Shown in pieces: positions 1 to 37,942 of a stretch of 37,942 nucleotides of DNA. The DNA is from Phreatobacter sp. (lineage in GTDB: Bacteria > Pseudomonadota > Alphaproteobacteria > Rhizobiales > Phreatobacteraceae). Below the pieces are notes generated by a model. The model was not told the origin of the DNA, ran no database searches, and saw nothing but the letters and a program-made list of their open reading frames with translations. The DNA lies in contig NZ_JALHMP010000037.1 in the NCBI RefSeq assembly GCF_022843985.1, forward strand, positions 1 through 37,942. The letters run 5' to 3'. Within the stretch, counting starts at the first letter, position 1; every line of letters begins with the position of its first letter. Both the position numbers and the translations under genes were made by a program.

Positions 1-567
1 CAGCGCCCGCCGCCGCCGGGACAGACGGCACCCCCGCCCCGGCCGCAGCGGCCACCGCGCCAGGCGGCGCCCGCCGATACGCCACCCTCGCAGCAGGACG
101 CACCACGCGAGCGCCGCCAGGCGCTTCCCGGCGAGACCGTGGCGCCGGCCCCGGACGAAACCGTGATCGCGCCGCCGCGCCAGCGCATCAACAACCCCAC
201 CGCGGTCTTCTCGGGCCTCGACAAGATCACCGGCCGAATCATCAGCTTCGACGTCGCCATCGACGAGACGGTGCAGTTCGGCGCGCTGCAGGTGACGCCG
301 CGCATCTGCTATACTCGTCCGCCGACGGAGACGCCGCAGACGACCTCCTTCGTCGAGGTCGACGAGGTGACGCTCAACGGCGAGGTCCGCCGCATCTACG
401 GCGGATGGATGTTCGCGGCGAGCCCGGGCCTCTCCGGCGTCGAACACTCCATCTATGATGTCTGGCTGACGGACTGCAAGCAGACGGCACCTTTGGTCCA
501 GGGCCAGGCGCCGGCGCCGCCCGCCGCAGCCCCCGCCGCACAGGCACCTCCCCCGCAGCGCCGCTGA
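1..567 (+). CDS. DUF2155 domain-containing protein, 3' part
   Basis: The reading frame is open from base 1 without a stop, so the 5' end lies outside the window; 188 codons are visible. The first ~60 residues are Pro/Gln/Ala-rich low complexity. They are followed by a compact domain beginning near RINNPTAVFSGLDKITGR and containing FGALQVTPRICYTRPP and a IYGGWMFAASPGLSGVEH segment, which I recognise as DUF2155. Members are alphaproteobacterial exported proteins of unknown biochemical function, often found near accBC and aat. A Pro/Ala/Gln-rich tail follows the domain. A GTG at 139 could be mistaken for the start, but the continuous in-frame upstream sequence of the same composition argues against it. 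Family assignment is fairly sure; function is unknown. Confidence 0.8.
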   Translation, partial: QRPPPPGQTAPPPRPQRPPRQAAPADTPPSQQDAPRERRQALPGETVAPAPDETVIAPPRQRINNPTAVFSGLDKITGRIISFDVAIDETVQFGALQVTPRICYTRPPTETPQTTSFVEVDEVTLNGEVRRIYGGWMFAASPGLSGVEHSIYDVWLTDCKQTAPLVQGQAPAPPAAAPAAQAPPPQRR

Positions 568-640
568 CCCCTTCCGGACGCGCGATCCGTCGCAGGGCTT
601 CCGAATTGATCCGCGGGACGCTCCCCCGTAGAAGGTCCGC

Positions 641-982
641 ATGCGCCATCTGCGCCTCGCCCTCGCGCTTCTCATCGCCCTTGTCCTGTCCGCCGACGGA
701 TTGCTGTCGCAGGCGGCCAAGGCGCATCGCCTGGCGGCAGGAACCATGCCGGGCATGCTCTGCATCACCGAGAAGGACGGGCCTGCCCCCGCGCCCCATG
801 CCGCCTGCGATGATCACTGCCTCGGTGCCCCGCCGGCAGAGGGTGGCCAGTCCGCCGCGGCGGGAGCCCCCGCGGAATCCCACGATCCGGCGGAGCGGGA
901 ACGGAAGGCCCCCCGCACGTTCCGGATCATTTCGCCCCTGAGCTTCGATCATGCCGCGAGAGCGCCGCCGGCGGCCACGTGA
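641..982 (+). CDS. small secreted Cys/His-containing protein, first gene of copper-chaperone run
   Basis: This encodes 113 aa. The ATG at 641 follows an AGAAGG-like ribosome site about 6 nt upstream. The N-terminus (MRHLRLALALLIALVLSADG) is a clear signal peptide or anchor. The rest is short and low in structure, with MPGMLCI around residue 35 and a CDDHC motif around residue 60, which could bind a metal. It lies 33 bp before the PCuAC chaperone gene on the same strand, so co-expression is likely. It resembles small DUF2946-like proteins that accompany copper genes, but I cannot confirm membership. A role in periplasmic copper handling is inferred only from the neighbours and the Cys/His/Met content. 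Confidence 0.6.
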   Translation: MRHLRLALALLIALVLSADGLLSQAAKAHRLAAGTMPGMLCITEKDGPAPAPHAACDDHCLGAPPAEGGQSAAAGAPAESHDPAERERKAPRTFRIISPLSFDHAARAPPAAT

Positions 983-1015
983 GGCCGCCGCCACACCCTC
1001 TCCTCTCATCGAGAC

Positions 1016-1531
1016 ATGATCATGAACAGACGCCTTCTCCTCGCGGCTGCAGCCGCCCTCCTGCCTGTCGGCCTGGCGCAGGCCCAGACCCACGGCACCC
1101 CCCAGGTCGCGACCTTCCGTGTCGGACCGCTCGTCATCGAAGCCCCCTGGACGCGGGCGACGCCTGGCGGCGCCAAGGTCGCCGGCGGCTTCATGGTGAT
1201 CCGGAACACCGGCACCACGCCCGACCGGCTGATCGGCGGCACCTTCCCCAATGCGCCACGGGTGGAGGTGCATGAAATGGCGACGGTCGACGGCATGATG
1301 CGCATGCGCGAGGTGCGCGGCGGCATCGAGATTCCGGCCGGCGGCTCGGTGCAGCTTCGTCCCGGCGGCTACCACATGATGTTCATGGACCTGTCCGACC
1401 AGATCCGGACCGGCGCGGCCCAGCGCGGCACCCTGGTCTTCGAAAAGGCCGGCACCGTCACGATCGACTACACGGTCGCGCCGGTGGGGGCGCCCGGACC
1501 CTCGGGCGGCCACGGCGCGCCGCGGCACTGA
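1016..1531 (+). CDS. PCuAC family periplasmic copper chaperone
   Basis: This encodes 171 aa with a signal peptide (RRLLLAAAAALLPVGLAQAQ). The mature protein is a PCuAC (DUF461) domain. The family binds Cu(I) in the periplasm and delivers it to the CuA centre of cytochrome c oxidase. The ligand pattern is present: H86 in VEVHEMATVDG, M97 ten residues further on, then H120 and M122 in GGYHMMFM, close to the canonical H(M)X10MX21HXM motif. The C-terminus GGHGAPRH adds two more His. The start may be the ATG at 1016 or the in-frame ATG at 1022. The next gene begins 5 bp after the stop and is a degenerate paralogue. Family and role are confident; the target oxidase is not in the window. Confidence 0.9.
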   Translation: MIMNRRLLLAAAAALLPVGLAQAQTHGTPQVATFRVGPLVIEAPWTRATPGGAKVAGGFMVIRNTGTTPDRLIGGTFPNAPRVEVHEMATVDGMMRMREVRGGIEIPAGGSVQLRPGGYHMMFMDLSDQIRTGAAQRGTLVFEKAGTVTIDYTVAPVGAPGPSGGHGAPRH

Positions 1532-1536
1532 CGGCC

Positions 1537-1965
1537 ATGATCAGCCGCCGCACCCTCATGGCCCTGCCCGCGGCCTTCGCCGCGGGTGAGGCCGCCGCCC
1601 ATTCCTACCGCCATGGCGACCTGATGATCGGCCATGCCTGGTGCCTCCCCTCGGAAGGGCCGACCACCCGCGCCTTCATGCCCCTGGCGGTCGTCCAGGG
1701 CCAGCCGGACGTGCTGACCGGTGCCAGCACGCCGGTCGCCGCTGCGGTCCAGTTCGTGCCGGTGGCGGGCCAGCCGCCCGCCGCGCGGTGGGACATCATC
1801 CCGCGCCGTCCGATCGGCATGCGCGCCGACGGGCCGCATCTTGTCCTCACCGGCCTGAATCGGCCGCTCAGGGTCCGCGACCGCTTTCCGATGACCTTGG
1901 TGTTCGCGCGCAATGGCCCTAAGGAGGTCGAGATCTGGGTGGAGCGGTCGCCCTATTCCAGCTGA
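1537..1965 (+). CDS. PCuAC-like protein with degenerate copper site
   Basis: This encodes 142 aa with a signal peptide starting MISRRTLMALPAAFAAGEAAA; the twin Arg might suit Tat export. The fold signature of PCuAC is visible: IGHAWCLPSEGPTTRAFMPL, then VLTGASTPVAAAVQF, and LNRPLRVRDRFPMTLVF at the end. The copper ligands are mostly gone. The position of the first His/Met pair reads VQFVPV, the following Met is absent, and the last motif reads DGPHLVLTG, so one His (residue 101) remains but not its Met. It starts 5 bp after the intact chaperone, so it is probably a tandem duplicate that is translationally coupled and has changed function, for example as a partner or a non-copper binder. Family moderately sure, function unknown. 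Confidence 0.7.
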   Translation: MISRRTLMALPAAFAAGEAAAHSYRHGDLMIGHAWCLPSEGPTTRAFMPLAVVQGQPDVLTGASTPVAAAVQFVPVAGQPPAARWDIIPRRPIGMRADGPHLVLTGLNRPLRVRDRFPMTLVFARNGPKEVEIWVERSPYSS

Positions 1966-1994
1966 AACCATCCCGAAGCCTGCGGAACCATCCC

Positions 1995-2636
1995 ATGCGC
2001 TCCATCGCCCTCGACAGCCTGGCCGACGACCGGGTCTACAAGATCCTCTGCTCGCTCGTCGTGCCGCGGCCGATCGCGCTGGTCTCGACGGTGAACGGGG
2101 AGGGGCTGGTCAATGCCGCGCCCTATTCCTTCTTCAACGTCTTCTCGGAGGCGCCGCCGCTGGTCGTCCTTGGCCTGCAGCATAGGGCCGACCGCTCGCC
2201 AAAGGACACGACGCGGAACATCGCCGCGACCGGGCAGTTCGTCGTCAATCTCGTCGACGAGCCGCTGGCCGATGCCATGAATGCCTGTGCCACCGAGTTC
2301 CCTTCGGACATCTCGGAGGTCAGCGCCGTCGGGCTGACCACGGCAGCGTCGCAGCAGGTGGCGCCGCCGCGCATCGCGGAGGCGCCGGCCGCCCTCGAAT
2401 GCGTGCGCGAACTGTCGCTGAATTTCGGGCCGCAGCGTGAATTGCTGATCGGTCGCGTCGTGCATGTCCATGTGCGCGAGGACATCATGGATGAGCGCTT
2501 CAACGTCGACATGGCGCAGTACCGCCCGGTCGGACGGCTCTTCGGCAATCTCTATGCGCGCCAGCAGGACATGTTCGGCCTCGAGCGCATCGACCCCGCC
2601 GCCTGGGCCGCAGGACGGCGCCCCGCCGGGCTGTGA
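1995..2636 (+). CDS. flavin reductase-like domain protein
   Basis: This encodes 213 aa and is cytoplasmic, with no signal peptide. The sequence follows the flavin reductase-like (FMN-binding split barrel, DIM6/NTAB) family. An N-terminal VVPRPIALVST stretch is followed by GLVNAAPYSFFNVFSEAPP, which forms the FMN-binding region, then KDTTRNIAATGQFVVNLVDE. Such proteins bind FMN and often supply reduced flavin to a partner oxygenase or act as stand-alone flavoproteins of unknown substrate. It begins 29 bp after the PCuAC-like gene and is the last plus-strand gene of this run. It ends 6 bp before the stop of a convergent minus-strand gene. The family call is firm; substrate and any link to copper are unknown. 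Confidence 0.85.
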   Translation: MRSIALDSLADDRVYKILCSLVVPRPIALVSTVNGEGLVNAAPYSFFNVFSEAPPLVVLGLQHRADRSPKDTTRNIAATGQFVVNLVDEPLADAMNACATEFPSDISEVSAVGLTTAASQQVAPPRIAEAPAALECVRELSLNFGPQRELLIGRVVHVHVREDIMDERFNVDMAQYRPVGRLFGNLYARQQDMFGLERIDPAAWAAGRRPAGL

Positions 2637-2642
2637 GCGGCG

Positions 2643-5600
2643 TCAGGGGATCAGACCACCCGTGCCCATCCGCGCGATGAGGGCGGGCAGATCGGCCGGC
2701 GGCCGCGGCGGGCTGACGAGATAGCCTTGCACATGGGTGCAGCCGCAATCGCGCACGATGGCGAGCTGCGCGTCGGTCTCGACCCCCTCGGCGGTGGTCT
2801 CGATGCCCAGGCTTGCCCCCAGATCGGCCATGGCGCGGACGATGGCGATATTGTCGCGGCTCTGGCCAAGCTCTGCGATGAAGGACCGGTCGATCTTGAT
2901 CTTGTCGAAGGGAAAGCTGCGCAGGTAGCTCAGCGAGGAATAGCCGACGCCGAAATCATCCATGGCGATGCGCACGCCGAGGGCGCGCAGTTCGTGCAGC
3001 ATGGCGATGGTGACGTCGTCCCGCTGGAGCAGGACCGCCTCGGTGATCTCCAGTTCGAGGCGGCCGGGATGCAGACCGGAGTCCCTCAGGGCCCGGCGGA
3101 TGGTTGCGACCAGCGACCGGTCCTTGAACTGGACCGGCGACAGATTGACAGCGACCTGGAGGGGATCCGGCCAGCGTGCCGCCTCGGCGCAGGCCTGATG
3201 GAGGACCCATTCACCGAGCGGCAGGATGAGGCCGGTTTCCTCGGCCAGCGGAATGAAGTCGGCGGGCGGGACATTGCCGCGGAACGCATGATCCCAGCGG
3301 ACCAGTGCCTCGAAGCCGACCAGACGGAGATCGGCGCTGATGACCTGTGCCTGGAAGACAAGGCGGAACTCGTTGGTCTGCACCGCGTGCCTGAGATCGA
3401 GTTCGAGCTGGCGGCGTGCTTCGAGGCGGTGGCTCATCTGCGGCTCGAAGAGGCGGACCATGGCCCGCCCTTCCGACTTGGCGCGATAGAGCGCGAGATC
3501 GGCGCATTTCATCAGGTGGTCGCCGCTGGCGGCATCCTGCGGGGCCAGCGCGATACCGACGCTGATCCCCGAATTGATGAGATGGCCCTCGGCCACGAAA
3601 GGCTCCGACATGTCGCGCACGAGCCGCCGCGCCAGGGTCTCCGCCTGGTGCCGGCCGGCGCGGTGCAGGAGGATGGCGAACTCGTCGCCACCGAGCCGGG
3701 CGATGGTCCCGGCACCGGCTACCGCCTGTCCCAGCCGCTCCGCGACGAGGGTCAGCAGGACGTCGCCGACCGGATGGCCGAGCGTGTCGTTGATCGACTT
3801 GAAGTGATCGAGGTCGAGGCAGAGCAGGGCCATGGGAGCACCGGAACGGCCGACATCGGCCAGGCCTTCAGCCATGTGCTGGCGGAAGAGCACGCGGTTG
3901 GGCAGGCCGGTGAGCGAATCGTGGTGGGCGAGATGGACGATGTGCTGTTCCGCCTTGCGGCGCTCGGTGACGTCCTCGTGGATCGCCACCCAGCCGCCAT
4001 GCGGCATCGGGTGGTAGAGAACCTTGAAGATGCGTCCGTCAGCGAGCTGGCGGTGCGACAGGAACTCGCCCCGGCGCAGCCGCTCCAGGTAGCTTTCCAG
4101 CAATGAATCCGGCGTCGCGTCGGCGTAGTTGCCCAGCGCGATGCTGTGCTCGGTAATGGTCCGCATGGTCACGCCGGGGCGGACCACATCTGGCGACATG
4201 CCGTACATGTCGAGATAGCGCGTGTTGCAGACAATGAGGTTGAGCTCGTCGTCCAGCATGCACAGGCCATGGGCCATGTTGTTCAGCGCGGCGTCGAAGC
4301 GGCGGTGCTGCTCGCGCAGTTCGAGCGAGGCCCTCTCGCGGGCCGTGATGTCCTCGAAAGTCGCGACCCAGCCGTCATTGGCCATGGGCTGGACCCTGAC
4401 CTCGATGATGCGTCCGTCGGCGAGGTGACGCTGGAGCATCGGCTCCTTGTTTTCGACCAGGGTGCGGACGAAGTCCCGATAGATCGTCTCGGCATCCTTG
4501 CCGGCCAGATGGGTCCCCTTGGCGACGCTGCGCGCGATGACCGCCCGCATGGTCATGCCCGGCCGCACCTCCTCCTCGGTCAGGTCATAGATCTCCCGGT
4601 AGCGGCGGTTGACGACGACGATGCGGAACTCGCGGTCATAGACGCACAGCCCCTGCGCCATGCTCTCCAGCGTGGCGTCCATCAGGATGTTCTGCTCAAG
4701 CATGGCCGACACGGCGAGGGCGCGCTCACGCTCGGCGCGGCGGCGGTCAGTGACGTCCTCGAACATGCCGAGCCAGCCGCCGCCCTCCATGGTCTCGACC
4801 GACACCGCGATGATGCGACCGTCCGTCATCGCCTGATCATAGGCCTTGCCGTCGGCCCGGGCGATGGCCTCGAGGCGACGCGCCACCAGGTCGTCGGCGG
4901 ACATGCCGGGATAGCTGCCGAGTTGAACGCCATGCTCGAAGATCTCGCGCAGGCTGATGCCGACCTGCACCACGGCGGGGTCGGCGCGAAACAGCGTGAT
5001 GTAATTGGTGTTGCAGACGATCAGGCGCTGGTCGGCATCGAACATGCAGAGCGCCTGGGGCATGGCATTCAGGGCCGCGTCGAAACGCTGATGCTGCTCC
5101 TTGAGCGCCTGCACCGCCAGTTCCCGATCCGTGACATCCTCGGCGGTGAATATCCAGCCGCCATCGGGGGTGGCCCGCGCGCGGGTATGGATCCACCGCC
5201 CATCGGGCAGATGGCGGCGACGGGTGACCTCCTTGCCGGCAGCGATGTTCCTATCGGCCTCCTCGATCATCTGCTCCAGCGTCTCACCGGTATACAGCCC
5301 CCTCTCGATGGCGAGGGCGTAGATCTGGTGGAGGTGGACCCCGGGCCTGATCTCGCCAGACGTGAAGCCAAAGATCGCGGGATAGCGGCTGTTGCAGACG
5401 ACGAGCCGCTTCGCCGAATCAAAGACGGCCAGTGCATGCGACATGTTCTCCAGCGCTTCGCGGAAAATCGTCGCCTGGGACCGGAGTTCATCCTCCAGCT
5501 TCTGCTGGGCGGTGATGTCGTGGTGGATGGCGACCCAGCAGCCGTCCGGCGCCGGCTGATAGCTGATCAAGACCGTGCGGCCATCGGCAAAGCGTTCGCG

Positions 5601-5990
5601 GCGCGAGAAAGGCTCGCCCTTCGCCAGCAGGGCGAGCCGCTCGGCCCAGGCCTGGTCCAGCGGCACGCCATCAAGACGGTCCTGTTGAGCACTGTAGCGC
5701 AGCAGGCCATACATCGAGGCGCCGGCGCTCGCGACCTCCATGGGCATGCCGAAGAGATCGAGCATGCGGCGGTTGGACAGACGGATGGTGAGGTCGGCGT
5801 CGAAGACGCAGAAGCCGTGCGCCACGGATTCGAGCGCGATCTCACGATAGTCGACGGACGGCGTCGCGGCCGCTCTGCCGCGACGGTCCATGCGAACGGC
5901 TGTTTCGCTGCGCGTCACGCCCACAAGCCGCCTCCAAGGCCCCACCGACTCAGTTAGCGCCCATCCCACGAACAAGACGTTAATCATCAT
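2643..5990 (-). CDS. five-PAS GGDEF-EAL cyclic-di-GMP protein
   Basis: This encodes 1115 aa from the ATG at 5990; a second in-frame ATG at 5891 (1082 aa) is equally possible, and neither has a strong ribosome site. Five PAS repeats start near residues 48, 172, 303, 436 and 565, each with a core like ALESMAQGLCVYD followed by an LSNRRML or VCNTRYL strand. The GGDEF domain (about 688-850) has an intact RLGGDEF (active-site residues 767-771). The inhibitory RxxD site five residues before it is missing (AGAG there). The EAL domain (about 860-1110) keeps EALVRW (E894), VNLSP, LEITE, DDFGVGYS, KIKID, AEGVE and VQGY, so phosphodiesterase activity is expected. No membrane segment is obvious, so it is probably cytosolic. 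It is divergent from the S8 protease gene. Confidence 0.93.
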   Translation of the reverse strand: MMINVLFVGWALTESVGPWRRLVGVTRSETAVRMDRRGRAAATPSVDYREIALESVAHGFCVFDADLTIRLSNRRMLDLFGMPMEVASAGASMYGLLRYSAQQDRLDGVPLDQAWAERLALLAKGEPFSRRERFADGRTVLISYQPAPDGCWVAIHHDITAQQKLEDELRSQATIFREALENMSHALAVFDSAKRLVVCNSRYPAIFGFTSGEIRPGVHLHQIYALAIERGLYTGETLEQMIEEADRNIAAGKEVTRRRHLPDGRWIHTRARATPDGGWIFTAEDVTDRELAVQALKEQHQRFDAALNAMPQALCMFDADQRLIVCNTNYITLFRADPAVVQVGISLREIFEHGVQLGSYPGMSADDLVARRLEAIARADGKAYDQAMTDGRIIAVSVETMEGGGWLGMFEDVTDRRRAERERALAVSAMLEQNILMDATLESMAQGLCVYDREFRIVVVNRRYREIYDLTEEEVRPGMTMRAVIARSVAKGTHLAGKDAETIYRDFVRTLVENKEPMLQRHLADGRIIEVRVQPMANDGWVATFEDITARERASLELREQHRRFDAALNNMAHGLCMLDDELNLIVCNTRYLDMYGMSPDVVRPGVTMRTITEHSIALGNYADATPDSLLESYLERLRRGEFLSHRQLADGRIFKVLYHPMPHGGWVAIHEDVTERRKAEQHIVHLAHHDSLTGLPNRVLFRQHMAEGLADVGRSGAPMALLCLDLDHFKSINDTLGHPVGDVLLTLVAERLGQAVAGAGTIARLGGDEFAILLHRAGRHQAETLARRLVRDMSEPFVAEGHLINSGISVGIALAPQDAASGDHLMKCADLALYRAKSEGRAMVRLFEPQMSHRLEARRQLELDLRHAVQTNEFRLVFQAQVISADLRLVGFEALVRWDHAFRGNVPPADFIPLAEETGLILPLGEWVLHQACAEAARWPDPLQVAVNLSPVQFKDRSLVATIRRALRDSGLHPGRLELEITEAVLLQRDDVTIAMLHELRALGVRIAMDDFGVGYSSLSYLRSFPFDKIKIDRSFIAELGQSRDNIAIVRAMADLGASLGIETTAEGVETDAQLAIVRDCGCTHVQGYLVSPPRPPADLPALIARMGTGGLIP

Positions 5991-6177
5991 GGTCGAAAGC
6001 GGGCACTCCCCGATTTCGATCCTGATGCTGCCCGACGGGAGCGGCGCTGGTTCAGGCGGAGACGACGGCGGTCAAATCGATGGGCCCTCTTTGCCGCAAT
6101 CCCAGAGAAGCACCGGCGACGGCCGCGCAACACGGGACCGGGCGATCCGACGCCTGTTGGAAACACCGAGGACCTAA

Positions 6178-6189
6178 GGCAAGCTTGCC
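6178..6189. repeat. 12-bp perfect palindrome before the protease gene
   Basis: GGCAAGCTTGCC is a perfect palindrome lying just upstream of the purine-rich ribosome site (CCAGGGGG) of the protease gene at 6211. It sits within the 220-bp divergent region between the PAS-GGDEF-EAL gene and the protease gene. It could be a dimeric regulator's site, but there is no second copy and no recognised consensus, so it is listed only as a visible symmetric element. Confidence 0.3.
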
Positions 6190-6210
6190 AACAGCCTCCA
6201 GGGGGTTCCC

Positions 6211-8136
6211 ATGGCCACTCACCGCATGTCCGGACGCCGCATTCTCGCCGGCCTCGTGGCCACCCTCCTGGGGACGGCGACGCTGACGGTCCTCGACGTG
6301 CGCAGTGCTGCGGCCCAGTTCGATCTCGGGGCGGGGCTGCGTTCCCTCGGTGGCGGACAGAATGCCGGGCGGGGCGGCGAGCGGGCGCGACCGGGAGCGG
6401 CGACGCAGCGGCGTGGCCAGCCCTCATCCCAGGCGCCGCGGGCAACCCGTCGCGGCCAGCAGGCGGCCCCCGAGGCCCCGGCGGGCGGCCTACCGGGCGC
6501 ACTCGGCGCCATCCTCGGCGGCGGAGCTGCACAAGCCGATCCGCAGCAACAGCCCGGGCGCGGCAATGCCCGGCGTGGCAACGCGCGTGACCGTCGCCAG
6601 CAGCAGGCCGCACCGCAGCAGGATCAGGGCGCGGGGGCGGCCGCGGCCCTCGGGGTGATCGCGCCGCTGATCGGGGCGGCGGTGGGTGGCGGTGGCATTC
6701 CCGGCGGCCCCGGCGGCATCCTGCCTCCCGGCCTGCCCGGCGGCGGTGGCTTCGGCGGTGGCGGCGGCGGCCGCAACGCCATCCTTGGCGCAGCGGCGGT
6801 GGCCATCGCGGTGCCGGCCATCCTGTCGATCATCGAACAGGCCCGGGCAAACGACCGGGCCGCCGAGGCAAACGAACCGCCCGGGCTTCCCCCCGCGGAT
6901 GAGCGCCGCTTCGTCGCCGGCGAGGTGCTGTTCATCATGTCACCCGATGCGCCGCGCGACGCCATCCGCCAGGTCGAGCGCCGCTTCGGCCTCAGGCTCT
7001 TGCAGCGCGAGACCGCCGAGGTGGTCGGCGCCGTCATGCACCGCTACCGGGTGCCGAACCGCCAGACCGTTCCGGCGGCCATCCGCGCCATGCAGCAGGC
7101 GGTGGGCTTCGCCTATATCCAGCCCAACTACGTGTTCGAACGCCCCGAATTCCGCGTCCGCCTGCAATCGGCCAATGCGATGCGCGCCGGCCGCGACCAG
7201 CGGCTGCAATATGTGGTCGACGCGCTGCGCCTGTCCGAGGCACATCAGATCGCCCGCGGCCAGCGCGTCGCCATCGCCGTGATCGATTCCGGTGTCGATG
7301 CCGGGCATCCCGAACTCGCAGGGCGCGTCACGCAGAGCTTTGACGCGGTAGGCGGCGCGTTCCGGGCCCATGAGCACGGAACCGGCATGGCGGGCGCCAT
7401 CGTGGCGCAGCGCCAGTTGCTTGGCGTCTCGCCCGGTGCCGACATCTATGCCGTGCGCGCCTTCGCGCCGGGCCAGACACAAGGCTCGACAGGCACCAGC
7501 TTCCACATCGTCAAGGCCATGGACTGGGCCATCCGCAACGGCGCGAGGGTCATCAACATGAGCTTCGCCGGGCCGCGCGACCCGATGATCGCCCGCGCCA
7601 TCCAGGTGGCGGCAGACCGGCGCATCGCCATGATCGCCGCCATGGGCAATGGCGGGCCCGGCGCGCCCATCGCCTTTCCCGCTGCCGATCCCAACGTCAT
7701 CGCCGTGACGGCCACCGACCGCGACGGGCGGCTGTTCGATGCCGCGACGCAGGGCGAGCATGTGGCCGTCGCCGCGCCGGGCGTCGAGATCATCCTGCCG
7801 GCACCGCGCGGCGGCTACCAGATCTCCTCGGGCACCTCGGTGGCTGCCGCCCATGTCAGCGGTATCGCCGCGCTGATCCTGGAACGCCATCCGGACGCTG
7901 ACCCGGCGACGTTGCGCCGGCTGCTGCAGGCGACCGCCCGCCAGGCCGATATTCCCGACCCGAAGCTCGGCGCGGGAGTCGCCGATCCGGTGCGGGCCCT
8001 GACCGCCGAACTGCCCCGGCAGGAAGCCCCGCCCGCCATGGCGACGGCGCCGGCGGACCCCTCGCCCCGTGCATCGGCGCAGCCGGCGCCGGAGGCGCCG
8101 GCCGCCCCCGCCCCGGCGAGCCTGACACCGCGCTGA
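6211..8136 (+). CDS. S8 (subtilisin) family serine peptidase with low-complexity N-terminus
   Basis: This encodes 641 aa. The ATG at 6211 follows an AGGGGG ribosome site. A signal peptide ends near residue 36 (SAAAQ). Residues 37-190 are Gly/Gln/Arg/Pro-rich and close with a glycine run (GGGGFGGGGGG) before a hydrophobic helix at about 190-208. Residues ~232-310 look like a fervidolysin-type N-terminal prodomain (GEVLFIMSPDAPRDAIRQVE). The catalytic domain has D359 (AVIDSGVD), H389 (HEHGTGMAG, where typical subtilases read HGTHVAG), N480 (AMGNGG) and S543 (SGTSVAAAHVSG), so all key residues are present. The C-terminus is Pro/Ala-rich. It should be an exported or outer-surface protease. It lies between two cyclic-di-GMP genes; a functional link is speculation. 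Confidence 0.9.
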   Translation: MATHRMSGRRILAGLVATLLGTATLTVLDVRSAAAQFDLGAGLRSLGGGQNAGRGGERARPGAATQRRGQPSSQAPRATRRGQQAAPEAPAGGLPGALGAILGGGAAQADPQQQPGRGNARRGNARDRRQQQAAPQQDQGAGAAAALGVIAPLIGAAVGGGGIPGGPGGILPPGLPGGGGFGGGGGGRNAILGAAAVAIAVPAILSIIEQARANDRAAEANEPPGLPPADERRFVAGEVLFIMSPDAPRDAIRQVERRFGLRLLQRETAEVVGAVMHRYRVPNRQTVPAAIRAMQQAVGFAYIQPNYVFERPEFRVRLQSANAMRAGRDQRLQYVVDALRLSEAHQIARGQRVAIAVIDSGVDAGHPELAGRVTQSFDAVGGAFRAHEHGTGMAGAIVAQRQLLGVSPGADIYAVRAFAPGQTQGSTGTSFHIVKAMDWAIRNGARVINMSFAGPRDPMIARAIQVAADRRIAMIAAMGNGGPGAPIAFPAADPNVIAVTATDRDGRLFDAATQGEHVAVAAPGVEIILPAPRGGYQISSGTSVAAAHVSGIAALILERHPDADPATLRRLLQATARQADIPDPKLGAGVADPVRALTAELPRQEAPPAMATAPADPSPRASAQPAPEAPAAPAPASLTPR

Positions 8137-8266
8137 GAGACGAGGCGCAGGCCGCTCGCTCCCTGCTGGCATGGCATGTTTACGTCCTGGGCAGGATTTG
8201 ACCCGTACCATCTGTCCAATTCGCGCTCCGTTTCCCAAGGGAGTTGCGTTGGGGCGGGACGGGGCC

Positions 8267-10849
8267 ATGGCGACAGCACCGGACGAGAGCATCGCAGATA
8301 TCGGTTTTTTCGGGCCCGTCATCGAACAGGCGGTCGACGCCGTCGTGGTCATCGACGGTTGCAACAATGTCGTCCTGTTCAACGCCGCAGCCGAGCGGCT
8401 CTGGGGGATTGACCGCCGCACAGTCCTCGGCCGGAACGTCCGCATTCTGGTGCCGGCCGACGTCGCCGCCCGCTACGAGGAGCAGATCGAGAACAACAGG
8501 CTCGGCGCTGACGACCAGCTGGTCGGCTCGACCCTGGAGGTCCCCATCGAACGTCCCGACGGGACGCGCGGCTGGGGCTCGCTGTCGTTGTCGCGGACCT
8601 GGATCCGCGAGACCATCTACTACGCGGCCTTCATCAAGGACGTCACCGAGGAGGTGCATCGCCGCGAGGAGCTCTACCTCCTGTCGCTGGTGGCGAACGA
8701 GACCGACCGGGCGGTGCTGATCACCGACAGCTGTCACCGCGCGGTCTATGCCAACCGTGCCTTCACTGACCTGTTCGGTTATGGGCGCGAGGAGTTGATC
8801 GGCGCCGATCCCTCGCAATTGCTGGCGGGGCGGCACACCAATGCCAGGACGCTGGTGGCGCTCGGCAATCTGACGAGCGGCGACCGCAGCGAGACGATGG
8901 AGCTGATCGCCTATCACAAGGACGGACGGGAGATCTGGGTCGCTGCCACGGTCAATCCGGTCTTCGGCGAGGGCGGCAAGCTGCGCAACGCCGTCTCGGT
9001 CATCTGCAAAATCACCGAGACGCGCCAGACCCAGGTGCTGCAGCAGCGCGTCCTTGAGGCGGTGGCCCGCGACGACGACCTCGACATCGTCGCCGATCTC
9101 GTCTGCCGCGAGGTTGAGACGATTGCGCCGGGGGTCGTCTGCTCAGTCATCAGGGTCGACGACCAGAAGACGCTGCGGCCGCTCGCCGCGCCGAGCCTGC
9201 CCGCCTATTACTCCCAGGCGCTGGACGGCATTGCAATCGGGCCGTCGGTCGGCTCCTGCGGTACCGCCGCCTGGCGCGGCGAACCGGTGCTTGTCGAGGA
9301 CATCGAGACCGATCCGCTCTGGGCCCCCTACAAGGAGCTGCCGCTGCCGCTCGGGCTGAAAGCCTGCTGGTCGAGCCCGATCAAGCTCAAGGACGGCCGC
9401 GTCGCCGGGGCGTTCGCCTTCTATTACCGCGAAAAGCGCGGTCCCAGTGCGTGGCACGAGCGACTGGTCGAGGCCTGTATCCATCTGTGCGCGCTCGCCA
9501 TCGAGCGCCACGAAGCCAAGGCCCATATCGCCCGGCTCGCCTATTTCGACACGCTGACAGGCCTGCCCAACCGCAGCCAGCTCGTGCAGGCCATCGATCA
9601 GCGCATCGCCAGGGCGCAGGGCGAGCAGGCTCCGGAGATGGCCGTCCTCTTCCTCGACGTCGACAGCTTCAAGGATGTCAACGATTCGCTCGGCCATTCG
9701 GCCGACGACGCCCTTCTCGTCGAGATCGGCCAGCGCCTGCGCAGCCAGGTGCGGCCGGGCGACATGGTCTGCCGTCTCGGCGGCGACGAGTTCGTGATGG
9801 TGCTGGATGATTGCGGCAGCGCCCGTGCGGCTCAGGTCGCCGAACGCGTGGCGAAGTCCCTCGCGGTTCCTGCCAGCATCGACGGCATGATGCTGTCCGC
9901 CTCGGTCAGCATCGGCATCAGTCTCTATCCCAGCGACAGCAGGGACCGCGAGGAACTGCTCAAGCACGCCGACACGGCGATGTACGAGGCGAAGAACGAC
10001 GGCCGAGGCGCCTTCCGCTTCTACAGCCCGGGCATGAACGACCAGATCCACGAACGGCTCGTGATGGGCAATGCCCTCAAGGACGCGCTGCGTGCCGGCC
10101 ACCTGCAACTGCATTACCAGCCGCAGATCCTCGGCGAGAACGGCAAACTGCACGGCGTCGAGGCGCTCGCCCGCTGGCATCATCCGGTCTTCGGCCAGGT
10201 GCCGCCCTCGCGGTTCATCGCGCTGGCGGAGGAATGCGGCCTGATCGAAGCGATCGGCGAATGGGCGCTCTGCGAGGCCTGCCGGCAATTGGCGGAGTGG
10301 CGGGCGCAAGGCCTGGCGATCCCGACCATCTCGGTCAATCTGTCGCCGCTGCATTTCCGCAATCCCAGCCTGCCCGCCCTCATCTCGGCGGCCCTGGAGG
10401 CATCAGGGCTCCCGGCCGACGCCCTGACGCTGGAGATCACCGAAGGCGTGATGATGGACAAGTGCCCGGCAACGATTGCCACGGTCGAGGCGGTCGCCGG
10501 CCTGGGTGTGCGGCTGTCCCTCGACGATTTCGGCACCGGCTATTCGAGCCTCTCGTCGGTTTCGACGCTGCCGATCGCAGAGATCAAGCTGGACCAGAGC
10601 TTCGTGCGCGACCTGCAGACCGACAAGAACGCCCGGGCGGTCGCCTCCGCCGTTATCCGCATCGGCCAGAGCCTCGGCCTGACGGTCGTCGCCGAGGGCG
10701 TCGAGACCGAGCCGCAGCGCCGCTTCCTGCAGGGCCTGCGATGCCATGCGATGCAGGGCTACCTCTTCTCGCCGGCAATGGCGCCGGCGGCGCTCGCCGC
10801 CTGGCTGGCACCGCGCGACGAACCCGCCGCCGTCGCCGGGGTCGCCTGA
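8267..10849 (+). CDS. DosP-like PAS-PAS-GAF-GGDEF-EAL cyclic-di-GMP protein
   Basis: This encodes 860 aa from the ATG at 8267. An in-frame TTG at 8249 has the better ribosome site (AAGGGAG), but the 8267 start leaves a lead into FFGPVIEQ of the same length as in E. coli DosP. Domains: PAS about 10-128, PAS about 138-251, GAF about 258-415, GGDEF about 423-583, EAL about 608-848. The GGDEF motif is intact (CRLGGDEF) and carries an inhibitory RPGD site five residues before it. The EAL set is complete: VEALARW, VNLSP, LEITE, DDFGTGYS, EIKLD, AEGVE, MQGY. The overall similarity to DosP is strong, but the first PAS domain lacks the haem-ligand residues, so an oxygen-sensing role is doubtful. The protein may both make and degrade cyclic-di-GMP. 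Confidence 0.92.
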   Translation: MATAPDESIADIGFFGPVIEQAVDAVVVIDGCNNVVLFNAAAERLWGIDRRTVLGRNVRILVPADVAARYEEQIENNRLGADDQLVGSTLEVPIERPDGTRGWGSLSLSRTWIRETIYYAAFIKDVTEEVHRREELYLLSLVANETDRAVLITDSCHRAVYANRAFTDLFGYGREELIGADPSQLLAGRHTNARTLVALGNLTSGDRSETMELIAYHKDGREIWVAATVNPVFGEGGKLRNAVSVICKITETRQTQVLQQRVLEAVARDDDLDIVADLVCREVETIAPGVVCSVIRVDDQKTLRPLAAPSLPAYYSQALDGIAIGPSVGSCGTAAWRGEPVLVEDIETDPLWAPYKELPLPLGLKACWSSPIKLKDGRVAGAFAFYYREKRGPSAWHERLVEACIHLCALAIERHEAKAHIARLAYFDTLTGLPNRSQLVQAIDQRIARAQGEQAPEMAVLFLDVDSFKDVNDSLGHSADDALLVEIGQRLRSQVRPGDMVCRLGGDEFVMVLDDCGSARAAQVAERVAKSLAVPASIDGMMLSASVSIGISLYPSDSRDREELLKHADTAMYEAKNDGRGAFRFYSPGMNDQIHERLVMGNALKDALRAGHLQLHYQPQILGENGKLHGVEALARWHHPVFGQVPPSRFIALAEECGLIEAIGEWALCEACRQLAEWRAQGLAIPTISVNLSPLHFRNPSLPALISAALEASGLPADALTLEITEGVMMDKCPATIATVEAVAGLGVRLSLDDFGTGYSSLSSVSTLPIAEIKLDQSFVRDLQTDKNARAVASAVIRIGQSLGLTVVAEGVETEPQRRFLQGLRCHAMQGYLFSPAMAPAALAAWLAPRDEPAAVAGVA

Positions 10850-10858
10850 CGACGGGCG

Positions 10859-11512
10859 TCACAACTCGAAGATGTCCTTGCTCGGCCGGATATAGGACTG
10901 GCACAGGCAGTGGATGCCGAGCGGGCAGAGCGCCTGATCGGCGCGGGCGTGATGGACGCCGCAGATCATGCTGGCGAAGGACTCCTCGCCGACCTTGCCG
11001 AGCACCTCGTGACGCACGGTCTTGGCGCGCGGGACCGGACCGAAATAGACACGGGAGCGGACGAAGGGGCGCGGCATCGCCAGGACCGACTCCGCCCGGG
11101 AGCGCAAGGTCTTCGTGCTGAACGGCCGAGCCACATATTCATGCACGCCAGCGGTCACGGCACCGAGAACGGACGCGCGGGTGGGATAACCGGAGATCAT
11201 GATGATCGGGGTGAACTCGAGTCCGCCATCGGCGCGGCGCAGCATCTGGGTGACCTCGACGCCGTCCAGACCGCTCAGGTTCATGCCGAGGACGATCAGG
11301 CTCGGGCGCAACTGTTCGGCCGATTCCACGGCATCGAAACCCGTCCGGCATTCGATCACCCGGCCGAGGCCCGTCAGGACCGAGCGGATGATCCGGCGCG
11401 AAAAGGCTTGCTCATCGGCGACCAGGATCGTGGTGCTGGCCGGGCGATGCAGATTGAGGGGGTTACTCTTCGACACGCGACGTGACCTTGGGTCATGCAA
11501 CCTGACTGTCAT
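10859..11512 (-). CDS. receiver-like protein lacking the phospho-acceptor Asp, Cys/His-rich tail
   Basis: This encodes 217 aa. Residues ~27-147 form a CheY-like receiver: ILVADEQAFSRR carries the acidic pair, PIIMISGYP the Ser/Thr position. The phospho-acceptor position reads LIVLGMNLSGLDG, with Gly76 (codon GGC at 11285-11287) in place of Asp, and the conserved Lys is Arg129 (YVARPF). Phosphorylation is therefore not expected. The C-terminal ~70 residues begin with the rhizobial-type PRPFVRSRVYFGP linker and end in a Cys/His cluster: C184, H187, H188, C196, H201, C202, C204. That cluster may bind a metal or Fe-S group. No output domain is recognised. The gene is convergent with the DosP-like gene (stops 10 bp apart), so it may belong to the same regulatory neighbourhood. 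Confidence 0.85.
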   Translation of the reverse strand: MTVRLHDPRSRRVSKSNPLNLHRPASTTILVADEQAFSRRIIRSVLTGLGRVIECRTGFDAVESAEQLRPSLIVLGMNLSGLDGVEVTQMLRRADGGLEFTPIIMISGYPTRASVLGAVTAGVHEYVARPFSTKTLRSRAESVLAMPRPFVRSRVYFGPVPRAKTVRHEVLGKVGEESFASMICGVHHARADQALCPLGIHCLCQSYIRPSKDIFEL

Positions 11513-11978
11513 GCCACGATCGTGCTTAAGGAAGCGCTAAGCGGCGCGACGCGCCGATGCGAGCAGCGTGGCGTGGCGCAGACAGAAGGACGGCGAGGGA
11601 ACGAGGTTGCGCAGGGCCCGCGCGAGTGGATGGGAGGAGACCGCGCTCAAGGGGTCGCAGATTGCGGTCCCCTCCCGTCCGAGCCATTGAACCGGCGACG
11701 CAAAACCTGATGCCGGATCACCTTTTGTCTTGCAGAGGCGATGCCACGGCTTTCCCTGACCCCTCATCACAACATATGGTGCCCCGACCGCCCTCCGGCC
11801 GCCATATCTGGACTGACCTGCCGTGCCGCCCCCAGCCGGTCTCGCCGAATGCGCCATGCATTCCGCAAGAGCCTCGCAAATTGCGAGAGCGGTGCCGGCA
11901 GCAAGCGCCACGCCCTGGCGCCCGGTTTCCGTTGCACCGCGGGGCCGTCTCCTATAGACGCACCGCAACAGAGTTCAC
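11513..11978. other. gene-poor region before typA
   Basis: I find no convincing gene in these 466 bases. A 143-codon minus-strand frame and a long plus-strand frame cross it, but neither has domain-like composition or a ribosome site. It holds the promoter region of the minus-strand receiver gene on one side and the typA promoter on the other. A possible typA promoter is TTGCAC at 11932 with TATAGA at 11953, but the 15-bp spacer is short. A small RNA could be hidden here; none is recognised. Confidence 0.4.
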
Positions 11979-12011
11979 GCGGGCCGCCTTTTCGACGATG
12001 CCCGCTTTTTT
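11979..12011 (+). terminator. terminator-like hairpin in the typA leader
   Basis: GCGGGC at 11979-11984 pairs with GCCCGC at 12000-12005 across a 15-base loop, and six T follow directly (12006-12011). This is the form of a Rho-independent terminator on the plus strand. It lies only 27 bases before the typA start codon, so it would end an upstream short RNA or act as an attenuator within the typA leader. Confidence 0.5.
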
Positions 12012-12038
12012 CTATTCGCCCGACCGGACGCCCCTGCC

Positions 12039-13862
<1,824 letters not shown>

Positions 13863-13879
13863 GCCCCGCTCCCGCCCCG

Positions 13880-14704
13880 TCACCTGCCGGGGCAATCGGC
13901 AAATCGCGGCGGCCGCTTCTCCATGTTGGCGGCCACCGCCTCACGCTGGTTGGCGCTGCCGAGAATGGCCTGCTGCTCGACCGATTCCAGCAGCAGCCCC
14001 TCGGCGGGCGGCACGACCGTCGCGGCGTTGAGCAGCCGCTTGGCGGCACGGACGGCGTCCGGATTCTTCGCCGCAATCTCCCGCGCCGCCGCCAGCGCCG
14101 CCGCCCGCGGATCGGCCTCGACGCGGGTGACGAGGCCGAGGCGGCAGGCCTCCTCGCCGGTGACGACGCGGCCGGTATAGGTCAGGTCACGGACGACGTC
14201 GTCGCGGCAGAGATGGCGCAGCAGCTGGGTGCCGGCAACATCGGGCACCAGCCCCCATTTGATCTCCATGACCGAGAGCCTGGCGTCGGCGGTCGCCAGT
14301 CTCAGGTCGGCGCCGAGCGCCACCTGCAGGCCACCGCCATAGGCGACGCCGTGGAGGGCGCAGATGACCGGAACGGGCAGCTCGCGCCAGCACCAGGCCG
14401 CATATTGCGGCCGGTTGGCGATGCCGTGGGTGCGGAGCGTGAGATCGGAGAGCGCCGCATCGCCGCCCGCCTGCATGGCCTGGAAGGAGGCGAAGTCGAG
14501 GCCGGCGCAGAAGGCGCGCCCTTCGCCGGAGAGCACGGCCGCCCGGACGCCGGCGGTGTCGCGGACAAGGTCCGCCGCCTCGATCAGGGCATCGAACATG
14601 GCGTGGTCGAGCGCGTTCATCTTGTCCGGGCGGTCGAGGCGGATATCGGCGACGCCGTCCGCGACGGTGACGGCGATGCGGTCGCGGATGCGGGTGGTGG
14701 TCAT
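13880..14704 (-). CDS. crotonase/enoyl-CoA hydratase family protein
   Basis: This encodes 274 aa from the ATG at 14704, chosen because GAGGAG lies 8 nt upstream; the frame extends further but without a ribosome site. The crotonase fold is clear. The oxyanion-hole motifs are AFCAGLD (near 65-70) and AYGGGLQ (near 121-127). The first catalytic Glu of enoyl-CoA hydratase is replaced by Gln127, while Glu147 (MEIKWGL) is kept and Asp155 (VPDVAGTQ) is present. The spacing of 20 then 8 residues matches the Asp-Glu-Asp set of dienoyl-CoA isomerases, here with Gln at the first place. Hydration of enoyl-CoA is therefore not certain; isomerase or hydrolase activity is possible. It acts on acyl-CoA in the cytosol. 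Confidence 0.9.
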   Translation of the reverse strand: MTTTRIRDRIAVTVADGVADIRLDRPDKMNALDHAMFDALIEAADLVRDTAGVRAAVLSGEGRAFCAGLDFASFQAMQAGGDAALSDLTLRTHGIANRPQYAAWCWRELPVPVICALHGVAYGGGLQVALGADLRLATADARLSVMEIKWGLVPDVAGTQLLRHLCRDDVVRDLTYTGRVVTGEEACRLGLVTRVEADPRAAALAAAREIAAKNPDAVRAAKRLLNAATVVPPAEGLLLESVEQQAILGSANQREAVAANMEKRPPRFADCPGR

Positions 14705-14822
14705 GGGCCGGCTCCTCGGCCCATTGTGGGAGAGGCGGGAGGCCGGTTGAAGCCGGCCATTCGGGCGGGTCGAGAGTCTTCCGCGGGACAATGGCCGGAT
14801 TGCGCTCTCCCGATGCAGGGCA

Positions 14823-16055
14823 TCAGCCTTTCAGCAGGTCACCGAGCAGCGGCGCCAGGTCGCCGCGTGGCGCGACGGCGACATGCTCCAGCCCCAGCCA
14901 GCGCGCCATGAGCGTGAGTTCCGCCGCCAGCGGCGCCACCACGGCCCCGGCCGCAGCCCCGGCCTCCAGATGGGCCGCCTGGACAACGAGGCAGCTGCGG
15001 CCGCGATCCGCCTTCAGGTCGACGCGGGCGGCGATCGTATCGCCGAGCAGGAAGGGCAGGACGTAGTAGCCGTGGGCGCGCCTGTCGGCGGGGGTGTAGA
15101 TCTCGAGGCGGATGCGGGCGCCGAACAGCGCCTCGGTGCGCTCGCGCTGCCAGATGAGCGGATCGAAGGGGGCGAGCAGGGCGCAGGCCTCGACCCGGCG
15201 GGGCAAGCGGGCGTCCCTGGAGAGATAGGCGGGCTGGCGGAAGCCGGCGACGGTGACGGGCAGGAGGTCGCCGCTCTCGACGAGCTCGGCCACCGCCCGC
15301 CGGGTGTCGGCGAGGCCGAGGCGGTAATAGTCGCGCAGGCAGCGCTCGGTGGCGATGCCGAGGGCGGCGGAGGACAGGCGGACGAGTTCGCGCAGCGCCT
15401 CCGGCGCGGCCGGTGTCGGCGCCTCCAGCACCGTCCGCGGCAGCACCCGCTCGGTCAGGTCATAGACGCGTTCGAAGGCGCCGCGGCGGGTCGCGGTCGT
15501 CACGATGCCGGCCCAGAACAGCCACTCGACGGCGCGCTTGCCCTCCGACCAGCCCCACCAGCCGCCTGCGCCGCGGTGGCCGTGGGAAAGTTCCCCTGCC
15601 GCCTTCGGTCCCTCGGTCTCGATCTCGCGGCGCACCGCCTCGATCAGGTCGGTGCGCTCCCGGCCGAACTGCGCGAGACCGCCATAGATGCCCTCCCCGC
15701 GGCGGGCCCGCTCCATGCGCCAGCGGAACAGCGGCTGGAGCGCCACCGGCAGGTAGGAGGCCTCGTGGCCCCAATATTCGAACAGCACCCGCCGCCGCCC
15801 GGCATAGGCGAGCGCGTCGAGATCGGCCGTGTCATAGGGGCCGAGGCGGGAGAAGCCCGGCAGGGTGTGGGCGCGGGCCACCACATTGACCGAATCGATC
15901 TGGATGACGCCGAGGCTCTCGGCCATGCGCCTGAGGTGCCGGCGCCCGCCGGCATGGGCCGCGCGGCGCGACAGGCCGGCGAGGTCGAAGCCCTGGGCGG
16001 CGACGGCGATGCGGCGGGCCTGTTTCAGCGAGAGCGTGTCGGGGCGAGGCGGCAT
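14823..16055 (-). CDS. YcaQ-type winged-helix DNA glycosylase
   Basis: This encodes 410 aa from the ATG at 16055, just before SLKQARRIAVAAQGF where family proteins begin; in-frame ATGs at 16085 and 16151 add residues without family similarity. The protein belongs to the HTH_42/AlkZ-YcaQ family, which unhooks interstrand cross-links and removes bulky N-alkylated bases. The catalytic region reads LGVIQIDSVNVVARAH, that is a Q-I-D (QΦD) motif as in the YcaQ branch, not the QΦQ of AlkZ. Further family landmarks are FEYWGHEASYLP and LLAPFDPLIWQRER. It is minus strand, 118 bp after the crotonase gene and divergent from the aldo/keto reductase gene. The family is confident; the lesion substrate is not established. 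Confidence 0.9.
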   Translation of the reverse strand: MPPRPDTLSLKQARRIAVAAQGFDLAGLSRRAAHAGGRRHLRRMAESLGVIQIDSVNVVARAHTLPGFSRLGPYDTADLDALAYAGRRRVLFEYWGHEASYLPVALQPLFRWRMERARRGEGIYGGLAQFGRERTDLIEAVRREIETEGPKAAGELSHGHRGAGGWWGWSEGKRAVEWLFWAGIVTTATRRGAFERVYDLTERVLPRTVLEAPTPAAPEALRELVRLSSAALGIATERCLRDYYRLGLADTRRAVAELVESGDLLPVTVAGFRQPAYLSRDARLPRRVEACALLAPFDPLIWQRERTEALFGARIRLEIYTPADRRAHGYYVLPFLLGDTIAARVDLKADRGRSCLVVQAAHLEAGAAAGAVVAPLAAELTLMARWLGLEHVAVAPRGDLAPLLGDLLKG

Positions 16056-16274
16056 GGGATCACCGAGGGGGGCCAGAGCCGGCATAGGCCGGGGATAGAC
16101 CGACGGCCACCCGAAAGCTGGCAGTATTTTTTCAAGGCCGCAAAGCCCCACCAGGACTGATCCGGGACGCCTGCGGGGCTGCCATGCTGACCGAATCCGG
16201 TGGCCGACTTGTCCCCGAACGGGCGGCGGAGGTTAATCTCGCCACCTGTCATCGAACCTGCCGAGGAGCCCGCC

Positions 16275-17243
16275 ATGACCCCGAACCCGATCCTGACCCG
16301 CCGCCCCCTCGGCCGCACGGGCCTGTCCATCGCCCCGCTGGTCTTCGGAGGCAATGTCTTCGGCTGGACCGCCGACGAGGCGACCTCCTTTGCCCTCCTC
16401 GACCGCTTCGTCGATGCCGGCTTCGACGCGATCGACACGGCCGACGTCTATTCCTCCTGGGCGCCCGGCCATGTCGGCGGCGAGAGCGAGACCATCATCG
16501 GCAAATGGATGAAGGCCCGCGGCACCCGCGACAGGATCACGCTGATCACCAAGGTCGGCTCGCCCATGGGCGAGGGCAAGGAGGGCCTGTCGGCGCCCTA
16601 CATCGCCGCGGCGGTGGAGGCCTCGCTGAAGCGGCTGCAGACCGACGTCATCGACCTCTACCTGTCGCATTTCCCCGATCCGAAGACGCCCTACGAGGAG
16701 ACGCTGGGCGCCTTCGAGAGGCTGGTTGATGCCGGCAAGGTGCGGGCCATCGGCTGCTCCAACCTCGATGCCGCTCAGCTTGCGGCCTCGCTCGCCGCGG
16801 CGAAGGCTGGAGGACTGCCACGCTACGAGGTGCTGCAGCCCCTCTACAACCTGCACGACCGCACCGCCTTCGAGGGGCCGCTGGCTGACCTCTGCAGCGC
16901 CGAGGACATTGGCGTCATCACTTATTTCTCGCTGGCCAAGGGGTTCCTGTCGGGCAAGTACCGTTCGGAGGCGGATCTGGGGAAGAGCCCGCGCGGCGAG
17001 CGCAGCGTCAGGCCCTATCTCACCGAACGCGGCTTCCGCATCCTGAAGGTCCTGGACGACGTCGCCGGCGCCCGCGGCGCCAGACCGGCGGAGGTGGCCG
17101 TCGCCTGGCTGATGCGCAAGCCGGCGGTGACGGCACCGATCGCCAGCGCGACGACGCCGGAGCAGCTGGAGAGTCTGATCCGCGCGGCCTCCCTTGCCCT
17201 GGGTCCGGAGGACATGGCGCGGCTGGACGCGGCCGGCGCCTGA
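16275..17243 (+). CDS. aldo/keto reductase
   Basis: This encodes 322 aa. The ATG at 16275 follows GAGGAG by 6 nt, which decides the start over an upstream in-frame ATG at 16200. It is an NAD(P)H-dependent oxidoreductase with a TIM barrel. The catalytic tetrad is visible: D54 and Y59 in AIDTADVYS, K93 in LITKVG, H132 in DLYLSHFPD. The cofactor-binding C-terminal part includes ITYFSLAKGFLSGKYR and the APIASATTPEQLE segment, typical of the YajO/Tas-like bacterial group. It is a single plus-strand gene. The substrate cannot be told from the sequence. Confidence 0.93.
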   Translation: MTPNPILTRRPLGRTGLSIAPLVFGGNVFGWTADEATSFALLDRFVDAGFDAIDTADVYSSWAPGHVGGESETIIGKWMKARGTRDRITLITKVGSPMGEGKEGLSAPYIAAAVEASLKRLQTDVIDLYLSHFPDPKTPYEETLGAFERLVDAGKVRAIGCSNLDAAQLAASLAAAKAGGLPRYEVLQPLYNLHDRTAFEGPLADLCSAEDIGVITYFSLAKGFLSGKYRSEADLGKSPRGERSVRPYLTERGFRILKVLDDVAGARGARPAEVAVAWLMRKPAVTAPIASATTPEQLESLIRAASLALGPEDMARLDAAGA

Positions 17244-17490
17244 TCGGCGGATGACGAGCAGGTCTCCATCAAGGTTGCCGCGGTGAACGTCAGCCATGGG
17301 GTGACGGTCACTGGCTGCAGCGACAGGCGCGCAACCCTCCCCTGGTCTCGGGACCAAAAACCGGAGGCCACCCGCGCCTTTTGTTTACCACAGCCACGGT
17401 TCACTCTGTTCCACCGTTTCCTTTAGGGGAATATTCAAGGCCATTCTTTAGCCATGGGGGTCCAATCCGGAACCATCGCGAGACCCCGTC

Positions 17491-18963
17491 ATGATCGTTC
17501 ACACCCTGCGCAAGCGCCTGGCAGCCTTCCTCGGCCGCGCGGGCAACGACACATCCGGCGTCGTCGCGGTGCTGTTCGCCATGTCCATCCTGCCGGTGAT
17601 GATCGTCATCGGTGCTGGCATCGATTTCTCGCGGCTCTCGTCGGCCCGCACGGCGGCCCAGGCGGCGGCCGATGCCGCGGCTCTGGCGGCGGCGTCTTCG
17701 AAGCTGGAGGCCGAAGCCGGCCTGCAGCTGCTGGCTGAGGCTCAGGCCAATGCCAACCTGCGGGGTGGAAATGCGGAAGGCTCGCGCATCACCGAATTCC
17801 GCTATCTGCCGGACCAGCGCGAAGTGACCCTGAAGGTGGCGGGCACCATCAACACGACCTTCATGGCGCTCGCCGGCATCAGCCGTCTCGACTACCAGGC
17901 CGAGGCGAAAGCCATCCGCGGCCTCAACGGCACGACCGAACTCGTGCTCGTGCTGGACAACACCTGGTCGATGTCCGGCAACAAGCTGGTGTCGCTGAAA
18001 CAGTCGGCCGAGGAACTTGTGAACACGTTGAAGCAGGACCCCAATGCCGATGTGAAGATCGGCGTCGTCCCTTATGCCGACTATGTCAATGTCGGCACGG
18101 CCAACCGCAATGCGAGCTGGCTGAACGTGCCGGCCGACTATGACGTCACCAGTCCACGCACCTGCGAGACCCGGACGACGCGTCGTATCTGTACCCGTGG
18201 TGCGGCGCGGACCTGCACCCGTGTCGTTGACGGCGTGTCGGAGACCTATGACTGTACGCCGCAGACCTGCCGGGACGAGACCGTGCCGCCCTATGAACAG
18301 TGCTCGGGCGGTGGCACGAGCCGCTTCCGCTGGTTCGGTTGCGTCGGCTCTCGCACTACCGGTCTGCTGCGCCAGAACGACACCCAGCCCTCGGAGCGCT
18401 ATCCCGGCTACCTGGCGACCAGCCAGCTGTGCCTCAACCCGATCGTGCCGCTGACCTCGAACAAGGCTACCGTGCTCACCGCCATCCGCGACATGCGGGT
18501 CAATATCGGCGGCTATCGTCCCCTCACCTACATCCCCTCGGGGCTGATCTGGGGCCTCAACGTGCTGTCGCCCGGCGCGCCCTTCGCCGAAGGCGCCGCC
18601 TATGACCCGACCAACCGGCGCCCGCGCAAGGTCATGGTTTTGATGACGGACGGCGCCAACACGCTGCGCTTCAACCCCTCCGACGGTCGGCATCTCACGC
18701 CCAACGGCAACGCCACCAACCAGGCCAACCAGATCACCCAGACCTATACGGACATGAATGCGATCTGCACCTATGCCAAGCAGCAGAACATCGAGATCTT
18801 CACGGTGGCCTTTGACATCGGCAACGACGTGACCGCCCGCACGGCGATGCGCAACTGCGCCACCTCGACGGCCCACGCCTTCGATGCCACGGACCGCCAG
18901 TCGCTTTCCGACGTGTTCAGGAACATCGCCCTGTCGCTGCAGAACGTGCGCATCACGCGCTGA
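17491..18963 (+). CDS. TadG-like pilus-assembly protein with von Willebrand A domain
   Basis: This encodes 490 aa. Residues 19-48 (SGVVAVLFAMSILPVMIVIG) are a TadE/TadG-type N-terminal membrane segment, followed by an Ala-rich helix. A von Willebrand factor A domain starts near 148. The metal-ion site reads VLDNTWSMSG (D156, T158, S160), with KVMVLMTDGANT as a later strand. Inserted in the domain is a Cys-rich segment at about 225-284 with seven Cys (225, 234, 242, 255, 260, 271, 284), suggesting disulfides in the periplasm. The family is linked to Flp/Tad pili, but no other tad or cpa genes lie in the window, so this is an orphan member. No clear ribosome site precedes the ATG. The pilus role is inferred from family only. 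Confidence 0.85.
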   Translation: MIVHTLRKRLAAFLGRAGNDTSGVVAVLFAMSILPVMIVIGAGIDFSRLSSARTAAQAAADAAALAAASSKLEAEAGLQLLAEAQANANLRGGNAEGSRITEFRYLPDQREVTLKVAGTINTTFMALAGISRLDYQAEAKAIRGLNGTTELVLVLDNTWSMSGNKLVSLKQSAEELVNTLKQDPNADVKIGVVPYADYVNVGTANRNASWLNVPADYDVTSPRTCETRTTRRICTRGAARTCTRVVDGVSETYDCTPQTCRDETVPPYEQCSGGGTSRFRWFGCVGSRTTGLLRQNDTQPSERYPGYLATSQLCLNPIVPLTSNKATVLTAIRDMRVNIGGYRPLTYIPSGLIWGLNVLSPGAPFAEGAAYDPTNRRPRKVMVLMTDGANTLRFNPSDGRHLTPNGNATNQANQITQTYTDMNAICTYAKQQNIEIFTVAFDIGNDVTARTAMRNCATSTAHAFDATDRQSLSDVFRNIALSLQNVRITR

Positions 18964-19214
18964 GGCGGGCCGGACGGCCCGGCGCCCGGCGCCACCGGAC
19001 CATGCCCCCGGTGGTGGCGGCCTGCCCCCCCGGAGCGCATATGCAGCGCTTCGTCGGCCTCCCCGCGGAAGCGGCACGGCCGTGTCGCCCGTCCTCCGCG
19101 GGCCCGGCCCCACACCGCACCGCCGCGGCGTCCCTGCCGGCCGCACGCTTCAGCGACGCGCCGTCACGACGGCGGCGGGCTGGATTGACGATGGATGAGC
19201 GAGCGCAAGGCGAA

Positions 19215-19290
19215 TGGTGCCCGGGGACGGAGTCGAACCGCCGACACTGCGATTTTCAGTCGCATGCTCTACCAACTGAGCTACCCGGGC
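19215..19290 (-). tRNA. tRNA-Phe (GAA)
   Basis: Read on the minus strand, the 76 bases fold as a complete tRNA. The acceptor stem is GCCCGGG with CCCGGGC, followed by an encoded ACCA end. The D arm is GCTC-AGTTGGTA-GAGC. The anticodon stem TGCGA/TCGCA encloses the loop CTGAAAA, which gives anticodon GAA (Phe). The T arm is GGCGG-TTCGACT-CCGTC with one G-U pair. A matching promoter lies about 50 bp upstream. Confidence 0.97.
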
Positions 19291-19340
19291 GACCGCCGCC
19301 TGTGACCGTCTCGCGACGATCAGCAGCAGTGCGGGCCGGC

Positions 19341-19368
19341 TTATAGAGGCTCCCGCGGGGGCTGTCCA
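19341..19368 (-). promoter_or_regulatory. sigma-70-type promoter of tRNA-Phe
   Basis: On the minus strand TGGACA (19368-19363) and CTATAA (19346-19341) are separated by 16 bp. Both hexamers are close to the alphaproteobacterial housekeeping consensus. Transcription would start near 19334, giving a leader of about 45 nt before the tRNA. Confidence 0.6.
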
Positions 19369-19435
19369 CCCTCCCCCTGCCGGGTGATCCACAGGCCCGG
19401 CGCGGCGGCGGCGGGCGGCCGTTCCGGGGCACACG

Positions 19436-19465
19436 AAAAAGCCCCGACGGCGGGGCCGTCGGGGC
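19436..19465 (-). terminator. Rho-independent terminator after the L,D-transpeptidase gene
   Basis: GCCCCGACGGC (19441-19451) and GCCGTCGGGGC (19455-19465) form a perfect 11-bp stem with a 3-base loop. On the minus strand five T follow directly (19440-19436). It lies 40 bp after the stop of the L,D-transpeptidase gene and separates that unit from the tRNA-Phe promoter. Confidence 0.9.
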
Positions 19466-19505
19466 AGGTGGAGGTCATGCGGCAGGCACGGCAAAGGGAT
19501 GGGGT

Positions 19506-20090
19506 TCAGCGCAGGACGACCACACGGGTGCCGACGCGGACGCGGTCATAGAGGTCGATGACATCCTCGTTGAGCATGCGGATGCAGCCGGAGGAGACGG
19601 CCTGGCCGATCGTATGCGGCTCGTTGGAGCCGTGGATCCGGTAGAGCGAGGAGCCGAGATAGAGGGCGCGGGCGCCGAGCGGATTGTCCGGGCCGCCCGC
19701 CATGAAGCGCGGCAGGTCGGGGCGGCGGCGCAGCATCTGCACCGGCGGCCGCCAGTCCGGCCATTCCTGCTTGCGGGTGATGGTGGGGCTGCCGGCCCAT
19801 TCGAAGCCGGGCCGGCCGACGCCGATGCCGTAGCGCAGGGCGCGGCCGTCGGCGAGGACGAGATAGAGGCGCCGCTCGGCGGTGTTCACCACCACGGTGC
19901 CGGGCGCATAGGGGCCGTCATAGGCGACGATCTCGCGCGGGATGGCGGGGGCACGGGCCGGGGCATGGGGCCGGGCGACGAGCGGTTCGCGCGTGTCGGG
20001 ATCGAACATGATCGTCTGGACGAACGGATTGGCGGAGGCACCCGAGGCGGCGAGCGACAGGGCGGCGGCGAGGACGAGGCGGCGGTTCAT
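19506..20090 (-). CDS. L,D-transpeptidase (YkuD family)
   Basis: This encodes 194 aa with a signal peptide (MNRRLVLAAALSLAASGASA). The YkuD catalytic domain covers about 65-194. It begins with GTVVVNTAERRLYLVL and carries the active-site motif from H153 (YRIHGSN) to C169 and R171 (SSGCIRM). These periplasmic enzymes form 3-3 cross-links in peptidoglycan or attach proteins to it. The conserved region GFEWAGSPTITRKQEWPDW is typical of the Rhizobiales paralogues. The gene follows a small secreted-protein gene by 33 bp and ends before a strong terminator, so the two form a short operon. Confidence 0.94.
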   Translation of the reverse strand: MNRRLVLAAALSLAASGASANPFVQTIMFDPDTREPLVARPHAPARAPAIPREIVAYDGPYAPGTVVVNTAERRLYLVLADGRALRYGIGVGRPGFEWAGSPTITRKQEWPDWRPPVQMLRRRPDLPRFMAGGPDNPLGARALYLGSSLYRIHGSNEPHTIGQAVSSGCIRMLNEDVIDLYDRVRVGTRVVVLR

Positions 20091-20123
20091 GGCGGGCTCC
20101 GGGCAGGCGGACGGTGCGGTGGA

Positions 20124-20450
20124 TCAGCGGCTGGTCTGGTCGAGGGCGACCAGGCGAACGGGGCGCCGGTGCTCGCCCTGCGGCGAGGTCTGGCAGGCGA
20201 CCGGAATATGCGGCCAGGCGAAGCGGGCGCAGTCGCCGTCGAGGGGGGCGGCGCGGCGCGGGGCGGCGTCGAGGCGGTTGCGGAACTGGTCGAAGGCCTT
20301 GTGGGCGTGATCGATGTCGTCGGCCGTGTGGGACACGGCGAGGGCGGAGCTCGACACCGCGGCGCGGCCGTCGGGAGCGATCATCACGGCGAGGGCGAGG
20401 CCGAGAGCCGCCACACCGCCGAGAGCCAGCAACTGCGAAATCCGGTTCAT
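20124..20450 (-). CDS. small secreted protein of unknown function
   Basis: This encodes 108 aa from the ATG at 20450, which follows a GGGGG run by 8 nt; an in-frame start at 20477 lacks this. The N-terminus MNRISQLLALGGVAALGLALA is a signal peptide or anchor. The mature part contains a helical stretch (HTADDIDHAHKAFDQFRNRL) and two Cys in CARFAWPHIPVAC. I recognise no family. It lies directly upstream of the L,D-transpeptidase gene with 33 bp between, so a role at the cell wall is possible by context only. Confidence 0.65.
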   Translation of the reverse strand: MNRISQLLALGGVAALGLALAVMIAPDGRAAVSSSALAVSHTADDIDHAHKAFDQFRNRLDAAPRRAAPLDGDCARFAWPHIPVACQTSPQGEHRRPVRLVALDQTSR

Positions 20451-20708
20451 GCGACAACCCCCATCATGGCCCTCCATGGGCCGGTCTCCCCTCTGTGTCG
20501 TGGCGGCGGCCGAAAAGGTTCATCGGCTCGGTGCGCCCGGCGTCATCGGGTTGCAGAGACCCTAGGGCTGCGGATTTTCGTGGCGGTGTCTCGCGGGGCG
20601 GGGTCGCGTTTCAATGTTGCACGGCCTGTTTCAAGCCTTGCGGGCGCGTGTCGGCATCCCGCGGCGAGTGTTGCGGGACGGGTGCCCTTTGTTTCCGCCG
20701 GCCGGGAT

Positions 20709-21431
20709 TCAGCCCGTCTCGCCCTCGGGCATAAACATGTAGCCGGCGCCGCGCACGGTGCGGATATAGGCGGGCGCATCGGCGTCAGGCTCGATCTTGC
20801 GGCGGATGCGGGTGATGCGCACGTCAATGGCGCGGTCGAAGGCCTCGGGGTCGCGGGCGCCGGCGAGATCGAGCAGGCGGTCACGCGACAGCACCCGGCG
20901 CGGGTTCTCGGCAAAGGCCTTGAGCAGGCTGAACTCCGAGGTGGTCAGGGGATGATCGATCCCCATCTCGTCGCGCAGCACATGGGCGCCGAGGTCGAGG
21001 ATCTTGGTACCGAAGCGCACGAGGTCGCGGGTGCCGCCCGCCCCCGCCGGCCGTGCCGGCGCCACGGCGCGGCGCAGCAGGGCACGGATCCGCGCCAGCA
21101 ATTCGCGCAGCTCGCAGGGCTTGGCGAGATAGTCGTCGGCGCCGAGGTCGAGGCCGGCGATGCGATCGTCGGGGCTGGCGGTGGCGGTCAGCATGATCAC
21201 CGGCACGGACAGCCGCTGCTTCAGGTCGCGCAGGATGGTGAGCCCGTCCTCCCCCGGCATGTTGAGGTCGAGCACGACGACGGCGGGCCGCTCCGCCTCG
21301 ATCGCCTGGCGCAGGGCCGCGCCACCGTCGCAGAGCATCACCCGGAAGCCGTGCATCTTCAGGTAGTCGCCGACCATGTCGCGGGCGGCGGCCTCGTCGT
21401 CGACGACGATGACGAGTTGCCCGGCGATCAT
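20709..21431 (-). CDS. OmpR-family response regulator
   Basis: This encodes 240 aa. The receiver domain (1-120) has the acidic pocket DDE (residues 11-13), phospho-acceptor D55 (VVVLDLNMPG), T in IMLTATAS and K in YLAKPCE. The C-terminal winged helix (about 140-235) includes LTTSEFSLLKAFAENPRRVLS as the helix region and DVRITRIRRKIEPD as the recognition helix, ending YIRTVRGAGYMF. It is the output protein of the four-gene phosphorelay operon: its ATG overlaps the stop of the preceding kinase gene (ATGA at 21428-21431). Its target genes are unknown; the divergent and downstream cell-wall genes are possible. Confidence 0.95.
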   Translation of the reverse strand: MIAGQLVIVVDDEAAARDMVGDYLKMHGFRVMLCDGGAALRQAIEAERPAVVVLDLNMPGEDGLTILRDLKQRLSVPVIMLTATASPDDRIAGLDLGADDYLAKPCELRELLARIRALLRRAVAPARPAGAGGTRDLVRFGTKILDLGAHVLRDEMGIDHPLTTSEFSLLKAFAENPRRVLSRDRLLDLAGARDPEAFDRAIDVRITRIRRKIEPDADAPAYIRTVRGAGYMFMPEGETG

Positions 21432-23206
21432 GACGGCCCCCGCTGCACCAGCGGCGGCAGGGTGAAGGCAAAGGTCGCACCCTTGCCCGGACCGTGGCCC
21501 GTCGCGGTGATATGGCCGCCATGCAGCTCGACGATGCGCCGGCAGATGAACAGGCCGAGGCCGGTCGAGCTCTCGCCCCCGGTCGGCTTGGCGGAGAGCC
21601 GCTGGAAGCGCCCGAACAGGCGCTGCTCGTCCTCCGCCGTCAGGCCCGGACCGGAATCGCTGACGGCGATACGGTGACCCGCCTCGCTGGAGGCCAGCGA
21701 CACGCAGATCCGTCCGCCGGGCGGGGAATATTTCACCGCATTGGAGACGAGGTTGTCGATGGCTTCCCGCAGCCGGTCGGGATCGGCGCGGCCGGGCAGG
21801 ACGTCCGGGCCGCTATAGACCAGCATCTGGCCCTTGCGTTCGGCCAGCGGCGCATTGGCGTCGATCACCGCGCCGACGATGGCGGCGGCGTCGATATCGG
21901 CGAGGCGCAGGACGATGTCCTCCGCATCCAGCATGGCATCGTTGATCAGATCATCGACCATCGAGGTCATGCGGGCGACGGAGGCGCGGATCTGCTCGAT
22001 CTGGCTGCGGGCGCGGTCGATATTGGGCGGGTCGAGGCAGAGGAGCTCGTTCATCATCTCGGATCGGCCGAGAATGACGCCGAGCGGGTTCTTCAGGTCA
22101 TGGGCGACGGTGCCGAGCACATCGGCCTTGTGGTCGTTGGTGCGCTTCAGGCGCTGCCACTGGGCCGTCAGGCGCTCGTTGGCGAGGGTGAGCTGACGGG
22201 TGCGGTCGGCGACGCGGCGCTCGAGGGTGGCATTGGCGGCCTGCAGCTGCTCGTAGAGGATGACATTGTCGAAGGCGGTGGAGAGGCGGCCGCAGAAGAC
22301 GGCGACCAGGGTCTGGTCGGTCTCCGACAGGGGCCGGTCGGAGGTCAAGGCGACGACGACCTCGCGACCGCTGGCGGTCTCGATGTAGAGGGCGGTCTCG
22401 GTGGCCTCGAAAGCATGGCGGCGCCGCTCGAAAGCGCGCTGGACGAGCTGCTCCATGGCGGCGTCGAGAGGGCCATCGCCACCGGCCGCAAAGGGGGCAT
22501 AGACGCCGGAGCCGGCCAGCACGGCGAAATGGGCGCGGCGCTCCTCGCGCAGGACCAGGAGGCCCTCGCAGGAGGCCTGGACGAGCCCGGCGATCTGGGT
22601 GAGGACGCCGGCGGCGAGCTTCCTCATGGATTTCAGATCGAAGAGCTCGGAGGCCGCCTCGACGACCAGTTCGAGGCCGCGCCGGGTCTCCACCAGGCGC
22701 ATCAGCTGCTGATAGGAGCGGATGGCGGCGGTCAGCGAGGTGAAGAGCTTGTCGCCGGTCAGCTCGGTCTTCGCCTTGTAGTCGTTGATGTCGTAGTCGA
22801 CGATCACCTGCCGCTCGGGCGCCTGGCCGGGCTGGCCGGTGCGCAGGATGATGCGCACCGTGTCGTTCTTCAGCTCCTTGCGGATATGTTCGACGAGGTC
22901 GAGACCCGCACCGTCGCTCTCCATGACGACGTCGAGCAGCACCACCGCCATGTCGGGATGGCGGGCGAGGAGCGCGCGGCCCTCGGCGGCCGAGAAGGCG
23001 GAATAGAGGTCGAGCCTGTGGCCGGCCAGCTGGTAGTCGGACAGCGCATATTTGGTGCCGGAATGGATCGCGGCGTCGTCGTCGATGATGGCAACCTTCC
23101 AGCGGCCCGCTTCGGTGACGGCGTCGCCGGGGCCATCGTCGAGGATCGCGACGAGATCGTCGTCGTCCTCGGGTCGCGGCGCATCCTGGTGCGGGTCGGA
23201 CATCAT
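21428..23206 (-). CDS. REC-DUF3369-histidine kinase (hybrid, cytoplasmic)
   Basis: This encodes 592 aa with no membrane segment. An acidic N-terminus (30 residues) precedes a receiver domain (about 35-165) with IIDDDAA and phospho-acceptor D92 (VVLLDVVM). DUF3369 follows (about 170-320), a GAF-like domain usually seen between REC and HD-GYP. A coiled coil (about 318-358) leads to a HisKA domain with H369 (VAHDLKNPLG) and a HATPase with N-box DNLVSNAVKYS, G1 SDSGPG and G2 STGLGLFICRR. It can thus receive a phosphoryl group on REC and autophosphorylate on its own His. It overlaps both neighbours by 4 bp (23203-23206 and 21428-21431). It is likely the middle step of the relay from the membrane kinase to the OmpR-type regulator. 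Confidence 0.94.
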   Translation of the reverse strand: MMSDPHQDAPRPEDDDDLVAILDDGPGDAVTEAGRWKVAIIDDDAAIHSGTKYALSDYQLAGHRLDLYSAFSAAEGRALLARHPDMAVVLLDVVMESDGAGLDLVEHIRKELKNDTVRIILRTGQPGQAPERQVIVDYDINDYKAKTELTGDKLFTSLTAAIRSYQQLMRLVETRRGLELVVEAASELFDLKSMRKLAAGVLTQIAGLVQASCEGLLVLREERRAHFAVLAGSGVYAPFAAGGDGPLDAAMEQLVQRAFERRRHAFEATETALYIETASGREVVVALTSDRPLSETDQTLVAVFCGRLSTAFDNVILYEQLQAANATLERRVADRTRQLTLANERLTAQWQRLKRTNDHKADVLGTVAHDLKNPLGVILGRSEMMNELLCLDPPNIDRARSQIEQIRASVARMTSMVDDLINDAMLDAEDIVLRLADIDAAAIVGAVIDANAPLAERKGQMLVYSGPDVLPGRADPDRLREAIDNLVSNAVKYSPPGGRICVSLASSEAGHRIAVSDSGPGLTAEDEQRLFGRFQRLSAKPTGGESSTGLGLFICRRIVELHGGHITATGHGPGKGATFAFTLPPLVQRGPS

Positions 23207-25242
23207 GCGGGTTCCTGCCGGTCGCCGGGTTCCTGCGGCGCAGTCAGCGGCAGGACGATGCGGAAGCTGGTGCCGACGCCCGGCGTCGAGGCCAGCGAGA
23301 TACGCCCGCCGAGGCGGCGTGTCACGATGTTGAAGACGATATTCAGGCCGAGCCCCGTGCCCCCCTGCCCGCGCCGCGTGGTGAAGAAGGGATCATAGGC
23401 CTGGCGCTGCACCTCGGCATTCATCCCCATCCCGTCGTCGCGGAAGGTCATGACGACCTGGTCGCCTTCCGGCACGGCCTCGATGACGAAGGTTCCGGCA
23501 CGGCCGTCCGGAAAGGCATGGGTGAGCGCGTTGATGAACAGGTTGGTGACCACCTGTCCATAGGGACCGGGATAGCTGTCGAGGACGATGTCGGGCGGCA
23601 CATGGACCTCGAGCTTCACCGCCGCACGCCGGAGCGTCGGCCTGAGGCTGGCGACGATCTGGTCGGTGGCCTCGGCCAGATTGAAATGGCGGCGGTCGGC
23701 ATGGCTGCGGTCGACCGCCACCTGCTTGAAGGCCTGCACCATCTCGCCGGCACGCTGGAGATTGAGCGCGAGCTGGCTGGCGGCCTCGCGGCTGCCCTGG
23801 ACGAATTCGGTCAGGCGCGAGCGCCGCAGCTCGCCGCGCTCCACATCGGCGGCGAATTCGTCGATGCGCCGCGACAGTGTCGAGGCGACGGTCAGCGAAA
23901 TGCCGATGGGATTGTTCACCTCGTGGGCGACACCGGCGACGAGGCCGCCGAGGGCGGCGAGCTTCTCCGCCTCGATCAGGCTCTGCTGCGTCTCGCGCAG
24001 GTGGTCGAGTGCGGTTTCGGCACGGTCCTTGGCAGCGACGAGGTCCTGCTCGGCGCGCTGCTTCTCGATGGCGTTCTGGCGGAACACCTCCACCGCCCGC
24101 GCCATGCGGCCGATATCGTCCGTGGTGGTGAGGCCGGAGGGCGGGCGTTCGAGATCGCCGGCGACAATGGCGTTCATGCTGCCGGCGAGGTCGTCCAGCG
24201 GCACGCGGATGGACCTGGCTATGAGCGTCCAGATGATGGCGGCGATGACGAGGAAGATGCCGGCAATGCCGGCGGCCTGGACGAAGACGATGCGCAGCGT
24301 CTGGTCGAGCCGCTGCTGCGCCGCATCCTCCTTGGCGCGCACGCGATCGGCCACCTCCTGGATCACCGTCGCCATCACCGCCTGGTTGCCGTCGATCTCG
24401 ACCTGGAGCAGGCGGTTCTGCATGCCGAGAACCTGGATCATCCGGCCGAATCCGGCCCGCAGCGCATTGGTGCGCTGGGCGAGCGTCGTCAGCGCGGCGC
24501 GCTGGAAATCGGTCTCGGCAAGATCGACCATGACCGGTGCCGTCTGCTGGATCACCTCGATCGACCGCGAGGCGTCACGCTGCGCCTGGACGGACTGGGT
24601 CAGGTAATAGTCGTTGATGGCGACGAGGAAGACGGAGAAGGCCTCGCGCGATTTGCCGAGCGAGGGCCCGACCAGGGCGGCCCGGTCGGCCATGGCCGTC
24701 TCGACCACGGCATAGAGCTGCGAGAGTTCGCTGGCCGGCTTGCGGATCTCGTTCTCGTAGATGGAGGAAATCGTCTCGCGCACGCTGCGCAACTCGTCGA
24801 AGCCCAGCATGAATCGCTCGGTGACGCTGGTGACCGAGCGGGCCGGATTCTGCAGCGCGAGGTCGATCTCCTGCTCGATGGCAAGCTTTGCCAGGAGCGC
24901 CCTGCGGCGCTGCTCGATCTCGTTCAGCACCGTCTCGTTGGGCAGGGCGAAATAGCGGTGGATGAGGGTCTGCAGACGCCCCGCATCATTCTCGATGGCG
25001 GCCAGCAGGCGGTCGATGCGGCGCGCCTCCTGCAGGTCTCCCCAGGCCGAGCGGATGGCCCTTGCGCCGGAGGCGATCAGCAGCATGAGGAGGGTGATGA
25101 AGGCGAGGTTGAGGATGACGACGGTGACAATGCGCCAGCGCACCGGGATGCGCCGCAACTGCTCGGAGGCCCGGTCGAGGCGGCCGCGGATCGTCCGCAG
25201 CGCCGGCCGGACCATCACCCGTCGTGCGGTCGTCGCATCCAT
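23203..25242 (-). CDS. membrane sensor histidine kinase with large periplasmic domain
   Basis: This encodes 679 aa from the ATG at 25242, which overlaps the stop of the binding-protein gene as ATGA. Transmembrane helix 1 spans about 38-60 and helix 2 about 319-342. Between them lies an all-helical periplasmic domain of about 255 residues without a recognised ligand fold, suggesting a helical bundle. HAMP covers about 343-395, a coiled coil follows, then HisKA with H440 (GVAHEVNNPIG). The HATPase has the N-box NLFINALTHAF, G1 RDDGMGMN and G2 GQGGTGLGLN. The architecture is that of TorS/DctB-like sensors which read an occupied periplasmic binding protein. Being translationally coupled to a TRAP-type binding protein supports this. 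The kinase has no own receiver; the next gene supplies it. Confidence 0.94.
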   Translation of the reverse strand: MDATTARRVMVRPALRTIRGRLDRASEQLRRIPVRWRIVTVVILNLAFITLLMLLIASGARAIRSAWGDLQEARRIDRLLAAIENDAGRLQTLIHRYFALPNETVLNEIEQRRRALLAKLAIEQEIDLALQNPARSVTSVTERFMLGFDELRSVRETISSIYENEIRKPASELSQLYAVVETAMADRAALVGPSLGKSREAFSVFLVAINDYYLTQSVQAQRDASRSIEVIQQTAPVMVDLAETDFQRAALTTLAQRTNALRAGFGRMIQVLGMQNRLLQVEIDGNQAVMATVIQEVADRVRAKEDAAQQRLDQTLRIVFVQAAGIAGIFLVIAAIIWTLIARSIRVPLDDLAGSMNAIVAGDLERPPSGLTTTDDIGRMARAVEVFRQNAIEKQRAEQDLVAAKDRAETALDHLRETQQSLIEAEKLAALGGLVAGVAHEVNNPIGISLTVASTLSRRIDEFAADVERGELRRSRLTEFVQGSREAASQLALNLQRAGEMVQAFKQVAVDRSHADRRHFNLAEATDQIVASLRPTLRRAAVKLEVHVPPDIVLDSYPGPYGQVVTNLFINALTHAFPDGRAGTFVIEAVPEGDQVVMTFRDDGMGMNAEVQRQAYDPFFTTRRGQGGTGLGLNIVFNIVTRRLGGRISLASTPGVGTSFRIVLPLTAPQEPGDRQEPA

Positions 25243-26240
25243 CAGCGGGCCTGGCGGATGCGCGCCACCAGCGCGGCGAGCGGCGGATCGGCGGAAAAGC
25301 GTTGGACGATGGGCCGCACCGCCTGCTCGAAGCTGTCGCGGTCCTCCAGGGTGACCACGGTGACCCCCGCCGCCTCGGCCTGGCGACGCGAGGTCTGTTC
25401 GAGCTTCAGCCATTGTTCGCGCATGGCGCGGGCCGAGGCGCGGGCGGCGGCGCGGAAGATGTCGCGGTCGGCCGCGGAGAGTTCGTCCCAGGCCTTGCGC
25501 GAAACCACCAGGACCTCCGGGCTCATCGTATGTTCGGTGAGCGTGATGTGGCGTGCCGCCCGGTAATGGTCGGTGGTGACATAGGACGGCCAGTTGTTCT
25601 CGGCGCCCTGGATGAGACCCGTGACGAGGCTGACGCTGACCTGGCCATAGGGCAGGGCCACCGGCTCGGCACCGAGGGCCCGCATCATCTCGACCATCAT
25701 GTCGGACTGCTGCACCCGGATGCGCAGGCCCTTGAGGTCCTCGACCCTGCGGATCGGCCTGACGGAATTATAGATCGACCGGGCACCGGAATCGTAGAAG
25801 GCAAGGCCGATCAGGCCGTAGCGTTCGAATCCGGCGAGGATGTCGTCGCCAACCGGGCCGTCAAGGACCCGGTGCAGGTGTTCGACAGAGCTGAACAGGA
25901 AGGGCAAGGCGAGGATATTGGCCTCGGGGATGAAGCTCGCCAGCGGCGCGACATTGGTGCGGTTGATGTCGATGGCGCCGATGCGCGTCTGCTCGATCGT
26001 CTCCTTCTCCTCACCGAGCTGCCGGGAATGGAAGATGCGCAGACGGTGTCGGCCGCCGGTGCGCTCGGCGATGAGCGCGCCCATCAGCTCGAGGGCCTTC
26101 ACCGTCGGGTAGTCGGCGGGCTGGGTGTCGGCGACGCGAAACTCACGCGCCGCGAGGTCGCCGGCAGGCCACAGCGCCAGAAGGCAGGCCAGCGCGAGTG
26201 CCGCCGCCCTTCCTGTCGCGATGGCGAACATCCCGCCCAT
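25242..26240 (-). CDS. TRAP-type (DctP family) periplasmic solute-binding protein, permease-less
   Basis: This encodes 332 aa from the ATG at 26240, with AAGGGC 7 nt upstream; an in-frame ATG at 26231 is possible and the frame extends to 26372 without signal-like sequence. The signal peptide includes AAALALACLLALWPAGDLAA. The DctP fold is evident: a binding segment LKGLRIRVQQSDMM with the conserved carboxylate-binding Arg, then ALPYGQVSVSLVTGLIQGAENN and a later HTMSPEVLVVSRKAW. Family ligands are organic acids. No DctQ or DctM subunit genes are nearby, while the next three genes are signal-transduction proteins coupled by 4-bp overlaps. It is therefore more likely a sensor co-receptor than part of a transporter. 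It is the first gene of the operon. Confidence 0.93.
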   Translation of the reverse strand: MGGMFAIATGRAAALALACLLALWPAGDLAAREFRVADTQPADYPTVKALELMGALIAERTGGRHRLRIFHSRQLGEEKETIEQTRIGAIDINRTNVAPLASFIPEANILALPFLFSSVEHLHRVLDGPVGDDILAGFERYGLIGLAFYDSGARSIYNSVRPIRRVEDLKGLRIRVQQSDMMVEMMRALGAEPVALPYGQVSVSLVTGLIQGAENNWPSYVTTDHYRAARHITLTEHTMSPEVLVVSRKAWDELSAADRDIFRAAARASARAMREQWLKLEQTSRRQAEAAGVTVVTLEDRDSFEQAVRPIVQRFSADPPLAALVARIRQAR

Positions 26241-26530
26241 GCCGAGCCCTTGCGCGTTGCGGGCGCCGCCGGGGGCTCCCTCCGGAAAATCATGCCACAG
26301 ATCACCGCCCCTTCGCCATCGCCGGTCGGGACGAGGCGCGGCGGCATGCGGGCATGGTGAAGACGACGGCATTGTTTCTTTTGCGTGTCGCAGCGAGCCC
26401 AGGTTGTCGCCGCCGGGAAGGTGCGGGCGACATCGCGCCGAAACCGCCCCGGCCGATCATCGCTGCGATCGAGGGTGCGGCCGGCAGCGGCTGCGCCCGC
26501 TCCGCCGTGAGCGGCAGCAGGAGATTGCGC

Positions 26531-26842
26531 ATGACACAGCTCCGGACACTTGCCGTCGTCATCGCCCTGGCGGCAGGACTTCACAGCGGGGGCGCGGCCC
26601 TCGCCCAGGAGGATATCGGGATCCCGGAATGTGACCGCTTCATCACCAGCTACGAGGTCTGCGTCACCACCAAGGTTCCGGCAACCCATCGGGTCACCTT
26701 CGCCCAGCAGGTGGCGCAGTTGCGCACGACCTGGCGCTCGCTCGCCCAGGACCCGCAGACCCGCCAGCAGCTGGAAGCGATCTGCCGCACCCAGGGCGAG
26801 CAGATGCGCCGTGGCCTCGAACCCTTCGGCTGCGCCTTCTAG
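26531..26842 (+). CDS. small secreted four-Cys protein
   Basis: This encodes 103 aa. The ATG at 26531 follows AGGAG by 7 nt; longer in-frame starts lack such a site and signal peptide. The signal peptide ends near residue 25 (GGAALAQ). The mature protein has four Cys (34, 44, 85, 101) in the pattern ECDRFITSYEVC ... AICRTQ ... FGCAF, probably two disulfides in a helical hairpin. Similar short exported proteins occur widely in Hyphomicrobiales, with no known function. It is divergent from the TRAP-type binding-protein operon (290 bp between) and its stop overlaps that of the convergent TagO-like gene. Confidence 0.8.
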   Translation: MTQLRTLAVVIALAAGLHSGGAALAQEDIGIPECDRFITSYEVCVTTKVPATHRVTFAQQVAQLRTTWRSLAQDPQTRQQLEAICRTQGEQMRRGLEPFGCAF

Positions 26843-27444
26843 CGTGAACAGGCAGCCAGCAGCTGCTGGCGAATCTCGGCGATGCCGTCGAGCTGGTAGG
26901 TGCCCTCGAAGCGCCAGCGCCGGGAGCCCTCGAGGCGGATGGCCAGGGTACCGGTCGCCGGCAGGCGCGCGAGGAACTCGCGCACGTCCCCGGGGAACAG
27001 CGCCTCGTGCAGGTTGCGGGTCCCCTGCCAGATGTCGCTCGGCGCGAGGCGATCATTGATACGCATCGTGGCGAAGACCGTCGCCGAGGCCATGACGGGG
27101 CCGTCGCGGCCGACGGACATGGCGACACGGTCGTTGCGACAGGTGATGCGCAGGATGATGCTCTCCTCGCCCCAGGGCTCCAGCGGCCGCTGGTCGGCGA
27201 CGATGACGCGGCCGGACGGGCCGGTGGACGTGGTGACCTGCCAGCGGCCGAGGGTGACGGTGCCCTGGGCGGCTGGAGCCGCCAGGCCGGCGGCGAGCCC
27301 GTCGAAACAGGCGAGCCGTTCCGCCTCCTTGGCGATCGCGCCGCAGCGCCTGACGGCGTCCGGCAGGGCGGCATCGTTTGCGCTGGCGGCGGGTGACAGG
27401 ATGAGGCCGGCAAGAAGGGCCGTCAGGACCGCAATGGCTTTCAT
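26839..27444 (-). CDS. TagO/VasI-like exported protein
   Basis: This encodes 201 aa from the ATG at 27444, where a signal peptide (MKAIAVLTALLAGLILSPAA) begins; no good ribosome site is visible. The N-terminal RRCGAIAKEAERLACFDGLA (C34, C46) and the later IILRITCRNDRVAMSVGRD and WRFEGTYQLDGIAE fit the VasI/TagO family (PF11319). That family was named for a type VI secretion-associated protein, but it is also found outside such clusters. No other type VI genes are in the window. Its stop codon overlaps the stop of the opposite-strand four-Cys protein in the tetramer CTAG. Family moderately sure; function unknown here. Confidence 0.7.
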   Translation of the reverse strand: MKAIAVLTALLAGLILSPAASANDAALPDAVRRCGAIAKEAERLACFDGLAAGLAAPAAQGTVTLGRWQVTTSTGPSGRVIVADQRPLEPWGEESIILRITCRNDRVAMSVGRDGPVMASATVFATMRINDRLAPSDIWQGTRNLHEALFPGDVREFLARLPATGTLAIRLEGSRRWRFEGTYQLDGIAEIRQQLLAACSR

Positions 27445-27613
27445 GAACCAGAACGTAGTGTCGCCGGGGGGCGAGACAACCCGCCAGGAGGTCGCAGGAC
27501 GCGATGAGACCGGGTCCTGGACAGCCCGCAGGCCAGACTTGCAGGATCGCGAGGGCCAGCGGCCGCCGACGGGCCCATATCGACAGGCTGACACTGCCCG
27601 GGAGACGAAGACG

Positions 27614-27871
27614 ATGGCCGATCTGTTCCGTGACGACACAGCCGCCGGGCGGTTCGAACTCGATGTCGACGGCCGCCAGGCCTTCGCCCTCTACCGCCGC
27701 GATGGCGACCGCCTCGTGATCGACCATGTGGAGGCGGAGCCCGCCCTTCGCGGCACCGGCGCGGCAGGGCGGCTGATGGAGCAGGTGGTGGCGGCAGCGC
27801 GGGCGGAGAACCGCACCATCGTGCCGCGCTGCGGCTATGCGGCGAGCTGGCTCCGGCGTCACCAGCGCTGA
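27614..27871 (+). CDS. small GNAT-like N-acetyltransferase (YjdJ type)
   Basis: This encodes 85 aa. The ATG at 27614 follows GGGAG by 8 nt. It matches the short GNAT family (PF14542): a few strands, then VIDHVEAEPALRGTGAAGRL, which contains the acetyl-CoA loop R-G-T-G-A-A-G, followed by the helix MEQVVAAARAENRTIVP and the final CGYAASWLRRH typical of the group. Members are about 90 aa, so this is full length. It is divergent from the TagO-like gene and convergent with the FAD oxidase gene. The substrate is unknown. Confidence 0.9.
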   Translation: MADLFRDDTAAGRFELDVDGRQAFALYRRDGDRLVIDHVEAEPALRGTGAAGRLMEQVVAAARAENRTIVPRCGYAASWLRRHQR

Positions 27872-27891
27872 CCAGCGGACCCAGGCGCGGC

Positions 27892-29289
27892 TCAGCCCGC
27901 CATTTTTCCCGGATTCATGATGCCCCGGGGGTCGATGGCCTGTTTCAGCGACGCCATCAGCGCCAGGGCGGCGTCGCCATGCTCGGCGGCGAGATATTGC
28001 ATCTTGCCCTGGCCGACCCCGTGCTCGCCCGTGCAGGTGCCCTCCATGGCCAGGGCCCGCTCGACGATGCGGCCCATGAAGGCCTTGCAGGCGGCGACAC
28101 TGGCCGGATCGCTCTCGTCCATCAGCGGCAGGACGTGGAAATTGCCGTCGCCGACATGGCCGACGATGGGGGCGATAAGGCCGCTTGCCTCGATGTCCCT
28201 CTTGGTGGCGTCGATGCACTCGGCGAGGCGCGAGATCGGCACGCAGACATCGGAGGACTGGCCCTTCCAGCCCGGCCGGAGCGCCATCGCCGCCCAGTAG
28301 GCGTCGTGGCGGGCCTGCCACAGCCGCGTGCGGTCTTCGGCCCGCGCCGCCCACTGGAAATCGCCGGCGCCATAGTCGTCGGCGATGGCGCGGAAGCGCT
28401 CGACCTGTTCGGCGACACCGGCCTCGGTGCCGTGGAATTCCAGCAGCAGCAGCGGCTTCTCGGGCAGGGAAAGCTTCGAATAGGCGTTGACGGCGCCGAC
28501 CTGCACCTCGTCGAGGAGCTCGATCCGGGCCATGGGAATGCCGGTCTGGATGGCGACGATGGTGGCGTCGGCCGCGTCCTTCACCGTCGGGAAGGAGCAG
28601 GTGGCCGCCGAGATCGCCTCGGGGATGCCGTGCAGTTTCAGGGTGACCTTGGTGATCACCCCGAGCGTGCCCTCGGAGCCGACGAAGAGGCGGGTGAGAT
28701 CATAGCCGGCGGAGGTCTTGCGGGCGCGGCGCGCGGTGTCGATCACCTCGCCGTTCGGCAGCACCACCTCGAGGGCGATGACATTGTCCTTCATCGTGCC
28801 GTAGCGCACCGCATTGGTGCCGGAGGCGCGGGTCGCCGTCATGCCGCCGATGGAGGCGTCGGCGCCGGGGTCGATGGGGAAGAACAGGCCCATGTCGCGG
28901 AGATATTCGTTGAGCTGCTTGCGGGTGACGCCGGGCTCGACCACCACATCGAGATCCTCGGCATGGACGGCGATGATCCGCTTCATCAGCGAGGTGTCGA
29001 GGGAGATGCCGCCGAAGGGCGCGTTGACATGGCCTTCCAGCGAGGAACCCGTGCCGAAGGGAATGACCGGCACGTCATGGGCGGCGGCGATCCTCATCAC
29101 CGCGACGCAGTCCTCGGTGGTCTCGGCGAAGACGACGACGTCCGGCGGCTGGTTCTCGATCCAGGTGAGGGTATGGGCGTGCTGCTGGCGCACCGCCTGC
29201 GACGTGACAGCCCGGTTGCCGAAGCGGGCCTGCAGTTCGGCGACCACGGCGGCGACGGTCTCCGGGCTCGGGCGGGTACGGGTGGGCAT
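27892..29289 (-). CDS. FAD-linked oxidase, D-lactate dehydrogenase (cytochrome) type
   Basis: This encodes 465 aa. The N-terminal FAD-binding domain (PCMH type) has the dinucleotide segment VIPFGTGSSLEGHVNAP near 73-89, GADASIGGMTATRASGTNAV near 143-162 and YDLTRLFVGSEGTLGV. The C-terminal half carries HVGDGNFHV and CTGEHGVGQGKMQY, conserved in the DLD/GlcD family that oxidises D-2-hydroxy acids and passes electrons to cytochrome c or quinone. The length is typical. No Fe-S partner (GlcF-like) is adjacent, which favours the single-subunit D-lactate dehydrogenase (cytochrome) class. The precise substrate cannot be told. Confidence 0.92.
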   Translation of the reverse strand: MPTRTRPSPETVAAVVAELQARFGNRAVTSQAVRQQHAHTLTWIENQPPDVVVFAETTEDCVAVMRIAAAHDVPVIPFGTGSSLEGHVNAPFGGISLDTSLMKRIIAVHAEDLDVVVEPGVTRKQLNEYLRDMGLFFPIDPGADASIGGMTATRASGTNAVRYGTMKDNVIALEVVLPNGEVIDTARRARKTSAGYDLTRLFVGSEGTLGVITKVTLKLHGIPEAISAATCSFPTVKDAADATIVAIQTGIPMARIELLDEVQVGAVNAYSKLSLPEKPLLLLEFHGTEAGVAEQVERFRAIADDYGAGDFQWAARAEDRTRLWQARHDAYWAAMALRPGWKGQSSDVCVPISRLAECIDATKRDIEASGLIAPIVGHVGDGNFHVLPLMDESDPASVAACKAFMGRIVERALAMEGTCTGEHGVGQGKMQYLAAEHGDAALALMASLKQAIDPRGIMNPGKMAG

Positions 29290-29475
29290 GATGTGGATCC
29301 CTGGTCACTCCGGCGGCGGAGCGTGAGGGACATTAGGGGCTGGCGCGGCCAAGGCAAAGTGTGGGACGGCCCCCCTTGCGACAATGCTTCCCGGACGCGT
29401 TCATGCGTCAGGGGCGCATCCCCTCCCCCGGCCGGGCGATTGCCCGGGCCGGCCGGCTTCGGCTAAGCGGGAGTC

Positions 29476-29982
29476 ATGACCCAGTTCGACCTCTGCCCCG
29501 ACACGGGCCTTGCGATCACCCCGCGGATGGCCGTCCGCCCGGAGATGATCGACTACAACGGCCACGTGAACGTCGCCTTCTACGTCAAGCTCTTCGACGA
29601 GGGGCTGGACATGCTGTTCGAGCGGATCGGCCTGTCCGAAAGCTATGTACGCACGCGCAACATGAGCTTCTTCGCCATGGAGCTGCATGTGCGCTACCTG
29701 CGCGAGGTGCAGCTGACAGACCCCGTCCAGGTTCGCATCCGCATCCTCGATGTCGACGCCAAGCGGATCCACTACTGGATGGAGCTGATCCATGCCGAGG
29801 AGCGCTGGCTGTCGGCGACGATGGAATCGATCTCGATCCACATCGACATGGCGACGCGCAAGCCGGCCCCCTTCCCGGACGACATCATGGCAAGGCTCGA
29901 GGCCTGGCATCGGGACAGCCAGGGCCGGGAGCGGCCGGAAGGCGTCGGTCAGGTGATCGGCATCCGGCGCAAGCCGACGTGA
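29476..29982 (+). CDS. acyl-CoA thioesterase family protein (hotdog fold)
   Basis: This encodes 168 aa. The ATG at 29476 has a GGGAG ribosome site a few bases upstream. It is a 4HBT-like hotdog protein: MIDYNGHVNVAFYVKLFDEG carries the D-x-N-x-H-V-N motif and the long helix with the conserved Asp/Glu, followed by the strand region FAMELHVRYLREVQL. Such enzymes hydrolyse acyl-CoA thioesters, and some groups act in carnitine or betaine metabolism. It is a single plus-strand gene that ends 17 bp before the stop of a small minus-strand gene. Substrate unknown. Confidence 0.88.
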   Translation: MTQFDLCPDTGLAITPRMAVRPEMIDYNGHVNVAFYVKLFDEGLDMLFERIGLSESYVRTRNMSFFAMELHVRYLREVQLTDPVQVRIRILDVDAKRIHYWMELIHAEERWLSATMESISIHIDMATRKPAPFPDDIMARLEAWHRDSQGRERPEGVGQVIGIRRKPT

Positions 29983-29998
29983 CGACGGCGCGGCGCCC

Positions 29999-30160
29999 TC
30001 AGCGGGCGAAGGGCAGGGTGTAGGCGCCGCCGAGCGTCGTCAGGATGCCGGCGCGCCGCACTTCGTCGGCCGAGACGACGGTCTGGGCTTCTCGCGCCAT
30101 GCGCTCGGCGCGGCGGCGACGATAGGCGTTCAGGTAGCGCGCGACAGTGGCGAAGACCAT
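29999..30160 (-). CDS. 53-aa basic protein, companion of DUF1127 gene
   Basis: This is a short reading frame from the ATG at 30160 to the TGA at 29999-30001. It begins MVFATVARYLNAYRRRRAER and ends GGAYTLPFAR. The first half is Arg-rich and helical; the second half is more neutral. It has no full DUF1127 motif, though the RYLNAYRRRRAE stretch resembles the N-terminal helix of that family. It lies 88 bp after the DUF1127 gene on the same strand, with a stable hairpin between them. Codon use is like that of the neighbours, with G or C at nearly all third positions. A real gene is likely but unproven. Confidence 0.6.
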   Translation of the reverse strand: MVFATVARYLNAYRRRRAERMAREAQTVVSADEVRRAGILTTLGGAYTLPFAR

Positions 30161-30195
30161 GGTGCCCTCCACGGGGCGTCGGGGACGGCGGCGAC

Positions 30196-30223
30196 GGCCG
30201 GTCCGGCAGCGGCAGGACCGGCC
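30196..30223. repeat. intercistronic hairpin between DUF1127 gene and its companion
   Basis: GGCCGGTCC (30196-30204) and GGACCGGCC (30215-30223) form a perfect 9-bp stem around a 10-base loop. No T-run follows on either strand, so it is not a standard terminator. In the minus-strand transcript it would sit between the two small genes and could limit read-through or protect the upstream message. Confidence 0.5.
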
Positions 30224-30248
30224 TCGTCGTGCTCGGGGCTGGCGACCC

Positions 30249-30482
30249 TCAGCCGGTCGCCATCATGCTTCGGGTGCGACGGACCATCTGGTCGCGGGTC
30301 AGGCCGTGGCCGGCGAGTTCCTCGTCCGACAGATGGGCCAGATAGCCGTTGACATAGGTGGCGGCGCGCAGTTCCTGGGCCTCGACGACGGCGTCGTAGA
30401 GGGAACCCCAGAAGCCGCGCTTGCCCGTGGCCTTCTCGGCCGGGGCGGCGGACGTGATCTTGTCGAGTGCAATGGTAGCCAT
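30249..30482 (-). CDS. DUF1127 domain protein
   Basis: This encodes 77 aa from the ATG at 30482, preceded by a strong AGAGGAG ribosome site; an in-frame upstream start at 30584 is less likely. The C-terminal half holds the DUF1127 motif: NGYLAHLSDEELAGHGLTRDQ, equivalent to the usual L-x-D-x-x-L-x-D-I-G-L-x-R. The N-terminal half (ALDKITSAAPAEKATGKRGF) is variable. Small DUF1127 proteins of alphaproteobacteria bind RNA or affect phosphate, stress and growth responses. This one may be controlled through the TGCA-N-TGCA sites upstream of it. Confidence 0.85.
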   Translation of the reverse strand: MATIALDKITSAAPAEKATGKRGFWGSLYDAVVEAQELRAATYVNGYLAHLSDEELAGHGLTRDQMVRRTRSMMATG

Positions 30483-30548
30483 GGTGGTCTCTCCTCTGAA
30501 AGAGCGGACGACCTCGAGGCTTCCTCCCTTTACACGTCCCCATTTTGT

Positions 30549-30584
30549 TGCAGTGCAGCGATTTTTCAAGATGGTGCAATGCAC
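30549..30584 (-). promoter_or_regulatory. pair of TGCA-N-TGCA palindromes upstream of DUF1127 gene
   Basis: Two inverted repeats, TGCAGTGCA at 30549-30557 and GTGCAATGCAC at 30574-30584, have centres 26 bp apart, about two and a half helical turns. They lie 67-102 bp upstream of the DUF1127 start. A TTGAAA hexamer lies between them on the minus strand and may be a -35 element, but I see no good -10. They look like a double operator; the regulator is unknown. Confidence 0.4.
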
Positions 30585-30648
30585 AATCAGCCTTGCATTC
30601 CGCGCATGGCTTGTGAAAACGAACTGTTAACGATCTGGATTCGCAAGA

Positions 30649-32814
<2,166 letters not shown>

Positions 32815-32911
32815 TCATGCCCGCTGGCGAAGCGGACATCCAGCGTGATCGGGCGCTGCCGGGAACGATAGAGCCCGGGGGCCTCAGGGCAAGTCCGGGA
32901 TTGGCAGCAGC

Positions 32912-33643
32912 TCAGTCGACGATGCCGAGCCTGATGCCCTGGACCGCCGCCCGGCGGATCACGGCCTCGTGGGAGGGCCACCACATCGCGACGATGCCGA
33001 TGATGCCGCGGCGGGCCAGCGCCGCCGGGGTCGCGGTCCATTCCTCCGCGAGTTCGCGCAGGCCGGAGCGCGGGTCGCGCCGCCAGGGCGGGTCATAGGT
33101 GATGGCGCCGTCGACGCCGATCTCGCTGAAGAAGGCGCGGGTCTCGGCCAGGAGCGCGCGCTCCTCCCCGCCACCGAACAAGCCGCCAAAGGCGCCAGGC
33201 GCGATGCCGCCATGGAAGATGAGCAGGCTCTCCGGCGCCACCGCCTTGGTGCGGGCGGCGGGGAAGAGAAAATTGGCGCAGGAGGAGATGCAGTGGTCCT
33301 TGACCACGAGCAGCAGGCCATGGGCGCGCAGGGCGCGGGCAAGGCGCAGCGCCGCCCGGACCTCGCCGCCGTCTGACGTGACGACCATGGCGGTGAGGCC
33401 ACGGCCGGCGAGGAGGGTTTCGGCCCGGCCGGCGGTGGCGGCGTCGATGTCGCCGGTGAAACAGAGGGTCGAGCCGGCGACGCGGATGTCGGAGACGGCG
33501 GCGCAGGCGGCAAGGGCCTCCGTCACGGTGGCGGGCTGGGCGCGGGCGGGGCTGGCCGCGAGAAGCCCCAGCAGTGCCAGCCCGACCGCAGGGATCAGGG
33601 TGAGCGGCAAGGCAAGCGCGCGGGCAGCACCGAAACTGGTCAT
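32912..33643 (-). CDS. exported ClpP-like (COG3904-type) protein
   Basis: This encodes 243 aa from the ATG at 33643, with signal peptide MTSFGAARALALPLTLIPAV onwards and a likely cleavage after ASPARA. An in-frame TTG at 33673 adds ten residues. The body resembles the ClpP/crotonase fold of COG3904 periplasmic proteins: VAGSTLCFTGDID, then VVTSDGGEVRAALRLARAL and VVKDHCISSCANFLFPAA, where Ser120/Ser121 occupy the nucleophile position, followed by LIFHGGIAPGAFGG with a His. Protease activity is unproven in this group. The gene lies between recN and ligA, which are often neighbours in related genomes, and has no clear ribosome site. Function unknown. Confidence 0.7.
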   Translation of the reverse strand: MTSFGAARALALPLTLIPAVGLALLGLLAASPARAQPATVTEALAACAAVSDIRVAGSTLCFTGDIDAATAGRAETLLAGRGLTAMVVTSDGGEVRAALRLARALRAHGLLLVVKDHCISSCANFLFPAARTKAVAPESLLIFHGGIAPGAFGGLFGGGEERALLAETRAFFSEIGVDGAITYDPPWRRDPRSGLRELAEEWTATPAALARRGIIGIVAMWWPSHEAVIRRAAVQGIRLGIVD

Positions 33644-33685
33644 GCGAGCGACATCACGCGCCAAAGCCGGCAATCCGATGACGGC

Positions 33686-35341
33686 TCATCCGACGGTGAG
33701 CAGCTTCTCGGCGGCGGCGCGGGCCTCGTCGGTGATGGTCTCGCCGGCCAGCATGCGGGCCAGTTCCTCGCGGCGCAGCTCGAAGCCGAGCGGCCTGACG
33801 CGGGTGGCGACGCGCTGGCCCATGGTCTCCTTGGCGATGAGATAGTGGCGCGTCGCCTTGGCCGCGACCTGCGGGGCATGGGTGACCGAAAGCACCTGGA
33901 ACTTGCCGCCGAGGCGGGCGAGGCGCTGGCCGATGGCATCGGCCACCGCACCGCCGACACCGGTGTCGATCTCGTCGAAGACCAGGGTCGGCGCCGAGCC
34001 CTGATCGGCGAGCACCACCTTGAGCGCCAGCATGAAGCGCGAGAGTTCGCCGCCCGAGGCGACCTTCATCATCGGCCCGGGCCGGGTGCCGGGATTGGTC
34101 TGGACCCAGAATTCCAGCCGGTCGATGCCCTCGGCGCCGGATCCGTCGGCGGCATGTTCGGTCATGAAGCGGGCGCGGTCGAGCTTCAGCGGCCCGAGTT
34201 CGGCATTGACGGCGGCATCGAGCCGCGCCGCCGCGGCCTTGCGCTTGGCGGAGAGGGCGGCCGCGGCCTTGCCATAGGCGGCCTCGGCGGCGCCGGCGGC
34301 CTTGTCCAGCGCCACCAGCCGGTCCTCGCCGGCATCCAGCGCCGCGACATCGGCGAGGTAGCGGGCGGCGAGATCGGCGAGCCCCTCGACCGGGACGGCA
34401 TATTTGCGCGAGGCGGCGCGCAGCGCGAAGAGCCGCTCCTCGATGCGCTCGAGTTCGCGCGGGTCGAACTCGGCGGCACGCTGGGCGGCCTCGACCGCGG
34501 CCCTTGCATCCTCGATCCGGTCGAGCGCCTCGCCGAAGGCCCGGACGATGGGCTCGACCAGGGCCGGCGCCTGGCCGGCGCGGCGCTCCAGCCGGCGCCA
34601 GGCGGCGGCCAGCGAGGGGACGGCGGAAGCCGGTCCGGCCAGCACGTCCATGGCCTCGGAGAGGTCCGAGGCGATCTTCTCGGAGGCCATCATCTCCTGC
34701 CGGCGGGCGGCGAGGTCGGCCTCCTCGCCCGGTGCGGGCTTCAGCCGGGACAGTTCCTCCACCGCCAGGCGCAGGAAATCGCCGTCGGCGCGGGCCTTGG
34801 CGAGGCGGGCCTGCGCCTCGTCAACCGCCTTGCGGGCGTCTCGCCAGCCCTTCCAGGCGGCGCGCACCGCCTCCACAGCCCCGGCGAGGCCACCGAAAGC
34901 ATCGACCACACCGCGATGGCTCTCGGCCTCGATCAGCGCCCGGTCGGCATGCTGGCCGTGGATCTCCACCAGCGCCCCGCCGATGGCGCGCAGCACCTGG
35001 ACGCTGACGGCCTGGTCGTTGACGAAGGCGCGGGTGCGGCCGTCGGCGAGCTGGACGCGCCGGAGGATCATGTCGCCTTCGGTGTCGATATCGGCCTCGG
35101 CGGCGATGCGGCGGGCGGGATGGGCGAGCGGCACGTCGAACACCGCCGTCACCTGGCCCTGGTCCTGGCCGTGGCGGACGAGGGCGGCGTCACCGCGGGC
35201 GCCCAGCGCCAGGGAGGTGGCGTCGAGGAGAATGGACTTGCCGGCGCCGGTCTCGCCGGTGAGCACGGAGAGACCCTCGGCGAAGGTCAGATCGAGCCGG
35301 TCGATCAGGACGATGTCGCGGATCGAAAGCTGGACGAGCAT
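33686..35341 (-). CDS. recN: DNA repair protein RecN
   Basis: This encodes 551 aa, a normal length. RecN is an SMC-like ATPase that acts in double-strand-break repair. The N-terminal Walker A GETGAGKS (29-36) is followed by the Q-loop region VEIHGQHADRAL. Long coiled-coil halves rich in Ala/Arg/Glu lie at about 150-370. The C-terminal signature VASGGELSRFMLALK, Walker B TLVFDEIDTGVGG and VLSVTHAPQVAAKA complete the ATPase head. A GAAC-N7-GAAC LexA-type site lies 82-96 bp upstream of the start, and a 12-bp hairpin lies between site and start. Induction by DNA damage is therefore likely, apart from the bamD transcript. Confidence 0.97.
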   Translation of the reverse strand: MLVQLSIRDIVLIDRLDLTFAEGLSVLTGETGAGKSILLDATSLALGARGDAALVRHGQDQGQVTAVFDVPLAHPARRIAAEADIDTEGDMILRRVQLADGRTRAFVNDQAVSVQVLRAIGGALVEIHGQHADRALIEAESHRGVVDAFGGLAGAVEAVRAAWKGWRDARKAVDEAQARLAKARADGDFLRLAVEELSRLKPAPGEEADLAARRQEMMASEKIASDLSEAMDVLAGPASAVPSLAAAWRRLERRAGQAPALVEPIVRAFGEALDRIEDARAAVEAAQRAAEFDPRELERIEERLFALRAASRKYAVPVEGLADLAARYLADVAALDAGEDRLVALDKAAGAAEAAYGKAAAALSAKRKAAAARLDAAVNAELGPLKLDRARFMTEHAADGSGAEGIDRLEFWVQTNPGTRPGPMMKVASGGELSRFMLALKVVLADQGSAPTLVFDEIDTGVGGAVADAIGQRLARLGGKFQVLSVTHAPQVAAKATRHYLIAKETMGQRVATRVRPLGFELRREELARMLAGETITDEARAAAEKLLTVG

Positions 35342-35371
35342 GGGCGGTTCGCGAGCTCCCGGCAGCGACGT

Positions 35372-35406
35372 GGCGCGGGACCGAGAGATTCGGCCGGTCC
35401 CGCGCC
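35372..35406. repeat. perfect 12-bp hairpin between bamD and recN
   Basis: GGCGCGGGACCG (35372-35383) and CGGTCCCGCGCC (35395-35406) pair perfectly around an 11-base loop. No T-run follows on the minus strand. It lies 39 bp downstream of the bamD stop and 31 bp upstream of the recN start. It could end or stabilise the bamD message, or structure the recN leader. Confidence 0.6.
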
Positions 35407-35422
35407 CCCAAGGGCTTAACGC

Positions 35423-35437
35423 GAACGGAGACGGAAC
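35423..35437 (-). promoter_or_regulatory. candidate LexA (SOS) box before recN
   Basis: GAAC at 35423-35426 and GAAC at 35434-35437 are separated by exactly 7 bases (GTTC-N7-GTTC on the minus strand). This is the alphaproteobacterial LexA consensus. recN is a classical SOS gene and the site lies in the 103-bp bamD-recN gap, so control of recN by LexA is likely. Confidence 0.7.
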
Positions 35438-35444
35438 GGAAGGG

Positions 35445-36356
35445 TCAGCCGGTGATGCGGCGGAAGGCGCGGCTGATCCACGAGCCGGTATCCTCGCGCG
35501 GGGTCAGGCCCTGGCCCTGGATCAGCGTGTAGCTGTCGCGGTACCACTGGCTGTCCGGGAAGTTGTGGCCGAGAACGGCGGCCGCGGTCTGCGCCTCGTT
35601 GACGATGCCGAGCGCCATGTAGCACTCGACGAGGCGGGCGAGGGCCTCCTCGACATGGCGGGTCGTCTGGAACTGCGAAATGACCGTGCGGTAGCGGTTG
35701 ATGGCCCCGGCGAACTGGCGGCGGTCGAGGTAATATTTGGCGACCGACATCTCGCGGCCGGCGAGCTGGTCACGGGCGACCTCGACCTTGCGGCGGGCGG
35801 CGATGGCATATTCCGACTGCGGCCACTTGCGCGTGACCTCCTCGAGAACGACGAGGGCGCGCTCGGTGCGGGTCTGGTCGCGCTGGACGTCGGGGATCTG
35901 GTCATACTGGGCGGCGCCCATCAGGTACTGGGCATAGGCGGCGTCGCTCGAACCGGGATGCAGCTGGAGATAGCGGCGCGCCTGGTTGATCGTTTCCTCG
36001 TAGTCCTGCGCCTCGTAATAGGAATAGGCGGCCATGACGAGCGCCCGCTTGGCCCATTCCGTATAGGGATGGGTGCGGTCGATCTCCATGAACTTGAGCG
36101 CGGCACGCCGCCAGTCGCGGCGGTTCTGCAGGGCGATGCCCTCGTTGTAGAGCTTCTCGGCCGGTTCGTCGGGCAGGTTGGCCGAATCGGTGTTGCCGCC
36201 GAACAGATTGCCGAAGGACGGGGCGTTGGCGCAGGCGCCGAGCGGAAGGGAGACCGCCAGGACCGCTGCCAGGATCACCGCGCGCGACGAGGCGCTGCGG
36301 GCCGGACGCTCCGAAAGGGGCTGAGAAGGCTGCCCATCCACGGGATGCTTCTGCAC
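35445..36356 (-). CDS. bamD: outer membrane protein assembly factor BamD
   Basis: This encodes 303 aa from the GTG at 36356, chosen because GGAAGG lies 8 nt upstream; a GTG at 36362 is in frame but only 2 nt from that site. An N-terminal segment of about 25 residues precedes a lipoprotein signal with lipobox LGAC (Cys at residue 42 from this start). The five TPR-type repeats of BamD follow, for example PAEKLYNEGIALQNRRDWRR, YTEWAKRALVMAAYSYYEAQ and QFAGAINRYRTVISQFQTT. BamD is an outer-membrane lipoprotein of the BAM complex, which inserts beta-barrel proteins. It lies between lpxC and recN as in many alphaproteobacteria. The N-terminal extension is longer than usual for BamD. Confidence 0.95.
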   Translation of the reverse strand: MQKHPVDGQPSQPLSERPARSASSRAVILAAVLAVSLPLGACANAPSFGNLFGGNTDSANLPDEPAEKLYNEGIALQNRRDWRRAALKFMEIDRTHPYTEWAKRALVMAAYSYYEAQDYEETINQARRYLQLHPGSSDAAYAQYLMGAAQYDQIPDVQRDQTRTERALVVLEEVTRKWPQSEYAIAARRKVEVARDQLAGREMSVAKYYLDRRQFAGAINRYRTVISQFQTTRHVEEALARLVECYMALGIVNEAQTAAAVLGHNFPDSQWYRDSYTLIQGQGLTPREDTGSWISRAFRRITG

Positions 36357-36378
36357 GGTCACGACCTTCCCACTCGAC

Positions 36379-36417
36379 GTTATGACTCGGGCCCCGGGGC
36401 CCGGGACGGCTCATAAC
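36379..36417. repeat. nested palindrome just upstream of bamD
   Basis: GTTATGA (36379-36385) and TCATAAC (36411-36417) flank a 16-bp perfect palindrome CGGGCCCCGGGGCCCG (36388-36403). In RNA this gives an outer 7-bp stem and an inner stem of up to 8 bp that must open at its tip. No T-run follows. It is in the 135-bp gap between the lpxC stop and the bamD start and may be a regulatory or cruciform-type element. Confidence 0.45.
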
Positions 36418-36491
36418 CGAATTTGCACGGTGGGGCTATCACCCCGTCGCCACGTTCTGAAGCGGAGTTGAGGCCCAATTGGGGCAAGGCG

Positions 36492-37427
36492 TCAGTTGGC
36501 GTCCGGCCCATAGGCGGCGACCGCGACGCCGAGATCGGCGTGACCGCGCTCGCGCCGGGGCGCCTGGTCGACGATCGCATAGGCGCTCGGATCGGCGAAG
36601 AGCGCTTCCAGCAACTTGACGTTCATGCGGTGGCCGCCGCGATAGGAGCGGAAGCGGCCGATCAGCGGCGCACCGGCGAGCGACAGGTCGCCCACCGCAT
36701 CAAGAAGCTTGTGCCGGACGAATTCGTCGCGGAAGCGCAGGCCCTCGGGATTGAGGATCCGGTCGTCACCGACGACCACGGTGTTCTCGAGCGAGGCGCC
36801 GAGCGCCCTGTTGACGGCCCAGAGCTTGCTGACATCCTGCATGAAGCCGAAGGTGCGGGCGCGGGCGATGTCGCGGCGGAAGGCGGCAGGCTCGAGGTCC
36901 ATGCCGAAGACCTGGCGGCCGATCATGGCATTGTCGAAATCGATCTCGACCTCGAGGCGCAGCCCGCGCTCGTAAGGATGGAGCTCGACGACGCCACGCT
37001 CGGTCTCGACCACGACGGATTTGAGGACCTTCACCATGCGGCGGGGCGCATCCAGCGCCGCAATGCCGACCTGGTCGATAGCGGCGACGAAGGGCGCGGC
37101 CGAACCGTCGAGGATCGGCATTTCGGGGCCGTCAACCTCGACGAGGCAATTGTCGATGCCGAGGCCGGCGAGAGCGGCCATCAGATGCTCGACGGTGGCG
37201 ACGCCGCCGCGCTCGGTCTTGCCGATGACGGTGGACAGGTCGGCCGAGGAAACGTTGCGGAAGACGGCGGCGATTTCGGCATGGTCCTGGTCGGACCGGA
37301 GGAAGGAGATGCCCGCACCGGCCTCGGCGGGATGCAGTGTCACGGAGACGGCAGCGCCGGAATGGACGCCGATTCCGTCGAGCTGGATCGCGTCGCGTAG
37401 CGTCGTCTGCCTGGCAGTCTTCATCAT
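36492..37427 (-). CDS. lpxC: UDP-3-O-acyl-N-acetylglucosamine deacetylase LpxC
   Basis: This encodes 311 aa from the first of two ATG codons at 37427, just before the family start KTARQTTLRDAIQLDGIGVH; the frame extends to 37619 without family similarity. LpxC is the zinc enzyme of the committed step of lipid A synthesis. Zinc ligands are H81 (ATVEHLMAAL), H239 and D243 (RHKLLDAVGD). E80 is the catalytic base and H266 the catalytic His (YRGGHRMN). PILDGSAAPF is also conserved. The gene lies between ftsZ and bamD, the usual alphaproteobacterial position. A candidate promoter lies about 165 bp upstream of the start and a strong terminator separates it from ftsZ. Confidence 0.97.
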   Translation of the reverse strand: MMKTARQTTLRDAIQLDGIGVHSGAAVSVTLHPAEAGAGISFLRSDQDHAEIAAVFRNVSSADLSTVIGKTERGGVATVEHLMAALAGLGIDNCLVEVDGPEMPILDGSAAPFVAAIDQVGIAALDAPRRMVKVLKSVVVETERGVVELHPYERGLRLEVEIDFDNAMIGRQVFGMDLEPAAFRRDIARARTFGFMQDVSKLWAVNRALGASLENTVVVGDDRILNPEGLRFRDEFVRHKLLDAVGDLSLAGAPLIGRFRSYRGGHRMNVKLLEALFADPSAYAIVDQAPRRERGHADLGVAVAAYGPDAN

Positions 37428-37591
37428 CGACCGTCTCTGCCACCCGGCAACAAGATCGGGAGATCTCGTCGGAGCGGGATGGCTCCATTCATGACCTGAC
37501 GCGGCCGTACCGGATCTTGGCGCGCGATCCGGGCTTTGAATGCCGCGAAGCAAGTCGCCGCACCGATTCACCCAACCTCGTCGTGCCGGGA

Positions 37592-37620
37592 CCATAGACA
37601 GGCCCTCGCAGGGGGCCAAG
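37592..37620 (-). promoter_or_regulatory. candidate lpxC promoter
   Basis: On the minus strand CTTGGC (37620-37615) and CTATGG (37597-37592) are separated by 17 bp, close to the rhizobial housekeeping consensus CTTGAC-N17-CTATAT. Transcription would start near 37585, giving a leader of about 158 nt before lpxC. It lies downstream of the ftsZ terminator, so lpxC can be expressed on its own. Confidence 0.5.
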
Positions 37621-37669
37621 TCACGGTTTGTGTCCGACTGTTACCAGAATTCCGACGCATTCTCGCAAC

Positions 37670-37701
37670 GGTGTTAACACCATAAAAACCACGCGTTAAC
37701 A
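37670..37701. repeat. palindrome and direct repeat TTAACA between ftsZ and lpxC
   Basis: GGTGTTAACACC at 37670-37681 is a perfect 12-bp palindrome. The hexamer TTAACA occurs at 37674-37679 and again at 37696-37701, 22 bp apart, about two helical turns. The 357-bp gap between lpxC and ftsZ holds this element, the lpxC promoter and the ftsZ terminator; I see no gene in it. TTAA is the half-site of CtrA, but the spacing is not the usual N7. Confidence 0.35.
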
Positions 37702-37736
37702 AAAACTTACCCGGGTGGATCACACCCGGGTAAGTT
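37701..37736 (-). terminator. Rho-independent terminator of ftsZ
   Basis: AACTTACCCGGGTG (37704-37717) and CACCCGGGTAAGTT (37723-37736) form a perfect 14-bp stem with a 5-base loop. On the minus strand the stem end runs into five T (37705-37701). It lies 48 bp after the ftsZ stop and is among the strongest hairpins in the window. Confidence 0.9.
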
Positions 37737-37784
37737 GATTGCCTGCAAGATTTGGTAACAATTCGGCCCCCGGGCCGAGCGGCC

Positions 37785-37942
37785 TCAGTTGGCCTGCCGG
37801 CGCAGGAAGGCCGGAATGTCCAGATGGTCGTCGTCGACGCGCTGCTGCGGCGCTGCGGGACGGCCGTGGATATCGAGGCCGGTGGGCTCGCGCCGCATCT
37901 GCGGGGCGGGCGCGGCCGGCATGCGCGGCGCCTGGGCGAGCG
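37785..37942 (-). CDS. ftsZ: cell division protein FtsZ, C-terminal end
   Basis: Only the last 52 codons and the stop (TGA at 37785-37787) are in the window; the rest lies beyond base 37942. The end of the protein reads DDDHLDIPAFLRRQAN, the conserved C-terminal peptide of alphaproteobacterial FtsZ. That peptide binds membrane anchors and regulators such as FtsA and ZipA-like partners. The part before it is the Pro/Ala/Arg-rich disordered linker (PAAPAPQMRREPTG). FtsZ is the tubulin-like GTPase of the division ring. Its position before lpxC fits the dcw cluster. Confidence 0.93.
   Translation of the reverse strand, partial: LAQAPRMPAAPAPQMRREPTGLDIHGRPAAPQQRVDDDHLDIPAFLRRQAN

Follow-up and report, generated by a model that had tools for sequence, protein, structure and literature searches.

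A TRAP-type binding protein encoded with two histidine kinases in Phreatobacter: a possible co-receptor on a phosphorelay

In the ChvE-VirA system, the sugar-binding periplasmic protein ChvE, an ABC sugar binding protein, raises the response of the kinase, and the locus described here may resemble it in having a periplasmic binding protein that would act on a kinase. TorT-TorS-TorR uses a binding protein as the co-receptor of a kinase with a helical sensor, as is proposed here, but TorT is not known to belong to the TRAP family, and a single hybrid kinase, TorS, serves that system, whereas here a second kinase, of REC-DUF3369 type, follows the first. The contact between TorT and TorS is described in PMC6321045, as is the Pseudomonas pair CtpL-PstS, in which a binding protein activates an HBM-type domain, although the partners there are a chemoreceptor and an ABC binding protein. 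In Bordetella, a secondary-transporter binding protein, BctC, both binds an acid and signals to the two-component kinase of BctE/BctD (PMC5812351 and PMC9602780); BctC, however, is a TctC protein with its own permease, BctBA, whereas the protein considered here is a DctP (PF03480) with no permease gene and two kinases. The remaining relatives are the REC-DUF3369-HD proteins, which share the REC-DUF3369 part and often have a related kinase encoded directly upstream, but whose output is mostly HD or EAL, whereas here a histidine kinase and an OmpR-type regulator take that place. PMC9602780 puts the number of characterised cases of binding proteins activating sensor kinases at about 10, and no account of this four-gene system was recognised in the literature searched, which covered subscription journals thinly.

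Organization and conservation of the operon

The window, that is, the whole stretch of 37,942 nucleotides of Phreatobacter sp. analysed here, contains an overlapping minus-strand operon for a binding protein (DctP), a membrane kinase (HK1), a second kinase (HK2), and an OmpR-type regulator (RR), as checked through open reading frames, Pfam domains, and motifs:

25242..26240, minus strand: DctP-type (PF03480) binding protein, 332 aa, of the hexuronate clade, with no adjoining permease gene
23203..25242, minus strand: HK1, membrane histidine kinase, 679 aa, with HAMP, H440, and HATPase_c
24298..25059, minus strand: periplasmic sensor domain of HK1 (residues about 62-315), predicted by its model to be all-helical and McpS/TorS-like
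21428..23206, minus strand: HK2, REC-DUF3369-HisKA-HATPase kinase, 592 aa (D92, H369)
22766..23095, minus strand: REC domain of HK2 (residues 38-147)
22244..22735, minus strand: DUF3369 domain of HK2 (residues 158-321)
20709..21431, minus strand: RR, OmpR-family response regulator, 240 aa, with D55

An earlier note on this DNA had described the four minus-strand genes with these domains and motifs, and its description was confirmed; it had also placed a 4-bp overlap at every junction, which holds for RR/HK2 and HK2/HK1, whereas DctP and HK1 overlap by 1 bp (TGATG). The gene finder gave strong coding scores to all four genes, although the start of HK1 is uncertain, with 25215 being preferred. 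The His and Asp residues required for a phosphorelay are all present (H440, D92, H369, and D55), and H369 and D92 are invariant in the 13 HK2 sequences aligned. In that alignment D42, D43, T123, K144, and K146 of the REC domain are also invariant, and the Pfam score of this domain, 27.9 bits, is below the cut-off of 30.2. HK2 is the sole DUF3369 match of the genome, at 141.3 bits with the Pfam profile. By eye, the N-terminus of DctP resembles a signal peptide. Also by eye, a shared GTGGCATGAT-like stretch lies upstream of dctP.

The earlier note had suggested looking for the same gene order, free of dctQM, in other Hyphomicrobiales, and it is indeed widespread there: DctP, HK1, and HK2 follow one another at 62 of the 122 distinct HK2 loci, which come mostly from Hyphomicrobiales and span several families, and RR is the following gene in 60 of these 62. 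A DctM gene was found in only one of these 62 loci, 7.9 kb from the HK2 start, within flanks reaching 4.7-9.8 kb before and 0.1-9 kb after HK2. All 12 genomes of the same genus that were matched (the window and L089-L099) share the order. With 22 DctP genes in the genome, 6 of them without DctM nearby, some adjacency to unrelated genes would be likely by chance, but the genes overlap and their order is kept at 62 of the 122 distinct loci, and this conservation makes a fortuitous neighbourhood exceedingly improbable and rules it out as an explanation.

The binding protein, its likely ligand, and the permeases

DctP scores 268.8 bits against PF03480 (cut-off 23.4) and 194.4 against TIGR00787 (cut-off 175.05), and Foldseek matched its fold to 4N8Y (E 3.7e-33). 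In the tree, 21 DctPs from such operons form one clade (support 100/100), nested with support of 96/94 among hexuronate-clade proteins that include 4N8Y, 4MHF, and 4OVR, with 4X8R just outside. According to PMC11668362, 4N8Y binds galacturonate and 4X8R binds glucuronate, and PMC7660916 reports binding of both by Bpro_3107 (4MHF). Among 82 columns invariant in 9 uronate-clade proteins, 49 are identical in all 21 operon DctPs, including R94, D150, R154, R175, N215, and N216, and 18 are altered in most of them (such as position 200, E to Q; position 173, K to R; and position 192, N to E); the ligand may therefore differ from the uronates themselves. Judged from its sequence, DctP is a TRAP binding protein of the D-glucuronate/D-galacturonate clade, as both its clade position and its binding-site residues indicate, and we infer that it binds one or both of these sugar acids. 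The organic acid that the earlier note had proposed as ligand class is thus narrowed, by comparison, to a hexuronate. The genome's only other DctP of the uronate clade sits with DctQ, DctM, and KduI; a link between the presence of uronate-clade transport proteins and that of the operon DctP was looked for and was not seen.

The absence of DctQ and DctM from the operon, reported in the earlier note, was borne out here and in the related loci, so that the operon DctP lacks the linked genes of a complete TRAP system. That note had also named a TRAP permease elsewhere in the genome as an observation that would count against it, and none was found unpaired. Searches of the genome gave 22 matches to DctP and 21 to DctM, the latter counted as 20 genes; 16 of these are, by coordinates, within 2 kb of a DctP (one such pair on opposite strands), and the remaining 4 are fused permeases that each adjoin a TAXI binding protein, so every TRAP permease found already has a binding protein. 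The operon DctP might possibly share one of these paired permeases. It is one of 6 DctPs, among the 22, that have no DctM closer than 5 kb. For the five others, two kinase HMMs detected no histidine kinase in the surrounding 15-kb stretches, and the one REC protein there is about 6 kb off, in L142.

The sensor domain and its variable partners

The modeled HK1 sensor is a predicted helical bundle whose best fold match is McpS (E 5e-4 to 2e-3; TM 0.54-0.58 by query and 0.70-0.76 by target), although matches between helical bundles are weak. The TorS-TorT entries 3O1H/3O1I, in which the kinase sensor was solved together with its binding protein TorT, match the model at E about 1e-2, with unrelated helical proteins appearing from 1.2e-2. 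Pfam HBM was detected in 1 of 25 members, at 0.0022. In L123-L126 and L128 the periplasmic part of HK1 is diverged but related, since the sensor HMM still matches it.

HK1 has orthologues in other loci: 8 genomes gave a single match each at E 1e-30, and the reverse search scored 256 versus 85 bits. These orthologues directly precede an SBP_bac_5 protein at 17 loci and one of UgpB type at 3 (L217 has both), and the proteins so paired are apparently permease-less. DctP does not always accompany the kinase: among 110 distinct HK1-type loci, 18 with enough flank, Bradyrhizobium and Tardiphaga among them, have HK1 beside HK2 with neither DctP nor an undescribed protein, a count that omits the contig-truncated L160 and L185. 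A UgpB-type gene in divergent orientation accompanies 14 of the 18. Three duplicate loci (L171, L219, and L223) also lack DctP. Relocation of DctP was ruled out in the 4 of 4 such genomes tested, where no DctP above 43% identity was found elsewhere. Nor was relaxation of the sensor after DctP loss significant (ratio 1.13, p 0.28, on a fast tree with shuffled branch labels) among 80 HK1 sequences, 54 of them in the Bradyrhizobium clade; 7 duplicates, 2 contig-truncated loci, L059, five with a diverged sensor, L115, and L225 had been left out of the 97 aligned. Together, these observations speak against a strict requirement for DctP. The earlier note had proposed a helical periplasmic domain for HK1 and DctP as its ligand receptor; the operon, the McpS/TorS-like model, and the pairing of orthologous kinases with other binding proteins are, as comparisons, consistent with this for the present locus, but not as a rule for the family. 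The HK2-RR core is kept while the input varies between loci, and the best reading is that DctP and HK1 form an exchangeable input part on it.

The relay and the alternative readings

The earlier note's relay from the membrane kinase to the REC domain of HK2 is supported, by comparison, by class-wide gene pairing: of the 22 genomes with a REC-DUF3369 match, 21 have an HK1-type kinase, versus 10 of 362 others (p 4.5e-26, uncorrected for kinship, in the class sample minus the own genome; G205, whose protein is by HMMs a REC-kinase without DUF3369, is outside the 22). DUF3369 had been said to occur normally with HD outputs, as PMC9756655 and PMC4212101 also describe, and outside the order it indeed precedes HD in 7 of 12 proteins scanned, the others being 2 EAL proteins and 3 hybrid kinases. 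Within the order, all 52 matches continue into a kinase part, in a search whose whole-HK2 query favors kinase-bearing proteins.

We consider it probable, on balance, that the operon is a sensor of a periplasmic ligand with an exchangeable binding-protein input, the best reading being a phosphorelay with a co-receptor of TorT-TorS type. In this scheme DctP, descended from a transport protein, would bind D-glucuronate or D-galacturonate and, instead of passing the ligand to a permease, dock on the helical periplasmic domain of HK1 much as TorT does on TorS. Docking would alter HK1 activity, HK1 would exchange phosphate with the REC domain of HK2, and the phosphorylated REC/DUF3369 part would determine how active the kinase domain of HK2 itself is; this domain may then act on RR, a step suggested by HK2 and RR remaining neighbours in loci without HK1.

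HK1 might instead sense a small molecule directly through a McpS-like, HBM-type domain, with DctP a merely co-expressed spare that lends ligand to a TRAP permease elsewhere, such as the KduI-linked one. The crystallised McpS had malate and succinate bound, so a domain of this type may need no binding protein, and the retained, not significantly relaxed sensor, the four genomes without a close DctP, and the kept binding-site residues of DctP all fit; we nevertheless regard this as unlikely, since the order is kept over several families almost without DctM, every permease found has its own binding protein (though one may be shared), and elsewhere kinases orthologous to HK1 go together with other binding proteins. 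Slightly less likely still is that HK1 phosphorylates RR directly, the REC of HK2 being a phosphate sink or feedback input and the two kinases converging in parallel on one regulator. Both kinases do carry catalytic motifs and the operon has a single DNA-binding regulator, but HK1-type kinases pair with REC-DUF3369 across the class, HK2 stands with RR where HK1 is absent, and in 11 of 12 HK1-type/REC-DUF3369 loci outside the order the REC of the DUF3369 protein is the only one that HMMs found in the stretch (in the twelfth, L059, a second REC lies inside the same protein).

Beyond the co-receptor relay at this locus, we tentatively propose, at a little under even confidence, that alphaproteobacterial HK1-type kinases are a sensor family with interchangeable permease-less inputs (TRAP DctP, SBP_bac_5, UgpB-type, and perhaps also Peripla_BP_6 and the undescribed protein, which is apparently secreted), acting via a REC-DUF3369 switch whose output has itself been exchanged, being a c-di-GMP enzyme in some cases and in others a histidine kinase that drives an OmpR-type regulator. 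A single kinase in Bradyrhizobium may serve two binding proteins, DctP and the UgpB-type protein encoded divergently, and this would account for the loss of DctP without relaxation of the sensor. The genome comparison thus points to a kinase family with a replaceable binding protein as its input, for which hexuronate is a testable ligand, and gives the scarcely described DUF3369 a likely place as the switch between HK1-type kinases and varied outputs.

The four-gene operon and its conservation

The four overlapping minus-strand genes described at 20709-26240 were confirmed from open reading frames and domains, and they encode a DctP-type binding protein, a membrane kinase (HK1), a REC-DUF3369-kinase (HK2) and an OmpR-type regulator (RR). 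D55, H369, D92 and H440 were all found where the earlier note had placed them, while the 4-bp overlap that it gave for each junction holds for two, the third being 1 bp given an HK1 start at 25242. In a profile search of the whole 4.33-Mb genome, of which the window is one entire contig, HK2 is the sole DUF3369 match. On the regulator side lies a YkuD transpeptidase gene (window 19506-20090), kept in 61 of 131 clustered loci, and a sigma-factor-like gene, named by eye, is found near the regulator in 61/131 loci (for instance L173:11930-12541). Upstream of dctP, at window 26280-26320, a short GTGGCATGAT-like stretch common to the genus is possibly a promoter or regulator site. One RNA gene was listed:

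19215-19290, minus strand, tRNA-Phe (gaa)

Within the order, 52 of 397 genomes carry an HK2 homologue at E <= 1e-60, one of them being the window's genome. Twelve of the 52 belong to the window's genus, which is absent from the 20 non-matches listed out of 345. Across the class, the HK2 query matches 28/385 genomes (E <= 1e-40), mostly over part of HK2. The locus set is skewed to close relatives, because one contig scan retained the 80 best-scoring relatives out of 555 or more. Both sets pooled gave 131 loci, window excluded, or 122 distinct loci once 9 duplicates were removed, with Bradyrhizobium, Tardiphaga, Prosthecomicrobium and further Hyphomicrobiales represented. The proposed search for the same gene order in relatives bore out the arrangement, with DctP before HK1 in 62 of the 122 HK2 loci and RR directly downstream of HK2 in 60 of these 62 (exceptions L115 and L208); a divergent UgpB-type gene is also present in 43 of the 62.

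Binding-protein arrangements among the 122 distinct HK2 loci
DctP before HK1: 62 (DctP shortened in L115, L204)
HK1 before SBP_bac_5: 16
HK1 before UgpB-type: 2
HK1 with both: 1
Unknown protein before HK1: 6
HK1 adjoining HK2, divergent UgpB-type gene as sole binding protein: 14
HK1 adjoining HK2, none of these proteins: 6 (L160, L185 end at contig edge)
HK1 elsewhere in locus, no such protein: 3
No HK1 found in locus: 12

Probable order of the proposed phosphorelay

The class sample comprised 384 genomes besides the window's; in each, scoring covered the three top candidates from the HK2 query and the six top candidates from the HK1 kinase query. REC-DUF3369 matches were found in 22 and HK1-type kinases in 31; the latter occur in 21/22 REC-DUF3369 genomes vs 10/362 others (p 4.5e-26, kinship uncorrected). 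G205, a genome with REC-kinase only, was left out of the DUF3369 genomes, and counting it gives 22/23 vs 9/361. Kinase and REC-DUF3369 gene lie <=3.5 kb apart in 16 of the 22 genomes, and the kinase is directly upstream on the same strand in 12, among them G361, which is the Bradyrhizobium cassette itself. At 11 of 12 kinase/DUF3369 loci outside the order (L059, L060, L303, L304, L306-L312, L320), the DUF3369 protein holds the sole REC found; in L059 a second REC lies within the same protein, and in L310 the REC part was detected by the longer HMM only. Twelve hand-picked DUF3369 proteins from outside the order end in HD (7), EAL (2, one with GGDEF) or hybrid kinase (3) outputs, and DUF3369 with HD-GYP is described in PMC9756655 and PMC4212101. 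On this evidence, the likeliest first step would be from HK1 to the REC of HK2, and the likeliest last step from HK2 to RR.

HK1-type kinases without any REC nearby are found at L302, L313 and L317-L319. The one at L302:6012-8699 (G361:C1) is a second HK1-like kinase in a Bradyrhizobium genome, 61% identical over the kinase part; the 13-kb stretch examined contains neither HK2 nor a REC. In another order, at L316:5443-10571, an HK1-type kinase lies between two REC-bearing genes, one a REC plus kinase.

DctP, its ligand and the HK1 sensor

The genome holds 22 DctP matches and 20 DctM genes. By coordinates, 16 of the DctM genes have a DctP <=2 kb away, and the remaining 4 are TRAP_fused permeases, each adjoining a TAXI protein. 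Six DctPs, the cassette's among them, have no DctM inside 5 kb; near the other five, no kinase was found with kinase HMMs.

The closest solved relative of the cassette DctP is 4N8Y (51% by fold alignment; phmmer E 2.6e-103), followed by 4MHF, 4OVR and 4X8R. Galacturonate is given for 4N8Y and glucuronate for 4X8R (PMC11668362), and both for Bpro_3107/4MHF (PMC7660916). In a 59-row tree, 21 cassette DctPs form a single clade (100/100) within the hexuronate group, where L001 alone of the genome's other 21 DctPs also falls; it is encoded with DctQ, DctM and the isomerase KduI (5-dehydro-4-deoxy-D-glucuronate isomerase; 429.5 bits, cut-off 250). Of 82 columns invariant across 9 group proteins, 49 are identical in 21/21 cassette DctPs and 18 are altered in most. 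Given this clade position and the columns kept and changed, a hexuronate is the most plausible ligand, though this is not certain. The same genome carries a TRAP operon encoding KduI and a KdgF-like cupin (L150:1840-7759; G000:C4:128339-134258), and this operon probably serves uronate uptake.

HK1 residues 31-345 align gap-free across 25 sequences, and the sensor model is all-helical (pLDDT 87.1, pTM 0.65). Foldseek matched it to McpS (E 5.4e-4 to 1.9e-3), PilJ (1e-3 to 2e-3) and TorS-TorT (9.6e-3 to 1.6e-2), with unrelated helical proteins from 1.2e-2; the model suggests that the sensor is likely, though not proven to be, an HBM-type domain.

Proposed exchangeable inputs to HK1

About 10 characterised cases of binding proteins activating sensor kinases are reported in PMC9602780; TorT-TorS, LuxP-LuxQ, XylFII-LytS and CtpL-PstS are treated in PMC6321045, and BctC-BctDE in PMC5812351. 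No published description of this DctP-HK1-HK2-RR system was recognised in the literature searched.

Eight genomes without the DctP cassette have a single HK1 match each (E <= 1e-30), near HK2 in 5 and, in G598 (L267), G604 (L262) and G728 (L268), away from HK2 and directly before an SBP_bac_5-type gene; in one reverse search HK1 scored 256 bits and the next 85. The gene lists of eight loci show no dppBC after the SBP_bac_5 gene, an opposite-strand ABC set following in L229, and our own DppB HMM matched in 3/17 SBP_bac_5 loci, never adjoining the kinase-linked gene. In Methylobacterium longum (L217:1-7292), a kinase-UgpB and a kinase-SBP_bac_5 pair, each with a 4-bp overlap and convergent to each other, lie beside one HK2 and one RR. 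At L123-L126 and L128, HK1 is ~20% identical to the window HK1 over the sensor and ~60% over the kinase, and DctP's place is taken by an apparently secreted 304-320 aa protein of an undescribed family; the one scanned (L124:4521-5480) had no Pfam match, and L114 has a related stretch inside a longer predicted gene. In another order, at L319:696-3616, a gene of a further binding-protein class, Peripla_BP_6, overlaps the start of an HK1-type kinase.

Conserved HK1 without adjoining DctP was found at 18 loci with enough flank. No DctP >43% identical to that of the cassette was found in four DctP-less genomes (G731, G551, G574, G616), and the sensor-to-kinase branch ratio is 2.11 on DctP-less vs 1.87 on DctP-bearing branches (p 0.28), the Bradyrhizobium clade of the fast tree holding five separate DctP-less groups. 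DctP is therefore either not strictly needed or replaced by another protein, perhaps the divergent UgpB-type one.
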